Translations under genes and position numbers: made by a program
Notes under the pieces: model-generated
Database searches by the model: none
Told to the model about the DNA's origin: nothing
What the model saw: the letters and a program-made list of their open reading frames with translations, nothing else
In this document: positions 1-64,000 of the stretch, one piece after another
Layout: every line of letters begins with the position of its first letter
Numbering within the stretch: position 1 is the first letter of the stretch
From: Clostridiales bacterium
GTDB taxonomy: Bacteria; Actinomycetota; Coriobacteriia; Anaerosomatales; SLCP01
Reading direction: 5' to 3'
Length of the DNA stretch: 64,000 bases
Assembly: GCA_018333995.1 (NCBI GenBank)
Contig: JAGXSG010000008.1
Coordinates: 123,290-187,289 of the forward strand

Positions 1-810
1 CGTCTCTCGGCGCTCGGCGATGGCGGCGTCAATCGCCTCGAAAGGCACCGGTGAGACGTAGAACGTCGAGGTCCCGCCGTTTTCCGTGGCGCCATAGAGG
101 TGGCCACCGATCTGTGTCGCGCGAGTCTGGGCCGCGTCACGCATCTGCTCTTTTGGCCCGAAAATGACCGCGCCGTTTGGACACGCCGAGACGCATGCTG
201 GCTGCTCGCCTTCCGCGATGAGATCGGCACACATATCGCACTTGTACATGACGCCCCCGCCGATAAGCCCCGGCGCGATCTTCATGTAAAGGCCCGTACC
301 GGCCTGGCGTTGCGGGATGTTCCACGAGCACACCGAGCGGCACTTAGCGCCGCCCATGCAGCCGTCGGGGTTGATGGTTACCGCGCCCTCGGGCGTTTTG
401 TCCATGACGCTGAACGGACAGAGGTTTGCGCACGGCGGATTGTCGCAGTGCATGCAGCGACGGGGGATACTGAGGCTGACGCCGTCGACTTCGACTTTCT
501 CGACGTACGTCCAGTTGTAGGGGGTGAGCTTGTCGGTAGCCTCGCGCTCGGCCCGCCAGTCTTCAAAGGTGCCGCTCGGCCAGTTGGCGGGAATGTCGTC
601 GACGGGGTTAGGGTATCTCGACTCGTTCTTCACGCGGCACGCGGTGACACATTCACCGCAACCCTCACATTTTGTGAGATCGATGAACGTGCCCACTGCG
701 GTTTCGGCGGACGCGGCAACGGCGCGTCCAGGGGTTGCGAGGATGGCGGCGGCACTTGCACCGGCAAACAATGAACGGCCGAGGAACGCTCGTCTGCTGA
801 TCTTCTCCAC
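1..810 (-). CDS. Tat-exported 4Fe-4S ferredoxin-type subunit of a molybdopterin oxidoreductase (partial)
   Basis: The first 270 codons are visible; the 3' end lies beyond the left edge. The GTG start at 810 follows GGAGG at 822-826. The N-terminus has a twin-arginine signal (SRRAFLGRS, residues 5-13), so export in folded form is expected. Cysteine groups at about 48/51/54/58, 119/122/127/131, 151/157/161 and 191/194/206/210 match the four-cluster electron-transfer subunits of the DmsB/PsrB/HybA family. The third group has only three cysteines, with Gly154 where a fourth would sit, so a 3Fe-4S or altered cluster is possible. Such subunits pass electrons between a membrane quinol protein and a catalytic molybdoprotein; partner genes would be past the edge. 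The substrate cannot be told from this piece. Confidence 0.9.
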   Translation of the reverse strand, partial: MEKISRRAFLGRSLFAGASAAAILATPGRAVAASAETAVGTFIDLTKCEGCGECVTACRVKNESRYPNPVDDIPANWPSGTFEDWRAEREATDKLTPYNWTYVEKVEVDGVSLSIPRRCMHCDNPPCANLCPFSVMDKTPEGAVTINPDGCMGGAKCRSVCSWNIPQRQAGTGLYMKIAPGLIGGGVMYKCDMCADLIAEGEQPACVSACPNGAVIFGPKEQMRDAAQTRATQIGGHLYGATENGGTSTFYVSPVPFEAIDAAIAERRET

Positions 811-873
811 GGGCGGGGTACCTCCAGGTGTGTTGTAGTCGCTGGCGTGCGGGGAATGGTTTTTGGAGTTCTA

Positions 874-893
874 ACATACCCCCATGGGTATGT
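874..893. promoter_or_regulatory. CsoR/CstR-like operator palindrome
   Basis: Perfect 8-base arms ACATACCC and GGGTATGT surround a 4-base centre. This matches the TACCC-N4-GGGTA form known for operators of the DUF156 regulators (CsoR, CstR, FrmR type), which sense copper, persulfide or formaldehyde. It lies 64 bases upstream of the leftward iron-sulfur subunit gene and 139 bases upstream of the rightward lipoprotein gene, so it could serve either. No DUF156 regulator gene is in the window. Confidence 0.55.
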
Positions 894-1031
894 CAAACAC
901 GCGAACCTCAAACCGGGACGCTGCGTTGCTCGCATTTTTCGCAGGGTGGATGTACTTTCGTTTCGTGGCTGCGGTGGAGTCGATGGAGAATCTGGCGGTA
1001 CGTGTCGGCCTGCGCGAAAGGAGGAGTACGG

Positions 1032-1457
1032 ATGCTTGTGAGACGTCGAATGTTGGCCCTGGCGACAGCGGCGATGCTCTCCGTCATGGTTGGTGCGGGT
1101 GGGTGTGCGGTGCCGTCTCCGCCGGACGGCGCGCCTCAGTTGCGTGGCGTGATCGTTTCGGCCGAGCCGGGCAGTGACGGCGGCACTGTGCGGGTCGTGT
1201 GGGACGAGTCGGTCGGAGAGATGATGGATCTTGACTCGTGTGACGTGCGGGTGGGTCCTGAGACCGAGGTCTTCGACGCCGCCGGCGTGCTCGCGGACTT
1301 TTCAGTGCTCACCGAGCGTGTCGTGGTCGACGTGTGGATCAGCGGTCCGATCGCCGAGTCCTACCCGCCGCAAGCGACCGCAGATGCGATCGAGATCGTT
1401 GGCACTTTCGACGCGAACCGGCCGCTACCGATACCGGGCGGGCTGGTTGAGCCGTAG
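1032..1457 (+). CDS. Small putative lipoprotein, unknown function
   Basis: 141 residues. The ATG at 1032 was chosen over the longer frame because AAAGGAGG lies just before it (about 1017-1024) and because it gives a clean signal peptide: MLVRRRM, a hydrophobic stretch, then a lipobox ending in AGGC. The mature part is acidic, with repeated beta-strand-like valine-rich segments and no motif I recognise. It is probably anchored on the outer face of the cytoplasmic membrane. It reads away from the iron-sulfur subunit gene and shares its upstream region, including the palindrome at 874-893. No function is claimed. Confidence 0.7.
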   Translation: MLVRRRMLALATAAMLSVMVGAGGCAVPSPPDGAPQLRGVIVSAEPGSDGGTVRVVWDESVGEMMDLDSCDVRVGPETEVFDAAGVLADFSVLTERVVVDVWISGPIAESYPPQATADAIEIVGTFDANRPLPIPGGLVEP

Positions 1458-1516
1458 CAGGACGCCCGTGTTAACCGCAGGTCAGGTAAGGAGTACGGCG
1501 GAAGGCAGGGATCGCC

Positions 1517-2386
1517 ATGGACGCACGCCGCCTTGTCGCGGACAGGCTCTACGCGCAACCCACGCTCGAGGGAGCCGGTGTGCGGCTCAAGCGCGCTTTC
1601 GGATTTGGCGCCGAGCACCTTTTCGACCCGTTTCTGATGCTCGATGACTTCCGCGGAGACGACCCCGCCGACTACCGCGCAGGCTTTCCTTGGCACCCGC
1701 ACCGGGGTATCGAGACGATCACGTACATGCTGCGCGGCGATGTCGCGCACGGCGACAGCCTCGGCAACGCGGGCGTGATCGGTGCCGGCGACGTGCAGTG
1801 GATGACCGCAGGTAGCGGCATCATCCACCAGGAGATGCCCGAGGGCGATGCCGAGGGGCGCATGGGCGGCTTCCAGCTCTGGGCGAATCTGCCCGCAGCC
1901 GACAAGATGATGGACCCGCGCTACCGCTCGCTTTCCGCTGACGACTCGCCGCTCGTTACGACAGCGTCCGGCGCTCACGTGCGCGTGATCGCCGGCGAGG
2001 TCGACGGCGTGCGCGGCCCGGTCGACGACGTCGTCATCGACCCGGAGTACCTCGATGTCGCACTGCCCGCAGGCGCCGAGTTTGTCCACCCGATCGCGGC
2101 CGACCGCACCGCATTCGCGTACGTGCACGGCGGTGTCGCCGAGTTCGCACCCGGGGTCGAGGCGGGCAACACGACAGTCGTGCTCTTCGCCGAGGGGGAC
2201 CATGTCCGCATCCGCGCGCTCGGCGACGAAACCGCGTGCTTCCTGCTGATTTCTGGGTGTCCGCTGCGCGAACCGATCGCGTGGCGCGGTCCGATCGTGA
2301 TGAACACCGACGAGGAGCTTCGCACCGCGTTCGCCGAGTACCGTGAAGGCACCTTCGTGAAGGTGGGTGCGGTGCCGGGGGCGTGA
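1517..2386 (+). CDS. Pirin family bicupin protein
   Basis: 289 residues, the usual length for bacterial pirins (YhhW/Pirin type). The N-terminal cupin carries the family signature HPHRGIET (His60, His62) and HQEMP (His104, Glu106), the residues that bind one metal ion in known pirins. The C-terminal cupin (from about residue 160) is less conserved, as is normal. Some bacterial pirins have quercetin dioxygenase activity and others bind enzymes to modulate them; the sequence does not decide which applies. It is followed closely by the DUF1295 gene. Confidence 0.9.
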   Translation: MDARRLVADRLYAQPTLEGAGVRLKRAFGFGAEHLFDPFLMLDDFRGDDPADYRAGFPWHPHRGIETITYMLRGDVAHGDSLGNAGVIGAGDVQWMTAGSGIIHQEMPEGDAEGRMGGFQLWANLPAADKMMDPRYRSLSADDSPLVTTASGAHVRVIAGEVDGVRGPVDDVVIDPEYLDVALPAGAEFVHPIAADRTAFAYVHGGVAEFAPGVEAGNTTVVLFAEGDHVRIRALGDETACFLLISGCPLREPIAWRGPIVMNTDEELRTAFAEYREGTFVKVGAVPGA

Positions 2387-2418
2387 GCGCTGAGGATCCC
2401 GGGACGGAAGGACACCCG

Positions 2419-3327
2419 ATGACGCCCGAGCGGACCGCACTCATCGCGACGGTGGGCGCGGTGGTGACCGGAGCGGCTATCGCCGTGGCCGGCTCTGCCG
2501 GTGGTGCGACGGCGGGCGGCGTCCCACTCTTCGCCCTGGCGGTAGGTGTGGCGTTCGCGATCCAGTGGGTGGCATTCGTGCCGGCCTACCTGCTGCAGAC
2601 GGAGCACTTTTACGACCTGACCGGCAGCCTCAGCTACATCACAGTGGTCACGCTCGTGCTCGTGCTCGCGCCAGAGCGCGACGTGCGCTCGCTCGTGCTC
2701 TGGGCGCTCGTGGTCGTGTGGGCGGTGCGGCTTGGCACGTTCCTGTTCGCGCGCGTGCGGCGCGCAGGCAAGGACGCGCGTTTTGACGAGATCCGCCCCT
2801 CGCTTGTGCGCTTCCTCATGGCGTGGACGCTGCAGGGACTTTGGGTGAGTCTCACGCTCGGCGCGGCGCTCGCTGCGATCACATCTGTCGAGGGCTCCGC
2901 CACTGGGGAGGGCGTGCTTGCAGGTGCGCTTGCGGGTGTCGATGGGTTCCTTGTTGCGGGCGTGCTCTTGTGGGCGGCCGGCTTCGCGATCGAGGCGGTC
3001 GCAGACGCCCAGAAGCACCGCTTCCGGACAGACTCGGCCAACCGCGGCCGCTTCATCTCGACGGGACTCTGGGCGTGGTCGCGCCACCCTAACTACTTCG
3101 GCGAGATCGTGCTGTGGGTCGGGGTCGCGATCATCGCGCTGCCGACGCTTGGCGGATGGCAGTACGCCACGCTAGTTTCACCGGTGTTCGTCTACGTGCT
3201 GCTCACGCGGATAAGCGGCGTACCGATGCTCGAGCGGGCCGCCGATGGCCGCTGGGGCGGCGACCTGGGCTACGAGCGCTACAAGGCGGCCACGCCGGTA
3301 CTCGTGCCGAGGAGGCCGCGCGCGTAA
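2419..3327 (+). CDS. DUF1295 / steroid 5-alpha-reductase-like membrane protein
   Basis: 302 residues from the ATG at 2419, preferred over the upstream GTG at 2383 because GGAAGGA sits 8 bases before it. Several hydrophobic helices run through the protein. The C-terminal signature SRHPNYFGEIVLW (around 3079-3117) is typical of the DUF1295 and isoprenylcysteine methyltransferase-like membrane families. The reaction is unknown; relatives act on lipids or steroids. A 108-base decayed copy of the segment just after this signature lies at 6230-6337, so the genome has or had a paralogue. Confidence 0.85.
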   Translation: MTPERTALIATVGAVVTGAAIAVAGSAGGATAGGVPLFALAVGVAFAIQWVAFVPAYLLQTEHFYDLTGSLSYITVVTLVLVLAPERDVRSLVLWALVVVWAVRLGTFLFARVRRAGKDARFDEIRPSLVRFLMAWTLQGLWVSLTLGAALAAITSVEGSATGEGVLAGALAGVDGFLVAGVLLWAAGFAIEAVADAQKHRFRTDSANRGRFISTGLWAWSRHPNYFGEIVLWVGVAIIALPTLGGWQYATLVSPVFVYVLLTRISGVPMLERAADGRWGGDLGYERYKAATPVLVPRRPRA

Positions 3328-3415
3328 GCGGAGGGCTCCGTTGGCCTGTCATCCCGATGGGTTACTCTCCTGTAGTCGGCCTGCACGCTGTCGCCTACCT
3401 CCAGGAGAGCCGCGG

Positions 3416-5236
3416 ATGTCCCTGCGCACCACATCGATCGAAACCACGCTGGCCGAGGTGTTCGGCTATTCGGAGTTCCGCCCGCATCAGGCAGAGATCA
3501 TCGAGCATGTGATCGCCGGCGGTGACGCATTCGTGCTCATGCCCACCGGCGGCGGCAAGTCGCTCTGCTACCAGATCCCGGCGCTGCACCGCCCCGGGGT
3601 CGCGGTCGTGGTCTCGCCGCTGATCGCGCTCATGAAAGACCAAGTCGACGCGTTGCGTGCCAACGGCGTCGCTGCAGCCGTCTTGAACTCCTCGCTTTCT
3701 GCCGAGGAGTCGCGCGCGGTCCTTCGCGACCTGCGCGCCGGGGCGATCGACCTCCTCTACGTCGCGCCCGAGCGGCTTGTGCTCGACGGGTTCCTCGGCG
3801 AGTTGGCGCGGCTCGAGATCGCGCTTTTCGCCATCGACGAGGCGCACTGCGTGAGCCAGTGGGGCCACGACTTCCGGCCAGAGTACGTTCGCCTGTCGGT
3901 GTTGCGCGAGCGGTTCGCGGGCGTGCCCATCGTCGCGCTCACAGCGACCGCCGACGAGCAGACGCGCGCGGACGTGCTTCGCCAGCTTGGGCTTGGCGAC
4001 GCGCGGGTCTTCGCGACCGGGTTCGACCGGCCCAACATCCACTACTCGGCGGCGTACAAGAGCAAGCCGGCCGCACAGCTCGTCGAGTTCTTGCGCGAGT
4101 ACCGTGGAGCGTCGGGGATCGTCTACGCGCTCTCGCGCAAGCGGGTCGAGCAGGTTGCGGAGAGTCTGCGCGCGGCGGGGTTCTCGGCGGGCGCGTATCA
4201 CGCGGGCATGGACGCGGCCGCGCGTACGCGGGTGCAGGAGGCGTTCCTCGGCGACAGGCTCGACATCGTGGTGGCGACGGTGGCGTTTGGGATGGGGATC
4301 GACAAGCCCGACGTGCGCTTCGTGGTCCACTACGACATGCCCAAGTCGATCGAGGGCTACTACCAGGAGACCGGCCGGGCGGGGCGCGACGGTCTGCCGG
4401 CGCGGGCGCTGATGCTCTGGAGCATGCAAGACATGGTGACCGCGCGCGGCTTCATCGAGGCGGGCGGGAACGAAGAGCAGCGCCGCATCGAGTTGCACAA
4501 ATTGGGTGCGATGATAGCGTTCGCCGAGGCGCTCTCGTGCCGCCGGGCCGCGCTGCTCGGCTACTTTGGCGAGGAGCTGGAGGACGCGTGCGGGTGCTGC
4601 GACGTGTGCGACACGCCGCCGGAGACCTACGACGCGACGGTGGACGCGCAGAAGGCGCTCTCGGCGGTCTACCGGCTGGGGGAGCGGTTCGGGCTCGGGT
4701 ACGTGGTCGACGTAGTGCGGGGGGCGGCCATCGAGCGGATCCTCGCCAACGGGCACGACCGGCTCTCTGTCTACGGGATCGGCGCTGAGCACTCACGCGA
4801 CGAGTGGACGTCGATCGTCCGCCAGCTTATCCACCGCGGCTACCTGCGCGTCGACGTTGCCGAGTACTCGACGCTCAAGCTCGCCGGAAGGGCTGGAGAG
4901 GTGCTGCGGGGCGAGGAGACGGTCGTGCTCGCGCGCCCGCCCGCGCCGCGCACAAAGACCCCTGCCGAGAAACCCGCCGCCAAGGGTGCGCGCGCCCCCC
5001 GCTCGCTTCAGACCGAGGAGCAGGTCGCGCTCTTCGAGCGGCTCCGCGAGCTCAGGCGCGAGATCGCCGCGGAACAACAGGTGCCCGCGTACGTCGTCTT
5101 CGCCGACGCCGCACTCGCCGACATGGCACGCCGTGCGCCGGGCACTCGCGAGGAGTTCCTCGCCGTGAGCGGCGTGGGGGCGGCGAAGCTCGAGCGCTAC
5201 GGGGAGGCGTTCCTCGCGGCGATCGCGGAGGGGTAG
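3416..5236 (+). CDS. recQ: ATP-dependent DNA helicase RecQ
   Basis: 606 residues from the ATG at 3416 (CCAGGAG just upstream); the longer frame from 3245 overlaps the previous gene and lacks homology. Helicase motifs are clear: Walker A TGGGKS (about residue 44), DEAH at 141-144, TATAD, and motif VI in YYQETGRAGRDG. A zinc site (CGCCDVCD) and winged-helix RQC region follow, then a C-terminal HRDC domain (about residues 530-605). RecQ unwinds DNA 3' to 5' in recombination and fork repair. All domains of a full-length RecQ are present. Confidence 0.97.
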   Translation: MSLRTTSIETTLAEVFGYSEFRPHQAEIIEHVIAGGDAFVLMPTGGGKSLCYQIPALHRPGVAVVVSPLIALMKDQVDALRANGVAAAVLNSSLSAEESRAVLRDLRAGAIDLLYVAPERLVLDGFLGELARLEIALFAIDEAHCVSQWGHDFRPEYVRLSVLRERFAGVPIVALTATADEQTRADVLRQLGLGDARVFATGFDRPNIHYSAAYKSKPAAQLVEFLREYRGASGIVYALSRKRVEQVAESLRAAGFSAGAYHAGMDAAARTRVQEAFLGDRLDIVVATVAFGMGIDKPDVRFVVHYDMPKSIEGYYQETGRAGRDGLPARALMLWSMQDMVTARGFIEAGGNEEQRRIELHKLGAMIAFAEALSCRRAALLGYFGEELEDACGCCDVCDTPPETYDATVDAQKALSAVYRLGERFGLGYVVDVVRGAAIERILANGHDRLSVYGIGAEHSRDEWTSIVRQLIHRGYLRVDVAEYSTLKLAGRAGEVLRGEETVVLARPPAPRTKTPAEKPAAKGARAPRSLQTEEQVALFERLRELRREIAAEQQVPAYVVFADAALADMARRAPGTREEFLAVSGVGAAKLERYGEAFLAAIAEG

Positions 5237-5266
5237 GGGCGCCCTGTCTTTCGTTCATGACAGATG

Positions 5267-5284
5267 TTACACTTATTACACTTA
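5267..5284. repeat. Tandem 9-base repeat, possible operator
   Basis: TTACACTTA occurs twice head to tail, ending 28 bases before the ATG of the antitoxin-like gene at 5313. Antitoxins with helix-turn-helix domains usually bind their own promoters, so this is a candidate autoregulatory site. It is inferred from position and repetition only. Confidence 0.35.
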
Positions 5285-5312
5285 GGGAGGGATAATTCGT
5301 TGAGGTGAGGTC

Positions 5313-5771
5313 ATGAGCCGCCCATACAGTATGAAAGATACGGGCGAGTTGATCGTTCCGGACTCCGCAGATTCCGAGCAAGCCAAGCAGCTCCTCGACT
5401 TCATCGCTCGGGAAGGCGCTAGCGCAGTGCCGCGGCTTGTCAGCGAGAGTGGTCAGGAGGTCCGGCTGCCTCCTGCCGTATACCGCGCATTGGGGGAAGC
5501 CGCCGAAGCGCTAGCCGGCGGCAGCTCGGTCACGGTACTGCCGACACAGCACGAGCTAACAAGCACCGAGGCGGCAGATGTTCTCAATGTCTCCCGCCCC
5601 CACCTCGTAGGGCTCCTCGACGCAGGTGAGATTCCGTTTCACAAGGTCGGATCGCATCGGAGAGTTCGCCTCGATGACCTCCTGACGTACAGGCGACGCC
5701 GCGATAGCGGTCGACGCGAGGCGCTGAGACGCCTCACCCGTGACGCACAAGATGCCGGCCTGGACTTCTAA
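5313..5771 (+). CDS. Excisionase-type helix-turn-helix antitoxin
   Basis: 152 residues. The C-terminal half (about residues 75-140) is a MerR/excisionase-like HTH: LTSTEAADVLNVSRPHLVGLL, a short wing (IPFHKVGSHRRVR), then a basic tail. Proteins of this layout are commonly the antitoxin upstream of PIN-domain toxins. Here the downstream toxin gene is reduced to its two ends (5775-6006), so the antitoxin now stands alone. It starts at the ATG after GAGGTGAGG and may regulate itself through the repeats at 5267-5284. Confidence 0.75.
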   Translation: MSRPYSMKDTGELIVPDSADSEQAKQLLDFIAREGASAVPRLVSESGQEVRLPPAVYRALGEAAEALAGGSSVTVLPTQHELTSTEAADVLNVSRPHLVGLLDAGEIPFHKVGSHRRVRLDDLLTYRRRRDSGRREALRRLTRDAQDAGLDF

Positions 5772-5774
5772 CCT

Positions 5775-6006
5775 GTGGCGACTCGCGTGGTTCTCGATGC
5801 CTGCGTGCTCTACCCGGTGGCCCTCCGGGATTCCCTGCTCAGACTAGCGGAGCTAGACCTCCTGTAGGATGCGGATGATCCGGCAGTTCTCCGATGACAC
5901 CAGCAATCCACCGATGTCGATCTGCGAGATTCTGGACGCCGTCGGTCGCTCGGCGCCCCTCTTCGCCGAGCGCGCACGCAGGTTGCTCACACAGCTCGGC
6001 GAGTGA
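5775..6006 (+). pseudogene. Gutted PIN-domain toxin gene
   Basis: Two pieces of one gene remain. From the GTG at 5775, 30 codons give a typical PIN start (RVVLDACVLYPVALRDSLLR) and end at TAG 5865-5867. From about 5875, in another frame, 43 codons end at TGA 6004-6006 and read like the tail of the same toxin family (SNPPMSICEILDAVGRSAP). The middle, which should hold most of the acidic catalytic residues, is missing. The start lies 3 bases after the antitoxin stop, the usual spacing. The result cannot be an active nuclease. Confidence 0.7.
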
Positions 6007-6060
6007 TCGATATGGCATCCGAGGTAGCGCTCGGGCAGACTCGCGCTCCCCTCGGATCGT

Positions 6061-6229
6061 TTACCCCTCTACCAGCGCGAGCTCGACCGCCGCGCGCGTG
6101 TGCAGCTCGCCGGTGTCGAAGAGTGGCACCGGCGAATCGTCGGCCGAGACGAGAAACGGGATCTCCGTGCACCCAGCACGATGCCGCCGACACCGCGCGC
6201 CACCAGCCCGGCGATGATCTCGCGAATGG
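6061..6229 (-). pseudogene. Remnant of an aspartate/glutamate racemase family gene (3' end)
   Basis: Read leftward, the sequence encodes EIIAGLVARGVGGIVLG, then after a one-base deletion CTEIPFLVSADDSPVPLFD and a tail ending at TAA 6061-6063. The GCTEIP motif with its catalytic cysteine is characteristic of the aspartate racemase C-terminal half. The rest of the gene is absent; homology stops at about 6229, where a fragment of an unrelated gene on the other strand begins. Confidence 0.65.
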
Positions 6230-6337
6230 GAGATCGTGCTGTGGACCGGGGTGGCGATCGTCGCGTTCCCGGTGCTGGAAGGGTGGCAGTACGCCACACT
6301 CGTCTCGCCGGTGTTCTGGCCGGGGAGGCCGGGGTAA
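6230..6337 (+). pseudogene. Remnant of a DUF1295 gene
   Basis: 35 codons from 6230 read EIVLWTGVAIVAFPVLEG, continue through WQYATLVSPVF and end at TAA 6335-6337. The first 29 residues match residues of the intact DUF1295 protein encoded at about 3106-3190, at roughly three quarters identity by eye. It abuts the racemase remnant back to back. From 6338 to about 6480 I see no gene. Confidence 0.65.
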
Positions 6338-6483
6338 GAATGTGGTGGTACGAAGTGGACTTGGACGTGACCGTCCCGGCCTGTTGTACTTGACGCCTCT
6401 CAAAAGACCGGCTGCTGCACGGTGGTGATCGAGATTCTCCACTGATGGCCACAGATTGCGGTCGTTCGGACTCTCCGGCTTGC

Positions 6484-6517
6484 GTTATACGCAGTGTCGA
6501 TGTATGGTGCGTATAAC
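6484..6517. promoter_or_regulatory. Inverted repeat, possible operator
   Basis: Perfect 9-base arms GTTATACGC (6484-6492) and GCGTATAAC (6509-6517) are separated by 16 bases. The repeat ends 16 bases before the GTG start at 6534 and overlaps the likely promoter. The layout suggests a dimeric repressor site for the downstream gene. The regulator is not identified. Confidence 0.45.
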
Positions 6518-6533
6518 AACTGGAGGTGGGCAC

Positions 6534-7577
6534 GTGGAGCGACAGCCGCTTGAAGTCCAGACGATCTACGCCGAGCTGCTTGAGAGGATCGCTGCTTACG
6601 AGGCTTCGCGCACCATCGGGCACACTGCGGGTTCTTTCGTCACGAAGACGGTGAAAGGTCAGGAGTACTACTACTTCCAGCAGGTGGGGCCCGGCGCAGC
6701 TAAGAGCCAAACCTACCTGGGCCGACGGGATGCTTCACTCGACGAGCTGGCCGATCGGTTCGCCCAGGGGAGAGCGAATGTTGCCGACGACCAACGATCC
6801 ATGGAGCGGCTGGCGGCTCTGCTGCGTGTGGGTGGCGCCATGGTCACCGATGCGCCATCGGCCCGTGTGCTTCGCGCGCTTGCGGACGCCGGGGTCTTCC
6901 ATGCTGGCGGAGTCCTGGTAGGGACTCATGCGTTCATCGTGCTTGGGAATCTCCTCGGAGTCCGCTGGACCACTTCTCTGCGGACACAGGATGTAGGTAT
7001 CGCGGCTGACCCCGGGCTTGATGTTGCGGTTCCGGGCGCTAGGGCCGACCTCCCTTCAGCGCTGGACAGCCTGGAGATGGGCTTCCTTCCGGTTCCTCGT
7101 CTCGACCCTAACAGCCCGTCCACTTCGTTCAAAGTGCGGGGACAGAGCCTGCGGGTGGACCTTCTGACGCCGTCTGCGAGGACTCGATCGCGTCCGGTGG
7201 ACTTGCCCAGGTTCGCCGCTGTGGCGCAGCCCCTGAGGTTCCTGGACTACCTTATCGAGAAACCCTTGAAAGCGGCGGTAGTCGATGGCGGGGTGGTGGC
7301 AGTCAACGTGCCCGATGCGGCGCGGTTTGCTCTCCACAAGTTGATTATCGCAGGAGAGCGTCCGGCTGCGATGCAGTCGAAGCGGGAGAAGGACCTCTTG
7401 CAGGCGGCGCAGATACTCGAGGTGCTGCATGAGGATCGGCCGGGAGATCTCGTGCTTGCCTGGGAGACACTTGCTGCCCGGGGAAAGTCGTGGGTGAATC
7501 GGGTGGTGAAGTCCGTCGCAGCGCTTGATCGCGTTTCGCCCAGCGCTGCGCAGAGCGTTCGGGATCTCGTCGGATAG
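6534..7577 (+). CDS. GSU2403-family nucleotidyltransferase-fold protein
   Basis: 347 residues from the GTG at 6534, which follows GGAGG; the frame is open further upstream but passes through the inverted repeat at 6484-6517. The protein resembles the GSU2403 family, whose members have a nucleotidyltransferase fold and are often linked to toxin-antitoxin systems. The core is around residues 115-160 (GVLVGTHAFIVLGNLLG). The metal-binding DxD expected next reads DVG (in TQDVGIA), so catalysis is uncertain. A fragment very similar to the last 160 bases lies at 31341-31497 on the other strand. Confidence 0.7.
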   Translation: MERQPLEVQTIYAELLERIAAYEASRTIGHTAGSFVTKTVKGQEYYYFQQVGPGAAKSQTYLGRRDASLDELADRFAQGRANVADDQRSMERLAALLRVGGAMVTDAPSARVLRALADAGVFHAGGVLVGTHAFIVLGNLLGVRWTTSLRTQDVGIAADPGLDVAVPGARADLPSALDSLEMGFLPVPRLDPNSPSTSFKVRGQSLRVDLLTPSARTRSRPVDLPRFAAVAQPLRFLDYLIEKPLKAAVVDGGVVAVNVPDAARFALHKLIIAGERPAAMQSKREKDLLQAAQILEVLHEDRPGDLVLAWETLAARGKSWVNRVVKSVAALDRVSPSAAQSVRDLVG

Positions 7578-7617
7578 GCGACCTCCAGGATCGCGATGAG
7601 CGCGGGCCACACCCGGT
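7577..7617. repeat. 41-base fragment shared with 29664-29703 (reverse orientation)
   Basis: Directly after the stop codon of the preceding gene, 41 bases match the reverse complement of 29664-29703 with about two differences. The counterpart lies inside the gene at 28886-29902 and encodes the segment RVWPALVAILEA. This looks like a relic of a second copy of that gene. The remainder, to 7676, contains nothing I recognise. Confidence 0.5.
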
Positions 7618-7676
7618 CGGGCCTGGCGGTACGCCGAGCACGTCGGTCCGGCAGGCGACACGCGGAACCCAGACCC

Positions 7677-8210
7677 CTACTCCACCCAGTACTCGGGCCG
7701 GTCCATCGCCTCGGCGCACACGACTCGACCCCGCACCAGGCCGAGCGCATGCGGTGTGAGCGCGCGGACCATCCACGCTTCCTCAGGTGAGACAAGGTAG
7801 GGTGCCGGCAGGCCGTGAGGGTACGCCGGCACGAAACCGTGACGTGGATAGTACTCCGGATGGCCGGCAACGAAGACGAGAGCCACGCCGGAGTTGGCGA
7901 GGAGTTCGACTCCGCGTTCGATCAGGCGGCCGCCAACTCCCTGGCGCTGGGCCTCGGGCACGACCGCGAGCGGCGCGAGCATGGATGCCGAAATGTTGTG
8001 GGCACCGTTTTCAATCCGGGCGGCGGTGAAGAGGATGTGACCGACCGTGTGACCGCCATCGCGGGCCAGAAGTGAGAGCAGGGGATGTGCGGTCGGGTCG
8101 CCGATCAGCTCGCGAACGAGATCGGCCTCGTCTTCCTGCCCAAACGCTAGCCGCTCGACGGCGAGTACGTCATCGAGGTCCGATGCGGTGGCTTCGACGA
8201 TCTCTAGCAT
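7677..8210 (-). CDS. GNAT family N-acetyltransferase
   Basis: 177 residues. The acetyl-CoA binding segment is clear: APLAVVPEAQRQGVGGRLIERG (about residues 82-103) contains the QxxGxG/A motif. FVAGHPEYYPRHGFVPA is typical of the YhbS-like GNAT subgroup. These enzymes transfer an acetyl group from acetyl-CoA to an amine; the acceptor is unknown. The gene is read toward the decay zone and is separate from the ornithine operon, which starts about 170 bases away on the other strand. Confidence 0.88.
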   Translation of the reverse strand: MLEIVEATASDLDDVLAVERLAFGQEDEADLVRELIGDPTAHPLLSLLARDGGHTVGHILFTAARIENGAHNISASMLAPLAVVPEAQRQGVGGRLIERGVELLANSGVALVFVAGHPEYYPRHGFVPAYPHGLPAPYLVSPEEAWMVRALTPHALGLVRGRVVCAEAMDRPEYWVE

Positions 8211-8221
8211 CTAGGGGCTCC

Positions 8222-8296
8222 TTACCTCAGGTGCTCTTCGATATCTTCAGGCTTGAGGTTGTTGAAGTCGAGCGAGATGTCGTGTTCCTCTGCCAA
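8222..8296 (-). other. Possible short coding remnant
   Basis: A leftward frame of 24 codons from a TTG encodes AEEHDISLDFNNLKPEDIEE and a short tail, ending at TAA 8222-8224. The composition is protein-like, but there is no convincing start or ribosome site, and an in-frame stop lies just upstream. It may be the last codons of a lost gene. The rest of the 8211-8383 gap must hold the promoters of the acetyltransferase and of ord, but I cannot place them. Confidence 0.2.
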
Positions 8297-8383
8297 ACCC
8301 GGCGTCGAACGGGTATTGTTGAATCGGAATCACACATCGTTGCATAACGAGCCGCATGCAGCGTGACGCCGGGAGGAGCCCGC

Positions 8384-9430
8384 GTGATCAAGGTCGCCCT
8401 ATGGGGAACTGGGATGATGGGGCAGGGGCTGCTCGGCTACCTTCTCGATCGTCCCGCTGACGTCGATCTCGTGGGCGCCATCGATATCGATCCCGCCAAA
8501 GACGGCGCGAGTGTGGGCGAGCTTCTTGGCAGGGAATGTGACGTGCGGGTGACGACCGACTCAGAGGCGGTGCTCGCGCGAGCACCCGACGTCGTGTGTA
8601 TTTGCACCCAAAGCAACCTGCACGAGATCACCGGACAGGTGGAAGCGAGCGTCCGTGCCGTCGCGAATGTGCTCTGCACAGCCGAGGCGCTTGCGTACCC
8701 GTGGGCGAGCGATCCTGAATGGGCCGAACGGATCGATGCGCTCGCGCGCCAGCACGGTGTTTCGGTTCTCGGTACCGGCATCAACCCGGGATTCGTGTTG
8801 GATGCGCTTGTTGTGGCGTGGACATCGGTCTGCCTGCGGGTCGACCGCATCGAGGCGCGGCGCGTCAACGACCTGTCGCCGTTTGGGCCCACCGTGATGG
8901 CGAGCCAGGGCGTCGGCGTGACCGTCGCGGAGTTCGAACGCGGCGTTGCCGACGGCACGATCGCCGGTCATATCGGCTTTCCCGAGTCGATCAACCTCAT
9001 CGCGCGCGCGCTTGGCTGGACGATCGACGAGATCGCCGAGGAGCGCTCGCCGATCGTCTCAAGCGTGCTACGCCAGACGCCACATGTGCGCGTGGAGCCA
9101 GGTACAGTGGCCGGTTGCACTCACGTCGCTCGCGGCTACAGCAGAGGAGAGCTCAAGATCGAGCTCATCCATCCGCAACAGATCCACCCGCACCTTGAAG
9201 GCGTTGAGACCGGAGATAGTATCCGCATCTATGGTGACCCGGAGATCAGCATGACCAACATGCCCGAGGTGCCCGGAGGCAAAGGCACGTACGCGAGCAC
9301 GGGCAACTACATCCCGCTCATCGGCGCGGCACCGCCAGGTCTGCTGACCGTTGTCGACATGCCGCTGCCGAGGTTCTGGGAGCCAACGCGTACGGGAGGC
9401 TGGTGCGGCGATGACGCGCGATCGTTGTGA
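8384..9430 (+). CDS. ord: 2,4-diaminopentanoate dehydrogenase
   Basis: 348 residues from the GTG at 8384 (GGGAGGAG upstream). An N-terminal Rossmann motif GTGMMGQG lies at about residues 8-15, followed by a dihydrodipicolinate-reductase-like fold. Ord oxidises 2,4-diaminopentanoate to 2-amino-4-ketopentanoate with NAD(P)+ and releases ammonia. It is the second oxidative step after OraSE in ornithine fermentation. The assignment rests on overall similarity to Ord plus the unbroken order ord-ortA-ortB and then oraS-oraE-mutL-orr, as in Clostridium sticklandii and C. difficile. The ortA start overlaps its last 20 bases. Confidence 0.9.
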   Translation: MIKVALWGTGMMGQGLLGYLLDRPADVDLVGAIDIDPAKDGASVGELLGRECDVRVTTDSEAVLARAPDVVCICTQSNLHEITGQVEASVRAVANVLCTAEALAYPWASDPEWAERIDALARQHGVSVLGTGINPGFVLDALVVAWTSVCLRVDRIEARRVNDLSPFGPTVMASQGVGVTVAEFERGVADGTIAGHIGFPESINLIARALGWTIDEIAEERSPIVSSVLRQTPHVRVEPGTVAGCTHVARGYSRGELKIELIHPQQIHPHLEGVETGDSIRIYGDPEISMTNMPEVPGGKGTYASTGNYIPLIGAAPPGLLTVVDMPLPRFWEPTRTGGWCGDDARSL

Positions 9431-9758
9431 GGTCGATCAGTGGGTCGAGATCGAGCGCGTATTGCTTGAGCCTTCCGATCGGGCGGGAAACCTGCCCGAC
9501 GACACCGCCGCACAGCCGCTTCGCGTGTGGGTGCGGGGGTTCGCGCGCGATGAGGTCTCGCTCGGCGAGGAGTGTGAGGTAGAGACGGTGACGGGCCGCG
9601 TGGTCGCTGGCGTACTCACGGCTGTCAACCCGGGGTACACGCACACCTTTGGCACCCCGCCTCCGGGCATCGCTGGGATCGGGCGCGATTTGCGCGCGAG
9701 GGTAGCCGCGTACCGGGCAGACGATTCCGAGGCGACCGCCCACAGGCCGGGTGAGTGA
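9411..9758 (+). CDS. ortA: 2-amino-4-ketopentanoate thiolase, alpha subunit
   Basis: 115 residues from the ATG at 9411, with GGAGG at 9395-9399. OrtA is the small subunit of the PLP-dependent thiolase that splits 2-amino-4-ketopentanoate with CoA into acetyl-CoA and D-alanine. The family signature region VNPGYTHTFGTPPPGI is present (around 9627-9675). The gene overlaps ord upstream and ortB downstream (8 bases), implying translational coupling and 1:1 expression of the two subunits. Confidence 0.88.
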   Translation: MTRDRCEVDQWVEIERVLLEPSDRAGNLPDDTAAQPLRVWVRGFARDEVSLGEECEVETVTGRVVAGVLTAVNPGYTHTFGTPPPGIAGIGRDLRARVAAYRADDSEATAHRPGE

Positions 9759-11181
9759 CGTGCCGCGTGTTTCGCGCACCGAGGCGCTCATGGCGCGGCG
9801 CGGCGAGATCATGCAGCGCGCGCTTGGCATGGACTACGCCGCATTCGAGCGCACTCCCATCTCCTTCGATTACGAGGCGCTCATGGGAGCGCACGGCTAC
9901 TCGCTTGACGGCATCATCGCGATCCAGCGCGCGGTGGGCGTAGGCGGTACGCCGCTGCTCGAACTGCGCAACCTCACCGACCTCGTGCGCTCCTACGCTG
10001 AGCCGGGGTGCGGCGCGCGCCTGTTCGTGAAAGATGAAGCCGCCAACATGGCAGGTTCGTTTAAGGACCGGCGCGCGTCGATGAGCATCCACGTGGCGCG
10101 CGAGAAGGGGTATACCGGCGTGATCGCGGCTACCTCGGGCAACTATGGAGCGGCAGTGGCTAGCCAGGCGGCGCGCGCTTCGCTCGCGTGCATCATCTGT
10201 CAGGAGGCGTTTGACTCGGTCCACCTCGGCCAGCCCGAGATCATCGAGAAGGCGCGACTCTGCGAGGCGTTTGGCGCCGAGGTCGTGCAGATGACGGTGG
10301 GGCCGGAGCTTTTCGCGCACATGCTTGAGCTGCTCGAAGAGACTGGGTACTTCGCTGCTTCGCTCTACTCGAGCTTTGGCGTGTCTGGCATCGAGACGCT
10401 CGGGCATGAGATCGCTCACCAGATGCGGGAACTCACCGGCGCGCCGCCCACACATGTCGTCATCACGCACGCCGGCGGCGGAAACACCACCGGCACCGCG
10501 CGTGGGCTCAAGCGTGCCGGTGCCGGTGAGACCGAGATCGTGAGCGCGAGTGTCGACCTGAGCGGGCTCCATATGGCAAGCGACACCGACTTCAACCGCA
10601 AGTCGTTCACGACGGGGCACACCGGCTTTGGCGTTCCGTTCGCGACCTGGCCCGACAGGGCCGACGTGCCGCGCAACGCCGCCCGCGCTCTGCGCTACAT
10701 GGATCGCTACCTCACCGTCACGCAAGGCGAGGTCTTCTACGCGACCGAGGCGCTCGCCAAGCTCGAGGGTCTCGAGCGCGGGCCGAGCGGCAACACCGCG
10801 CTTGCCGCCGCAATGTCGCTCGCGCGCGATCTGCCGAGCGATGCGACGGTGGCCGTGCAGGAAACCGAGTACACCGGCGCGGGCAAGCACCACTGGTCGC
10901 AGCTTGCGTTCGCTGCCGAGCGCGGCATCGAGGTGCGGGTCGGTGATCCGCGCGAGAGCGTGCCGGGGCGCAGTGTCGTCATCCCCGAGGCGCCCGAGCA
11001 GATTCGCGCGACCGACTTCGACCTTTCGCGCATGCACACGAGCTACGTGCGTAACGCGCTCGCGCACGCGCCTGCGGGCTACGTGCCGACCGCCGATGAC
11101 ATCGCGTTCCTCGCCGAGGATACGAACACGACGCCCGAAGTGGTCGAGGAGATCGTCGCGTCGCTCGCGGCGGGGAAGTGA
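9751..11181 (+). CDS. ortB: 2-amino-4-ketopentanoate thiolase, beta subunit
   Basis: 476 residues, GTG start at 9751 inside the end of ortA. It is a fold-type II PLP enzyme related to threonine synthase: Lys105 in GSFKDRRA is the expected Schiff-base residue, TSGNYGAA is the phosphate or substrate loop, and HAGGGNTTG is the PLP phosphate-binding glycine loop. With OrtA it performs the thiolytic cleavage giving acetyl-CoA and D-alanine. The full length and intact motifs argue for an active enzyme. After this gene the operon is interrupted by vapBC on the other strand before oraS. Confidence 0.92.
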   Translation: MSDVPRVSRTEALMARRGEIMQRALGMDYAAFERTPISFDYEALMGAHGYSLDGIIAIQRAVGVGGTPLLELRNLTDLVRSYAEPGCGARLFVKDEAANMAGSFKDRRASMSIHVAREKGYTGVIAATSGNYGAAVASQAARASLACIICQEAFDSVHLGQPEIIEKARLCEAFGAEVVQMTVGPELFAHMLELLEETGYFAASLYSSFGVSGIETLGHEIAHQMRELTGAPPTHVVITHAGGGNTTGTARGLKRAGAGETEIVSASVDLSGLHMASDTDFNRKSFTTGHTGFGVPFATWPDRADVPRNAARALRYMDRYLTVTQGEVFYATEALAKLEGLERGPSGNTALAAAMSLARDLPSDATVAVQETEYTGAGKHHWSQLAFAAERGIEVRVGDPRESVPGRSVVIPEAPEQIRATDFDLSRMHTSYVRNALAHAPAGYVPTADDIAFLAEDTNTTPEVVEEIVASLAAGK

Positions 11182-11208
11182 GGCGGCGTGGCAGGCGGGG
11201 TCGCGATG

Positions 11209-11622
11209 CTAGATCAGCCGGATCTCGACCGGGGTGTCGATGCCGGCGAACGCCTTGCAGTCGGCCGTGACGAGCGGGCAGGAGAGCTCCTCGGCAAGGG
11301 CAAGGAAGAGGGCGTCGTAGACAGCGAGCCGGTGTTTCCGCGCCAGGGCAGATGCTCGCTGCAGCTGCCTGGTGCCGGTGTAATAGAGGTGCAATCGGGC
11401 GCTTTCGAGAAGATCGAGGATCTCATCGGTTTGCTCGAGCGGGAGTCCGGAAGAAAGCAGTGTGTTCGCGATTTCGACAGGCAGCACGGTAGGCGCAGAG
11501 ACGATGCGAGTACCGTCAAGGTGAGACTGAAGGAGATCCTCGGCTTCTTCCAGACCAGCTTCGTCTTCCTTATAGAACCACTTGTAGGCGACGCATGAGT
11601 CGACAACGACCTGGATACTCAT
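11209..11622 (-). CDS. vapC: PIN-domain toxin VapC
   Basis: 137 residues from the ATG at 11622, which overlaps the vapB stop as ATGA; an ATG three codons earlier (11631) is also possible. The acidic PIN residues are present: Asp in VVVDSCVAYKWF, Glu in PVEIANTLL, Asp in YDALFLALAEE and Asp in TADCKA. PIN toxins are Mg-dependent ribonucleases that cleave tRNA or rRNA when free of antitoxin. The pair sits between ortB and oraS in opposite orientation. Confidence 0.88.
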   Translation of the reverse strand: MSIQVVVDSCVAYKWFYKEDEAGLEEAEDLLQSHLDGTRIVSAPTVLPVEIANTLLSSGLPLEQTDEILDLLESARLHLYYTGTRQLQRASALARKHRLAVYDALFLALAEELSCPLVTADCKAFAGIDTPVEIRLI

Positions 11623-11912
11623 CGTTTCCATCCCTCCGGCGTGTCTCGCTCGCGGTCCGCCCGGATCTGTGCGACGTAGTCGAACTCGTAGCCGATGGGC
11701 GCCCTCTCGCGAATGCGCTTGAAGCCGTCGATGGCTTTTTGGATATCCTTGCGACGCCTTTCAGCTTCCGTGAGCTCTTGCACGTCGGTGATATAGCGTG
11801 CGCTCGCCTCGGCGATGAACCCGCTTCGCGATGTGCCGAGCACCTCTGCGGCCTCATCGATCTTGCTTACCAGTTCTTCTGGCAGAGAGACATTCACTTT
11901 GTACGTCGCCAC
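11619..11912 (-). CDS. vapB: VapB-type antitoxin
   Basis: 97 residues from the GTG at 11912, with GGAG upstream. The N-terminus YKVNVSLPEELVSKIDEAAE followed by GTSRSGFI is a ribbon-helix-helix DNA-binding domain of the CopG/MetJ type. The C-terminal part would wrap the toxin. It overlaps vapC by four bases. It probably represses its own promoter through the repeats at 11930-11961. A TTG at 11939 would extend the frame but lies inside those repeats. Confidence 0.85.
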   Translation of the reverse strand: MATYKVNVSLPEELVSKIDEAAEVLGTSRSGFIAEASARYITDVQELTEAERRRKDIQKAIDGFKRIRERAPIGYEFDYVAQIRADRERDTPEGWKR

Positions 11913-11929
11913 GTTAACCACTCCGTTCA

Positions 11930-11961
11930 GATACACCAATCGGATACACCACGAGTGTATC
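11930..11961. promoter_or_regulatory. vapBC operator repeats
   Basis: GATACACC occurs at 11930-11937 and 11943-11950 (13-base period), and the inverted form GTGTATC lies at 11955-11961. The cluster lies 18 bases upstream of the vapB start, where a ribbon-helix-helix antitoxin would bind. It is read from repetition and position; binding is inferred. Confidence 0.5.
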
Positions 11962-12009
11962 TCGCCGCTCTGACACCGTCAATCGCGTACTGAGGAGGAG
12001 GCCCACCCC

Positions 12010-12372
12010 ATGGTCCGCCCCGACACCTACAAGGAAGTCCGCGCCCACCTCGCCGATCTCGACGACACCGCGCTCGAGACCCGTTTCTGGGAGCTCTCGC
12101 GGGAGGTTGTCGCGCCGCTCGTTGAGCTGGCACGCACACACACGTCGCCCTCGATAGAGCGCAGCGTGCTCATGCGCATGGGCGTGGATTCGCCCACGTG
12201 CCAGGCGGTCGTCACCGGGTGTGAGACGCGCGGACTCCTCGGCCACGGGGCCGGGCACGTGGTACTCGTGGCGATGCAGGAGTGGGAGTGCGACGCGCTC
12301 ACGGCGGCAGCCCGGCTCGCCGCGGGTGAGGGCTGGGAGATTGCGGAGGCGAAGTGGGGTGGCGCGCGGTGA
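12010..12372 (+). CDS. oraS: D-ornithine 4,5-aminomutase, small subunit
   Basis: 120 residues, the expected size for OraS. The ATG at 12010 follows an AGGAGGAGG ribosome site. OraS binds OraE to form the coenzyme B12- and PLP-dependent mutase that moves the terminal amino group of D-ornithine from C5 to C4, giving 2,4-diaminopentanoate. Its stop overlaps the oraE GTG start (GTGA), so the subunits are translationally coupled. Similarity is to known OraS proteins over the full length (RPDTYKEVRAHLADLDD at the N-terminus). Confidence 0.9.
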   Translation: MVRPDTYKEVRAHLADLDDTALETRFWELSREVVAPLVELARTHTSPSIERSVLMRMGVDSPTCQAVVTGCETRGLLGHGAGHVVLVAMQEWECDALTAAARLAAGEGWEIAEAKWGGAR

Positions 12373-14621
12373 GTCCGTCGTGGCGCGAATCGCTCCCGCC
12401 GCTCGAGCCGCACGCGAAGCTCGACGTCGAGGCGCTCCTCGAAGGACTCGAGCACTACCGCCCGCGCCGTCGCGGCTGGACGTGGCGCACGCCGGTACCG
12501 GATCAGCGCATCGGCCCGTTCACCTACCACGAGACGAGCGCGCCGCTCACCCGCAGCGTGCCGCTGCCCGCCGCGCACTACTTTGGCGACATCGACCCGC
12601 AGCCCGACTGCGTCATCACGACCGAGATCGCCTCGGGCCGCCCCGAAGACGACGTCCGCCGCATGCGCATGGCCGCGTGGCACGGCGCCGACCACATGAT
12701 GGTCATCCGCACCGCAGGCCAGAGCCACATGGACAGCTTGCTCGAAGGCACGCCGGAGGGTGTCGGCGGCGTCGCCATCACTCGCAAGCAGCTTCGCTTC
12801 ACGCGGCGCGCGCTCGACCTCATCGAAGACGAGGTGGGCCGCCCGATCAACTTCCACTCCTACGTGAGCGGGGTGGCAGGTCCCGAGATGGCGGTCATGT
12901 TCGCCGAGGAGGGCGTGAACGGCGCGCACCAGGACCCGCAGTACAACGTCTTGTACCGCAACATCAACATGTACCGCTCGTTCGTGGACGCCGCGGTCGC
13001 CAAGCACGTCATGGCAGCCGCCGGGATGCTGCAGATCGACGGCGCGCACAACGCGAACGCAACCGCCGTCGAGGCGTGGAAGGTCATGCCTGAACTCCTC
13101 GTTCAGCACGCCATCAACACCGCGTACAGCGAAGCCGTGGGCATGCGGCCCGAGCAGATCGCGCTCTCGACGGTGCCGCCGGACGCTTCTCCCGCGCCGT
13201 GCATGCGCATGGACCTGCCCTACGCGATCGCGCTTCGCGACCTCTTTGGCGGCTACAAGATGCGCGCGCAGCAAAACACTCGCTACATGGAGTCCGATAC
13301 GCGCGAGGCGACCGTCGCGCACGTCATGAACCTGCTCGTCTCGCGGCTTACCTCGGCGGATATCCAATCGACCATCACGCCGGACGAGGGCCGCAACGTG
13401 CCGTGGCACCACAACAACGTCGCCGCCGTCGAGACCGCCAAACAGGCGCTCATAGGGATGGACGGCCTGCGCGAGATGGTGCAGGTGGACCGCGAGGCGC
13501 CCGAGGTGGCCTCCCGCGTGCGGGAGCTGAAAGAGCGCGCGGTGCTGTTCTTGGAGGCGATGGTCCGCGACGGCGGGTACTTCGCGGGCGTGGAGGACGC
13601 GTACTTCGTTGACTCCGGCGAGTATCCCGAGACGCACGATGACGGCATCGCGCGCGCGAGCAACGGCGGCGTGGCCGCGCACAGCATCGTGCCGCGAGCC
13701 GACGACTACCTCGCGCCGGTCTGCCACCACTTCGGCGAGAACCATCTCGAGCTGCTGGCCGGGTACGGCGAGGGCGAGGGGCTCGCGTCGCCGTGCGCAC
13801 TCATCGGCGGATGCACGCTTTGCGACGACACCCGCGTGCCCTACATCGACGAGCTCGATCCCGAGGACAACGCCGCCGCCCGCCTCGCCCGTACCGCGGA
13901 CATGCGCGAGCGCGGCCTCATCAAGCCGGAGGTCGAGTGGACCGGCGATGGGGTGGTGGTCGTGCAGATGCTGCTACCGGCGGCAGCCGATGTGGCCGAG
14001 GCCGCCGCGCTCAAGCTCGGACGCGCGATGAACCTCACAGAGTGCGAGGTCATCCACAAGCGCGTCATGCATCCGGCCGAGGGCACGCTCTGCGAGCTCA
14101 AAGGCCGCCTCGATGTGGCGATCGACCCGGCTACGCTCGTGATCCCTGAGCCGCCCGAGACGCTCACCGACGAGGAGATCCGCGCCTTCGTGGCCGAGCG
14201 GGGCCTCAAGGTCGTCGCGGCCACCGTGGGCAACGACGAACACTCGGTGGGGATGCGCGAGATCATCGATATCAAGCACGGCGGTCTCGAGAAGTGGGGG
14301 TTCGCAATCGAGTACCTCGGCACGAGCGTGCCCATCGACAAGGTGCTCGACGCCGCCATCGAGCATGCCGCCCATGCGGTGCTCGTCTCGACGATCATCA
14401 CGCACGCCGACATCCATCGCCTCATGATGGAAAAGCTCGCAGACCTCGCCACCGAGAAGGGCGTGCGCGACCGGCTGCTACTCATCAGCGGCGGCACGCA
14501 GGTCACCGACGAGCTCGCGCGTTCGTGGGGGATGGACGCCGGCTTCGGGCGGAGGACGAAGGGCGTGGATGTGGCGAGCTTTATCGTGAAGGCGCTGCGG
14601 GAGCGGGACAGGGCCTCGTGA
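12369..14621 (+). CDS. oraE: D-ornithine 4,5-aminomutase, large subunit (B12- and PLP-binding)
   Basis: 750 residues from the GTG at 12369. The N-terminal two thirds form the TIM-barrel that holds PLP phosphate and substrate. The C-terminal Rossmann domain (about residues 600-745) has the base-off cobalamin motif D623-x-H625-x-x-G628, so His625 should be the lower cobalt ligand. Lys636 lies eleven residues further on, the same distance as between the cobalamin histidine and the PLP lysine (His618, Lys629) of the C. sticklandii enzyme. All key residues are intact. The stop overlaps the next small gene as GTGA. Confidence 0.95.
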   Translation: MSPSWRESLPPLEPHAKLDVEALLEGLEHYRPRRRGWTWRTPVPDQRIGPFTYHETSAPLTRSVPLPAAHYFGDIDPQPDCVITTEIASGRPEDDVRRMRMAAWHGADHMMVIRTAGQSHMDSLLEGTPEGVGGVAITRKQLRFTRRALDLIEDEVGRPINFHSYVSGVAGPEMAVMFAEEGVNGAHQDPQYNVLYRNINMYRSFVDAAVAKHVMAAAGMLQIDGAHNANATAVEAWKVMPELLVQHAINTAYSEAVGMRPEQIALSTVPPDASPAPCMRMDLPYAIALRDLFGGYKMRAQQNTRYMESDTREATVAHVMNLLVSRLTSADIQSTITPDEGRNVPWHHNNVAAVETAKQALIGMDGLREMVQVDREAPEVASRVRELKERAVLFLEAMVRDGGYFAGVEDAYFVDSGEYPETHDDGIARASNGGVAAHSIVPRADDYLAPVCHHFGENHLELLAGYGEGEGLASPCALIGGCTLCDDTRVPYIDELDPEDNAAARLARTADMRERGLIKPEVEWTGDGVVVVQMLLPAAADVAEAAALKLGRAMNLTECEVIHKRVMHPAEGTLCELKGRLDVAIDPATLVIPEPPETLTDEEIRAFVAERGLKVVAATVGNDEHSVGMREIIDIKHGGLEKWGFAIEYLGTSVPIDKVLDAAIEHAAHAVLVSTIITHADIHRLMMEKLADLATEKGVRDRLLLISGGTQVTDELARSWGMDAGFGRRTKGVDVASFIVKALRERDRAS

Positions 14622-14767
14622 AGGCGAACTCGGCCGGTCGTGCGAACGTGTACTGGCTCGTGCGGGAGAACACCTATGTCGAGCAGCTGGTTAAGCCTGC
14701 GTTCGAGTTTGAGCCGCCCGAGTGGGAGGCCGCATGGGGAATAGCGGTCCAAAACCATGCCGAGTGA
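14618..14767 (+). CDS. Small protein between oraE and the MutL-like gene, unknown
   Basis: 49 residues starting at a GTG that overlaps the oraE stop (GTGA) and ending 11 bases inside the next gene. The sequence is not low-complexity: it has YWLVRENTYVEQLVKPAFEFEPPEWE. The double overlap and operon position argue for real, coupled translation. It may be a partner or maturation factor for the mutase, but that is inference. I do not recognise the family with certainty. Confidence 0.55.
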   Translation: MKANSAGRANVYWLVRENTYVEQLVKPAFEFEPPEWEAAWGIAVQNHAE

Positions 14768-16145
14768 CCCTCGCCCCATCGACGCCCTTGTCGCCGAGAT
14801 CGGGTCGACGACCACGCTCGTAAGCGCTTTCGACGGGCTCACGGCCGGCGCCTCTGGCAAGCCCGTATCCCCGCACCTTCTCGGCCAGGGCGTCGCCGAG
14901 ACCACGGTGGCCGAGGGCGACGTGCGCCTCGGAGTCGACGCGGCGCGTGCCCAACTCGAGGCCGCAACCGGCCCGCTCGCCCCACGCCTCACGCTTGCGA
15001 CCTCCTCGGCAGGTGGCGGGCTTCGCATGACGGTGCATGGCCTGACCGCGAAGATGACCGCGATGGCGGCGCGTGAAGCGGCGCTCGGGGCGGGTGGCGT
15101 GGTCGAGCACCAGACGGCGGGTAAGCTGCGCGGCCACGATCTCGCGGCGATCGAGGAGGCGCGGCCCGGACTCGTGCTGCTCGCTGGCGGCGTGGAGGGC
15201 GGCGACACCGGCACCGTGCTCCACAACGCCGAGGCCCTCACGCGCATCACCGCGCGCCCGATCGTCGTGTACGCGGGTAACTCGGCGGTAGTGGGAGAGG
15301 CGCGCGCGCTGCTCGAGGCGGCTGGTTTTCGAGTGCGCGTGACGCCCAACGTCTACCCTGACATCGACGCACTCGACATCGTGCCCGCCCGCGCCGCGAT
15401 CCACGACGCCTTCGAGGAGCACATCGCGCACGCGCCTGGGATGGAGCGCATCGCCGAGTGGGTGAGCGGCCGCATCCTGCCCACGCCGGGCGCCGTCCTC
15501 ATGGCCGCCGAGGCGCTCGCGACCGAGCTCGGCGACCTCGTGGTGATCGACGTGGGTGGCGCGACCACTGACGTGCACTCGGTGACCGACGGCAGCCCTG
15601 AGATCGCGGCGATCGCCACTGACCCGCAGCCGCACGCTAAGCGCACCGTCGAGGGCGACCTCGGCACGTACGTGAGCGCCGCGCACGTCGCAGCGCTCAT
15701 GCCCTCTGCCGAGCGTCCCGCCCCGCTTCCGTCCGCACTCCCGCTCACCGCCGAAGAGAGCGCCGCCGCGCTCACACTCGCGCGCACCGCCGCAGTCACC
15801 GCCGTCAAGCGCCACGCTGGCCGTCTGGCGCACCTCTACACGCCCAGCGGCCGCCAGACGGTCGCGCGCGGACGCGATCTGACCGCGTGCCGCCTCGTGA
15901 TCGGCACCGGCGGCGCGCTCACGCGCCTGCCCGGCGGCGCGGACGTGCTGGCCGCCACGCGCGCCACGTCTCGCGCCGCGTCCGGAGGGCTGGCGAGCGA
16001 GCGGCTTCTCCCGCCCGCCGACGCCCGCATCGCACTCGACGCCGACTACGTGTTCGCGTGCTGCGGCGCGCTCCTCGGCCACTTCGACACCGAGACGGTC
16101 GTCGCTCTCATGCGGCGCAGCATCGGGATGGAGGTTCGCGCATGA
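14757..16145 (+). CDS. MutL/GlmL-family ATPase, putative aminomutase reactivase
   Basis: 462 residues. An actin/hexokinase-like nucleotide fold is indicated by the N-terminal EIGSTTTLVSAF and the second phosphate loop DVGGATTDVHSV. The family (GlmL/MutL) is encoded next to B12-dependent mutases such as glutamate mutase and ornithine aminomutase, and is thought to restore enzymes whose cobalamin has been inactivated. The ATG at 14757 lies within the preceding small gene, and the stop overlaps orr as ATGA. The context fits a chaperone or reactivase for OraSE. Confidence 0.88.
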   Translation: MPSDPRPIDALVAEIGSTTTLVSAFDGLTAGASGKPVSPHLLGQGVAETTVAEGDVRLGVDAARAQLEAATGPLAPRLTLATSSAGGGLRMTVHGLTAKMTAMAAREAALGAGGVVEHQTAGKLRGHDLAAIEEARPGLVLLAGGVEGGDTGTVLHNAEALTRITARPIVVYAGNSAVVGEARALLEAAGFRVRVTPNVYPDIDALDIVPARAAIHDAFEEHIAHAPGMERIAEWVSGRILPTPGAVLMAAEALATELGDLVVIDVGGATTDVHSVTDGSPEIAAIATDPQPHAKRTVEGDLGTYVSAAHVAALMPSAERPAPLPSALPLTAEESAAALTLARTAAVTAVKRHAGRLAHLYTPSGRQTVARGRDLTACRLVIGTGGALTRLPGGADVLAATRATSRAASGGLASERLLPPADARIALDADYVFACCGALLGHFDTETVVALMRRSIGMEVRA

Positions 16146-17242
16146 CGCAGCTAGCCCAAGCAACCGTCACTGTTGACCTTGCCAAAATCACCGCGAACGC
16201 GCGCACCGTGTGCGACGCGCTTCCCGGCATCGAAATCATCGGTGTCACGAAGGTGACGTGCGGATCACCCCAGGTCGCGCGTGCGATGCTCGCGGGCGGG
16301 GTCGCAGGAATCGGTGAGTCGCGGCTAGAGAACATCGCGCGGCTGCGTGTCGCCGGTATCGACGCGCCATTCTGGCTGCTTCGCGCCCCCACTCCCGCGC
16401 TAGCCGAGGAGACCGTGCGCCTTGCCGATCTGTCGCTCGTAAGCGCGCACGTCACCGCCGAGGCGCTCGATGAAGCGGCCAGACGGCTTAACACGCGCCA
16501 CCGGATCCTCGTCATGGTGGACGTGGGCGACCTTCGCGAAGGACTCCTCCCCGATGAGCTCGCTGGGTTTCTCGAGCGCGTCGCTGCTCTGGCGCATATC
16601 GACATCGCCGGGATCGGCACGTCGCTCACATGCTATGGCGCGGTCGTGCCGTCGCAGGAGAACCTTGGCGAGCTCGTAGAGCTGGCCGAGGGGGCGCGAT
16701 CGCACATCGCAGCGCAACGCGACGGCCGTTCTGGCGGCGAGCGTTTCATCGTCAGCGGAGGCATGTCGAGTTCGCTCGAGCTGGCGCTTTTAGGCCGGAT
16801 GCCAGCTGGCGTCGACAACTTGCGTGTAGGAGAAAGCATCCTGCTGGGGTTGAGCACGGTCACGCGGCGACCTATACCCGGGCTGCACACGGGTGCGATC
16901 GTACTCGACGCGCCTGTCATCGAGTGTGGCCGCAAGCCGTCCACACCGCGTGGAGAGATCGCGCAGGACGCGTTTGGTCGGCGTCCCGTCTTCGAAGACC
17001 GGGGTGAGCGGTGGCGCGCGATCTGCGCGATAGGGCGCCAGGACGTTGTCCCGCGCGGCATCCGGCCAGTCGATCCAGGGATCGAGGTGCTCGGTGCGTC
17101 GAGTGACCACCTCGTGCTCGACATAGAGGACGCGACGAGCCGTCCGGCCATCGGTGAGCCGATCAGGTTCAGCCCGGACTACTCGGCAACACTCCGGCTG
17201 TTCACGTCACCATACGTGAAGGTCGACTACGTGGGCGCGTGA
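16142..17242 (+). CDS. orr: Ornithine racemase (alanine racemase-like, fold type III)
   Basis: 366 residues from the ATG at 16142. The PLP lysine is expected at Lys37 (IIGVTKVTCG), at the start of an alanine-racemase N-terminal barrel; the GIGESRLENI and GIGTSLTCYG strands also fit the family. Orr converts L-ornithine to D-ornithine, the substrate of OraSE, so it supplies the first step of the pathway. It is the last gene of the operon. The longer frame reaching back to 15887 is an out-of-frame shadow of the MutL-like gene. Confidence 0.9.
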   Translation: MTQLAQATVTVDLAKITANARTVCDALPGIEIIGVTKVTCGSPQVARAMLAGGVAGIGESRLENIARLRVAGIDAPFWLLRAPTPALAEETVRLADLSLVSAHVTAEALDEAARRLNTRHRILVMVDVGDLREGLLPDELAGFLERVAALAHIDIAGIGTSLTCYGAVVPSQENLGELVELAEGARSHIAAQRDGRSGGERFIVSGGMSSSLELALLGRMPAGVDNLRVGESILLGLSTVTRRPIPGLHTGAIVLDAPVIECGRKPSTPRGEIAQDAFGRRPVFEDRGERWRAICAIGRQDVVPRGIRPVDPGIEVLGASSDHLVLDIEDATSRPAIGEPIRFSPDYSATLRLFTSPYVKVDYVGA

Positions 17243-17269
17243 GGCTATGGGACGGCGCGTGATGTCCGC

Positions 17270-17311
17270 ACGTACCCGTACGTGCGCACGTGCGAGGACG
17301 TGCGGGTACGT
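17270..17311. terminator. Long inverted repeat after the ornithine operon
   Basis: Arms of 14 bases (17270-17283 and 17298-17311) pair with a single mismatch around a 14-base loop; both contain ACGTACCCG-type sequence. It lies 27 bases after the orr stop and 113 bases before the kinase start. No T-run follows, so it is not a standard intrinsic terminator. It could be a Rho-linked 3' hairpin or a protein binding site. Confidence 0.4.
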
Positions 17312-17424
17312 ACGTAAGCGATCGCTCGACAATGGTATCCTTTGCCAGTGACCCGAATCGCAGGTGCACGCACGCCCAACAAGACGATCGCGGACGAATA
17401 CCGGCGCGCACCAGGGAGTAGACA

Positions 17425-20400
17425 GTGGGATCAAGACGGACATTTTTTGCGCGACGCTCATCCGCCGTGCTGGTGGTGATCGCGGCTGTGTTCTCCGTGG
17501 CGGTGCTTGTCTTTGGCTACTGGTTTTACGGGAACCAGCGCGCACAGGTGGAGCGGCAGGTCGAACAAGAGCTCACCGCGGTTGCGGTTCTCAAAGCGGA
17601 CCAGATATCCCGGTGGCGCGGAGAGCGTCTCTCGGAAGGAGGGCTGCTCGGCACAAGTCAGCCGTTCATCGCCGCTGTCGCGCGGTGGCGGGCTCAGGGC
17701 GCCGCGGAAGACGCGGAGTTCATTCGCGGCAGGTTGCGTGCGTTTGACGCGCGACCGGAGTACGATTCCGCCGTTTTCGTGGACCGCGATGGAATCGTCC
17801 ACTTTGCCGAAGACCCGATCGATGAGTTGCTTCACCCTGCGGCACGAGAGGCCATGGCTGTGGCCGAGCGCAACGGAATCCCCGTGCTCACCGATCTGCA
17901 CGTGGTTACAGGAGATCCCAATCCGCACATAGACGTCGTGGTTCCCATCGTGACCAGTTCCGGGGGCGAGGCCGAGTTTCTCGGTGCGGTGCTTCTCAAG
18001 TGCGACGCGGATGAATTCCTGTATCCGCTCATCCAATCATGGCCGATCCCAAGTGAAACCGGGGAGAGTCTGCTGGTTCGCAGGGACGGATCCGACGTGC
18101 TGTTCCTCAACGAGTTGCGTCACGTCGAAGACGCGGCGCTCACGAAGCGCCTGCCGCTCACGCTAGTCGAGACGCCGGCGGTCCGCGCTGTCCTCGGTGA
18201 CGTGGGCATGGTGACGGGAGAGGATTACCGGGGCGTCCCCGTGGTCGCGGCGCTCACAGCGATTCCGGACTCGCCGTGGCGGTTGGTCGTCAAAGTCGAC
18301 GAAGCCGAAGCGTTCGCTGAATGGCACGGCGAGCGGCTCCTGTTGATACTGCTTGGCGGCGGCTTAGTGATCGCGACCGCAGCCGGCATAGCGATCATCT
18401 GGCAGCGCGATCACCTGTCACAGGTCGAGACTGTCCTCGCAGCGGAACGTTCTCGCCGCGAGAGCGAGGAGTCTCATGGCGCGACACTCATGAGCGTAGG
18501 CGACGGGGTGATCGTGACCGATGCGGCATGCCGGGTGACGCTTATCAATCCGGTCGCCGAGGAACTTACCGGGTGGCCCGCGGCCGAGGCGGTCGGGAGG
18601 CCGCTTGAAGAGGTCTTCAACATCATCAATGAGTACACCCGCGAGGTCGTGGAGAATCCCGCGCGGGAGGTGATGAGAAACGGCGCGATTGTCGGACTCG
18701 CGAACCACACCCTGCTCATCGCTCGCGACGGGACCGAGCGCCCCATCGCCGATAGCGGTGCCCCGGTGAGGGTCGACGATGGGGAAGTCTCAGGCGTCGT
18801 GCTCGTGTTCCGCGACCAGACCGAGGAACGCGCCGCGCGGGTGAGGCTTCAGCTCCAACGGGACAGGCTGGAGGCGGCGGAACGGCACGCGGGTCTGGGG
18901 AGCTGGGAGTATGAGGCCGGATCGGGTATCACGTGGTGGTCCCCGCAGGCATACCACCTCTTCGGCTTGGATGCCCTGTCTGGGCCGCCTGACGCAGATG
19001 CGCTGCTGTCGTTTGTTCACCCCGAAGACCGCGCGTCCCTTTCTCGCGCGTTTGCTGACATGGAGTGCGGCAGAGTACCGAGGGACGGCGAGTACCGTAC
19101 CGACCCCGCACGCGGCCCGGTACGCACGCTGGTGACGAAGACGCGCGTGGTCGTGGACGAGAATGGCGCACTGGCCGGGTACGCCGGAACGCTGATGGAC
19201 GTCACTGAGCGAGCGGCTTATGAGCGAGATATTCAAGAGTCCAGGCAGATGCTTCGTCTCGTGCTCGATACGGTGCCCGCGCGGGTCTTCTGGAAGGATC
19301 TCGACCTCAACTACCTCGGCTGCAACGACGCGTTCGCGCGCGACGCAGGCTTCGTCTCACCGGATGAGATCACCGGCAAGAGCGATTTCGACTTGAGTTG
19401 GAAAGATAGTGCCGAGCAATACAGGGCCGATGATCGGGCGATCATCGAGTCGGGCGCGCCGAGGCTCGCTAACGAGGTACCACAAGTGACGGCGGATGGC
19501 CGTGCGATCTGGTTGAGTTTGAGCAAGATACCCCTGCGCGATGCGCAGGGGGCGATCATCGGCGTGATGGGCACCTACGAAGACGTCACGGCGCTCAGGA
19601 GGGCTCGCGAACGGCTCGACCGCGTCAATCGGGAACTCGAGGCCATAGTGGCCGAGCGTACCCGGGAGCTGCAGGAAGCCAACGAAGAGCTGCAGTGCTC
19701 GGCTGAAGAGCTCGAACACATCAACGAGCGGCTGGTCGAAGCCGCGCAGGCCAAGTCGAGGTTCCTAAGAGCGATGAGCCATGAGCTGCGTACCCCGCTC
19801 AACTCGATCATCGGGTTTTCTGGCGTGATGCTCAAAGGGCTTGCCGGCACCGTGACGAGTGAGCAGCGTCGACAGCTCGAGATGATCGACACCGCCGGCC
19901 GGCATTTGCTCGCGCTCATCAATGACATCCTGGATCTGTCCCGAATCGAAGCGGGCAAGGTCGAGGTCGTCTTGGAGCCGGTCGACGTCGCGTCGCTCGC
20001 TCATGCCGTGGTGGACAGTGTGAACGCCGCCGCGGAGGCGAAGGGATTGCGACTGGAGCTCTCAGTGCCTGATGAGCCCGTCGCGCTCGTCTCGGATGAA
20101 CGCAAGATCAGGCAGATACTCATCAATCTTCTCGGCAACGCGCTCAAGTTTACTGACGAGGGTTCGGTGGCGCTTTCGGTGAACGCCTCAGCCGCACACA
20201 CCGTCGCTTTCAGTGTGATCGACACCGGCCCAGGTGTCGCGCCGGAGGACCAGCAGCGCATCTTCGGAGAGTTCGTACAGGCTTTTGACCGGGAGGATCG
20301 CGTGCGGGAGGGTACGGGTCTCGGTCTCGCGATCTCGCAGAGTCTTGCGACAGCTCTCGGTGGCTCGATCTCGGTGGCGAGCGATGGACGCAGCGGCTCG

Positions 20401-20442
20401 ACGTTCACGCTGTTTCTTCCCAGCAAGCCCTCCGAAGTGTAG
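17425..20442 (+). CDS. Membrane-bound PAS-domain sensor histidine kinase
   Basis: 1005 residues, GTG start. Transmembrane helix 1 is at about residues 13-33, followed by a roughly 270-residue extracellular sensor of Cache-like layout and helix 2 at about 304-326. Three PAS domains begin near 351, 489 and 609 (the third has VFWKDLDLNYLGCNDAFARD). A coiled coil (about 730-775) precedes the HisKA phosphoacceptor His786 in AMSHELRTPLNSIIG. The HATPase domain has its N box near 891 (RQILINLLGNALKF) and DTGPGV near 933. No receiver domain or adjacent response regulator is present, so its target is elsewhere. The ligand is unknown. Confidence 0.93.
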   Translation: MGSRRTFFARRSSAVLVVIAAVFSVAVLVFGYWFYGNQRAQVERQVEQELTAVAVLKADQISRWRGERLSEGGLLGTSQPFIAAVARWRAQGAAEDAEFIRGRLRAFDARPEYDSAVFVDRDGIVHFAEDPIDELLHPAAREAMAVAERNGIPVLTDLHVVTGDPNPHIDVVVPIVTSSGGEAEFLGAVLLKCDADEFLYPLIQSWPIPSETGESLLVRRDGSDVLFLNELRHVEDAALTKRLPLTLVETPAVRAVLGDVGMVTGEDYRGVPVVAALTAIPDSPWRLVVKVDEAEAFAEWHGERLLLILLGGGLVIATAAGIAIIWQRDHLSQVETVLAAERSRRESEESHGATLMSVGDGVIVTDAACRVTLINPVAEELTGWPAAEAVGRPLEEVFNIINEYTREVVENPAREVMRNGAIVGLANHTLLIARDGTERPIADSGAPVRVDDGEVSGVVLVFRDQTEERAARVRLQLQRDRLEAAERHAGLGSWEYEAGSGITWWSPQAYHLFGLDALSGPPDADALLSFVHPEDRASLSRAFADMECGRVPRDGEYRTDPARGPVRTLVTKTRVVVDENGALAGYAGTLMDVTERAAYERDIQESRQMLRLVLDTVPARVFWKDLDLNYLGCNDAFARDAGFVSPDEITGKSDFDLSWKDSAEQYRADDRAIIESGAPRLANEVPQVTADGRAIWLSLSKIPLRDAQGAIIGVMGTYEDVTALRRARERLDRVNRELEAIVAERTRELQEANEELQCSAEELEHINERLVEAAQAKSRFLRAMSHELRTPLNSIIGFSGVMLKGLAGTVTSEQRRQLEMIDTAGRHLLALINDILDLSRIEAGKVEVVLEPVDVASLAHAVVDSVNAAAEAKGLRLELSVPDEPVALVSDERKIRQILINLLGNALKFTDEGSVALSVNASAAHTVAFSVIDTGPGVAPEDQQRIFGEFVQAFDREDRVREGTGLGLAISQSLATALGGSISVASDGRSGSTFTLFLPSKPSEV

Positions 20443-20452
20443 GTGACCACCG

Positions 20453-21889
20453 GTGCTCGTCACGTTCGTCACATGGGTGGCGATAGCGTACGTGGCGGTC
20501 ATCGTCGTGCTTCTTATCTACGAGGATCGCGACCCGTCGACTACGCTCGCATGGCTCCTCGTGCTCTTGTTTCTTCCGGTAGTGGGCATTCCGCTGTACT
20601 TTTTCTTCGGCAGGGTATGGCCGTGGCGCCGCCGTCGAGCCCGGGTCGCAGCGGTGATAGACGCGGCATCGAGACACGTCCTGCCGGCGGTCTACTGCGC
20701 GCACGCCTCCTGGGCGAAGGAGCGGCGCAGGCGCTACGACGGGACCGACACGGCGAAGATCATCACGATGATCGAGCGCCAGTGTGCGGCGCCACCCCTT
20801 CCGGCGCAGCGCGTGGAGATATTCACCGACGGCGCTGGCAAGTTCGCTCGGCTCATCGAGGACATCGAATCCGCCCGTGATCACGTGCACCTCCAGTACT
20901 TCATCTGGGGCCGGGACGAGCTCACCGCCCGCGTCACCCAGCTGTTGCTTCGAAAGCTAGGAGAAGGGGTGGAGGTCCGTGTCGTCTACGATTTCATCGG
21001 CTCGGTCTTTCGGGGGAAAGGCGAACTGCGAGCGCTCAAACGGGCGGGCGCGCACGTTCGGGCAGACCTCACGAAACTCAACGAGGTCAACTACCGCAAC
21101 CACCACAAGATCGCCATCATCGACGGGGTGGCGGGATACACCGGCGGCATGAACATGGCGCAGGAGTACATCGACGGTGGCGCGCGCTTTGACACGTGGC
21201 GTGACACGCACGTGCGCGTCGAAGGACCGTTTGTCGCCGAGATGCAGCGGCTGTTCGCGACGAGGTGGTTCGAGGGCACCGGGGAACTCCTGTTCACGGA
21301 GCGGTACTTCCCGGTTCGGCCGCTTACCGACCCTTCCTCGGCGGTGCTTTGCCAGATGGTTCACTCGAGCGTGGGGGACCAGTGGGAGGCGATCAAGCAG
21401 ACGTTCCTGCACGCGGTGGCGAGCGCAGACCGGTCGATCCGCATACAGTCGCCGTACTTCGTGCCTGATCAGGCGTTCTACGACGGCCTCATCACAGCGG
21501 GGCTTTCGGGGATCGACGCGCGCTTCATGATGACCGGGGTACCGGACAAGCGTATCCCGTTCTGGGCGGCATTCACGTACTTCCCCAAGCTGCTCGCCGC
21601 AGGCGTGCGTGTCTACCAGTACACGGCGGGGTTCTTCCACGCCAAGGCGATCGCGGTGGACTCGACGTTTTGCGCGATAGGGACCGCCAACATCGATGTT
21701 CGCTCCTTCTCGCTACACGACGAGATGGCTATGTTCATCTACGACGCCGAGGTCACGCGGCAGGTAGAGGCGGTCTTCGAGTACGACACTCGTCTGAGCA
21801 GGGAGATCACCGCCGAGGAAATCGCACGCGCCGGTCGCCTCGAGCGCTTTCGCAACTCGCTCGTACGCCTCATGTCGCGGGTGTTGTGA
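20453..21889 (+). CDS. cls: Cardiolipin synthase (phospholipase D family)
   Basis: 478 residues. Two N-terminal transmembrane helices (about residues 2-20 and 31-50) are followed by two phospholipase-D repeats with the HKD signatures NHHKIAIIDGVAGYTGGMN and FHAKAIAVDSTFCAIGTANID. The enzyme joins two phosphatidylglycerol molecules to make cardiolipin at the membrane. The GTG start lies 10 bases after the kinase stop, so the two genes may be co-transcribed. Length and motifs are standard for the Cls family. Confidence 0.93.
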   Translation: MLVTFVTWVAIAYVAVIVVLLIYEDRDPSTTLAWLLVLLFLPVVGIPLYFFFGRVWPWRRRRARVAAVIDAASRHVLPAVYCAHASWAKERRRRYDGTDTAKIITMIERQCAAPPLPAQRVEIFTDGAGKFARLIEDIESARDHVHLQYFIWGRDELTARVTQLLLRKLGEGVEVRVVYDFIGSVFRGKGELRALKRAGAHVRADLTKLNEVNYRNHHKIAIIDGVAGYTGGMNMAQEYIDGGARFDTWRDTHVRVEGPFVAEMQRLFATRWFEGTGELLFTERYFPVRPLTDPSSAVLCQMVHSSVGDQWEAIKQTFLHAVASADRSIRIQSPYFVPDQAFYDGLITAGLSGIDARFMMTGVPDKRIPFWAAFTYFPKLLAAGVRVYQYTAGFFHAKAIAVDSTFCAIGTANIDVRSFSLHDEMAMFIYDAEVTRQVEAVFEYDTRLSREITAEEIARAGRLERFRNSLVRLMSRVL

Positions 21890-22008
21890 CGGCGCGCACG
21901 TCGTGATTCAAGCACTCGCGCACACCGTCCGATGCGAGGGGTATGAACCGATGTGGACGTGGCGCTCTGATGATGCGCGCCCGTGCGAGCGTGAAGGGGT
22001 GATTGCGG

Positions 22009-22707
22009 ATGAAGCGGATCGTAGTGCTTATGACGGTGGCCGCGGTATGCGTGGCGATGGTGGTGCCTGTCGCCGCGCTCGGCAGGGGAGGTCCCCCGGA
22101 AGGCAAGGGTCCGGCGTACGCTCCGGGGCAGATCAAGAAATCCGGCGGGGAGCTGCCTGGGCGTGGGGACGCCGCGCGCGACGCGGAAAGCGAGCTGGAA
22201 ATCCCGGACGCGGCGGAAACCACGGACGCGGCGGAAACCCCGGACGTGAAGAAGCGGAAGGGTGGCAAGCCCGCTTCGTCCCAGGCCGCCACAGACATCC
22301 CGGATCCCGCGACCGGCCCTGGAGATCCCGATGACTCCGAGGTAGAGACAGGCACACCTGTCCCAGATGTTGACGCGGATGAGCCGACAGGATCCGGCAA
22401 GCGACACGGTATAGAGAACGCGCTCTCGCGGATACTTATCAACATCGAGCGGGCAGAGGCGCAGATTGAGGCCGGAACGCGCTCTTACGTTCCCCCTGGA
22501 CTGCTGAGAGTGATGGCGAAGTTCCTGGGCTGGCTCGGACTCGACGCTGCGCCTGATCCTGGATCCGGGGATCCGGCGCCTGAGGTTCCCGGTGAGCCGG
22601 CGGACGGCGGCGACGGTGATGGCGGTTCCGTCGATGATACGCCCACGGTCGAGCCCCCCTACTCCGATGAGGAGACTGGCACGGTCGATCCCCTGCCAGC
22701 GGGCTAG
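22009..22707 (+). CDS. Exported low-complexity acidic protein, unknown
   Basis: 232 residues from the ATG at 22009 (GAAGGGG upstream; a TTG two codons earlier is less likely). A signal peptide (MKRIVVLMTVAAVCVAMVVPVAALG) is clear. The mature part is rich in Pro, Asp, Glu and Gly, with a short tandem repeat (PDAAETTDAAET, near residues 66-78). A predicted helical segment occupies about residues 130-180 (NALSRILINIERAEAQIEAG). It resembles cell-surface linker proteins but matches no family I know. A strong hairpin follows the gene. Confidence 0.65.
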   Translation: MKRIVVLMTVAAVCVAMVVPVAALGRGGPPEGKGPAYAPGQIKKSGGELPGRGDAARDAESELEIPDAAETTDAAETPDVKKRKGGKPASSQAATDIPDPATGPGDPDDSEVETGTPVPDVDADEPTGSGKRHGIENALSRILINIERAEAQIEAGTRSYVPPGLLRVMAKFLGWLGLDAAPDPGSGDPAPEVPGEPADGGDGDGGSVDDTPTVEPPYSDEETGTVDPLPAG

Positions 22708-22747
22708 CCAATCCAGACTTATCACGGCATCCCACACGGGACCATTT

Positions 22748-22775
22748 GAGGGCCTCGCCGAATCGCGAGGCCCTC
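22748..22775 (+). terminator. Rho-independent terminator-like hairpin
   Basis: Perfect 11-base arms GAGGGCCTCGC and GCGAGGCCCTC enclose a 6-base loop and are followed by TTCGT. It lies 41 bases after the stop of the exported acidic protein gene. Confidence 0.7.
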
Positions 22776-22892
22776 TTCGTGTGCGCTCATCTACCTTGCG
22801 CGCGCAAGCGACCGCGCAAGCGACGGGAGCGGCACACGCGGCGGACTGATAGAATGAGCCGGTTTCACTCGCGCCGGACCGAGGAGGCACGC

Positions 22893-23543
22893 ATGACACT
22901 TTCTGGCACCTCACGCGCCGTCATAGTAGTGGTGCTCGCGCTTGCCGCGCTTACGGCTGCGGTAGCGACCTTTATGTTGCCCCCGGACAGACAACTGGGC
23001 GCGCTTGTCCGTCTCGTGGTCTTTCATGGCGCGTACACGTGGGTGAACATGGGTCTTTTCGCACTCGCGGGCGTCGTGTCGCTGGTGTACCTGGTGTCGC
23101 ACAGCGGACTGATCGTGGCGTGGGCGACCGCGCTTCGGCGGCTGGCAATCATCGCGTGGATAGGCAACACAGGACTCGGTATGCTCGCTGCGTACTTGGC
23201 TTGGGGGTCGGTCAACCCCGCCGAGCCTCGCCTTCGTGCGACGTTCATCGTGCTGTTCTTGAGCGGCGTGGTGCTTGGTATCGACTATTTTGCGGCCCGA
23301 GACCGCTTGAGTGCTGTAGTCGATATCGGCATGGCGGCGGCGTTGCTCTGGCTTATCCTCGGGGCCCGTAACTACGTGCATCCGGAGAGCCCCGTCATGA
23401 ACTCTGGTTGGGAGATCAAAGGACCCTTCTTCGCGATTGTCGGCGCGGTCGCGGTGGTTTCTCTCGGCCTGAGTGCGCTCCTTGCCTCACGTGTGACGGC
23501 CGAGCGCGCCGAGGCCAGCGCGGAGCCGACCTCCGTCGCGTGA
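22893..23543 (+). CDS. Integral membrane protein, unknown
   Basis: 216 residues from the ATG at 22893, which follows GAGGAGG; the open frame extends upstream only through the terminator. About six hydrophobic helices are visible. The segment RLVVFHGAYTWVNMGLFALAG recalls the histidine/tryptophan pattern of cytochrome c assembly membrane proteins (CcmC/CcsA type), but the rest does not, so I do not assign that role. It lies alone between a terminator and the cobalamin riboswitch. Confidence 0.7.
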   Translation: MTLSGTSRAVIVVVLALAALTAAVATFMLPPDRQLGALVRLVVFHGAYTWVNMGLFALAGVVSLVYLVSHSGLIVAWATALRRLAIIAWIGNTGLGMLAAYLAWGSVNPAEPRLRATFIVLFLSGVVLGIDYFAARDRLSAVVDIGMAAALLWLILGARNYVHPESPVMNSGWEIKGPFFAIVGAVAVVSLGLSALLASRVTAERAEASAEPTSVA

Positions 23544-23655
23544 GGCGTTGACCTTAGCGCTGGCGCGGGTGCTCGTGGTCCGACGCTCCGTGCGGAAGAC
23601 CGCTGCTTCCTCTCGCGGGATTCGTGCGCTACGATGCCAGCGACAACAGAATAGT

Positions 23656-23778
23656 GACGTCGTGTGGTGCCCGCGATTTGCGGGAGAATAGGGAAGCCGG
23701 TGAGATCCCGGCACGGACCCGCCACTGTGAAGCGGGGCATGAAGCCCCCGAAGTCAGGAGACCTGCCTCACGACGTGC
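23656..23778 (+). ncRNA. Cobalamin riboswitch
   Basis: Hallmark conserved segments appear in order: GGGAAGCCGGTGAGATCCCGG (about 23690-23711), ACGGACCCGCCACTGT (23713-23728) and GAAGTCAGGAGACCTGCC (about 23749-23766). The outer helix is closed by GTCGTG near 23659 and CACGAC near 23769. Binding of adenosylcobalamin should favour the terminator at 23852-23882 and switch off the downstream btuF-btuC-btuD genes. The 3' boundary is approximate. Confidence 0.93.
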
Positions 23779-23851
23779 GACGCGGCCTTCGTGGTACGAG
23801 GCTTGGACGCGGCACCGGCGACCGGTGCCACCATCAATCTGCCAAACACCC

Positions 23852-23882
23852 GAAGACCCGGCCCATGACAGGGCGGGTCTTC
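23852..23882 (+). terminator. Riboswitch-controlled terminator
   Basis: GAAGACCCG pairs with CGGGTCTTC, with further GC pairing inside, and TTGCGTG follows. It sits between the cobalamin aptamer and the btuF gene, as expected for the expression platform. A second short hairpin (GCCGGG/CCCGGC, about 23988-24012) lies just before the btuF ribosome site and could affect translation. Confidence 0.75.
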
Positions 23883-24030
23883 TTGCGTGTAAGGCCGCGT
23901 TCCGACACGAAGGGAGGGATGCGGCCGACAACGCTCGGGTCTGGGCCTCGCGCACACTGACGGCCGAGATCGATCCGTACACCGGTTTGCCGGGAGGGAC
24001 AAAGCCCCCGGCCCGTAGGTAGGAGAACAC

Positions 24031-24978
24031 ATGAATGACAGGATTTATCGAATGGCACGCCTTTTCGCGGCCCTCGCCGTGGTGATGTTGCCGCTGTCCG
24101 CGTGCGCGAGTCCCGGGCCCGCGCCTGACGCCGACGCGCCCGTTGCCGCTCCCATAGAGGCCGTCGTCGAGTTTCCGGTGACCGTTACCGACGACACTGG
24201 CCGCGAGGTCACGATAGAGACTGAACCGGCGCGCATCGTGAGTCTCGCTCCCGCGAACACAGAGATCCTGGCCGAGCTCGGCCTGCTCGACCGCATCGTC
24301 GGGGTAACGAGTTACGACGACTATCCGGCCGAGGTGGCCGATATCGAGGTAGTGGGCGACTTCGTGGGGCCCAATCTTGAGGCTGTGGCCGCGGCTGACC
24401 CGGACCTGGTCGTTGCGACCGGTGGCGTTCAGGGCGATGTGATCATCCAACTCGAGGAGCTTGGCGCTACGGTTATCGCGGTTGACCCCGCCGACCTCGA
24501 GGGCTTGTTCGATTCGATTGAGATGTTGGGCGCGGCGACAGGCACCGCTCAGCAAGCCTCCGATCTCACCGTTTCGATGCGCGCGGATCTTGAGGCGGTC
24601 TCAGCGGCGCTCGGCGACGTCGAACCGGTGAGGTGTTTCATTGAGATCGCGCAAAATCCGCTGTTCACGGCGGGTACTGGTACGTTGCTCAACGACCTCA
24701 TCAACGCGGCGGGCGGAGTGAACGTGGTCACGGAAAGCGGGTGGGTCGCGTACTCGCTTGAGCAGCTCGTGACCGAGGATCCGGAAGTGTATCTGGCGAC
24801 GCTCGGCTCGATGTCGGATCCCGATGATCTCGCCGGGCGTCCGGGCTACGCAGAACTCACCGCCGTCAAGAGTGGCCGGGTCCATGTGCTAGACGACAAC
24901 CTGGTGAGCCGACCCGGACCTCGCGTCGTCGAGGGCGTGAGAGCGATCGCGGAAGCGCTCCATCCCGAGGCGTTTTAG
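24031..24978 (+). CDS. btuF: Cobalamin/iron-complex ABC transporter substrate-binding lipoprotein
   Basis: 315 residues. The signal peptide ends in a lipobox (LPLSAC), so the protein is anchored outside the membrane. The body matches the periplasmic-binding family 2 (BtuF/FepB): TDDTGREVTIETEPARIVSL begins the first lobe, and the GDFVGPNLEAVAAADPDLVV segment is typical. Substrate is assigned as a corrinoid because the operon is headed by a cobalamin riboswitch; siderophore binding is the family alternative. It precedes the permease gene by 16 bases. Confidence 0.88.
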   Translation: MNDRIYRMARLFAALAVVMLPLSACASPGPAPDADAPVAAPIEAVVEFPVTVTDDTGREVTIETEPARIVSLAPANTEILAELGLLDRIVGVTSYDDYPAEVADIEVVGDFVGPNLEAVAAADPDLVVATGGVQGDVIIQLEELGATVIAVDPADLEGLFDSIEMLGAATGTAQQASDLTVSMRADLEAVSAALGDVEPVRCFIEIAQNPLFTAGTGTLLNDLINAAGGVNVVTESGWVAYSLEQLVTEDPEVYLATLGSMSDPDDLAGRPGYAELTAVKSGRVHVLDDNLVSRPGPRVVEGVRAIAEALHPEAF

Positions 24979-24994
24979 GGAGGGCGTTCAGGTC

Positions 24995-26023
24995 ATGCGC
25001 CGACCGCCTCACACCCGGAGCCACGGCATCACGGTGCTTGCCGTGTTGCTCGTCGCGCTCGGCGTCGCGATGCTTGCGGGTGTGGGGCTCGGTGCGGTCC
25101 GCGTGGGCGCCGCGGACGTTTTCGAAGCGATCGGTCGCATGGTGTCAGGAACGCCAAAGATGGCCGGAGACGCGGTCATAGTCGACATCCGCCTTCCGAG
25201 GGTCGTGCTGGCGGCCTTGGTCGGCGCGTGCCTCGCGACGGCTGGAGTGCTCTACCAGGCGCTCTTTCGCAACCCACTCGCCGATCCCTACATTCTTGGC
25301 ATGTCGGCGGGAGCGGGTCTCGGCGCGGTCATCGCACTCACACTGACGGCCGGGGCGACAGCGTTTCGATTTGGCGCGGTGCCGCTGGGCGCGTTCATCG
25401 GTGCGGTACTCACGATCGTGGTCGTCGTTCGGCTGGCGTCGCTCAAAGGGGTGCTCGACGTGACGTCACTGCTGTTGGCTGGCGTTGCGCTTTCCTACGT
25501 TCTTGCCGCCCTCACCTCCTTCATCATGGTGTTCTTCCGTGAGTCCATGACGACGATCGTTTTTTGGATGATGGGCGGGCTAACGGCTGCGTCGTGGCCG
25601 TACGTGCTGACTGTCGCGCCCATGTTCGCGCTCGGAAGCGCGATTCCGCTCCTGGCGACGCGAGAGATGAACCTGCTTCTCCTTGGCGAAGAGCGGGCGA
25701 GCGAACTCGGTGTCGACGTCGAGCGATTCAAGCGGCTATTGCTGGCGTCCGGCTCGCTTCTTGTGGCCGGGGCCGTCGCGGTGTCCGGGCTGATCGGCTT
25801 TGTCGGCCTGATGACTCCACACATCGTGCGGCTCGTGCTCGGGCCGGATCACCGGATGCTATTGCCCGCCTCGGCAATCGCCGGCGCCATCGTCATGGTG
25901 CTCGCGGATCTTGCGGCGCGCACCATTCTTGCGCCGGTTGAACTGCCGGTGGGCATAGTGACCGCGCTTGTGGGCGGCCCCTTCTTCATCTGGCTGCTCG
26001 TGAGGCGGGGTGTGGGCCGGTGA
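24995..26023 (+). CDS. btuC: Cobalamin ABC transporter permease (FecCD/BtuC family)
   Basis: 342 residues with about ten hydrophobic helices, the usual BtuC/FecCD layout. Family motifs include GACLATAGVLYQALFRNPLA, DPYILGMSAGAGLGA and SGLIGFVGLMTPHIVR; the last is the cytoplasmic loop that contacts the ATPase. It forms the membrane channel of the importer. The stop overlaps the ATPase start (GTGA). It is regulated with btuF by the upstream riboswitch. Confidence 0.92.
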   Translation: MRRPPHTRSHGITVLAVLLVALGVAMLAGVGLGAVRVGAADVFEAIGRMVSGTPKMAGDAVIVDIRLPRVVLAALVGACLATAGVLYQALFRNPLADPYILGMSAGAGLGAVIALTLTAGATAFRFGAVPLGAFIGAVLTIVVVVRLASLKGVLDVTSLLLAGVALSYVLAALTSFIMVFFRESMTTIVFWMMGGLTAASWPYVLTVAPMFALGSAIPLLATREMNLLLLGEERASELGVDVERFKRLLLASGSLLVAGAVAVSGLIGFVGLMTPHIVRLVLGPDHRMLLPASAIAGAIVMVLADLAARTILAPVELPVGIVTALVGGPFFIWLLVRRGVGR

Positions 26024-27285
26024 AGCCGCGTCTGGCATATCGTGACGCGACGATCGGCTACCCTGGCACCGCGGTTGTAAAGCGCGTCACGCTCGATATC
26101 GCCGCGGGGGAGGTGGTCGGATTGATCGGCCCCAACGGCGCGGGCAAGTCGACGATACTGAGGGCGGTGACGGGTGCCGCACGCGTCAGTGCGGGCGAGG
26201 TCGAACTCGACGGGCGACCGCTCTCGCGGTACTCAGTGCGCGAACGCGCGAGGGTGGCCGCTGTGGTGCCGCAGTCAGTGAGCGCGGCGTTCTCGTTCAC
26301 CGCTCGTGAGTTCGTGCTCATGGGGCGCCACCCGCATCTTTCCAGACTCCAGCAGCTGTCGTCGGCAGACGAGTCGCTGGCTCATTCTGTCATGGAACAC
26401 ACCGACACCCTGCGTCTTGCCGACGAGGCGGTGGACACCCTGTCCGGCGGCGACCTGCAGCGGCTGGCGCTTGCGCAGGCTCTCGCGCAGCAGCCATCGG
26501 TCCTGTTGCTCGACGAAGCCACGAGTCACCTCGACCTCAATCACCGCCTGCAGGTGCTCGATCTCATCCGTGATCTTGCCGATTCGGGGATGGCGGTGCT
26601 CGCGGTCTTCCACGACCTCGACTTGGCGGCACGTTACAGTGATCGTCTCGCCGTCGTGGATGCGGGGAGACTCGGTCCGAGCGGTCCGCCGCACGATGTG
26701 CTGACGGGCACGCTTCTTGCGCGCGTGTTCAGGGTACGCGCTGTTGTTGGGACCGACCCGGTGACCGGCTCAGTGACGGTGACGCCGGTCCTGCGTGAGG
26801 AGGCGGTGGAACAGTCGTACCGTGGACGGGTGCTCGTGGTGGGCGGTTCGGGAACCGGGGCACCGCTCATGCGCGGGCTCTTTCTTGCTGGATACGATGT
26901 AAGGGCGGCCGCGTTGAGCGTTGGCGACATCGATCAAGCGGTCGCCGAGGCACTCGGGGTTGCATACGTGAAGATCGCCGCGTTTGGAACCGTAGATCAG
27001 GCTGCGGCACGAAGGATCGAAGAGGAGTCGCGCGCCGCAGACGTCGTCATCGTAGGGGAGATCCCGGTGGGCGGGGCGAATCTCGGCAACCTCGCCGCCG
27101 CGACGGCCGCTCCCGAGCGCACCGTCTTCGTGGGAGCGTTTGGACCAGGTCGCGACTTCACCGATGGGAAAGCGTCTGCGCTTGTCGCGGACGCTCTCGC
27201 CCGCGGGGCACGTCAGGTCGCAGACGTCGAGGCTGCCCTCGCCGCGGCGGCGGAGATCAGTCGAGCGGCTGGAAGCGGCGCATGA
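26020..27285 (+). CDS. btuD: Cobalamin ABC transporter ATPase with extra C-terminal domain
   Basis: 421 residues; a lone BtuD is about 250. Residues 1-250 are an ABC ATPase: Walker A GPNGAGKST (near 38), signature LSGGDLQRLALAQ, Walker B VLLLDEATSHLDL. From about residue 268 an added 150-residue domain starts with a Rossmann-like glycine loop, VLVVGGSGTGAPLMRGLFLAGYDV, and ends in an alanine-rich helix. This addition is seen in some iron/cobalamin ATPases of anaerobes; its role is unknown. A 113-base near-copy of the 3' end lies at 32248-32360. Confidence 0.9.
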   Translation: MKPRLAYRDATIGYPGTAVVKRVTLDIAAGEVVGLIGPNGAGKSTILRAVTGAARVSAGEVELDGRPLSRYSVRERARVAAVVPQSVSAAFSFTAREFVLMGRHPHLSRLQQLSSADESLAHSVMEHTDTLRLADEAVDTLSGGDLQRLALAQALAQQPSVLLLDEATSHLDLNHRLQVLDLIRDLADSGMAVLAVFHDLDLAARYSDRLAVVDAGRLGPSGPPHDVLTGTLLARVFRVRAVVGTDPVTGSVTVTPVLREEAVEQSYRGRVLVVGGSGTGAPLMRGLFLAGYDVRAAALSVGDIDQAVAEALGVAYVKIAAFGTVDQAAARRIEEESRAADVVIVGEIPVGGANLGNLAAATAAPERTVFVGAFGPGRDFTDGKASALVADALARGARQVADVEAALAAAAEISRAAGSGA

Positions 27286-27426
27286 GGACAGGATGCTAGC
27301 GTTGTGCTATCATTCTGTCAGTCAACCGTTAGAGCACATTCAGACAGGCCGATCATACTCGCCTCACCCACCGCGACACCGAGGAGGAGTATGGCGAACA
27401 CGACACACCACCCGAGGAGATCACCC

Positions 27427-27696
27427 ATGCCAGACCTTCTCATCCGAGGGTTGAGCGCCGAGGCGCTCGCTCGCCTCAAAACTCAGGCGACAGCGCATGG
27501 CCGCTCGATGCAAGCGGAAGCCAAGTCGATCGTCGAGGCGGGCATCAGGCCCACGATGGCCGAGTGGCTCGAGCGCGTCGATCGCTCGCGCACACGCATC
27601 GAGGCGGAGCGCGGATCGCTCGAGGAGTCCTCGGCCGCCATCCTCCGCGAGCTCCGTGACGGCCGCACACTTCGCGGCGATCCCCGCACGAAGTGA
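27427..27696 (+). CDS. FitA-type ribbon-helix-helix antitoxin
   Basis: 89 residues from the ATG at 27427, preceded by GAGGAG at good spacing and beginning MPDLLIRGLSAEALARLK, the standard FitA-like start. An ATG at 27391 with its own GAGGAGGAG would add 12 residues. The N-terminal ribbon-helix-helix would bind the promoter, and the C-terminal part (ERVDRSRTRIEAERGS) would neutralise the PIN toxin that follows. The stop overlaps the toxin start as GTGA. Confidence 0.83.
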   Translation: MPDLLIRGLSAEALARLKTQATAHGRSMQAEAKSIVEAGIRPTMAEWLERVDRSRTRIEAERGSLEESSAAILRELRDGRTLRGDPRTK

Positions 27697-28118
27697 CCGG
27701 ATCTGACCGCATCGTCGCGGACGCGAGCCTCGTGCTCGCCGTGCTGCTCCCCGAGGCGCACTCTGACGAGGCGCGTGCCGTGCTCGCCGGCGCCGACGAG
27801 GTTCACGCACCGGACCTCCTGCTCTACGAGGTCGTCTCCGCGCTCCGCATGCACGTGGTCCGCGGCACGCTCACGATCGCCGAGGCCGAGACCAAGGGCG
27901 CCGAGGCGCACGACGCACCCCTGCTCCTGACAGGCGCCCGCGAGCTCGATGCGCACGCACTGTCGCTCGCGCACGTACTCGGGCACTCAGCGTACGACTG
28001 CTTCTACCTGGCGCTCGCGATCGAGCGGGAGTGCGTGCTCGTCACCGGGGACCGGGGTCTCGCCTCGGCCGCGCGCGCAATCGGACTTGGCACGCACGTC
28101 CGCCTGCTCGGCGCGTGA
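27693..28118 (+). CDS. PIN-domain toxin (FitB/VapC type)
   Basis: 141 residues, GTG start coupled to the antitoxin stop. The four PIN acidic sites are present: ADASLVLAVLLPE, LLYEVVSAL, SAYDCFYLALAIE and VTGDRGLASAA. An Mg-dependent endoribonuclease activity is expected from the family. From 28119 to 28224 I see no gene. Confidence 0.88.
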   Translation: MTGSDRIVADASLVLAVLLPEAHSDEARAVLAGADEVHAPDLLLYEVVSALRMHVVRGTLTIAEAETKGAEAHDAPLLLTGARELDAHALSLAHVLGHSAYDCFYLALAIERECVLVTGDRGLASAARAIGLGTHVRLLGA

Positions 28119-28224
28119 GCTGCAGACCGGCAGCGTTCTGACGGCGCGGACGCAGCGCTTGGCGATCAGGCGACACGCAGCCACTTAACAGGGCCACCAA
28201 CCGGTCCCGTAGAGAATCCTTGTC

Positions 28225-28268
28225 ATGACCGTACTCATCGGTCATAATGACCGTATAAAACGGTCATT
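28225..28268. promoter_or_regulatory. Double palindromic operator
   Basis: Two palindromes share the core TGACCGT: 7-base arms ATGACCG/CGGTCAT at 28225-28231 and 28239-28245, and perfect 9-base arms AATGACCGT/ACGGTCATT at 28246-28254 and 28260-28268 around ATAAA. They end 13 bases before the ATG at 28282 and overlap a TATAAA-like -10 box. The site probably serves autoregulation of the two-gene unit that follows. Confidence 0.65.
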
Positions 28269-28281
28269 AATAAGGACTGCC

Positions 28282-28896
28282 ATGCTTGGGAATCGCGTAA
28301 CCATCAGCGAAGCTCTCAGCGCCCTCGGTGCCCGGCTCGAAGCGATGGGCACGCCGGAGTTGGAGATCGTAGTCATCGGTGGAGCAGCACTGTCCGTGCT
28401 CGGATTCGTCGACCGCAGTACACGTGATGTCGACGTGCTCGCGCTGGGCGTGCGCACACCGGATTCGGTGGCTCCCCTACTTATCAAGTCACACCCGCTC
28501 CCCGACGCGCTGCGCACAGCCGCCAAGGGCGTTCAACGTGATCTGGGCCTCCGCGAGGACTGGCTCAACGCCGGTCCGACCAATCTCCTGGACCACGGCC
28601 TCCCCGCCGGGTTCGCCGAGCGGCTCGTGGGTCGGCGCTTCGATACCCGGTTGCTGGTGCATTTCCCCGCACGTGAGGACCTGATCGCACTCAAAGTCTA
28701 CGCGGCAGCTGGCACTGGGGTGGGCAGACACACTCAGGACCTGGTAGCGCTCGGTGCCACACCCACTGAGTTGCTCGCCGGCGCGAGATGGGCGCGTTCA
28801 CAGGATCCCTCCACCGGCTTCAAATCCATGCTCCTTGCGCTGCTCAGATACTGCGACGCGCTCGCGGAAGCGGAGGTGTTCGACAGTGAACCCTAG
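28282..28896 (+). CDS. DUF6036-type nucleotidyltransferase, toxin-antitoxin-like
   Basis: 204 residues from the ATG at 28282 with AAGGA upstream; the earlier ATG at 28225 lies in the operator. The nucleotidyltransferase signature is intact: VVIGGAALSVLGF then STRDVDVLALG, with both metal-binding aspartates. Such proteins are found as the NTase half of AbiEii-like and related two-gene defence or toxin-antitoxin units. It overlaps the next gene by 11 bases. Target and activity are not known. Confidence 0.72.
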   Translation: MLGNRVTISEALSALGARLEAMGTPELEIVVIGGAALSVLGFVDRSTRDVDVLALGVRTPDSVAPLLIKSHPLPDALRTAAKGVQRDLGLREDWLNAGPTNLLDHGLPAGFAERLVGRRFDTRLLVHFPAREDLIALKVYAAAGTGVGRHTQDLVALGATPTELLAGARWARSQDPSTGFKSMLLALLRYCDALAEAEVFDSEP

Positions 28897-29902
28897 CGAC
28901 CTTCGCGCGCTACTGCGGGATTCGCTCACGGAGCTCGCATGGAGTCAGTGGACTGCGATCGGCGTCGCTGGATCGGGGGCGAGAGCGAGTACGTTGATCG
29001 ACCCCGAGGCGCTGCTGGTAGCGAGCACGAGTATCGCCCGGTGGGATGCCCGCCTCTTCGACGAGGTCCTCGACTGGGTCTCGACGAACGGTACGCTTCT
29101 CGACGCCGCACGACTGCGTCGGCTGGCCGAGCGAGCGACTCCGGCGCAGCGGCGCGTCGTCCTCGCGATCCTTCGTTCAGCAGACCGCGAACGTGAGATC
29201 ACACCTTTGCGACGAGTCGAAGATGCACTCGTCGCACGGGAGGAAGCCGAGACCTACGGGACGGAGCCGCTGTTCCACGCGAGCAGCGCCGGAACCGCGC
29301 AATGGACCTCGCTCGACGATACGTTCGCCGATCTCGGGTTTTCACGATCCAGCGCCCGCCCCAAGAGCATGTCGACATCACCGGACGGATCGTCGCCGGC
29401 GTGTCTGCGCTTTGCACTCAGGGGCCTCGTAGGAACCGGAGCGCGCGCCGAAGTACTGACGTATCTGCTGACCCATGAGTGGGCGCATGGCCGACTGATT
29501 GCCGAGTACGCGGCGTACAACCAGTCGGTCGTTGCGGATTACCTGGGCTCACTTTTCGACGCCGCTCAGGTCGAGAAGCGCGTGCGCGGCAGACGTGTGG
29601 ACTACCGCATCGTAGGCCTTCTTACAGACGCGCTGCCCGAGGCCCCCGAATCCGTGGCGTGGCACCGGGTGTGGCCCGCGCTCGTCGCGATCCTGGAGGC
29701 GCCGTCCGCCGATATCAGCGAGCAGGCGCAGTGGGTCCGGCTCGCTGACGTGCTCGATGCGCAGAGCGAGGCGCTCGCCGCAGAGGGATTCGAACTTGAT
29801 CTGCCGAGTATGGACCGGTGGATGACGCTAGGCAGTATCCGGATCGAAGCCGGGGTACACCAGGTGGCCACACGCTGCCGCGAACTCGCCGGGCACCGAT
29901 AG
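28886..29902 (+). CDS. Winged-helix regulator-like partner of the nucleotidyltransferase
   Basis: 338 residues from the GTG at 28886, inside the end of the preceding gene. A winged-helix DNA-binding region is visible in the middle (about residues 170-245): LRGLVGTGARAEVLTYLLTH, a recognition-helix-like EYAAYNQSVVADYLGSLFDA, then a basic wing (KRVRGRRVDYRIV). This suits an antitoxin or repressor acting at the 28225-28268 operator. The flanking helical regions are unassigned. A 40-base piece of this gene recurs at 7577-7617. Confidence 0.65.
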   Translation: MNPSDLRALLRDSLTELAWSQWTAIGVAGSGARASTLIDPEALLVASTSIARWDARLFDEVLDWVSTNGTLLDAARLRRLAERATPAQRRVVLAILRSADREREITPLRRVEDALVAREEAETYGTEPLFHASSAGTAQWTSLDDTFADLGFSRSSARPKSMSTSPDGSSPACLRFALRGLVGTGARAEVLTYLLTHEWAHGRLIAEYAAYNQSVVADYLGSLFDAAQVEKRVRGRRVDYRIVGLLTDALPEAPESVAWHRVWPALVAILEAPSADISEQAQWVRLADVLDAQSEALAAEGFELDLPSMDRWMTLGSIRIEAGVHQVATRCRELAGHR

Positions 29903-29930
29903 GGTTGTCGAGTCGGCAAGAGTGCACCGC

Positions 29931-30573
29931 TCACTCAAGCGCAGCCAGCCTCCGCTGCAGCTGCTCGCGCGCCGTAATTCTTGCTTTCGATGGTCACGCG
30001 CTTTTGCCGTCCGACGAACGTGAAGCCCGCGCCAAGTTCGAGCATGAAGCACTCGACCTCGTCGAGGATCGCCCGTTCGAGCTGCGACTCGCTGTGCTGC
30101 AGCGGCAGGTCGAGGAAGTCGAGCACGTATGGATCGCTGCGCGTGTGTTTGGTCCACCCTTCATGCGCGCACAGCGCAAGGTAGAAGTCGCGTTTGGGCT
30201 GCTTAGAGATGGTGAGAAGCTCCGCGATGTTGGTCCAGGTCAATTTTGCCGCCAGTGGCGGCAAAATCTCCGGCTCGGGATACAGCTCAGCGAACTTCAC
30301 CATTCGCGAAAGGTTTCGCCAGCCGAACCCGCGGCCGTAACGTTCAGTGAGTCGGGCCGCCAATCCCTTCAGTACATCCATGTCGTATCCCGTACGCCCA
30401 TCGCCGAGCACGTCCTGGCGGACGCGCCTCCCGGCACTCCAGTAGAGCATTACCAGCTCCGTGTTGGCCGCCGAAGCAGCGCGGGCCCGTGCCCGCTCGA
30501 TCAGTTCCGTGACGTCGCCCAACAATGCGTCGCTAACGACGTCGGGACTCGGGTCGGCACCTCTGCCCGTCAT
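29931..30573 (-). pseudogene. Gutted YhcG/DUF1016 nuclease gene
   Basis: The frame from the ATG at 30573 encodes a clear DUF1016 N-terminal domain (TELVMLYWSAGRRVRQDVLG; ERYGRGFGWRNLSRMVKFAE). It then jumps from the end of that domain straight to SDPYVLDFLDLPLQHSES, missing the usual linker. It stops shortly after GFTFVGRQKRVTIESKNY, where the PD-(D/E)XK catalytic core should begin. In the next frame the end reads EQLQRRLAALE before TGA 29931-29933, like a normal C-terminus. Two internal deletions and a frameshift make nuclease activity very unlikely. Confidence 0.7.
30243..30267. repeat. Perfect palindrome, copy 1 of 3
   Basis: 11-base arms ATTTTGCCGCC and GGCGGCAAAAT flank a 3-base centre. 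It lies inside the YhcG remnant, where it encodes ILPPLAAK. Two related palindromes lie upstream of that gene at 30698 and 30760. Confidence 0.6.
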
Positions 30574-30697
30574 AGAGCGCCCCCTGTCTCGGGGTGACGC
30601 GGAATGCGCCTGGGCCGAGAGTGCAGGCGAGGGCTTACCGGTCTCTGTGCGAAGTCTTACCGCCGAACGAAAGTGGCTCCGCATTCGATCCTGAGAG

Positions 30698-30722
30698 ATT
30701 TGGCCGCCACTGGCGGCCAAAT
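30698..30722. repeat. Perfect palindrome, copy 2 of 3
   Basis: 11-base arms ATTTGGCCGCC and GGCGGCCAAAT flank ACT. It lies in the 231-base gap between the YhcG remnant and relE, which holds no other feature I can see. Confidence 0.6.
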
Positions 30723-30759
30723 GTTGGCCCGGTGTCCGGCACTGCATGTGGGGGCCGCA

Positions 30760-30790
30760 GGATATTCTCGCCACTGGCGAAAGAATGTCC
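30760..30790. repeat. Imperfect palindrome, copy 3 of 3
   Basis: ATTCTCGCC and GGCGAAAGAAT flank ACT, with outer GGA/TCC pairing. It shares the core GCCACTGGC with the copy at 30698. Confidence 0.5.
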
Positions 30791-30804
30791 AGGTCGGAAC
30801 CCAT

Positions 30805-31074
30805 TCACCGCGCGCGGTACACGTCCACGCGGTGCTCGATACGGACGGCGCGGACGGCGCGCTCAGCTTCGTCTACACGGTAGATCGCGCGGTACGGGCC
30901 GCGCCGGGCATTCAGGTAGCCTTCGAGATCGAACATCAGCGGCTTGCCCACCCTTGCCGGGTTCTCCAGCAGCAGCCCCGTCATGAACTCGACCATCGCC
31001 GCGGCGGCGGCTTCGGGAAGTCTGCGTAGCGTGCGCTCGGCCGATGAGGCGACCAGCAGCCTGTACGCCTCCAT
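30805..31074 (-). CDS. relE: RelE/ParE family toxin
   Basis: 89 residues, the usual toxin length. The pattern YRLLVASSAERTLRRLPE, then GKPLMFDLEGYLNARRGPYR and AIYRVDEAERAVRAVRIEHR, is typical of RelE mRNA interferases, with the basic residues and the C-terminal HRVDVYRAR retained. The frame is intact. The start lies 3 bases after the stop of the antitoxin remnant, so translation would normally depend on the antitoxin being translated. Confidence 0.88.
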   Translation of the reverse strand: MEAYRLLVASSAERTLRRLPEAAAAAMVEFMTGLLLENPARVGKPLMFDLEGYLNARRGPYRAIYRVDEAERAVRAVRIEHRVDVYRAR

Positions 31075-31077
31075 CGG

Positions 31078-31345
31078 CTACTCCGAATCGAGGTACTTCG
31101 CCCGCAGCTCGGCAGCGCTCACGTACTGGCCGCGGTTGATCTCGCGCTCTGCGGAACGGATCTCTTCGAGAGCTCCGGGCGCCGAGAGGATCTCTAGCGT
31201 CTCCTCAAGGCTTGCGAGGTCCTGCACGCTCATGATGACTGCCGCGGGACGCCCGTGCCGGGTGATAACGACACGCTCGTGCTGTCACTCGACGAGATCG
31301 ACGATCTCCGAGAGGTGAGCTTTGACGTCGGCAAGTGAACGTGTG
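31078..31345 (-). pseudogene. Broken Phd/YefM-type antitoxin gene
   Basis: Read leftward, the frame gives SLADVKAHLSEIVDLVE, then an in-frame TGA (31285-31287), then QHERVVITRHGRPAAVIM and an intact C-terminal part ending LRAKYLDSE. The first half is the Phd/YefM DNA-binding domain. Besides the nonsense codon, there is no start codon: the frame runs back into a copied piece of another gene (31341-31497). An ATG at 31233 could make the last 51 residues, which include the toxin-binding region but not the DNA-binding domain. Confidence 0.72.
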
Positions 31346-31497
31346 GCCGCGAGGGGCGAAACGCGATTCAGCGCCGCGACGGACTTCACCACCCGATTCA
31401 CCCATGGCTTTTCCCCGGGCAGCAAGTGCCTCCCAGGCAAGCACAAGATCCCTCGGCCGATCTTGATGCAGCACCTCGAGTATCTGCGCCGCCTGCC
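31341..31497 (-). pseudogene. Copied 3' end of the GSU2403-family gene
   Basis: Read leftward, about 157 bases match 7398-7555 at close to 90% identity by eye. It encodes QAAQILEVLHQDRPRDLVLA and continues with WEALAARGK, before a one-base shift. It replaces the 5' end of the antitoxin on one side and lies 5 bases from the msrA stop on the other. Confidence 0.75.
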
Positions 31498-31502
31498 CTC
31501 TG

Positions 31503-32177
31503 CTACTCGAAGTGCGATGCGTCCGGGACGGCCTCGGCGGCCTTGGCGAACAGCTGGATGTCGATGTGGCAGTACCCGCCTGGATTCTTGTCGAGATAGT
31601 CCTGGTGGTACTCTTCCGCCGATACGTAGGCGCCCAGCGGCTCGACCTCGACGACGACAGGCTCCGCGAACTGTTCCTGGAGTTTCGCGACCGAGCGCTC
31701 GATGAACGGAAGGTCGGCGGGGTCGCTGTAGTAGACGCCGGTGCGGTACTGCGTACCGACATCGTTGCCCTGCCGGTTGAGCGAGGTCGGGTCGATGGCC
31801 TCGAAGAAGATTTCGAGCAGGAACGGCAGCGGTGCGAAGGACGGGTCGTAGTCCACGCGCACGGTCTCCGCATATCCGGTCCGGCCGGTAACGACATCGC
31901 GGTACGTGGGCGAGTCGGTCGTGCCGTTGGCGTACCCGGCCTCAGTCGAGCTCACGCCACGCACCGAGGCCATGAGCTTCTCGACACCCCAGAAACACCC
32001 TCCGGCGAGATAGATCGTGGCCATGTCGTCTCCTTCAGTGATGGCGGGCGAAGCGGTCGTATCCGGGTCGGGACGCGAGGTGTTTTCTGTAGCAGCAGGC
32101 GCACAGCCGAGGAGCGTTGCGGGAAGTAGCACTGCGGCCAACAGTAGGTATGTGACCGAGAGAGGCCTGAGACTCAC
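31503..32177 (-). CDS. msrA: Lipoprotein peptide-methionine (S)-S-oxide reductase
   Basis: 224 residues from the GTG at 32177; the frame is open further upstream but only from there is there a signal peptide with lipobox (LLPATLLGC). The MsrA domain begins near residue 52 with ATIYLAGGCFWGVEK, where the cysteine in GCFWG is catalytic. GGYCHIDIQLF near the end is also standard. It reduces methionine-S-sulfoxide in proteins, here outside the cell membrane. No good ribosome site is visible. The gene lies between two copied 3' fragments (31341-31497 and 32248-32360), which suggests it arrived by recombination. Confidence 0.88.
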   Translation of the reverse strand: MSLRPLSVTYLLLAAVLLPATLLGCAPAATENTSRPDPDTTASPAITEGDDMATIYLAGGCFWGVEKLMASVRGVSSTEAGYANGTTDSPTYRDVVTGRTGYAETVRVDYDPSFAPLPFLLEIFFEAIDPTSLNRQGNDVGTQYRTGVYYSDPADLPFIERSVAKLQEQFAEPVVVEVEPLGAYVSAEEYHQDYLDKNPGGYCHIDIQLFAKAAEAVPDASHFE

Positions 32178-32247
32178 GAGGACTCGATTCCGAGGGGGAA
32201 AGGATGGCGCCACCGTCCTCGGAGCAAACGCTGTGCTAGATAACAGT

Positions 32248-32360
32248 GTCTGCGCTTGTCGCGGACGCTCTCGCCTGTGGGGCACGTCAGGTCGCCGACG
32301 TCGAGGCTGCCCTCGCTGCGGCGGCTGAGATCAGTCGAGCGGCTGGAAGCGGCGCATGAG
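32248..32360 (+). pseudogene. Copied 3' end of the btuD-like ATPase gene
   Basis: 113 bases match 27174-27286 with about five or six differences, including the stop codon TGA. It encodes SALVADALACGARQVADVEA and the same tail as the ATPase. It starts abruptly upstream of msrA and runs into the 3' end of the DUF1284 gene, whose last codons are its antisense. Confidence 0.85.
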
Positions 32361-32756
32361 ATCGATCATCGGGCCGCAGTCGGCTTCCGAAGGGCAGCCG
32401 GCGCATGCGAGTGAGCGCCACTGTTTGAGGATACGCTGCGCCGCCAGGGTGGTCGCTCCGTACTCGAAGGCGTCTCCCGGGCGCATTTCCAGGAGCTCAA
32501 GTGCGAGCGCGTCGAGTACCCTGACCACCGCCTCGCCCTCACCCTCGACAGTGCCCACGCAGATGCCGTCCACGAGAGCGGGACAACGCGCGCAGAGGTC
32601 GTCCGGACCAGCCACGACCGTCCCTGGGCTCTCCGTGAGCCGCTCGAGGACGCCGATCACGTTGCGGGCGAACTCCGCCGAGTGGCCCTTGCCGTGCATG
32701 AACTGTAAGCAGATGAGGTGGTGTCCCCTGAGTCGCGGACCGGACTCGACGCTCAC
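32331..32756 (-). CDS. DUF1284 domain protein
   Basis: 141 residues from the GTG at 32756; the open frame reaches 32927 but homology starts at RLRGHHLICLQFMHGKGHS, the DUF1284 signature. Cysteines at CARCPALVDGIC and CAGCPSEADC suggest an iron-sulfur or zinc site. The function of the family is unknown. The last few codons overlap the copied ATPase fragment, so the C-terminus may not be original. The start codon is uncertain because no clear ribosome site is visible. Confidence 0.7.
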   Translation of the reverse strand: MSVESGPRLRGHHLICLQFMHGKGHSAEFARNVIGVLERLTESPGTVVAGPDDLCARCPALVDGICVGTVEGEGEAVVRVLDALALELLEMRPGDAFEYGATTLAAQRILKQWRSLACAGCPSEADCGPMIDLMRRFQPLD

Positions 32757-33030
32757 GGCAGTCAACTCACGGGTATCCACGGTGGAGGCGGGTTGTACTC
32801 TGGTCCCATGACCGGCGCTGGCTTCAAGTTCGAGAAGGTTTGCACGACCGCGACCTGTACCGATGCCAACATGAGTGAGCTGATCGCTATGAGTAGTGCG
32901 AATCGCTGCAGTATAGAAGGTGCGCACACGGCTCAGCTCTCACTCGGCCAGATGACAAGTTGCCCGTTGCAACAACCGTACCATATGCGAAGTTCTGCAG
33001 CCTTCACGCACCCGCGCTGTTCCGCGCGCG

Positions 33031-34743
33031 TTACTCCTCGGCCGGGAGCGCCTCGCCGGCGCGCTTCAGAGCCTCTCGGGCAAATTGTTCCGCATCATCC
33101 ATCGCATCGAAGACCTCGTCGAAGTTGTGGAACCCCATCGAGTTCTCTGACACGATGAGGTTCTCCCAGAGGACGTGGGCTTGCTGGTGTGCCTCGATGG
33201 CCGCTTCGTGCGCCGTCGTGTCAACGGTGCGACCGGCGTCAGTGGCTTCGCGCAGCGCGCCGAGCCGGGTGACCGAGAGCGCGAGCAACTCTTGAACGAT
33301 CTTCTGGCGTTCATAGACCGCCCGCTGTCCGGCGATTGCGTCGGCGATCCGGTTTCCGTGACACGTTTCGCACGGCCCCGTCCCGATGACCGCGGCCAAT
33401 CCGGTCGCTTGCGCGAATGCGCCGTACACGGCGGTGTCGTGGTACTTATAAGGGCTCGTCATCCAGTGGCTCCTGACCCACTCACCCGTCACGGAGCGCA
33501 CGCGGGGCATGTGGCATGAGACGCAGGTGGCGCCCGCGTTGTAGTGGACGCTGTTCCAAGCGAGCTCGACTTCGGGATGCTGGCTCTTGATGAGCGGCGC
33601 GCCGATTATCGCGTGCGTCCAGTCTTGCGCGTAGCCGAAGGTGCGCGAGTAGTGCTCGTGCAGATCACCGGCTTTCGCCCAACCGTAGTGGTCACGTACC
33701 ACGCCGTCTATTGCGCTCCTGCCGCACGTGTACTCGACGTGGCACTGGGCACACAGCAGAGTCTCGAGGTCTTTTCGCGAAGCGGAGGCGACGTCGTTCA
33801 CTATGTCAGGGGCGTAGGGGTTGACGCCGCCGCGGCCGTCGACACCGCCCGAGGCTATCGCGTCGGCCATAGCGGGCCGGATGAGGCGGAGCTCAGACGA
33901 GTGTGGATCGTGGCAGTGGTTGCAGCCGATGCCGTACGGCATGGTGTCTTTGGTGGTCGCGATAGTAGCCGCCCACAGCATGTCTCTGTGCTCGGCGGGG
34001 TCCTCACTTGCTGATGGCCGCGAAGTGTACACGCGTCCGTCGGGAAACACGGCGGTCGCACTCACCTCGTAGCTCTCGAAGTCGGTTGACAGGCTCACGA
34101 CGGTGCCTGCCGGTATGTCGACGGTCCGTGCAGGCGTGCCGTCACCTGCCGTGTGCGTGAGCTTGATGGAGGTGTCCGCGGGCACGGTGAGAGGTGTACC
34201 CGTGTGCCACGCCCACGCGACCTTGGTCGATTTGCACTGGAGGCACGTCTCGAACTTGGCGCGCAACGTCTCGTAGTGCTCTTCGAGCATCCACACGTGC
34301 GCGCCTTCCTCACGGTAGTCGCGTACGAAGCCGTGCCCGGCCACTATGGTGTTGTACTCGGGAAACTCCTCGACCTTGTGGATCGGCGGCACTCGCTGCG
34401 AACCGCCAAACGGTCCTACCTTCAGGTTGTCATCGTACAGATGCATCCCGGCGATGGATGAATGACACTCCGCGCAAGCGTCGACGCGCCAGTCGATAAC
34501 CGCGCGCACCCCCTCGGGGTCGGCTGCGTGGGCCTCGGCGTCCTCGTGGCACGTCGCGCATCCCGAAGCCGCATGGGGTCCCGCGGCGTACGCATCCACG
34601 TTATCGGCGTGACACTCACCGCATGCGGCGCGCGCGTCAGTCACAGCGACCGGCTCGTAGACCGCCTTTCCACACCCCGACATCGCTGCGGTCACGGAAA
34701 TCGTGGCAGCGAGCATGACGGCTACTCGAAGCGGTCCTCTCAT
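33031..34743 (-). CDS. Octaheme cytochrome c nitrite reductase-like lipoprotein
   Basis: 570 residues from the ATG at 34743 (GGAGG nine bases before it). The signal peptide ends in a lipobox with Cys24. Eight haem sites follow: CxxCH at 41, 62 and 90, CxxCK (CLQCK) at 167, then CxxCH at 274, 331, 407 and 458. A lysine-ligated fourth haem is the mark of octaheme nitrite reductases; pentaheme NrfA has it first. Tyr338 and Cys340 (CHVEYTC) match the cross-linked Tyr-x-Cys of the Thioalkalivibrio enzyme, and a QHPE motif (His389) supplies the likely active-site histidine. Expected reaction: nitrite to ammonium, possibly sulfite reduction. No NrfH-type quinol oxidase is adjacent. Confidence 0.88.
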   Translation of the reverse strand: MRGPLRVAVMLAATISVTAAMSGCGKAVYEPVAVTDARAACGECHADNVDAYAAGPHAASGCATCHEDAEAHAADPEGVRAVIDWRVDACAECHSSIAGMHLYDDNLKVGPFGGSQRVPPIHKVEEFPEYNTIVAGHGFVRDYREEGAHVWMLEEHYETLRAKFETCLQCKSTKVAWAWHTGTPLTVPADTSIKLTHTAGDGTPARTVDIPAGTVVSLSTDFESYEVSATAVFPDGRVYTSRPSASEDPAEHRDMLWAATIATTKDTMPYGIGCNHCHDPHSSELRLIRPAMADAIASGGVDGRGGVNPYAPDIVNDVASASRKDLETLLCAQCHVEYTCGRSAIDGVVRDHYGWAKAGDLHEHYSRTFGYAQDWTHAIIGAPLIKSQHPEVELAWNSVHYNAGATCVSCHMPRVRSVTGEWVRSHWMTSPYKYHDTAVYGAFAQATGLAAVIGTGPCETCHGNRIADAIAGQRAVYERQKIVQELLALSVTRLGALREATDAGRTVDTTAHEAAIEAHQQAHVLWENLIVSENSMGFHNFDEVFDAMDDAEQFAREALKRAGEALPAEE

Positions 34744-34834
34744 CGATCTGGTCCTCCCTCGCGGCCGGATTCCATGCAAGGCCGTAGATACTCGTGAGCG
34801 CAGGAGAATACGGCATCCGCTGCCAGCCGCCGGT

Positions 34835-36112
34835 CTACCGAGCCATTGCGAGCATCTCTTTGAGTCTTTTCCACGCGAGCCCCGCTCCTCCTACCGAGAA
34901 CCAATACATGACGTAGGTGGCACGCTTCATGATGATCGCGGGCACCCCGGAGATGTTCATGTTGAACATCCAGCCCACGCCCCAACGCGGGCCCACGCTC
35001 ACAAACTCACCGTGCATATGCGGTTTGAACACGACAGGACTCTCACCTCGCGCCTCGCGCATGATGTTCTCGGCGGTGTGCTCGCCTTCTCGAATCGCGA
35101 ACTGCGCGAGCATCGGCAGGATCTTGTTGTTCGCCGGATCCCTAAACGCCGCGACGTCTCCGATGGCGTAGATCTCGGGATGCCGAGGCGAGCGAAGGTA
35201 CTCGTCACAGACGAGCCGTCCCGAGCTGTCGAAGTCGAGCCCCCAGCTGATCGCGTCGGGATCCGCCTTCGCGCCTCCGCAGAAGACGAGCACCCGAGTC
35301 TCGATTCGCTCGCCTGATTCCAGCACGACGGCGTCATCATCTACCCGTTTGACCATCGAGCCCACGTATAGCTCGACCCCCATTCGCCGCAAGCGTTCCA
35401 TCGCGCGGACGCGCTGTGCTCGGGGCAGGTCGTAGAGGATCTCGGGCCGCCCTTCCACAAGCCGGATCCTGAGATCCGCGGGGTCAAGTCCCGCGTCTCG
35501 CGCACGGCGTGGAAGCATCTGGCCGAGGGTCCCGACGATTTCTATCCCTGTCGCTCCGCCGCCGATCACAGTGAAACACAGCGCCTTGGTACGGGCTGTC
35601 CTGTCCGAAAGGGTGGCCGCTCGCTTGAACGCCCACTCGATACGGCGTTGCAGCTCTTGCGCGTCGTGCACCGACCACATCGTGACCGCGCGCTCCGCGA
35701 GTCCGGGCACAGGAGGCACGAACGCGATCGCACCGGTCGCCAGCACGAGTCGCCAGTACTCCACACGCTGGCCGTTCTCGCCACGCTGACCAACGGTGAC
35801 CGCGCGTTGCTCGGCATGGACGGAATCGAGCCGGTTGTAGCAGACGGTCACCGGCAAGTCGCGGAAGACGGTGGGGTGCCACAGCTCGCAGAACTCCGGG
35901 CGGGGCGGTCCCACCGCGACGAGGTCGAGTTCGGAGAGCGCTTGCTGGCACGGGTTGGGCTCGATGAGGAGGATCTCGATGTCGTCGGATGGCCGCATCG
36001 AACGCGCGAGTCTGACGGCCAGTGTGGTTCCCCCGTATCCGCCTCCGGCGATGACCACTCGGCGGCGGGAACCTGGCTTTGCGCACTCCATTTGGGTGAT
36101 GTCTGTCATCAT
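34835..36112 (-). CDS. ndh: Type II NADH dehydrogenase (NDH-2)
   Basis: 425 residues. The FAD site GGGYGGTTLAVRLAR is near residue 23 and the NADH-binding glycine motif GGGATGIEIVGTL is in the middle. ATGAIAFVPPVPG and YAIGDVAAFRDP complete the two-dinucleotide fold. The C-terminal part (MFNMNISGVPAIIMKRATYV) is the amphipathic membrane-binding region. It passes electrons from NADH to menaquinone without pumping protons. The mqn genes in this window could supply the quinone. It is encoded just upstream of the nitrite reductase on the same strand, 91 bases apart. Confidence 0.9.
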   Translation of the reverse strand: MMTDITQMECAKPGSRRRVVIAGGGYGGTTLAVRLARSMRPSDDIEILLIEPNPCQQALSELDLVAVGPPRPEFCELWHPTVFRDLPVTVCYNRLDSVHAEQRAVTVGQRGENGQRVEYWRLVLATGAIAFVPPVPGLAERAVTMWSVHDAQELQRRIEWAFKRAATLSDRTARTKALCFTVIGGGATGIEIVGTLGQMLPRRARDAGLDPADLRIRLVEGRPEILYDLPRAQRVRAMERLRRMGVELYVGSMVKRVDDDAVVLESGERIETRVLVFCGGAKADPDAISWGLDFDSSGRLVCDEYLRSPRHPEIYAIGDVAAFRDPANNKILPMLAQFAIREGEHTAENIMREARGESPVVFKPHMHGEFVSVGPRWGVGWMFNMNISGVPAIIMKRATYVMYWFSVGGAGLAWKRLKEMLAMAR

Positions 36113-36222
36113 GCTCCTCGCACTCGGCTTACGTAGGCTTCTACCCGTTCGGCGTGCTGCGAGTTGTGGAACAAACCCCCAAGATGGCGTGTTACCGGTA
36201 CCACTCGCGACAAGGAGTTCTG

Positions 36223-36468
36223 ATGCAGATCATCGTGTTTGGTTTATCCACGTGTCCGTACTGTCGGATGACCAAGAAGTTTCTCGACGAGGCTGGTGTC
36301 GAGTATGAGCTAACTGAGGTAGACCTGCTCGATGGCGAGGAGAAGGAAGCCGCCGTAGCCGAGGTCAAGCGGCTTTCGGGTGGCACGTCTTTTCCGGTCG
36401 TGGTGGCCGGTGACGAAGTCATCGTCGGCTTTAACAAGAAGCGCATCAAGGAGTTGCTGGCAGGGTGA
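36223..36468 (+). CDS. Glutaredoxin-like protein
   Basis: 81 residues from the ATG at 36223, with AAGGAG upstream. The active site CPYC (Cys11, Cys14) follows a beta strand, and the TSFPVVVAGDEVIVGFNKKRI segment contains the cis-proline and glutathione-site region of glutaredoxin/NrdH proteins. It ends by overlapping the next gene (GTGA). Its likely partner is the FTR-Rieske fusion, which may reduce it. Confidence 0.92.
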   Translation: MQIIVFGLSTCPYCRMTKKFLDEAGVEYELTEVDLLDGEEKEAAVAEVKRLSGGTSFPVVVAGDEVIVGFNKKRIKELLAG

Positions 36469-37118
36469 GCGACCGGTCGGTGCGCATGCGATTCCATGAA
36501 GACACGACGGTCGAGGACCTCAAGGCGTACATGACTCCGTTTGTCGCGAGGCTCGGCTACGTGTTCAACGACGACGCGGAATTCGTGGATGAGGTGCTCG
36601 CAAGTGAGTTGGAGATCCTCGCCGAGACGGGCGACGTGTACTGTCCGTGCCGGGTGCGCACTGGGGATCCGAAAGCGGACTACAAGGTCGTCTGTCCCTG
36701 CATCCCGTTTTTCGCCGATGAGTTCGCGAAGCTGCGCAAGTGCTGGTGCGGCTTGTTTGTCATGCATGATGTCGAGGACGGGAGCGAGCTGCACGGCGTG
36801 ATCGAGGTGTCTCCCGGGCCCGCCGAGGTCCCGGTCGTTCCAGCTGACGAGCTGGCGCCCGGCGGTGTGCGCACTGTACGCGTCGGCACGCGGGAGATCG
36901 CGCTTGTAAGAGTCGGCGACGAGTTCTTCGCGCTTGGCAACGTGTGCCGTCACGCATTCGGGCCGCTCGGCCAGGGCTTCATCGATGGGTATGCGCTGAT
37001 GTGCCCGTGGCACGGGTGGCGTTACGATGTGCGCGACGGGAGTACCGACCACCCCGGCGCGGACGTCAAGACGTATCCGGTCGCGGTGCGCGGCGGTTAC
37101 GTCTACGTCACCGTGTGA
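36465..37118 (+). CDS. Ferredoxin-thioredoxin reductase catalytic domain fused to a Rieske domain
   Basis: 217 residues. Residues 10-105 match the FTR catalytic (beta) subunit: C60-P-C62, C77-P-C79 and C93-W-C95 supply four ligands for a 4Fe-4S cluster and a redox-active disulfide. Residues 120-217 are a Rieske 2Fe-2S domain with C161-x-H163 and C180-P-W-H183. FTR reduces thioredoxin-fold disulfides using one-electron carriers; the Rieske domain could deliver or receive those electrons. The gene is translationally coupled to a glutaredoxin, the likely substrate. The CPC-to-CPC and CPC-to-CWC spacings (14 and 13 residues) differ from plant FTR. The function of the fusion is inferred. Confidence 0.88.
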   Translation: MSDRSVRMRFHEDTTVEDLKAYMTPFVARLGYVFNDDAEFVDEVLASELEILAETGDVYCPCRVRTGDPKADYKVVCPCIPFFADEFAKLRKCWCGLFVMHDVEDGSELHGVIEVSPGPAEVPVVPADELAPGGVRTVRVGTREIALVRVGDEFFALGNVCRHAFGPLGQGFIDGYALMCPWHGWRYDVRDGSTDHPGADVKTYPVAVRGGYVYVTV

Positions 37119-37171
37119 GCGGCGCGCGGGCCGCCTGAGCGCTCCCGCTGCCCGTCCTGAGTCTTACTCGG

Positions 37172-38098
37172 TTACTCGGCGGTCTTCTCCTTGGCGAACA
37201 GCTCGGCGATGCCGCCGATCGATCCCATGATCCCGGTGACCTCCATTGGCAAGAAGACCTTGTTCGCCTCGCCGTTGGCTATCGCCTTGAGGGCCTCAAG
37301 GTAGCGAATGGCGATGAGGTCGTTGGTGGGGCTGCCCTCGTGGATGGCGGCGAACACGTACTTGATCGCGAGCGCCTCGCCCTCGGCGACGGTGTGGTAC
37401 TTGAACTTCTCTGCCTCAGCAACTTCCTTGATCGCCTGGGCCTCACCCTCGGCCTCCAAGATGTTTGCCTGTTTGGATCCCTCGGCTCGGGTAATCGCGG
37501 CCTGCTTGTCGCCATCGGCCTCAAGAATCAGCGCGCGACGCGTCCGCTCCGCTTTCATCTGGCGGTGCATCGCTTCGGTGACGTCGACGGGAGGCTCGAT
37601 GCGCTGCAGTTCGACGCGCACCACGCGCACGCCCCACTTGTCGGTTGCGTCATCGAGAATCTGGCGTAGTGCGGCGTTGATGGTTTCGCGGCTCGTGAGC
37701 GATTCGTCGAGTTGCATCTCTCCGATGACGTTACGCAGGTTGGTCTGCGCGAGTTTCGTCGCGGCCATGTAGAAGTTGGCCACGTTATACATGAGCTTCA
37801 CGGGGTCGGTCGCCTCGTAATACACCACGGCGTCGACTGTGACCACGACGTTGTCTTTCGTGATGACTTCTTGCGGCGGTACGTCGACGACATTTTCGCG
37901 CATGTCGACTTTGGTCATGCGGTCGACGAGCGGGATGATGAAGTGAAGTCCTGAGTCGAGCGTCTTTTGGTACTTGCCAAACCGCTCGACGATACCCTTC
38001 TCGTACGGGCGCACGATGCGGATCGCGAGCATCGTGTAGACGAAGAGTACGACCAAGACGACCAAGCCGAACCCCACAGCGGCGAAGACCTCCATCAT
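37172..38098 (-). CDS. SPFH-domain slipin/stomatin-like protein
   Basis: 308 residues. An N-terminal membrane helix (residues 5-27) is followed by the SPFH domain: [20 protein letters not shown] and [21 protein letters not shown] long alanine/glutamate-rich coiled coil (about 190-250) then includes [20 protein letters not shown]. It belongs to the QmcA/HflC/slipin group that forms membrane scaffolds and often regulates proteases. Its neighbour is an NfeD-like gene, the usual partner of slipins. The pair is likely one operon (31-base gap). Confidence 0.92.
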
Positions 38099-38129
38099 CC
38101 GTTCCTTTCTGCTCGTGCGCGGCGCTCTC

Positions 38130-38582
38130 TCACGATGCCGCGACGTCCGTTTCTGATGGTTGCACGATCAGGCGCGTTCCCACTACTCGCTCGACCGTCA
38201 CCCGGGTGCCCGAGGGAATGTTCTCGCCGCTTAAGGACTCGGCGCGCCACTCCTCGCGTTCCACTCTGACGCGTCCTGTCGCGGAGTCCGGGTCGATCGC
38301 CTCGATCACCGTTCCCGGTAAACCGAGCAGCCGGTCGACCCCCGTGCGGACGGGTGGTTCGTGCGTGAGGCGGTTCGCATACCGGCGGAGCAGCACGAGC
38401 ATCGCGCTCGAGACACCTATGAATGCGATCCACTGCCATCCGACATCCGCTCCGAGGTATTCGAGGAGTGCCGCCGCAGCGGCGCCGACAGCAAACGGCA
38501 ACAGAAAAAACGTCGCGGTAAACATTTCAGCGATGAGCAAGATCGCCGCAAGCAGGACCCAAACCCAGAACCAGATCTCCAC
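38130..38582 (-). CDS. NfeD-like membrane protein
   Basis: 150 residues. Hydrophobic helices fill residues 3-75, followed by a small OB-fold domain ([37 protein letters not shown]), the NfeD signature. It has the short form without a ClpP-like protease domain. It works with the adjacent slipin in membrane microdomain assembly, by family knowledge. From 38583 to 38822, apart from a TATAAA-like box near 38731, I see no feature. Confidence 0.88.
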
Positions 38583-38822
38583 CTTTGTTCACCCCTGAGT
38601 ATCGGTCAGTCGGACGCGGGATCTCTTCTCATAGATTGGTGACACTCTACTCAATCATTCCCAAATGCGGCGTGTGCCGGGGGTTTTCCGGTCAGCCACG
38701 TCTGTCTAACTCATCCGCGGCGACGTAGCGCTATAAATACGCAGTAAGCGCACTTAAGAGATGCGATATTGTGGGTTCGAGGGTGGTACCATCACCATGA
38801 AGCCGCCGATCAAGGAGTCATC

Positions 38823-39782
38823 ATGAGCCATGAACTTACTGCTTCGGTCGATCTGACCATAGGGGACACTCCGCTTGTAGCGCTTAGGCGCCTCGGTGCG
38901 GGGCTGCCTGGCCGCATCGCCATCAAGTTAGAGTCGCGAAATCCGGGCGGCTCGGTGAAGGACCGCATCGCTCGCGGCATGATCGACGACGCCGAGGCGA
39001 GCGGGCGCATATCACCTGGGAAGTCGGTGCTTGTTGAGCCTACGAGCGGCAACACGGGCATCGCCCTGGCGATGATCGGTGCCGCGCGCGGCTACGAAGT
39101 CGTCCTCACCATGCCCGAGAGCATGTCGATCGAGCGCCGCCGCCTCTTGTTGGCGTACGGAGCCGAGTTGGTGCTTACTCCTGCTGGCGAGGGGATGGCT
39201 GGCGCGGTGGCCGCGGCGGAACAAATCACCGCTGAACGCGAGAGAGCGTTTCTTGTCGGGCAGTTTGTCAACCCCGCGAATCCGCGGACACACTATGAGA
39301 CCACCGGCCCTGAGATCGAGCAGGCGCTTGCCGCGGAACCGATAGGGGCGCTTGTCGCGGGCGTAGGAACCGGAGGTACCGTGTCGGGTGCCGGACGCTA
39401 CCTCAAGGAGCGCTTCCCTGGCGTACGGGTCATCGCTGTCGAGCCGGCCGAGTCACCGATCATCTCGCAGACTCGCGCGGGCCAGGAGCTCACGCCTGGA
39501 CCGCATCTCATCCAAGGGATCGGCGCCAACTTCGTGCCGATGACTCTCGATCTTGGTGTCCTCGACGAGGTGTTTCCGGTCGAGGGCGAGAGAGCGCTCG
39601 TCATGGCGCGGACGCTCGCCGCCGAAGAGGGCATTCTTGGCGGGATATCGAGTGGGGCGAACGTTGTCGCGGCGCTTGAGGTAGCCGCGCGGCCCGAGAT
39701 GGAGGGCTTGACCGTGGTGACGTTCGCGCCTTCCACTGGCGAGCGCTACCTGTCGACGCGGCTTTGGGAGGAGTTGGGCTGA
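38823..39782 (+). CDS. cysK: Cysteine synthase (O-acetylserine sulfhydrylase)
   Basis: 319 residues from the ATG at 38823, with AAGGAG upstream. The PLP lysine lies in NPGGSVKDRIA, the substrate loop is PTSGNTGIALAM, and the phosphate loop is GVGTGGTVSGAGRYL. It makes cysteine from O-acetylserine and sulfide. Its stop overlaps the start of an Rrf2 regulator, an arrangement that suggests cysteine- or sulfide-responsive control as in the CymR-CysK pair of Bacillus. Confidence 0.95.
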   Translation: MSHELTASVDLTIGDTPLVALRRLGAGLPGRIAIKLESRNPGGSVKDRIARGMIDDAEASGRISPGKSVLVEPTSGNTGIALAMIGAARGYEVVLTMPESMSIERRRLLLAYGAELVLTPAGEGMAGAVAAAEQITAERERAFLVGQFVNPANPRTHYETTGPEIEQALAAEPIGALVAGVGTGGTVSGAGRYLKERFPGVRVIAVEPAESPIISQTRAGQELTPGPHLIQGIGANFVPMTLDLGVLDEVFPVEGERALVMARTLAAEEGILGGISSGANVVAALEVAARPEMEGLTVVTFAPSTGERYLSTRLWEELG

Positions 39783-40198
39783 TGCGCGTGGCCCAGCGAA
39801 TCGATTACGCGATGCGGGCCGTGACCGCACTCGCGGCCCTCCCTGAGAATCGTATGATGCCAGCCGGAGAGCTGGCCGATCGTCTCGGACTGCCGAGGCG
39901 ATTTGTTGAGCAACAGGTCACCGTTCTCGTTCGTCACGGGATCGTTCGCAGCCGCAGGGGTCCGGGCGGCGGAGTCGCGCTCAACCGTCTCGCCGGACAG
40001 ATCACCGCGTACGAGGTGATCGTGGCGGTCCAAGGCGATCTTCTCGATGTGCCCCGGGTGAGCGCCTCGGCGGTTTCTGAGATGTGGGGGAGCGCCGCTG
40101 AGTCGCTCGAGCGGCACTTCAAGGGGATCGATCTTGAGGAACTAGCCGTGCGCCAACGTGAGTTGGATGAAATGAACGGCTTCATGTATCACATCTGA
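39782..40198 (+). CDS. Rrf2 family transcriptional regulator (CymR-like)
   Basis: 138 residues from the ATG at 39782, overlapping the cysK stop by one base. The N-terminal winged helix RVAQRIDYAMRAVTALAALP and the recognition helix region LADRLGLPRRFVEQQVTVLV are standard for Rrf2. The iron-sulfur cysteines of IscR/NsrR are absent, as in CymR. In Bacillus, CymR is activated by complex formation with CysK; the same is plausible here but not shown. Target sites were not found. Confidence 0.87.
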   Translation: MRVAQRIDYAMRAVTALAALPENRMMPAGELADRLGLPRRFVEQQVTVLVRHGIVRSRRGPGGGVALNRLAGQITAYEVIVAVQGDLLDVPRVSASAVSEMWGSAAESLERHFKGIDLEELAVRQRELDEMNGFMYHI

Positions 40199-40264
40199 TG
40201 CGGCCCGGAGATTGTGCGCGTGTGACGGGCGGGACGGAAATGGGCCGCGTGTGTACTGGCGTTC

Positions 40265-40294
40265 TTGTTACCGCCAAGCGTGTTCTGATACACT
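40265..40294 (+). promoter_or_regulatory. Promoter of the liv operon
   Basis: TTGTTA (40265-40270) and TACACT (40289-40294) are separated by 18 bases. They lie about 105 bases before the livK start, giving a leader of roughly 100 bases. The elements match the housekeeping sigma consensus moderately well. Confidence 0.5.
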
Positions 40295-40400
40295 CCAGCA
40301 GTCCTACGCGGTGCATACCGATTGGGGCAGGGAGCGGTGGCGCAGGTGCGCTGACGCAGTGACAGGTGCGATTCCGCACGGAGCGAATTGGAGGACAGGG

Positions 40401-41615
40401 ATGAGTGTGGCAAAGAGAAAGCGTTTCTTCGCCATCATCGCTATGCTGACGATGCTTGCGATGGTCGTCACCGGCTGTGGTGGCGGCACTGGGACCGGGG
40501 ATACCGGTGACACTGGTGCCACGGGCGACGCCGTCGACGTCAAGATCGGCGTGAGCTCGCCTTTCACGGGTGATGTGGCCGCTCTCGGTCTCGGCATCCG
40601 CAACGGTGCGCAGCTGGCCATTGAAGAGGCCGCGCCAGAGCTCGCTGAGCTCGGCATCAATCTGACGATGCTCGCGGTCGACGATGCTGCGGACCCCAAG
40701 ACCGGCGTGAACGCCGCGAATCAGATGGTCTCTGACAGTGCGGTGGTCGGAGTGGTCGCCCACCTGAACTCGGGCGTATCGATTCCGACGTCGGCTGTGT
40801 ACAACGAGGCTGGCATCGTCCAGATCTCGCCGGCGTCGACCAACCCGCAGCTCACGCTGCAGGGTCTCGAGAACGTCTTCCGCGTTTGCACGGTCGACAC
40901 GGTTCAGGGTTCGTTCGCGGCTGAGTTCGCTTTCGACACCCTCGGCTACAAGACCGTCGCGGTGATCGACGACTCCACCCCGTATGGCGAGGGCCTAGCG
41001 GCAGAGTTCGCGAAGGCGTTCGAGGCCAAGGGCGGCACCGTGACCTCGACCGACAAGGTTCAGGTCAAGGATCAGGATTTCACCGCTCTCGTGACCAAGA
41101 TCCGTAGCGATGCTCCTGACTTCATCTACTTCGGTGGCATGTACACCGAGGCCGCGCTCGTTGCCAAGCAGTCCAAGGACGCTGGCTTCGAGGGTCCGGT
41201 CATGGGTGGAGACGGCCTCTACACCCAGCAGTACGTTGATATCGCCGGTGCCGCGAACGCCGAGGGCGACTTCGCGACATCAGTTGGTCTCCCGCTCGCC
41301 GAGCAGCCCAAGGGCCTAGATTTCAAGGCGGACTTCGAGGCGAAGTTCCCCGGTCAGGCCATCGAGGCGTACGACACCTACGCGTATGACGCAGCCAAGG
41401 TGATCATCGAGGCGATCAAGAAGGTCGCCGCCGATCTCGGCGCCGCTGAAGTCGTGACCCCAGCTGGCAAGCAGGCCATCATTGATGCTGTTGCGGCTAC
41501 CAACATGGAAGGCGTGACCGGAACCGTCGCCTTTGACGAGAACGGTGACACGACCAACAAAGCTATCACCGCTTATGTGGTGCGCGATGGCGCCTGGGTT
41601 CCCTACACCGAGTAG
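40401..41615 (+). CDS. livK: Branched-chain amino acid ABC transporter substrate-binding lipoprotein
   Basis: 404 residues, ATG at 40401 after GGAGGACAGGG. The lipobox is MVVTGC. The mature protein is a type 1 periplasmic-binding protein: VDVKIGVSSPFTGDVAALG starts lobe 1, and SPASTNPQLTLQGLENVFRV is typical of LivK/LivJ. It binds leucine, isoleucine, valine or related amino acids. A cluster of Gly/Thr-Gly-Asp repeats forms the linker after the lipid anchor. Codon use looks like that of a highly expressed gene. Confidence 0.93.
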   Translation: MSVAKRKRFFAIIAMLTMLAMVVTGCGGGTGTGDTGDTGATGDAVDVKIGVSSPFTGDVAALGLGIRNGAQLAIEEAAPELAELGINLTMLAVDDAADPKTGVNAANQMVSDSAVVGVVAHLNSGVSIPTSAVYNEAGIVQISPASTNPQLTLQGLENVFRVCTVDTVQGSFAAEFAFDTLGYKTVAVIDDSTPYGEGLAAEFAKAFEAKGGTVTSTDKVQVKDQDFTALVTKIRSDAPDFIYFGGMYTEAALVAKQSKDAGFEGPVMGGDGLYTQQYVDIAGAANAEGDFATSVGLPLAEQPKGLDFKADFEAKFPGQAIEAYDTYAYDAAKVIIEAIKKVAADLGAAEVVTPAGKQAIIDAVAATNMEGVTGTVAFDENGDTTNKAITAYVVRDGAWVPYTE

Positions 41616-41759
41616 CGGAAGCCGAGCAGTCTCGTAAACACTCGGCCCGGGTGGGACACGGTGACGTGACCTGCCCGGGCCGGCGTGGGGGCAGGCCCGG
41701 AGTTACTGGCATGGCCCCGTTGCGCCGTGCCATTCACGCGAATCACGGATGGAGCACTC

Positions 41760-42689
41760 GTGTCAGCCGAACTCGGTATTTTAGTACAGCAATTCATCAA
41801 CGGAATCACCCTTGGAGGGATGTACGCGCTGCTTGCCCTCGGGTACACGCTCGTGTACGGCATCTTGTTGATGATCAACTTCGCCCACGCCGAGATGTTT
41901 ATGTTCGGTGCGTATGTGGGACTATTCACGCTCACTGGCCTGGCCCGTATCGAGTTCTTCACATCGAGCGGTCCGGCGCTGTTGCTTCTCTACTTGCTCA
42001 CGTTTCTGATCGCCATGATCGCGACCGGAATTCTTGGCGTGATCATCGAACGTTTCGCGTATCGTCCGCTACGGCACGCGCCGCGTCTTGCGCCGCTCAT
42101 CTCGGCGATCGGCGTGTCGCTGTTCCTTCAGAACGCCGTGCTGCTCTGGATATCTTCGCGCTCTCTGCCATTCCCGGTGCTCTTTGAGGTGCAAACGTAC
42201 CAGATCGCAGGCGCGACGATCTCTTCGATGCAGATTCTCATCATCGTCACCACGATCGTGTTGATGCTGGTGCTCGATAACTTTGTTTCACGCACACGCC
42301 TCGGCAAGTCAATGCGCGCGACGTCCCAGGACCGGGAGACCGCAGGCCTCATGGGGGTCGACATCAATCGCGTTATCGCGCTGACATTCTTCATTGGCCC
42401 GGCGCTCGGCGCCGCTGCGGGAATCTTCTCGGGCATGTACTACGGCAACATCAAGTACAACATGGGCTTCATCCCAGGGATCAAGGCGTTCGCCGCGGCG
42501 GTTGTCGGCGGAATCGGCAACCTGCGCGGAGCGATGCTTGGAGGGTTTTTGATTGGTCTGCTGGAGTCACTTGCCGCCGCGTACATCAGCACGGGATACA
42601 AGGACGTTATCGCGTTCGTGATCCTGATTATCGTCCTGATCTTCAAGCCCGGTGGCATTCTGGGCGAGTCCGTCGCGGAGAAGGTGTAG
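41760..42689 (+). CDS. livH: Branched-chain amino acid ABC transporter permease LivH
   Basis: 309 residues from the GTG at 41760, with GGAG upstream; the longer frame from 41685 overlaps the leader. About eight membrane helices are seen. Family motifs include GGMYALLALGYTLVYGILLM at the N-terminus and GNLRGAMLGGFLIGLLESL near the end. It forms half of the transport channel with LivM. Confidence 0.93.
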   Translation: MSAELGILVQQFINGITLGGMYALLALGYTLVYGILLMINFAHAEMFMFGAYVGLFTLTGLARIEFFTSSGPALLLLYLLTFLIAMIATGILGVIIERFAYRPLRHAPRLAPLISAIGVSLFLQNAVLLWISSRSLPFPVLFEVQTYQIAGATISSMQILIIVTTIVLMLVLDNFVSRTRLGKSMRATSQDRETAGLMGVDINRVIALTFFIGPALGAAAGIFSGMYYGNIKYNMGFIPGIKAFAAAVVGGIGNLRGAMLGGFLIGLLESLAAAYISTGYKDVIAFVILIIVLIFKPGGILGESVAEKV

Positions 42690-42691
42690 CC

Positions 42692-43909
42692 ATGACAGCG
42701 ATCAGAAGCGGACTCACCAGAGTCAACGATTTTTTCTCGACCGCACCGGGGAAGGTCGCCTTCTTCTTCGTGCTCGCGCTCGTAACGCTGTTCTTGCCGG
42801 TGTATTTCCAGTCAGTGGGTAACGCGTTCATGGTGCGGATCTTTGCGCTCGTGGGCATCTACGCGCTACTTGCGCTCGGACTCAACATAGTTGTTGGCCA
42901 AGCGGGTCTTCTGAACCTCGGCTTCATCGCGTTTTACGCGGTGGGCGCGTACGCTGGGATGAACCTCGGATTCCTGATGCAGGAGTTGCTCATCGGGGTC
43001 GGATTTCTCGGCGAAGCACCGGAGAACTGGTCGTACTGGTTCATATTGCCGTTCGCCGCAGTGCCAGGCGTCATCGCTGGACTCATGATCGGGACGCCGG
43101 TGTTGCGCCTGCGCGGCGACTACCTTGCCATCGTCACACTTGGTTTCGGTGAGATCGTGCGTATCGCGATCACAAACGATATCGCGGGGATTACCAATGG
43201 CGCGTCCGGTCTGCCAGGAATCGGTCAGAGTGTCGCCCCGGCAGCCGGACAGTTGTGGGTCCGAGAGAACCTCTCGGCGGGGAACTTCGTGTTCTCGAAG
43301 GATCTCTACTGGTACTACATCATCATTGCGCTCGTGCTCTTCGCGATCTTCGTTATCAATCGCATCGACAACTCCCGTCTTGGGCGGGCCTGGGTCGCGA
43401 TGCGCGAGGACGAGGTCGCGGCGTCGTCGGTTGGCGTGAACATCTTGACGACAAAGCTCTGGGCGTTCGCGCTCGGTGCGGCGTGGGGAGGCATCGCAGG
43501 TCACACGTACGCGTACTGGGTCGGCTTCATCAGTCCCGAGTCTTTCAACTTCATGGAATCCGTCCTAGTGGTGTGCATGGTCGTCCTCGGGGGCATGGGT
43601 TCGATCCCAGGCACCATTCTCGGCGCTGTCATAATTACCGCTGTCCCGGAGGTCATTCGCGCGCTCGCGGCGTCACCCGCGCTTTCTGGCGTACTCACCG
43701 CTGAGCAGGCGTCCACCGTAGGCGACTACCGCTTCTTAATCTTTGGCGGTCTCATGGTGGTCATGATGGCACTCAGGCCGCAAGGCATCCTGCCTTCCAA
43801 GCGCCGAGCCCGCGAGCTCAATCCAGCGAATGAAAACATCCGCGCGCAGGAGAACCAGCAGCTCTGGGAAGCCGAGCACAAGCACAACTCCGACAGCGAC
43901 ATCCTTTAG
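42692..43909 (+). CDS. livM: Branched-chain amino acid ABC transporter permease LivM
   Basis: 405 residues, starting 2 bases after livH. About ten hydrophobic helices; the motifs ALGLNIVVGQAGLLNLGFIA and RGDYLAIVTLGFGEIVRIAI are diagnostic of LivM. The hydrophilic C-terminal tail (residues 370-405) is longer than usual. It pairs with LivH. Confidence 0.93.
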   Translation: MTAIRSGLTRVNDFFSTAPGKVAFFFVLALVTLFLPVYFQSVGNAFMVRIFALVGIYALLALGLNIVVGQAGLLNLGFIAFYAVGAYAGMNLGFLMQELLIGVGFLGEAPENWSYWFILPFAAVPGVIAGLMIGTPVLRLRGDYLAIVTLGFGEIVRIAITNDIAGITNGASGLPGIGQSVAPAAGQLWVRENLSAGNFVFSKDLYWYYIIIALVLFAIFVINRIDNSRLGRAWVAMREDEVAASSVGVNILTTKLWAFALGAAWGGIAGHTYAYWVGFISPESFNFMESVLVVCMVVLGGMGSIPGTILGAVIITAVPEVIRALAASPALSGVLTAEQASTVGDYRFLIFGGLMVVMMALRPQGILPSKRRARELNPANENIRAQENQQLWEAEHKHNSDSDIL

Positions 43910-43935
43910 GCGCGGAAGAAAGGCGCTGACGCGAT

Positions 43936-44718
43936 ATGCCAATGCTAGAAATCAAGAACGTCACGATGCAGTTCGGTGGTCTCAAAGCCCTTTCGGACGT
44001 GAACTTTCACGTCGATGAGGGCGAGATCGTCGCCCTCATCGGACCCAATGGGGCGGGTAAGACGACCCTGTTCAATCTTCTTACCGGCATCTACCGGCCT
44101 ACTGAGGGCACTATCGAGTTTGAGGGCACTTCGCTTATCGGCAAGAAGGCGCACCGCGTCTGCGTCATGGGAATCGCACGCACATTCCAAAATATCCGGC
44201 TGTTCGCGAACATGACCACACTTGAGAACGTGATGGTCGCACGCCACACGAGGACCAAGGAGACGCCGCTCATGGCGGTGCTCCGCACGCCCAACTTCAA
44301 GCGGGAAGAGCAACACACGGAAGATGAGGCGCGCAAGCGGCTTCGATTCGTGGGGCTTGAAGAGAAGGCGAATGAGCTGGCGATGAACCTCCCTTACGGC
44401 GAGCAGCGTAAGCTGGAGATCGCGAGGGCGCTCGCGACCGATCCTAAGCTGGTGCTTCTCGACGAACCGGCTGCGGGGATGAACCCGCAGGAATCGGCGT
44501 CCCTTACTGGGCTCATCGGCAAGATACGCGAGTCGGGAGTCACCGTCTTGCTTATAGAGCATGACATGAAGGTCGTCATGGAGATCGCGGATCGCATCTC
44601 GGTGCTCGACTTCGGTGAGATGATCGCCGAGGGCAAGCCCGATGAGGTGCGAAGGAATCCCAAAGTCATCGAGGCGTATCTGGGTACTGGCGCAGAAGCG
44701 CTCATGGCCGAGGGATAG
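43936..44718 (+). CDS. livG: Branched-chain amino acid ABC transporter ATPase LivG
   Basis: 260 residues. Walker A is GPNGAGKTT (near residue 36). The insert GIARTFQNIRLFANMTTLEN is characteristic of LivG. The signature is PYGEQRKLEIARALA, and Walker B is LVLLDEPAAGMNP. It drives uptake together with LivF. Confidence 0.95.
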   Translation: MPMLEIKNVTMQFGGLKALSDVNFHVDEGEIVALIGPNGAGKTTLFNLLTGIYRPTEGTIEFEGTSLIGKKAHRVCVMGIARTFQNIRLFANMTTLENVMVARHTRTKETPLMAVLRTPNFKREEQHTEDEARKRLRFVGLEEKANELAMNLPYGEQRKLEIARALATDPKLVLLDEPAAGMNPQESASLTGLIGKIRESGVTVLLIEHDMKVVMEIADRISVLDFGEMIAEGKPDEVRRNPKVIEAYLGTGAEALMAEG

Positions 44719-44730
44719 GAGGGTACCTAC

Positions 44731-45438
44731 GTGCTGAAAGTCAACGGGATACATACCTTCTACGGCAAGATCGAGGCGCTCAAGGGCATCAGCGTCGAGG
44801 TTCAGGAAGGCGAGATTGTCACGCTCATCGGAGCGAACGGCGCGGGCAAGTCGACCACGCTCAAGACGATTTCCGGCCAACTCAGTCCTAAAGAAGGCAC
44901 TATTGAGTTTCTCGGCGAGACGATATCGGGCATGCCGTCCCACGCTGTTACGGCAAAACGCGTGATCCAGGTGCCTGAAGGCCGCCGCATCTTCCCGCAG
45001 ATGACGATTCGCGAGAACCTCGAAATGGGCGCGTTCCTTCGTAAGGACAAAGATGGGATCGCCGCGGATCTTGAGCATGTGCTTGAGCTGTTCCCTCGAT
45101 TGCGTGAGCGTCTTGCCCAGAAGGGCGGAACGCTTTCGGGCGGCGAACAGCAGATGCTCGCAATTGCCCGCGGCATGATGGCGCGCCCACAGCTCCTGAT
45201 GCTCGATGAGCCGTCGATGGGACTTGCCCCCGTGATCGTCGAGGTGATCTTTGGAACCATCAAGAAACTCAACGAGGAGGGCACCACGATTCTGCTCGTT
45301 GAGCAAAACGCCGCAATGGCTCTTCAGGTCGCCGATCGCGGATATGTGCTTGAGACAGGCACCGTAGCGCTTGAGGGCACTGGCAAAGAGCTCCTCAGAA
45401 ATGAGAGAGTTCGCAAGACGTACCTCGGGGAGATGTAA
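44731..45438 (+). CDS. livF: Branched-chain amino acid ABC transporter ATPase LivF
   Basis: 235 residues, GTG start with GGAGGG upstream. Walker A is GANGAGKST, the signature is LSGGEQQMLAIARGM, and Walker B is LLMLDEPSMGLAP; the VPEGRRIFPQMTIRENLEMG segment is a LivF hallmark. It is the last gene of the liv operon and converges with the leftward amidohydrolase gene 7 bases away. Confidence 0.95.
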   Translation: MLKVNGIHTFYGKIEALKGISVEVQEGEIVTLIGANGAGKSTTLKTISGQLSPKEGTIEFLGETISGMPSHAVTAKRVIQVPEGRRIFPQMTIRENLEMGAFLRKDKDGIAADLEHVLELFPRLRERLAQKGGTLSGGEQQMLAIARGMMARPQLLMLDEPSMGLAPVIVEVIFGTIKKLNEEGTTILLVEQNAAMALQVADRGYVLETGTVALEGTGKELLRNERVRKTYLGEM

Positions 45439-45445
45439 GGGCTCG

Positions 45446-46735
45446 TTACAGTGCGGCGATAGCACGCGCCTTCGCCTCGGCCAGCCGGGAATCGATCGAG
45501 TGGTCCCTTCCGCTTGTGTGGTGCCCGTTAGTCACCCGCCATGCACCGGCGGACATCACCGCGGCAGTGGTCTTTTGCCCGGCTGAGTCGAGGAGGGCCG
45601 CGTAGGGGTCTGGCCCCGCGACCGCGAACGCGGCGAGATCAGCGGACGTGCCGGGTTCCAAGGCTCCGAAACGCTGTCGGAGACCGAGAGCGACCGCGCC
45701 GTCGATAGTCATCATCCGCACGATCCGCTCGGCTGTGAGCCCTGGCGCGAGCACGCGCAGGGCGCGCGCTTCCTCGAACAGATCGAGATCGTGGTTGCTT
45801 GCGAGACTGTCGGTGCCAAGCGCGATGCGGGCGCCCGCTGCCTCGAGTGCGGCGACTGGAGCATCGCCAACCTGCAGATACGTGTTGGAGCGAGGGCACA
45901 GCGCGATGCCAGCACACTTCTCGGCGATAAGCGCGGTGTCATCTGCGGTGTGGACACAGTGGACGGCGAGGGTTCCGTCGAGCGCGCCGAGACGGTCGAG
46001 GTAGCGCGCCGGCGTGGTGCCTGGCGGTTGAAACTGCGCGATTGAGCGTGCGGCAGTCGCGGCGAGCGGACCGGTACCGTCGAAAAGAAGCTGGACCTCA
46101 GCCGGAGACTCCGCGAGATGCACAGCGAACGGAACGCTCTGTGCGGCGGCGCGTTCGTGGAGGGCCGAGATGAGCGCGGGGCTTGCCGTGTAGGGAGAGT
46201 GTGCCGAGATGCCATGGCGCACGCGGTCTGACCGGCGGGCGTGAGAGTCTTCCAAATAGCCCGCATCAGCAAGGCGGGCGCTCGCGTCGTTGGGCTCCAG
46301 GCCGAGCACTTCGAAGAAGTGCACGCCAGCGAGACCTGCCTGCTCGGCGATCGTCGCGGAGCAGGCGCTATACGCTATGTCGCCGACGACAGTGGTGCCG
46401 GAGGCGATCGCGAGTTGCGCGCCCGCGGCGCTTGAAGCGGCGAAGTCATCGGTCGTGAGCGCTTGCATCGCTCGCACGACGCGAGGAAGCCATTCGTGAA
46501 AGGGGGCGGACGGAACCACTCCATGAAGGACCGACAGCGCGAGATGCGTGTGCGCGTTCACGAGGCCGGGAAGCACGGTGCATCGCCCGAGGTCGTACAC
46601 GGGTTCGGCGGGACGGGCCGCGACAAGTTCCGCACGACTTCCGACCTCGGCCACGAGGTCTCCCCGAATGAGGATCGCACCATCTTGGATCGGTGGTCGC
46701 GTGACGGGCACAACCCACTCCGCCGAGACGATCAC
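45446..46735 (-). CDS. Amidohydrolase, probable aminodeoxyfutalosine deaminase
   Basis: 429 residues of the MtaD/SsnA amidohydrolase family. Zinc ligands are visible in VNAHTHLALS, in HLAESPAEVQ and in HCVHTADDT, and the catalytic aspartate in LGTDSLASN. Family members deaminate S-adenosylhomocysteine, methylthioadenosine or 6-amino-6-deoxyfutalosine. Because it ends the mqnE-mqnA-mqnC operon, deamination of aminofutalosine to futalosine (the MqnX role) is the likeliest activity. The start lies 2 bases after the phosphorylase stop. General nucleoside salvage is the alternative. Confidence 0.8.
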   Translation of the reverse strand: MIVSAEWVVPVTRPPIQDGAILIRGDLVAEVGSRAELVAARPAEPVYDLGRCTVLPGLVNAHTHLALSVLHGVVPSAPFHEWLPRVVRAMQALTTDDFAASSAAGAQLAIASGTTVVGDIAYSACSATIAEQAGLAGVHFFEVLGLEPNDASARLADAGYLEDSHARRSDRVRHGISAHSPYTASPALISALHERAAAQSVPFAVHLAESPAEVQLLFDGTGPLAATAARSIAQFQPPGTTPARYLDRLGALDGTLAVHCVHTADDTALIAEKCAGIALCPRSNTYLQVGDAPVAALEAAGARIALGTDSLASNHDLDLFEEARALRVLAPGLTAERIVRMMTIDGAVALGLRQRFGALEPGTSADLAAFAVAGPDPYAALLDSAGQKTTAAVMSAGAWRVTNGHHTSGRDHSIDSRLAEAKARAIAAL

Positions 46736-46737
46736 CG

Positions 46738-47583
46738 CTACTCCTCAGGCAGGCCGAGGAGACTCGGCTTGCGAAGCTCCATGCAACCGCATCTGTCGTC
46801 GAGTGTCGCGACGCTGAGCGTGTCGATGAGACAGCGGGCGATGGTCGCGGACTCATCGAAAAAGACCGCTTTAAGCTCGTCGTGTTCCCACTGCCGTACT
46901 ATGCCCTCGCCGTAGTTGACCACGATGTAGATGCCCGCGAAACAGGCGCCGATGTCACGTGCGAGGAAGACCTCTGGCGCGAGGGACTGGCCGATGATGT
47001 CACCGCCGAGGCGCTTCATGTAATCGACTTCGGCCACGGTCTCGAAGCGCGGGCCGTCAGTTACGAGATACGTGCCACGCCGGTAGACGCGGGGAAACGT
47101 CGAGCCCGCCGAGTCAGAGAGCAGCGAGGCGAGCGACGGGCAGATCGGCTGACGCATGATTAGCAGGTGGTCGCCGTTCACATATATGTCTTGCTTCACG
47201 GTCAGGTCGATGAAGTCGTCCGGAATCATCACGTCGCGCGGGTCGAGCAGGTGGTTGAGCGATCCGACCCCGCCGTCAGCGAGCACTTTGCGCACCCCGG
47301 CGGCGTGGAAGACCCAGAATACCTGCAGGCTCGCGTCCGCGCGCTTCACGCCGCGCCGCCAGCCGTGCATGCGAACCGCCAAGGCGTCACGGGAACCGTG
47401 AGGTCCGATGATGCGCATGTGAGTGAACGCTGGCGACCTGCCAAACGGCGTCTCGAAGACAAGGCCGTCAGCGATGACGGTCACGCGTCCGTCATCAAGC
47501 GCCGCCGCCGTACCGATCGAGAGCGTGCCGCTTCCGCCGCAAAGACCGAACTCGGCTGCGGGGACCGCCTGCGAGACAGTCAT
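46738..47583 (-). CDS. MTAP/PNP-family nucleoside phosphorylase
   Basis: 281 residues. Family features include RIIGPHGSRDALAVRMHGWR, LLDPRDVMIPDDFIDLT, and GTYLVTDGPRFETVAEVDYM (the purine/ribose loop of MTA phosphorylases). It lies between mqnC and the amidohydrolase in one operon. Menaquinone synthesis needs hypoxanthine or adenine to be removed from futalosine or aminofutalosine, normally by MqnB hydrolase, and no mqnB is visible here. This phosphorylase may do that step, or recycle methylthioadenosine or 5'-deoxyadenosine from the radical-SAM enzymes. The role is inferred. Confidence 0.82.
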   Translation of the reverse strand: MTVSQAVPAAEFGLCGGSGTLSIGTAAALDDGRVTVIADGLVFETPFGRSPAFTHMRIIGPHGSRDALAVRMHGWRRGVKRADASLQVFWVFHAAGVRKVLADGGVGSLNHLLDPRDVMIPDDFIDLTVKQDIYVNGDHLLIMRQPICPSLASLLSDSAGSTFPRVYRRGTYLVTDGPRFETVAEVDYMKRLGGDIIGQSLAPEVFLARDIGACFAGIYIVVNYGEGIVRQWEHDELKAVFFDESATIARCLIDTLSVATLDDRCGCMELRKPSLLGLPEE

Positions 47584-47607
47584 GGGCCTACCTCCTTTCC
47601 GCCGAGG

Positions 47608-48720
47608 CTACCAGAAACGTCTGACTTCCCGGTAGAGCGTGTCGCGCTGCACGGGCGTGTACCCCGCATCCTGGACCAGCCGCACCAGTTCTTCGCGGGC
47701 AAGCATGAAGTGTGTGCCCGCGGCGGCGACAACGTTCTCCTCGATCATCGTAGAGCCCATGTCGTTCGCTCCAAACGCGAGTGCGATTTGCCCTACCTTG
47801 GCACCTTGCGTGACCCACGAGGCCTGGATGTTTGCGATCGAGTCGAGGAACAGCCGCGAGACCGCAAGAACGCGCAAGTACTCCCACGCGCTTGCGGGCG
47901 TCGCACCGGTCGACTCGCCGTACTCGGTATTGCCCGGTTGGAACGACCAGGGGATAAACGCGCGAAAGCCGATACGTCCCAGCGAGACGGCCTCATCTTG
48001 CAGTTCACGCACGGCCCGCATGTGCTCTATTCTCTCGGCGGAAGTCTCGTATGACCCGAACATCATGGTCGCCGTCGTCGAGATGTCGAGCGCGTGCGCT
48101 TCGCGCATGACGCCGAGCCACTGCTTGGCGGTCGCTTTCTTAGGCGAGAGGTGTGCCCGGACGCGATCGACGAGGATCTCAGCTCCTCCGCCCGGTAGCG
48201 AGTCGAGGCCGGCGTCACGCAGCCGCCGCAGCACCTCACGAGTATCGATTCTGCTCACGTGACTGAGGTGAACGATCTCTGGAGGGCCAAACCCGTGCAC
48301 GTGGATCCCAGGGTGCGCTGCCTTGATGCGCACGAGCATCTTCTCGTACCACTCGATTCCGAGGTCCGGGTGCATCCCGCCTTGCAGGAGGATGGCCGTC
48401 CCGCCGAGCTCGAGCGTCTCTGCAACCTTGTCGGACAGCTCGGCCGCGCTGAGCACGTAGGCATCCGCGTGGCCGGGGTCCCGGTAGAATGCGCAGAACG
48501 AACACCCGCTCACGCAGACGTTGGTGTAGTTCACGTTGCGGTCGACGATGAAGGTGACCTCGGCGCCAGGGTGCATCCGTTCCCGCATTGCGGAGGCTGC
48601 CGCGCCGAGCGCGAGGAGGTCGGCCTCCTCGAGTAATGTGAGCGCCTCAGCGGGTGAGAGGCGGTGTTCGCCGCCCGCCGCCGCCATCGCCAACGTGGCG
48701 AGATCTCGCCGGGCCGTCAC
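47608..48720 (-). CDS. mqnC: Cyclic dehypoxanthinylfutalosine synthase (radical SAM)
   Basis: 370 residues. The radical-SAM cluster motif is C-x3-C-x2-C in VNYTNVCVSGCSFCAF (about residues 63-78), with the MqnC-typical VDRNVNYTNVC before it. AILLQGGMHPDLGIEWY and HGFGPPEIVHLS are shared with the MqnC/MqnE/CofH group. It converts dehypoxanthine futalosine to its cyclic form in the futalosine menaquinone pathway. The GTG start overlaps the mqnA stop (GTGA). Confidence 0.93.
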   Translation of the reverse strand: MTARRDLATLAMAAAGGEHRLSPAEALTLLEEADLLALGAAASAMRERMHPGAEVTFIVDRNVNYTNVCVSGCSFCAFYRDPGHADAYVLSAAELSDKVAETLELGGTAILLQGGMHPDLGIEWYEKMLVRIKAAHPGIHVHGFGPPEIVHLSHVSRIDTREVLRRLRDAGLDSLPGGGAEILVDRVRAHLSPKKATAKQWLGVMREAHALDISTTATMMFGSYETSAERIEHMRAVRELQDEAVSLGRIGFRAFIPWSFQPGNTEYGESTGATPASAWEYLRVLAVSRLFLDSIANIQASWVTQGAKVGQIALAFGANDMGSTMIEENVVAAAGTHFMLAREELVRLVQDAGYTPVQRDTLYREVRRFW

Positions 48721-49556
48721 ATGGTGTCCTCTCCGAATACCTCAATGTCCGGTACGCGCTCAAGCTGGCCGATGCCGTGCGCTTCGGCTAGGTAGCGTGT
48801 CAGACCGTCGCGATATTGTGGCTCGAAACGGAAGTGGAGCGCGTCGAAGTAGCTTCGGAAGTGTCCGGCCGAGAATCGCTCCCAGCGGGCGGCGTACGAC
48901 GAGATCTCGTCGAGGTGGGACCGGCAGTACGTGAGAGACTTCGAGAGGGCGTCGGCCACGTCGCGGACCGCCGCGGCACTGGTCGCGGCGAACTCACGGC
49001 GCACCGCCCAGACAGCATAGACCATCGGCAAGCCGGTCCAGGCGGTCCACTCGGCACCAAGGTCGGTGAGCGTAAGCCCGGTTGGCGGTTCCCAATACGC
49101 GCGCAGCGCGTCGTCTCCGATCAGGAGAGCGGCGTCTGTCTCTCGCATCATCGCCGCGAGATCAGGAGGCATTTCGACATAGGCGGGACGGACGTTCCAG
49201 TGACGTTCGAGCAAGATCCTGGTGAGCACCTGGGACGTCCGCGAGGTGTCGGCAAGCGCGACCGTCGCATCGTTGAGTGTTGCCGGGGACTGTTTCGAGA
49301 GGAGGAGGATCGACTGGACCTTGCCGTGGCTCGATATCGCGATGTCTGGAAGAAGCACGAAGTCATCGGCGTGACGCGCGTACTCGATCGCGGGAATAGG
49401 GGCCACATCAAGAATGCCGTCACGCAGCATGGACGCCAGGTCGCGCGGCGCCGCCTTCACGAGGTCGATTTCGAGCAGCATATCGTTCTTCACAAGCCCG
49501 TAGTAGAGCGGGAGGCAGTTGAGAAACTGGATGTGGCCCAGTCGGGGACGCGACAC
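48717..49556 (-). CDS. mqnA: Chorismate dehydratase
   Basis: 279 residues from the GTG at 49556, which has GGAGG upstream overlapping the mqnE stop; the longer frame to 49649 is inside mqnE. The N-terminus RLGHIQFLNCLPLYYGL is the MqnA signature, and LLIGDDALRAYWE is also family-typical of this periplasmic-binding-like fold. It dehydrates chorismate to 3-enolpyruvylbenzoate, the first committed step. It lies between mqnE and mqnC. Confidence 0.93.
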   Translation of the reverse strand: MSRPRLGHIQFLNCLPLYYGLVKNDMLLEIDLVKAAPRDLASMLRDGILDVAPIPAIEYARHADDFVLLPDIAISSHGKVQSILLLSKQSPATLNDATVALADTSRTSQVLTRILLERHWNVRPAYVEMPPDLAAMMRETDAALLIGDDALRAYWEPPTGLTLTDLGAEWTAWTGLPMVYAVWAVRREFAATSAAAVRDVADALSKSLTYCRSHLDEISSYAARWERFSAGHFRSYFDALHFRFEPQYRDGLTRYLAEAHGIGQLERVPDIEVFGEDTM

Positions 49557-49557
49557 T

Positions 49558-50751
49558 CTATCCTCCGCTCGCAAACGTGCCGCGAGCCACCCCGGCTCGC
49601 GGGGGGGCGCCGATTGTGCCCGCATCCCAAGCCGGCGGGGCGAGCTCATCGGCGTATTTCCTTACGACACGGTACAGGGTGTCGCGCTCGACAGGCACAT
49701 GGCCGGTTTCAGCGATCATTGCGACAAGGTCGTTTTTTGAGAGCGCCTCGGGTGTTGTGGCGCCCGCCATGTGGGTGATCTTCTCCTCGACCACGGTGCC
49801 GTCGATGTCGTCGACCCCAAACGCCGTCGCAAGCTGAGCGACCTTGAGGCCCACCATGATCCAGAACGCCTTGATGTGAGGGATGTTGTCGAGCATGAGT
49901 CGGGAGATCGCGAGCGTCTTGAGGTCGTCGAAGCCGGTCGTGCCCGGCAGATCGGCCAGCTCGGTGTTGGCGGGGTGGAACGCGAGCGGTATGAATGCGA
50001 GAAACCCGCCGGTCGCGTCTTGTTGCTCGCGTAACCGGATGAGGTGCTCGATGCGCTCGGCGTGTGTCTCGATGTGGCCGTAGAGCATCGTGCAGTTGGT
50101 GGCGATCCCGAGATCATGCGCCTCCCCGTGGATACGGAGCCATACATCGCTTGCGGTCTTCTTGTCCCACGCTGCCGCGCGAGTCCGGTCGCTGAATATC
50201 TCGGCGCCGCCACCGGGCAAAGCGTCGAGTCCCGCCGCCTTGAGGTCGGCGAGCACTTCGCGGGTCGAGCGCCCGCCGATAATCGCCATGTGCTCGATCT
50301 CAACCGCGGTAAATGCCTGCACGATGACGTGATCCGGCACGGCTTCCCTTGTTCGCCGCACTATGTCGAGGTAGAACTCGTAGCTCCACTCGGGGTGGAG
50401 GCCGCTCACGATGTGCATCTCGTACGCGCCGTCCGATGCGCCCGCCGAGGCGGCTTCCGCGACTGAGTCGAGTGTCATTTCGTAGGCGCCCTCCTCGCCC
50501 GAGGACCGTGCGAACGCGCAGAACTTGCACCGGTTGCGACAGATGTTGGTCGGGTTCACGTGGCGATTGACCATGAAATAGACGCGGTCCCCGTTAATCC
50601 GCCGTTTCATGTAGTCAGCCATCTGCCCGATACCGATGAGGTCGCGGCTGGCATAGAGCGCGAGGCCATCATCGGCGGTCAGGCGCTCTCTGGCGAGCAC
50701 CTTGTCCGCGATTGGCTCAAGCGCGGGGTCGATGAGGGTGAAGGGCGTCAT
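49558..50751 (-). CDS. mqnE: Aminodeoxyfutalosine synthase (radical SAM)
   Basis: 397 residues, ATG at 50751 with AGGAG nine bases upstream. The radical-SAM motif is CRNRCKFCAF (from about residue 71) after the MqnE-like NRHVNPTNI. LDALPGGGAEIFSDRTR is conserved in the family. It joins enolpyruvylbenzoate and SAM to give aminofutalosine. It heads the operon mqnE-mqnA-mqnC-phosphorylase-amidohydrolase. A 24-codon open frame stops one base before its start. Confidence 0.94.
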   Translation of the reverse strand: MTPFTLIDPALEPIADKVLARERLTADDGLALYASRDLIGIGQMADYMKRRINGDRVYFMVNRHVNPTNICRNRCKFCAFARSSGEEGAYEMTLDSVAEAASAGASDGAYEMHIVSGLHPEWSYEFYLDIVRRTREAVPDHVIVQAFTAVEIEHMAIIGGRSTREVLADLKAAGLDALPGGGAEIFSDRTRAAAWDKKTASDVWLRIHGEAHDLGIATNCTMLYGHIETHAERIEHLIRLREQQDATGGFLAFIPLAFHPANTELADLPGTTGFDDLKTLAISRLMLDNIPHIKAFWIMVGLKVAQLATAFGVDDIDGTVVEEKITHMAGATTPEALSKNDLVAMIAETGHVPVERDTLYRVVRKYADELAPPAWDAGTIGAPPRAGVARGTFASGG

Positions 50752-50752
50752 G

Positions 50753-50827
50753 TCAGCGGACTCCTCGGCTGATCGTACTCGGATTCATCATAAGGTCGGC
50801 TCCGAATACCGTTACCATCTCGGTCAT
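50753..50827 (-). CDS. Possible 24-residue leader peptide before mqnE
   Basis: The frame from the ATG at 50827 reads MTEMVTVFGADLMMNPSTIS and four more residues, ending in TGA one base before the mqnE ATG (TGACATG). GAAGGAG lies five bases before it, a better ribosome site than that of mqnE. It could couple translation into mqnE or act as a leader peptide. It may also be chance; I know no homologue. Confidence 0.35.
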   Translation of the reverse strand: MTEMVTVFGADLMMNPSTISRGVR

Positions 50828-50964
50828 GCAGCTCCTTCACGGTGGCGCGGGCTGATCGAGTGTGCGCGTATGGTTCCAGAGTAACTGTTCACCTCCGGCG
50901 TTCACAGATTCCCGGGTGCGATCGCGTAGTTTGACCGGCCGAGGCGACCGCGGGAAGGACATGC

Positions 50965-50992
50965 TTGCTATCACTCACATCGGATGTATACT
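50965..50992 (+). promoter_or_regulatory. Promoter of the C_GCAxxG_C_C gene
   Basis: TTGCTA (50965-50970) and a consensus-like TATACT (50987-50992) are 16 bases apart. Transcription would start near 50999, which rules out the open-frame start at 50965. TAAGTGTAA at 50994-51002 is the inverted form of the 9-base repeat at 5267. Confidence 0.6.
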
Positions 50993-51030
50993 ATAAGTGT
51001 AATGAATACATTCGTCGTCGTGAGGTGGCT

Positions 51031-51573
51031 GTGGGCGAGTCTGTGTCAGGAACAGCGGTGGGGGGTGACGCGTTGGTCGCCGGAAGCTGTGTCGCGCCTC
51101 CCGATGGTGGATCGCCGCCTCCCGTCAGCACAGCCAATCACGCCGCGGAGCACGCCGCGGAGCGTGGCCGCGCGCTCTACGAAGACGGTATGTACTGCGC
51201 CGAGGTGGTTCTCACTGTGGCGAACGAGGCGGCAGGTCACCGTCTCCCATCGGAGGTCATGTCGCTCGGAAGCGGTTTTTGGGGCGGTGTCGCCGGCGAC
51301 GGCTCGACGTGTGGCGCTCTGACAGGTGCCATCATGGCGATCGGAATGCTCGGTGGCCGTACGCGTATCGATGGCGCATGGGAGCCGTCGGCAGAAGCTA
51401 TTGCCCAGATGCGTTCCGCGTTTCTGGAGCGTTTCGGATCGATGAGCTGTGCTGGTCTGACCGCTCAATTTGGCGGGATGGAAGGTGCGGACCGCTTCCG
51501 GCACTGCGCATGCCTGACGGGCGAGACCGCGGGGATGGTGGTCCGGCTTACGGGCGACCGCGGTTGGCTGTAG
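51031..51573 (+). CDS. C_GCAxxG_C_C family redox protein
   Basis: 180 residues from the GTG at 51031 (GAGGTG upstream); the GTG at 51025 is also possible. The conserved cysteines of this family are present: Cys in DGMYCAEVV, in GDGSTCGALTGAIMAIG, in SMSCAGLT and in RFRHCACLTGE. The family is small, often near redox or electron-transfer genes in anaerobes, and of unproven function. The first 45 or so residues are low-complexity and may be a poorly conserved leader. It is followed 60 bases later by tilS. Confidence 0.82.
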   Translation: MGESVSGTAVGGDALVAGSCVAPPDGGSPPPVSTANHAAEHAAERGRALYEDGMYCAEVVLTVANEAAGHRLPSEVMSLGSGFWGGVAGDGSTCGALTGAIMAIGMLGGRTRIDGAWEPSAEAIAQMRSAFLERFGSMSCAGLTAQFGGMEGADRFRHCACLTGETAGMVVRLTGDRGWL

Positions 51574-51633
51574 GCATGCGAGTTCACCATCCGCTCTGTG
51601 CGGATGGTGCTTGTCAGAGGTACCCTTACCGGC

Positions 51634-53073
51634 ATGGACAGGCTCACAGACATCGCGCACGCGACCGCCGTGCGCCACTCGATGTTCCCGGCTGGCTTTC
51701 CGGTCGTGGTGATGGTGTCGGGCGGTGCCGACTCGGTAGCCCTGCTCCACCTCCTTGCCGCGGGTCATCTCGGAGATCGCCCCGATCTCACTGCCGTACA
51801 CGTCAATCACTTGTTGCGGGGTGACGATGCCAAAAGCGACGAGGCGTTCGTGAACACCGAGTGCGCCCGGCTCGGCGTGGAGTGCCGGATCGAACGCGTT
51901 GACGTCGCCGCATACGCGCGCCGCCACGGCGGCAACATCGAGGACGCGGGACGCGAGGTGCGCTATCGCGTCGCGAGCAAGGAGGCCGAAAGCCTTGCTG
52001 CGCGCACTGGCGCGCCCCCGGCGGCTGTCCGAGTCGCGGTCGCGCACACGCTCGACGACCGTATCGAGACCCTCTGTATGCGCTTGCTCACCGGTGCCGG
52101 GGCAGGGGGTCTCGCCGCTATCCGTCACGTCAGGGGCCGTGTCGTAAGGCCACTCCTCGATTGCCCGCGCCCTCTTGTTCGCGAGTGGCTCACCTTACAA
52201 GGGTTTGCGTGGCGCGAGGATCCGACCAACGCAGACACCACCCGCTTGCGTGCGCACATCCGTCACGAGTTGCTGCCGGTCCTTGAGCGTATAGCCCCGG
52301 CGTTTCGGACGACGCTCGCGCGCTCGATGACCATTCTTGCCGAGGAAGACGAGATGCTCTCATCGATGGCTGCTGAGCTTGTCAAGGATTTCTCGGTGGA
52401 CAGTGGATTTCCGGATGAGATCGCGCTCGATCGGGCGATGATGCGGACGCTTCCGATGCCGATGAGACGGAGAGTGGTGCGTTACGTGGTCGCGGAGGCC
52501 TTCCCGCACGCGTCGCGGCTCGACTCAGAGCATGTGGAGGCGATCGTGTCAGGTCTGGACAGCGAGTCCTTCGCGCGCGATCTTCCCTACGGTCTGCGAG
52601 CGTATTCCGAGTACGGTAGAATGATTGTCACGCGACAGGGGGATCGTTCCCTGGCCGTGGCACCTTGTTTGCTCCCCATACCTGGCACGGTCGATCTTGG
52701 TCTCGCGGGCACGTTGCATGCGGAGCCCGCCGCTTCTACAGCGGAAGTTTCGGGGCCCGATGAGGCAGTCGTCGACGTTGGCGAGGCTATGATGCTTGCG
52801 GTAGGCGCCGCTCAGCCTGGCGACCGGATGCGTCCGCTCGGTATGGTGGGGACCCGGAAGCTTTCCGACATGCTGATCGACGCGAAGGTTCCCAGACGCG
52901 AGCGGTCGCTTGTGCCGGTTGTCCGTGACGGCGATCGCATCGTGTGGGTGGCTGGCGTGAGGATGAGCGAAGAGTGCAAGGTGGGTCCGCATACACGCCG
53001 AGCCGTGCGGCTCACGTGGGAGCGGCGGGTACACAGTGGGGCTTGGCCGCCCACAACCGAGTGCGGCGAGTGA
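51634..53073 (+). CDS. tilS: tRNA(Ile)-lysidine synthase
   Basis: 479 residues from the ATG at 51634. The PP-loop ATPase motif SGGADSVALL is at about residues 28-37, followed by VHVNHLLRGDDAKSDEAFV, typical of TilS. The C-terminal domain (RMRPLGMVGTRKLSDMLID) binds the tRNA acceptor region. It changes C34 of tRNA-Ile(CAU) to lysidine so that it reads AUA codons, an essential function. It starts the conserved tilS-hpt-ftsH cluster. Confidence 0.93.
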   Translation: MDRLTDIAHATAVRHSMFPAGFPVVVMVSGGADSVALLHLLAAGHLGDRPDLTAVHVNHLLRGDDAKSDEAFVNTECARLGVECRIERVDVAAYARRHGGNIEDAGREVRYRVASKEAESLAARTGAPPAAVRVAVAHTLDDRIETLCMRLLTGAGAGGLAAIRHVRGRVVRPLLDCPRPLVREWLTLQGFAWREDPTNADTTRLRAHIRHELLPVLERIAPAFRTTLARSMTILAEEDEMLSSMAAELVKDFSVDSGFPDEIALDRAMMRTLPMPMRRRVVRYVVAEAFPHASRLDSEHVEAIVSGLDSESFARDLPYGLRAYSEYGRMIVTRQGDRSLAVAPCLLPIPGTVDLGLAGTLHAEPAASTAEVSGPDEAVVDVGEAMMLAVGAAQPGDRMRPLGMVGTRKLSDMLIDAKVPRRERSLVPVVRDGDRIVWVAGVRMSEECKVGPHTRRAVRLTWERRVHSGAWPPTTECGE

Positions 53074-53091
53074 TTCGACGGGAGATATTTG

Positions 53092-53631
53092 ATGCACCCC
53101 GATCTCGACCATATCGTGCTCACCGAAGAGCAGATTCAACGGCGCGTAGCCGAGCTGGGTGAGCGGATCAGTGTCGACTACGGCGATGAGGCGGTGCTGC
53201 TCATCGCGGTGTTGCGCGGAGCGACGCTATTCATAGCGGACTTGGCGCGGCGTATCACTTCGCCCGTTGAGATCGACTTCATGGCGGTTTCGAGTTACGG
53301 CTCTTCCATCCAGTCATCGGGCGTCGTTCGAATCATCAAGGATCTTGAGGAACTTATCGAGGGCAGGCATGTGATCCTCGTCGAGGATATTCTTGATACC
53401 GGTCTCACGCTCAAGTATCTGCTGAGAAACCTCGCGTCCCGTAAGCCGGCGTCACTCGAAGTGGTCGCGCTATTGAGCAAGCACGGTAAGCAGAGGGTAC
53501 CTATCACCTGTAAGTACGTTGGATTCGAGGTGCCCGACGAGTTCGTCGTAGGATATGGCCTCGACTACGCGGAGCGCTATCGCAACCTGCCCTACATCGG
53601 CGTGCTCAGAGCGGATATCTACAGCGAGTAG
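53092..53631 (+). CDS. hpt: Hypoxanthine phosphoribosyltransferase
   Basis: 179 residues from the ATG at 53092. The PRPP-binding motif is VEDILDTGLTL (about residues 101-111). The flexible-loop region FMAVSSYGSSIQSSGVVRI and the purine-site end YRNLPYIGVL are standard. It salvages hypoxanthine and guanine to nucleotides. It lies in the usual order between tilS and ftsH. Confidence 0.95.
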   Translation: MHPDLDHIVLTEEQIQRRVAELGERISVDYGDEAVLLIAVLRGATLFIADLARRITSPVEIDFMAVSSYGSSIQSSGVVRIIKDLEELIEGRHVILVEDILDTGLTLKYLLRNLASRKPASLEVVALLSKHGKQRVPITCKYVGFEVPDEFVVGYGLDYAERYRNLPYIGVLRADIYSE

Positions 53632-53668
53632 CCCTGTGGCTGCGCGCACCGGAGGAGAATGAGGACTG

Positions 53669-55678
<2,010 letters not shown>

Positions 55679-55722
55679 CGGGCAGGTTCTGAACTCGGAG
55701 TTGGCCACGAAGGGGGGAGTGC

Positions 55723-56928
55723 ATGGGCGAAGACGGAACGCGCGGCGCGCTCTCCAACGCGGTCCGTCCTCTCGCGGCGCGCGTTCGGGGCCTGATTGAG
55801 GCTCTGCCGTTCTGTCCGGAACGGCGAGTGCGCAATAACCAGCTGCTCGAAGCCTTAAACGACGTCGCCTCCGCGGTTTCTTCGCGGTTGTCGGTGGAAG
55901 ACATTCTCGACACGGTGGTCGATCGCGCGAAGCTACTCTCGGGTACCGATAAGACAGCGATCGTGCTCGCTGCCGAGCGTGAGGGATCGCTCGACTACGA
56001 AACTCTCACTGTGCGGGGCCGTCGAGACACCCATCCCGAGGAGTGGTGGATTGAGCGTGTCCGGCAGGTTGCTCCGGTCGTGCTGGCCGAGGGCAACCCC
56101 CGTCTCGAGCCGATCCACGAACATAACGGATGGTTGCTGTGCTTGCCGCTTAGGATTCGCGAACAAGGGATCGGGCTGCTGTGCGCGATCAACGACGTGA
56201 ACTCGCCGTTTGTTGATCATCAAATCGAGTCATTGCGCATCGTCGCGTCGTTCGCTGCCGCTGCTGTCGAGAACGCTCGCTTGTCCGAGGAGCACCGCAA
56301 CGTGTTGCTTGCCTCAGAGCGCGACCGAATCGCGCGAGAGATGCACGACGGGATATCGCAGTCGCTGTTTTCCATCTCTCTTGGCCTCGAGGTTTGTCGC
56401 AAGCAGGTGCTGCGGGATCCCAAGGTCGTTGCGGCGCGACTCGAGGAGTTGCAGGACGAGCTGACGGTCAGCATGGCGGAGCTGCGCCGCGTCATCTACG
56501 ATCTGCGTCCCGCGAAACTTGCGGAGCTTGGCCTCGCCGCTTCCATCGAGCAGTGGATCAAGGAGGCGACGGCTGGGCGTCCGCTCACAGGAAGTCTCGT
56601 CGTCCGGGGTGACTCGCGTCTCGTTTCCGGCGCCACCGAAGCGTGTCTCTACCGGGTGGCGAAGGAGGCGATCAGCAACGTCGTGCGGCACTCGGGCGCG
56701 TCCTCGTTCGAAGCCCTACTCGATTACCACGCTCACTCGGTCATCCTCCTCGTTGCCGACAATGGCAACGGCTTTGATCTCAAGGAGGCGCGCGCCGCAG
56801 CCGCCCACCGGCGCGGATCGCTTGGCCTATACAGCATCGGGTACCGGGTGCGCGCAGAGGGAGGGACCGTGCGAGTCCGGAGCGTCCCGGGGGAAGGTAC
56901 ACAGGTGAGGGTCGAGATTCCGTTGTGA
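55723..56928 (+). CDS. GAF-domain sensor histidine kinase (NarL-type, HisKA_3)
   Basis: 401 residues, no membrane helix, so probably cytoplasmic. A GAF domain covers about residues 35-195. The dimerisation/phosphotransfer segment ERDRIAREMHDGISQSLFSI places the phosphoacceptor at His208, the HisKA_3 class. The HATPase domain follows with DNGNGFDLKEA and a G-rich RGSLGLYSIGYRVRAEGG. The next gene is the cognate LuxR-type response regulator. The ligand of the GAF domain is not evident. Confidence 0.92.
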   Translation: MGEDGTRGALSNAVRPLAARVRGLIEALPFCPERRVRNNQLLEALNDVASAVSSRLSVEDILDTVVDRAKLLSGTDKTAIVLAAEREGSLDYETLTVRGRRDTHPEEWWIERVRQVAPVVLAEGNPRLEPIHEHNGWLLCLPLRIREQGIGLLCAINDVNSPFVDHQIESLRIVASFAAAAVENARLSEEHRNVLLASERDRIAREMHDGISQSLFSISLGLEVCRKQVLRDPKVVAARLEELQDELTVSMAELRRVIYDLRPAKLAELGLAASIEQWIKEATAGRPLTGSLVVRGDSRLVSGATEACLYRVAKEAISNVVRHSGASSFEALLDYHAHSVILLVADNGNGFDLKEARAAAAHRRGSLGLYSIGYRVRAEGGTVRVRSVPGEGTQVRVEIPL

Positions 56929-56941
56929 AGTGAGGGTCGCC

Positions 56942-57610
56942 GTGGGCGAGTTGCGTGTGTTCATAGCTGACGACCACGAGCTTGTCCGCTACGCGCTCAG
57001 GGGACTGCTCGAGGGAGAGCCCGGCATAGTGGTGTGCGGGGAGGCGGCGACCGGCGACGAGGTGATCGATGGCGTGTGCGACGCCGCCCCAGACGTCTTG
57101 TTACTCGATCTGCGCATGCCCGGACCGGGAGGGGTCGAGGTCTGCAGGGCCGTCAAGGATCTGTGCCCAGGCGTTCACGTGCTCGTGCTTACAAGTTTTG
57201 ACGACGAAGACGAGCTGTTTGGCGTCTTGAGGGCAGGCGCGTCTGGATACCTGCTCAAGGACTCTCCGCCATCGCACGTCGCGCAAGCCGTCAGATCCGT
57301 GGCTGACGACCAAGTAGTGCTTGACTCGTCGATCGCGGGAAGGGTCATCTCCGGAACGCCGCCGCGAAGCGCCGTCGACGAATCGGCGGCTGCGGCAATT
57401 CGTGAGATGCTCTCACAGCGCGAGCTCGAAGTCTTGGCGTTAATGGCGAGGGGGATGAGCAACAAGGAGATCGGACGAGCGCTGTGGATCGGGGAGACGA
57501 CCGTCAAGACGCACGTCAGTCACATCCTGCGCAAACTCGACAGGGCCGACCGCACCCAGGCGGTGCTCGCGGCCGTCCGCCTCGGCATCGTGTCCATGAG
57601 CGCGGAGTGA
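56942..57610 (+). CDS. NarL/LuxR-family response regulator
   Basis: 222 residues from the GTG at 56942 (GAGGG upstream). The receiver has DDHELVR at the N-terminus, phosphoacceptor Asp56 in LLLDLRMPG, and the conserved Thr/Ser and Lys sites in VLVLTSFDDED and YLLKDSPP. The C-terminal LuxR helix-turn-helix is LSQRELEVLALMARGMSNKE. It is co-transcribed with the kinase upstream and may control the adjacent pilus operon, which is inference from position only. Confidence 0.93.
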   Translation: MGELRVFIADDHELVRYALRGLLEGEPGIVVCGEAATGDEVIDGVCDAAPDVLLLDLRMPGPGGVEVCRAVKDLCPGVHVLVLTSFDDEDELFGVLRAGASGYLLKDSPPSHVAQAVRSVADDQVVLDSSIAGRVISGTPPRSAVDESAAAAIREMLSQRELEVLALMARGMSNKEIGRALWIGETTVKTHVSHILRKLDRADRTQAVLAAVRLGIVSMSAE

Positions 57611-57727
57611 GCCCGGCGGGAGCACGCGTACCCTAAAATCCAGCGGGTCGCGCTCATCCATCAGTATGAGGCGCGTTCGTACTCGACGACGGGGCAAGCA
57701 TACCGGCGGACGATGACCTCCCTTCCT

Positions 57728-57809
57728 GCGGCTGGGCATGATGACGGTGAGGTCTGACTCAGCCGCCGCGTCCCAGAGCCTCTCGCTACGAATCGGAGGG
57801 ACGCGGCGG
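57728..57809 (+). promoter_or_regulatory. Mutually exclusive hairpins in the flp leader
   Basis: CAGCCGC (57760-57766) can pair with GCGGCTG (57728-57734). Overlapping it, CCGCCGCGTCCC (57763-57774) pairs perfectly with GGGACGCGGCGG (57798-57809). The two structures cannot form together. The second ends 42 bases before the flp ATG. This looks like a post-transcriptional control element but matches no riboswitch class I know. Confidence 0.4.
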
Positions 57810-57851
57810 ACTCCGGAGCCGCGTGGCGGTTCCAGGGGGGAGGTGTGTGAG

Positions 57852-58025
57852 ATGTTGAAGTTGTATGTCAAGGCTCGCACCTGGATGGACAGGGACGAGG
57901 GAGCGACCGCCGTCGAGTACGGGATCATGGTGGCGGCCATCGCGGCGGTGATCGTGGCTGTCGTGTTCCTGATCGGCGAGGAGATACTCGTCGCGTTCGA
58001 AACCGTCCTCGACGAGCTGCAGTAG
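57852..58025 (+). CDS. flp: Flp-type pilin
   Basis: 57 residues from the ATG at 57852. The short basic leader is followed by DEGATAVEYGIMVAAIAAVI, the Flp signature, with the prepilin peptidase cut expected after the glycine in EGATAVEYG. The hydrophobic helix forms the pilus core. It heads the Tad operon for a type IVc adhesion pilus. A hairpin after the gene (58043-58085) separates it from tadE. Confidence 0.93.
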   Translation: MLKLYVKARTWMDRDEGATAVEYGIMVAAIAAVIVAVVFLIGEEILVAFETVLDELQ

Positions 58026-58042
58026 TGATGTGAGTTCCGAAC

Positions 58043-58085
58043 GCGACCAGGGATCCTGCGCTTGCGTCGCGGGGTCCCTTGTCGC
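58043..58085 (+). terminator. Hairpin between flp and tadE
   Basis: Arms 58043-58056 (GCGACCAGGGATCC) and 58072-58085 (GGGTCCCTTGTCGC) pair with two mismatches around a 15-base loop. No T-run follows. It may act as a partial terminator or a 3' stabiliser that keeps pilin mRNA in excess of downstream genes. Confidence 0.45.
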
Positions 58086-58136
58086 GTCAGATGCTCACTC
58101 AAGTCCCGTCGGCACCGATGCGGGGAGGGGAGACAG

Positions 58137-58580
58137 ATGATGCGCGCACGAATCGAGCCGGGCGCTCCGCGTGACGGCGGCGCGGCCGCCGTGGAGTTTG
58201 CGATCGTCGCGTTTGTGCTCGTCCTCCTGCTGTTCGGAATCATCCAGTTCGGCCATCTGTTCTTCCAGTGGCTTGAGGTCACTCACGCCGCGCGGGAGGG
58301 AGCGCGCTGGGCGGCGCTCGGCAACCCGACTGGGAGCGTGGTTACACCCGGTACCACGAAATTCAAGGTGCGAGAGGCCGCTCCGGGCCTGAATCCCCCA
58401 CTCTCTGACCCCCAGATCCAGGTGAGCCCGTCGAATCCGGCGGGCAGCGCTGGGCAACCAGTCCGCGTGACCGTCAGGTATCCCACCCCCCTGTTCGCAC
58501 CGCTGATGCAAAACCTCTTCGGTGTGGGGGGCGCTACGACGTTCGAGCTGCAGAGCTCGGCGGTTCAAAGAATCGAGTGA
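58137..58580 (+). CDS. tadE: TadE-like pseudopilin
   Basis: 147 residues from the ATG at 58137 (GGGAGGGGAG upstream). The N-terminus GGAAAVEFAIVAFVLVLLLF is the TadE signature: a prepilin-like site followed by one membrane helix. The EGARWAALG segment after the helix is also typical. TadE is a minor pilin of the Flp pilus. Its stop overlaps or nearly overlaps the next gene. Confidence 0.9.
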   Translation: MMRARIEPGAPRDGGAAAVEFAIVAFVLVLLLFGIIQFGHLFFQWLEVTHAAREGARWAALGNPTGSVVTPGTTKFKVREAAPGLNPPLSDPQIQVSPSNPAGSAGQPVRVTVRYPTPLFAPLMQNLFGVGGATTFELQSSAVQRIE

Positions 58581-58585
58581 GTGCC

Positions 58586-60121
58586 ATGAACTCGCATAAG
58601 ACACGTCTTAGAGACGAGCACGGAGCGGTCGCGGTGACCGTGGCGATCCTCATGATCGTCTTTCTTGGCATGGCCGCGCTCGTCGTCGACATGGGTTACC
58701 TGTACACGGTCAAACGTCAGCTTCAGGCGGCCGCCGATGCCGCCGCTCTCGCGGGCGTACGTGAACTTGCGGCTGGTGCCGGCGTGCCGACTGTGCTCGC
58801 GATGGCGGAAGAGTACGCGAGCAGGAATGCGGCGGCACCCGCGGGTGAGCTTGCGATGGTCGACGGCGAGCCGCTCACTGAAGTGGGCGCGGATTTTGTG
58901 CGCGTGACCGTGGAACAGCCGTCTCCGCTCTTCTTCGGGCGGATCGTCACTCCCGGCCCGGCGAACATCCAGGCGACAGCCGAGGCGAGAATCGCTTATG
59001 TGACGGGGATGCGGGGGCTCATCCCAGTCGGGTTGCCGATACTCCGCGCGACACGGGTGTATGCGTGGCTTGACGGCGCTCAGGGGCAAGGCGTCTGGCT
59101 CACGAAGGGTACGGACGGACTCTGGTCGGGCAGTCTGCCGGTGCCCGCGCTTGGGGCGGACACGTCGCGGCGGGTGAATCTTGACGTTTACAACGAGCAG
59201 GACTTCAAGCAGGAGTTCCGGAACGTATCGATCGTCCACGCGATCGGAGCCACACGGCCGTACCGGTCGGTGAACGTGAGTCCGGCGATCGTGCGCAACC
59301 ATCCCGGCTCGGTGGAACCGGGTAGCGTCACGGTGAATGTCGCAGGAACCGGTCAGACGACGATACGCCTCGACGGTGTCACCCGTACGGGGACCGGCAC
59401 GTACTCGGTGACGCTGTCCGCTCCGGACACGACCGAGCTTCGGGGCGAGTTCGGTATCGATCTGTGGGTCGGGAACCGCGCACAGGGTCAGCCCGAGCTC
59501 GATGACGCCGCGATCGTGAACTCGGTCCGGTCGACGCATCCGCTCGGCTCGGTGGAGCTGGCCAACCGGTTCTTCACGCCGGGTACCGCTGGCTCGACCA
59601 ACATCACGGTGGGCTTCACCGATTACGCGTTCGGAGAGGTCTACCACATGAAGCTCGAGAGCGACCCCGAGGTGGGCAATTTCAGCGCTGTGACGTTCGA
59701 AGGCGGCGGAGCTTCCGCCTACAGGGACGACCTGCAGAACGGCTACGACGGCATCGTTCGCCTCGGACAAGTCATCGACACCGAGCCAGGTAACATGGCA
59801 GGTCCCACCCGCCAGGGCATCACGGACAGGCTTCGCGCCGGGGTCGACTTCGACACCTGGGTCGCGCAGGGCATGCCGCGCACTTCGTCGCGTCTCGTGT
59901 ACGTCCCGGTGACCGAGCGCATCGAGCCGATTGCGGGCCGAAGCCGCCTGAGGGTGGTCTCGTTTGCGGCGTTTTACCTGGAGCCGCAACAGGGCGGCGC
60001 GGACATCATCGGCCGATTTGTCGAGTACGTTTTGCCCTCTGACGTCTATGACGACACGCCTCCGGATTCAGGGCTGTATCTGGAGACGTTTCGCCTGGTG
60101 ACGCCCCAGACCGAGATGTAG
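58586..60121 (+). CDS. TadG-like pilus assembly protein
   Basis: 511 residues from the ATG at 58586; the GTG at 58577, which overlaps the tadE stop, is an alternative. The N-terminus EHGAVAVTVAILMIVFLGMA followed by AALVVDMGYLYTVKRQLQAA is the Tad/TadG signature (putative Flp pilus-assembly domain). The 400-residue remainder is extracytoplasmic and beta-rich, longer than typical TadE proteins. It likely sits at the pilus base or tip. Confidence 0.83.
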   Translation: MNSHKTRLRDEHGAVAVTVAILMIVFLGMAALVVDMGYLYTVKRQLQAAADAAALAGVRELAAGAGVPTVLAMAEEYASRNAAAPAGELAMVDGEPLTEVGADFVRVTVEQPSPLFFGRIVTPGPANIQATAEARIAYVTGMRGLIPVGLPILRATRVYAWLDGAQGQGVWLTKGTDGLWSGSLPVPALGADTSRRVNLDVYNEQDFKQEFRNVSIVHAIGATRPYRSVNVSPAIVRNHPGSVEPGSVTVNVAGTGQTTIRLDGVTRTGTGTYSVTLSAPDTTELRGEFGIDLWVGNRAQGQPELDDAAIVNSVRSTHPLGSVELANRFFTPGTAGSTNITVGFTDYAFGEVYHMKLESDPEVGNFSAVTFEGGGASAYRDDLQNGYDGIVRLGQVIDTEPGNMAGPTRQGITDRLRAGVDFDTWVAQGMPRTSSRLVYVPVTERIEPIAGRSRLRVVSFAAFYLEPQQGGADIIGRFVEYVLPSDVYDDTPPDSGLYLETFRLVTPQTEM

Positions 60122-60138
60122 GAACCGATAGAAGGGAC

Positions 60139-60903
60139 ATGTCCATGCGCTCCCGGCTGCTGATACTCGTCACCGCGATCGTGTTCGGCCTGCTCGCCGC
60201 GGTGTTGACAGGGCGCTACCTCGCCTCTCTCGAGCGCGGGGTGGCCGCCGAGGACGAGCCGATCGAGGTGCTCGTGGCGCAGGAGGCACTGGAGCGTGGC
60301 GCCGCCGCGGACCAACTGATCGCCGACGGTCTCATCGTCCGGGAGAGCATTCCGCGGCGCTACGTGGCCGACGAAGCCGTCTCGTCCGTGGCGGCGATCG
60401 AAGGCAGGGTTCTCGCGGAGAACATCTCGAAGGGTGAGCAGATCACTCAGGTGCGGTTCAAGTTCCCAGCCGAGGCGGGTCTTGCCTACGGCATCCCCGA
60501 GGACCACGTTGCGGTGTCCATCCCCAACGACGCTGTCAAGGGGGTCGCAGGGCTTGTGAAGCCTGGCGACTTTGTCATGGCGGTCGTGACGTTTGATCCC
60601 GGCCCCCAAGGCGAGGCGATAAGCCGCGTCTTCATCCCGAGAGCCCGGGTGCTCGCGGTTGGCGGGGCGATCGGAGCCGAGCCGCCCGCGGCTAGAGAGC
60701 AAGGTGTGCTCGGGGGGCAGACTGAGGAGGCCGGCGAGCCGCAGGCCCCCTCCACCATCACGCTCGCGCTTCCTCCCGCTGATGTCGAGCGGCTCGTTTT
60801 TGCGGAGGAGAAGGGCACTGTCTGGCTCGCGCTCATCGGCTCCGCGGCCACTGAGATACCGGCGACACGGGGCCAGACCCTCCGGTCCGTCCTCGCGGAC
60901 TAG
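60139..60903 (+). CDS. cpaB: Flp pilus assembly protein CpaB/RcpC
   Basis: 254 residues. One membrane helix (about 5-22) is followed by an SAF domain: EVLVAQEALERGAAADQLIA and GRVLAENISKGEQIT. The C-terminal CpaB domain has AVSIPNDAVKGVAGLVKPGD FVMAV. It belongs to the outer-layer assembly part of Tad systems. In organisms without an outer membrane its exact role is unclear. Confidence 0.9.
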   Translation: MSMRSRLLILVTAIVFGLLAAVLTGRYLASLERGVAAEDEPIEVLVAQEALERGAAADQLIADGLIVRESIPRRYVADEAVSSVAAIEGRVLAENISKGEQITQVRFKFPAEAGLAYGIPEDHVAVSIPNDAVKGVAGLVKPGDFVMAVVTFDPGPQGEAISRVFIPRARVLAVGGAIGAEPPAAREQGVLGGQTEEAGEPQAPSTITLALPPADVERLVFAEEKGTVWLALIGSAATEIPATRGQTLRSVLAD

Positions 60904-60911
60904 GGGGCACC

Positions 60912-62081
60912 GTGGGCGCGATCATCATCGTCGACCGGGACCCGGAGTTCTCCTCGAAGCTCGAGAAGCTGCTCTGCCGCGAGCCGGGTCAGAGTGTACT
61001 TGTCGTTCCCGCGCTCGGCAGGATCGCTGATCAGGTCGCGGAGACCGACGCGCTTGTGGTGGTGTTTGGCCCCTCATTGCCGCTCGACGGCGTGATGGAG
61101 GCGGCCGCGCCACTCGCCGCCCGCCAGCCGACGACGGCGTCGGTGCTTGTCGTACCGAAGATCACCACCGAGCTCATGCGACAGGCGATGCGTTCGGGAT
61201 TCAACGACGTCGTGGGTGCGGACGGGACGTTTGGCGAGGTTGCCTCGGCGGTGCTCGACGCCGGCGCTGACGTGCTCAAGCGCCGGGAAGCGTCCGGCTG
61301 GGCGACCGGCGGGCAGGGCTTGCCGGATGGCCGGGGCCACGTCGCCACCGTGTTTAGCACGAAGGGTGGCGTGGGCAAGACCGTCATCGCGAGCAACCTC
61401 GGTGTCGCGCTTGCGGGAAACCTGGGAAAGCGTACGGTCCTGCTCGACCTCGATCTGCGCTTTGGGGACACGGGCATCATGCTTGGGCTGAGACCCGAAC
61501 GCACCATCTACGATGCCGTGCAGGCGTTCGACCGGCTTGACGCTTCGATGATGCGAGGCTACCTCACCCGTCACCCATCCGGTCTCGACGTGCTTCTCGC
61601 GCCGCTGCGCCCCGAAGAAGCTGAGTCCGTGACCGCATCACGGTTGGCGCGCATTATCGGTTTGCTTCGCGAGGACGCTGACGTTGTAGTCATCGACACG
61701 CCGGCGGCGTTCGACGACACGGTGCTCACCGCCATCGACAAGAGCGACGAGGTGTTCGCTGTGGCCACGATGGACGTTGCGAGTATCAAGAACACGCGCA
61801 TCTCACTGCAGAAGCTCCGGCAACTCGGATACGGGGACGGTCTCGTGAAGCTCGTGCTCAACCGCGCTGATAGCAAGGTGTGGCTCGAGCTCTCGGAGGT
61901 CGAACGGGCGGTCGAGGGTGACATTGTCGGCAAGATACCGAGCGACCGGCTCGTGCCGCGCTCGGTAAACAAGGGGACGCCGGTCGTCACCGACGCCCCG
62001 AAGTCGCCGGTCGCCCGCAGTCTCGTCGACCTGGCTCGCTTGATCGTCGCGCACAAGGAGGCGAGAAACAATGTCGCTTAA
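60912..62081 (+). CDS. cpaE: Pilus localisation ATPase CpaE/TadZ
   Basis: 389 residues, GTG start. The N-terminal 120 residues are a degenerate receiver-like domain (IIIVDRDPEFSSKLEKLLCR). The rest is a ParA/MinD-type ATPase with the deviant Walker A FSTKGGVGKTVIASNLG and VVIDTPAAFDD. TadZ proteins place the pilus machinery in the cell. The stop overlaps the cpaF start by 11 bases. Confidence 0.92.
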   Translation: MGAIIIVDRDPEFSSKLEKLLCREPGQSVLVVPALGRIADQVAETDALVVVFGPSLPLDGVMEAAAPLAARQPTTASVLVVPKITTELMRQAMRSGFNDVVGADGTFGEVASAVLDAGADVLKRREASGWATGGQGLPDGRGHVATVFSTKGGVGKTVIASNLGVALAGNLGKRTVLLDLDLRFGDTGIMLGLRPERTIYDAVQAFDRLDASMMRGYLTRHPSGLDVLLAPLRPEEAESVTASRLARIIGLLREDADVVVIDTPAAFDDTVLTAIDKSDEVFAVATMDVASIKNTRISLQKLRQLGYGDGLVKLVLNRADSKVWLELSEVERAVEGDIVGKIPSDRLVPRSVNKGTPVVTDAPKSPVARSLVDLARLIVAHKEARNNVA

Positions 62082-63432
62082 GGAGCGGACGGGCGGGGCG
62101 AGTCACAGCTTCACGGCTGAAGACATCGCGTCGTCGCGGATCGCGGCTTACAACACGAAGGACTCGGTAAAGCGCCATCTCCATCGCTTGCTGATCGAGG
62201 AGATGGGCACCGAGATCGGCGCATCAGACGCTGACGACACTCTGTTGCGTATGAGGATCGAACAGAAGCTCAACGAGCTTCTCGACAGGGAGACGACACC
62301 GCTTTCTGCGGCCGACCGCAGGGAGATCGTACTCGACGTGCTCGACAACGTCCTCGGATACGGGCCGATCCAGACTCTGCTCGAAGATCCCGAGGTCACT
62401 GAGGTGATGGTGAACAACCCCAACACGATCTACCTCGAGCGCAAGGGGCGGATCTTCCAGACCGACCGGCGGTTCATCGACGAGGCGCACCTGCTGCGCA
62501 TCATCGACAAGATCGTAGGGCAGGTGGGGAGGCGAATCGACGAGGCGTCTCCGATGGTCGACGCGCGGCTGCCGGACGGCTCGCGCGTGAACGCGGTGAT
62601 CCACCCGCTCGCGATCAACGGTCCGATGCTCACGGTGCGCAAGTTCTCGCGAGACCCGTTCACGGTGGACGATCTCATCAACTTTGGCACGCTCACCCCC
62701 AACGTGGCGATGTTCCTTGAGGCGTGCGTCCGCGGCAAGCTGAACATCCTGATCTCAGGCGGGACCGGGACAGGCAAGACTACGCTGCTAAACGTCGTCT
62801 CGCTCTTCGTCCCGAACGACGAGCGCGTCATCACAATCGAAGATGCCGCCGAGCTCAGGCTCGGCCAGGAGCACGTGTTGCGGCTCGAATCGCGCCCGCC
62901 CAACATCGAAGGCAAGGGGCAGGTGGCGATTCGCGACCTCGTGCGGAACTCGCTTCGCATGCGGCCTGACCGCATCATCGTCGGCGAGGTGCGCGGCACC
63001 GAGGCGCTCGACATGCTGCAGGCGATGAACACCGGGCATGAGGGCTCGCTCTCGACCATCCACGCGAACTCGCCGCGCGACGCGCTCGCGCGGCTCGAGA
63101 CCATGGTGCTCATGTCCGGACTCGACCTGCCGGTGCGTGCGATCCGCGAGCAGACCTCCTCGGCGATCGACCTCATCGTCCACCTGAGCCGCCTGCGCGA
63201 CGGGTCGCGCAAAGTGGTACAGGTCTCCGAGGTCGGCGGCATGGAAGGCGACACGATCATCATGCAAGACGTCTTCTACTTCGACTACTCGATGGGCGTG
63301 GACGAGGACGGGCGGTTCAGGGGCGTGCTCAAAGGGACAGGGTTGCGTCCGAGCTTCACGCGGCGTCTCGAAGATCTCGGCGTGCACACACCAGGCGACC
63401 TGTTCGAGCACGAGCCTCCAGAGAGGCGATGA
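62071..63432 (+). CDS. cpaF: Secretion ATPase CpaF/TadA
   Basis: 453 residues. Walker A is ISGGTGTGKTTLLNVVS (near residue 230). The Asp box and Walker B follow (ITIEDAAELRLGQEHVLRLE; RPDRIIVGEVRGTEALDMLQ), and the His box lies in GHEGSLSTIHANSPRDAL. It is a hexameric type II/IV secretion ATPase that powers Flp pilus assembly. Its platform proteins TadB and TadC are expected beyond the right edge. Confidence 0.95.
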   Translation: MSLKERTGGASHSFTAEDIASSRIAAYNTKDSVKRHLHRLLIEEMGTEIGASDADDTLLRMRIEQKLNELLDRETTPLSAADRREIVLDVLDNVLGYGPIQTLLEDPEVTEVMVNNPNTIYLERKGRIFQTDRRFIDEAHLLRIIDKIVGQVGRRIDEASPMVDARLPDGSRVNAVIHPLAINGPMLTVRKFSRDPFTVDDLINFGTLTPNVAMFLEACVRGKLNILISGGTGTGKTTLLNVVSLFVPNDERVITIEDAAELRLGQEHVLRLESRPPNIEGKGQVAIRDLVRNSLRMRPDRIIVGEVRGTEALDMLQAMNTGHEGSLSTIHANSPRDALARLETMVLMSGLDLPVRAIREQTSSAIDLIVHLSRLRDGSRKVVQVSEVGGMEGDTIIMQDVFYFDYSMGVDEDGRFRGVLKGTGLRPSFTRRLEDLGVHTPGDLFEHEPPERR

Positions 63433-63436
63433 TGTG

Positions 63437-64000
63437 ATGCGGACGGCTCACCGGAGACGCGCGTTCACGCTCGTGATAGGGATGTCGCTTGCTGTGGGCA
63501 TCGCAGTCGCTCCGATCGCACTCGCGTCGGCCGTCGCTAAGCACGTGCTCGTCGCGCAAAGCGTCGACTCTTCCGAGTACCCAACGATTGCGCTCACTAT
63601 CACGCTTCCCGTTGAGATGCTTGCGGGAGGCGAAGGCGAGACGGCATTCACGGTGCTGGAGAACACTGCCGAGCGAGAGATTCTCAGCGTTGAGCCGTTG
63701 GCGGCCGCGCGGGCGCCGATGGACGTGTTACTGCTCATCGACACTAGCGGCAGCATGCAAGGAACGCCGATGGCCGACGCCAAGACAGCGGCCCGTGCGT
63801 TCGTGGCAGCCAAAGGCGCGGGCGACGAGATCGCGATCGTTTCCTTCGACAGTGAGGCCGAGGTGCGCTCGGCGTTCACGAACGACCGCGCGGCGCTCAA
63901 CGCCGCGATCGACACTCTGGAGGCCCGGGGCAACACGGCGCTCTACGACGGGGTGGTGAAGAGCGCGGGGCTCCTTTCGGCCCGGCAAGATCGCGAGAGG
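63437..64000 (+). CDS. Exported von Willebrand factor A-domain protein (partial)
   Basis: The first 188 codons are visible; the gene continues past the right edge. It starts at the ATG at 63437 (a GTG lies one codon before), 4 bases after cpaF. A signal-peptide-like helix covers about residues 10-32. The VWA domain carries the metal-binding motif DTSGSM (about residues 100-105). Actinobacterial tad loci often have such a protein next to or fused with TadB/TadC-type genes. A role in pilus assembly or adhesion is inferred. Confidence 0.85.
   Translation, partial: MRTAHRRRAFTLVIGMSLAVGIAVAPIALASAVAKHVLVAQSVDSSEYPTIALTITLPVEMLAGGEGETAFTVLENTAEREILSVEPLAAARAPMDVLLLIDTSGSMQGTPMADAKTAARAFVAAKGAGDEIAIVSFDSEAEVRSAFTNDRAALNAAIDTLEARGNTALYDGVVKSAGLLSARQDRER

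Follow-up and report, generated by a model that had tools for sequence, protein, structure and literature searches.

The window analyzed here, i.e., the whole stretch of 64,000 nucleotides, carries two overlapping genes that encode a glutaredoxin (Grx) and a protein in which the catalytic domain of a ferredoxin-thioredoxin reductase (FTR) is fused to a Rieske [2Fe-2S] domain (Table 1). Judged by its sequences, this gene pair represents the known Grx and FTR/FDR system in a variant form, with a Rieske domain taking the place of rubredoxin and the carrier being the new element. We consider it probable that the two proteins form a disulfide-reducing relay, in which electrons would run from a donor to the Rieske domain, on to the FTR center, and via Grx to the targets. 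The fusion and its Grx point to an undescribed route for electrons into protein disulfides.

Table 1. Features of the window and of the split gene cluster at locus L188 of genome G691.
Feature	Position	Strand	Basis
Glutaredoxin gene, 81 aa, CPYC (LSTCPYC)	36223..36468	+	ATG start; PF00462 E 8.6e-15
GTGA start-stop overlap of Grx and fusion genes (translational coupling)	36465..36468	+	ORF reading
FTR-Rieske fusion protein, 217 aa, GTG start	36465..37118	+	ORF and Pfam
FTR catalytic (FeThRed_B) domain, residues 16-107; C60PC62, C77PC79, C93WC95	36510..36785	+	PF02943 E 4.9e-18
Rieske [2Fe-2S] domain, residues 122-205; C161-R-H163, C180-P-W-H183	36828..37079	+	PF00355 E 2.4e-17
NDH-2-type NADH dehydrogenase, divergent; context only	34835..36112	-	PF07992; PDB 4nwz E 2.7e-45
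NrfA-related multihaem cytochrome; context only	33031..34779	-	PF02335 E 4.1e-47; haem motifs
G691, first Rieske gene	L188:5119-5421		DNA reading and Pfam
G691, Grx gene, CPWC	L188:5434-5679		DNA reading and Pfam
G691, FTR gene, CWC	L188:5689-6024		DNA reading and Pfam
G691, second Rieske gene, overlapping the FTR stop	L188:6017-6412		DNA reading and Pfam

An initial annotation of this DNA had described a CPYC glutaredoxin just 5' of the fusion gene with a GTGA overlap, and all six FTR cysteines together with an intact Rieske site in one protein. The former is borne out by the ORF coordinates, the latter by Pfam and by an alignment of 37 sequences. A ribosome binding site (AAGGAG, 36212-36217) precedes the ATG of the Grx gene. 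The nearest PDB structures of the Grx are 3ic4, 3nzn, 5cax, and the Grx half of 7pwe. The Pfam matches of Grx, FTR, and Rieske all lie well above their thresholds. None of the NCBIfam models scores above its cut-off for either protein, and the NrdH model TIGR02194 reaches 46.3 bits with the Grx, below its cut-off of 85.75. AlphaFold folds the fusion protein into one compact model (pLDDT 88.9, pTM 0.84).

The FTR domain scores 65.6 bits with PF02943, compared to a gathering score of 22. Its cysteines C60, C62, C77, C79, C93, and C95 as well as W94 are invariant among the 37 aligned sequences, and so are the Rieske ligands C161, H163, C180, and H183; since all ten cluster and disulfide residues are invariant, the combined pattern lies far beyond chance. 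By homology to known FTRs, we take C60, C77, C79, and C93 to be the ligands of the [4Fe-4S] cluster and C62 and C95 to form the active disulfide. The third cysteine pair reads C-W-C and not C-H-C as in plants and cyanobacteria, a detail absent from the initial annotation. The tryptophan occupies the position of a catalytically important histidine of plant FTR, and W94 may therefore be part of the adaptation. PDB matches of the FTR domain are 7pwe, 4tpu, and 2pvd; the first two are the closest solved FTRs and, as CYC members, also lack the histidine. The fusion is the sole FTR in the window's own genome. Four genomes of the order (G343, G345, G298, and G310; loci L183-L186) encode a second, divergent FTR of the CHC type (GWCHCTLFGR), separate from the fusion gene.

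With respect to the Rieske domain, both sequence and predicted fold place the best PDB matches among CarAc and the dioxygenase ferredoxins, the closest relatives being CarAc and the naphthalene dioxygenase ferredoxins. The fusion shares with these proteins (CarAc 1vck, NDO-F 2qpz, 5bok) the fold, the ligands, and the lack of the extra cysteine pair of bc1-type Rieske proteins, a pattern of the low-potential type. It differs from them in being joined to an FTR and in its genomic setting, as the window's own genome encodes no Rieske oxygenase. In the two genomes of the order that were searched, the window's own and that of the relative G131, no Rieske protein other than the fusion is encoded, so that no bc1 complex, b6f complex, or Rieske oxygenase is present to claim the domain. 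An assignment to a dioxygenase or bc1 system is thus ruled out for these two genomes.

The distribution of the fusion was determined by a pattern scan for the two-domain protein over 84,980 species genomes. Forty loci encode the same FTR-Rieske protein with 60-80% identity, and most of their records bear the names Coriobacteriia, Actinobacteria, or Anaerosomatales; the other 32 loci of the scan match by the Rieske part only, or nearly so. Of the 69 genomes in the order to which the window belongs, 60 match the profile. Two of these (G322 and G358) do so by the Rieske part only, and in a third (G320) the match is cut by a contig start; the fusion itself is present in 58 of the 69 genomes, and in 46 of the 51 of good quality. 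An assembly error joining two genes, a possibility named in the initial annotation, is ruled out because the protein recurs in these 58 genomes, one of which (G131) is assembled as a single contig of 1.8 Mb. No plasmid record with both domains covers 80% of the query.

Conserved linkage to glutaredoxin, proposed as a check in the initial annotation, was found throughout: wherever sequence upstream of the fusion gene is available, in 39 relatives, Grx lies directly before it; the one other relative begins at a contig end. With the window included, the overlap is GTGA in 29 and ATGA in 7 of the 40 loci that have a Grx (RTGA in 36/40 together). As no neighbor other than Grx is constant, the unit is the two-gene pair of Grx and fusion. 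Its hosts are a group of anaerobic subsurface bacteria in which the fusion is always encoded beside the small protein that is probably its substrate.

Partnership of Grx and FTR is well established beyond the order. An FTR occurs in 45 of 296 Actinomycetota genomes. Of the 30 loci read in Actinomycetota outside the order, 27 encode an FTR-rubredoxin, with a CYC, CYU, or CFC but not a CWC motif, and at 17 a Grx-like gene immediately precedes the FTR gene. For the phylum to which a 'Deltaproteobacteria' genome belongs, an upstream Grx was found at 25 of the first 30 FTR loci read, and the same holds for 48 of 61 further matches, a set of 61 that includes seven Nitrospira-phylum loci. Most surveyed FTR loci outside Actinomycetota lack any C-terminal carrier domain. 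Two proteins from the Nitrospira-phylum search (L243 in G414 and L244 in G371) are about 625 aa long and have a Grx-like part followed by an FTR(CYC) and a long C-terminal region.

Among solved structures, PDB 7pwe ('Ferredoxin-thioredoxin reductase subunit B') has Grx at residues 5-81 followed by FTR at 86-177, the same order as in the two genes described here, but with the Grx fused, a CYC motif, and no Rieske domain. PDB 4tpu, the Methanosarcina protein, combines an FTR core (CPC/CPC/CxC) with a C-terminal iron electron-carrier domain, as does the fusion, and both are linked to a Grx/NrdH-like redoxin. The two differ in the carrier, Rieske [2Fe-2S] instead of rubredoxin, and in the motif, CWC instead of CYC. 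This combination of FTR domain and rubredoxin in the Methanosarcina FDR is reportedly the subject of Wei et al. 2015 (cited in PMC9176816 and PMC11846895) and Prakash et al. 2018 (cited in PMC7278568), and its redoxin is reportedly tied to ribonucleotide reductase (RNR). Considering the common upstream Grx, the Grx-FTR order of 7pwe, and the FTR-rubredoxin of 4tpu, Grx and FTR are established partners, and iron electron carriers are already known to occupy the C-terminal slot. The catalytic subunit of plant and cyanobacterial FTR (PDB 1dj7, 2pvd) has the same six cysteines of the [4Fe-4S]/disulfide center, whereas the fusion carries Trp for the His of CHC and an added Rieske domain, is partnered by Grx rather than thioredoxin, and has no adjoining variable subunit.

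Independent support for the coupling of Rieske and FTR comes from genome G691, a member of another phylum, in which the same components occur as a split operon. Separate genes for Rieske, Grx, FTR(CWC), and a second Rieske, confirmed by Pfam, follow one another at L188:5119-6412, with 32-36% identity to the window proteins. Scanning all six frames of 152 FTR loci with the Rieske HMM, own locus included and the G691 locus entered twice, detected a Rieske domain near FTR only at these two loci and none at the other 149, which are of the CYC, CYU, CFC, and CHC types. In our sample, the link between CWC FTR and Rieske is therefore exclusive. The CWC FTRs form one clade in the tree (support 100/100), with a long G691 branch. 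Fused and separate-gene forms of one set are a classical sign of a functional link, and this one split example suggests such a link here. The first Rieske protein of G691 has the extra cysteine pair (CAHMAC, CPCH) that marks Rieske proteins of higher potential, and the second does not; a single FTR in G691 may thus be flanked by two carriers that differ in potential.

In the proposed relay, an external one-electron donor, either ferredoxin or an NAD(P)H-fed flavoprotein, would reduce the Rieske [2Fe-2S] domain, which would then transfer single electrons within the molecule to the [4Fe-4S]/disulfide center of the FTR domain, the two clusters presumably lying within tunneling range. The FTR domain would reduce the CPYC disulfide of the co-translated Grx, and reduced Grx would pass the electrons to its targets in the cell. 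The Rieske domain would take over the job performed in other FTR/FDR enzymes by rubredoxin or by the surface for free ferredoxin. Entry of electrons via the Rieske domain appears likely on comparative grounds, i.e., because of the split operon with its CWC motif, the lack of Rieske at 149 other FTR loci, and the status of the fusion as sole Rieske protein. The initial annotation had suggested a self-contained disulfide-reducing chain. The disulfide-reducing part agrees well with the Grx-FTR precedents (7pwe, 4tpu) and with the Rieske-FTR coupling in the split operon; 'self-contained' finds no support, as the locus encodes no dedicated donor and no gene for one is linked to the pair.

Low-potential Rieske ferredoxins have potentials of about -150 mV, above those of typical Grx and FTR disulfides, and transfer from Rieske to disulfide would therefore run uphill except with a donor pool that stays well reduced. 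Electrons might instead flow in reverse, with Grx thiols reducing the FTR center and the Rieske domain serving as a sink, such that the unit oxidizes thiols or senses the redox state. Apart from Rieske potentials usually exceeding those of Grx, this would fit the observation that other Rieske and rubredoxin carriers hand electrons to oxidants. However, those FTR/FDR relatives that have been characterized reduce disulfides, and FTR and FDR are redoxin reductases (PMC7278568). The sequences of both proteins lack an export signal, which makes an exported disulfide-forming role unlikely, and the cultivated members of the order are anaerobes (PMC9686372), for which there is little apparent reason to oxidize thiols. 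On balance, we regard reverse flow as unlikely.

Another reading gives the Rieske domain a role in docking or structure in place of the variable subunit of FTR, with ferredoxin still reducing the [4Fe-4S] cluster directly. The lack of a carrier domain in most surveyed FTRs outside Actinomycetota indicates that the FTR core works alone, and no gene for a variable subunit lies beside the Grx/fusion pair. Yet docking would not require the four Rieske ligands, which are invariant in all 37 sequences, and both free Rieske proteins of the split homologue retain intact ligands as well. A mere docking function is thus improbable.

The initial annotation had also stressed the position of the pair next to NDH-2 and nitrite reductase genes. 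These divergent genes are indeed present in the window, but a neighborhood survey of 41 loci found NDH-2 near the pair in only about eight and the cytochrome in four, ruling out a conserved link to either. A NirD-like nitrogen-oxide role together with these neighbors, for which their presence and a weak resemblance of the Rieske domain to NirD (TIGR02378, 49 bits vs. a cut-off of 74.65) might speak, is most improbable given that the neighbors are not conserved, Grx is the only constant partner, and the best Rieske matches are dioxygenase ferredoxins. The cytochrome itself, with seven CxxCH motifs and one CxxCK, is an eight-haem protein that resembles octahaem nitrite reductase rather than five-haem NrfA.

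Returning to the Rieske-fed relay, its wider meaning lies in the chemistry of the enzyme family. In FTR and FDR, an iron-sulfur cluster cleaves a disulfide in two one-electron steps, which is rarely seen, and the route of electrons to this cluster decides which metabolism controls the thiol pool. A Rieske domain in place of rubredoxin changes the donor and its potential, and would add a new type of acceptor for Rieske proteins. We see even chances that the fusion represents a new class of the FTR type, a Rieske-dependent glutaredoxin reductase, in which a Rieske [2Fe-2S] partner feeds a CWC [4Fe-4S] disulfide center, the two being joined in one bacterial order and having genes of their own in another phylum. 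Were this the case, the invariant Trp would be a signature of Rieske-fed FTRs, and the fusion would be, to our knowledge, the first Rieske protein with a protein disulfide center as acceptor. A literature search that did not cover the main FDR papers, so that an earlier mention is possible, found no description of an FTR-Rieske pairing. The fusion also offers a compact single-chain system for measuring cluster-to-cluster transfer, and tests are feasible because the order has cultivated members (PMC9686372).

The relay would not be the only disulfide route of its host, since the window's own genome also encodes a conventional thioredoxin reductase; one further Grx-like match is present there. 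No match to the anaerobic RNR NrdD was detected in this genome (G000, completeness 98.9%). A link to NrdD as for the Methanosarcina redoxin is thereby ruled out, and the role of feeding a class III RNR is inapplicable here.

Finally, TGA codons, possibly specifying selenocysteine, appear only at redox-active positions of FTR, as CYU in seven relatives and as CPU in one fusion; PMC9312934 lists FTRs that are selenoproteins with CxU. The CPU case is the fusion at L182 (G331:C9:3200-6300; minus strand, L182:990-1625), in which an in-frame TGA takes the place of the second Cys codon in a CPC motif. This codon is possibly selenocysteine or possibly an error in a low-coverage contig; the G331 genome has a tRNA-Sec, and a putative SECIS-like hairpin after the TGA folds about 0.9 SD better than shuffled sequences. 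The CYU cases are FTR-rubredoxins of other Actinomycetota (L079, L088, L092, L093, L100, L101, and L102) with TGA at the last Cys. These loci share a hairpin-forming stretch, CCCAGGAGGTCCTGG, about 15 nt past the TGA, which resembles a bacterial SECIS element.
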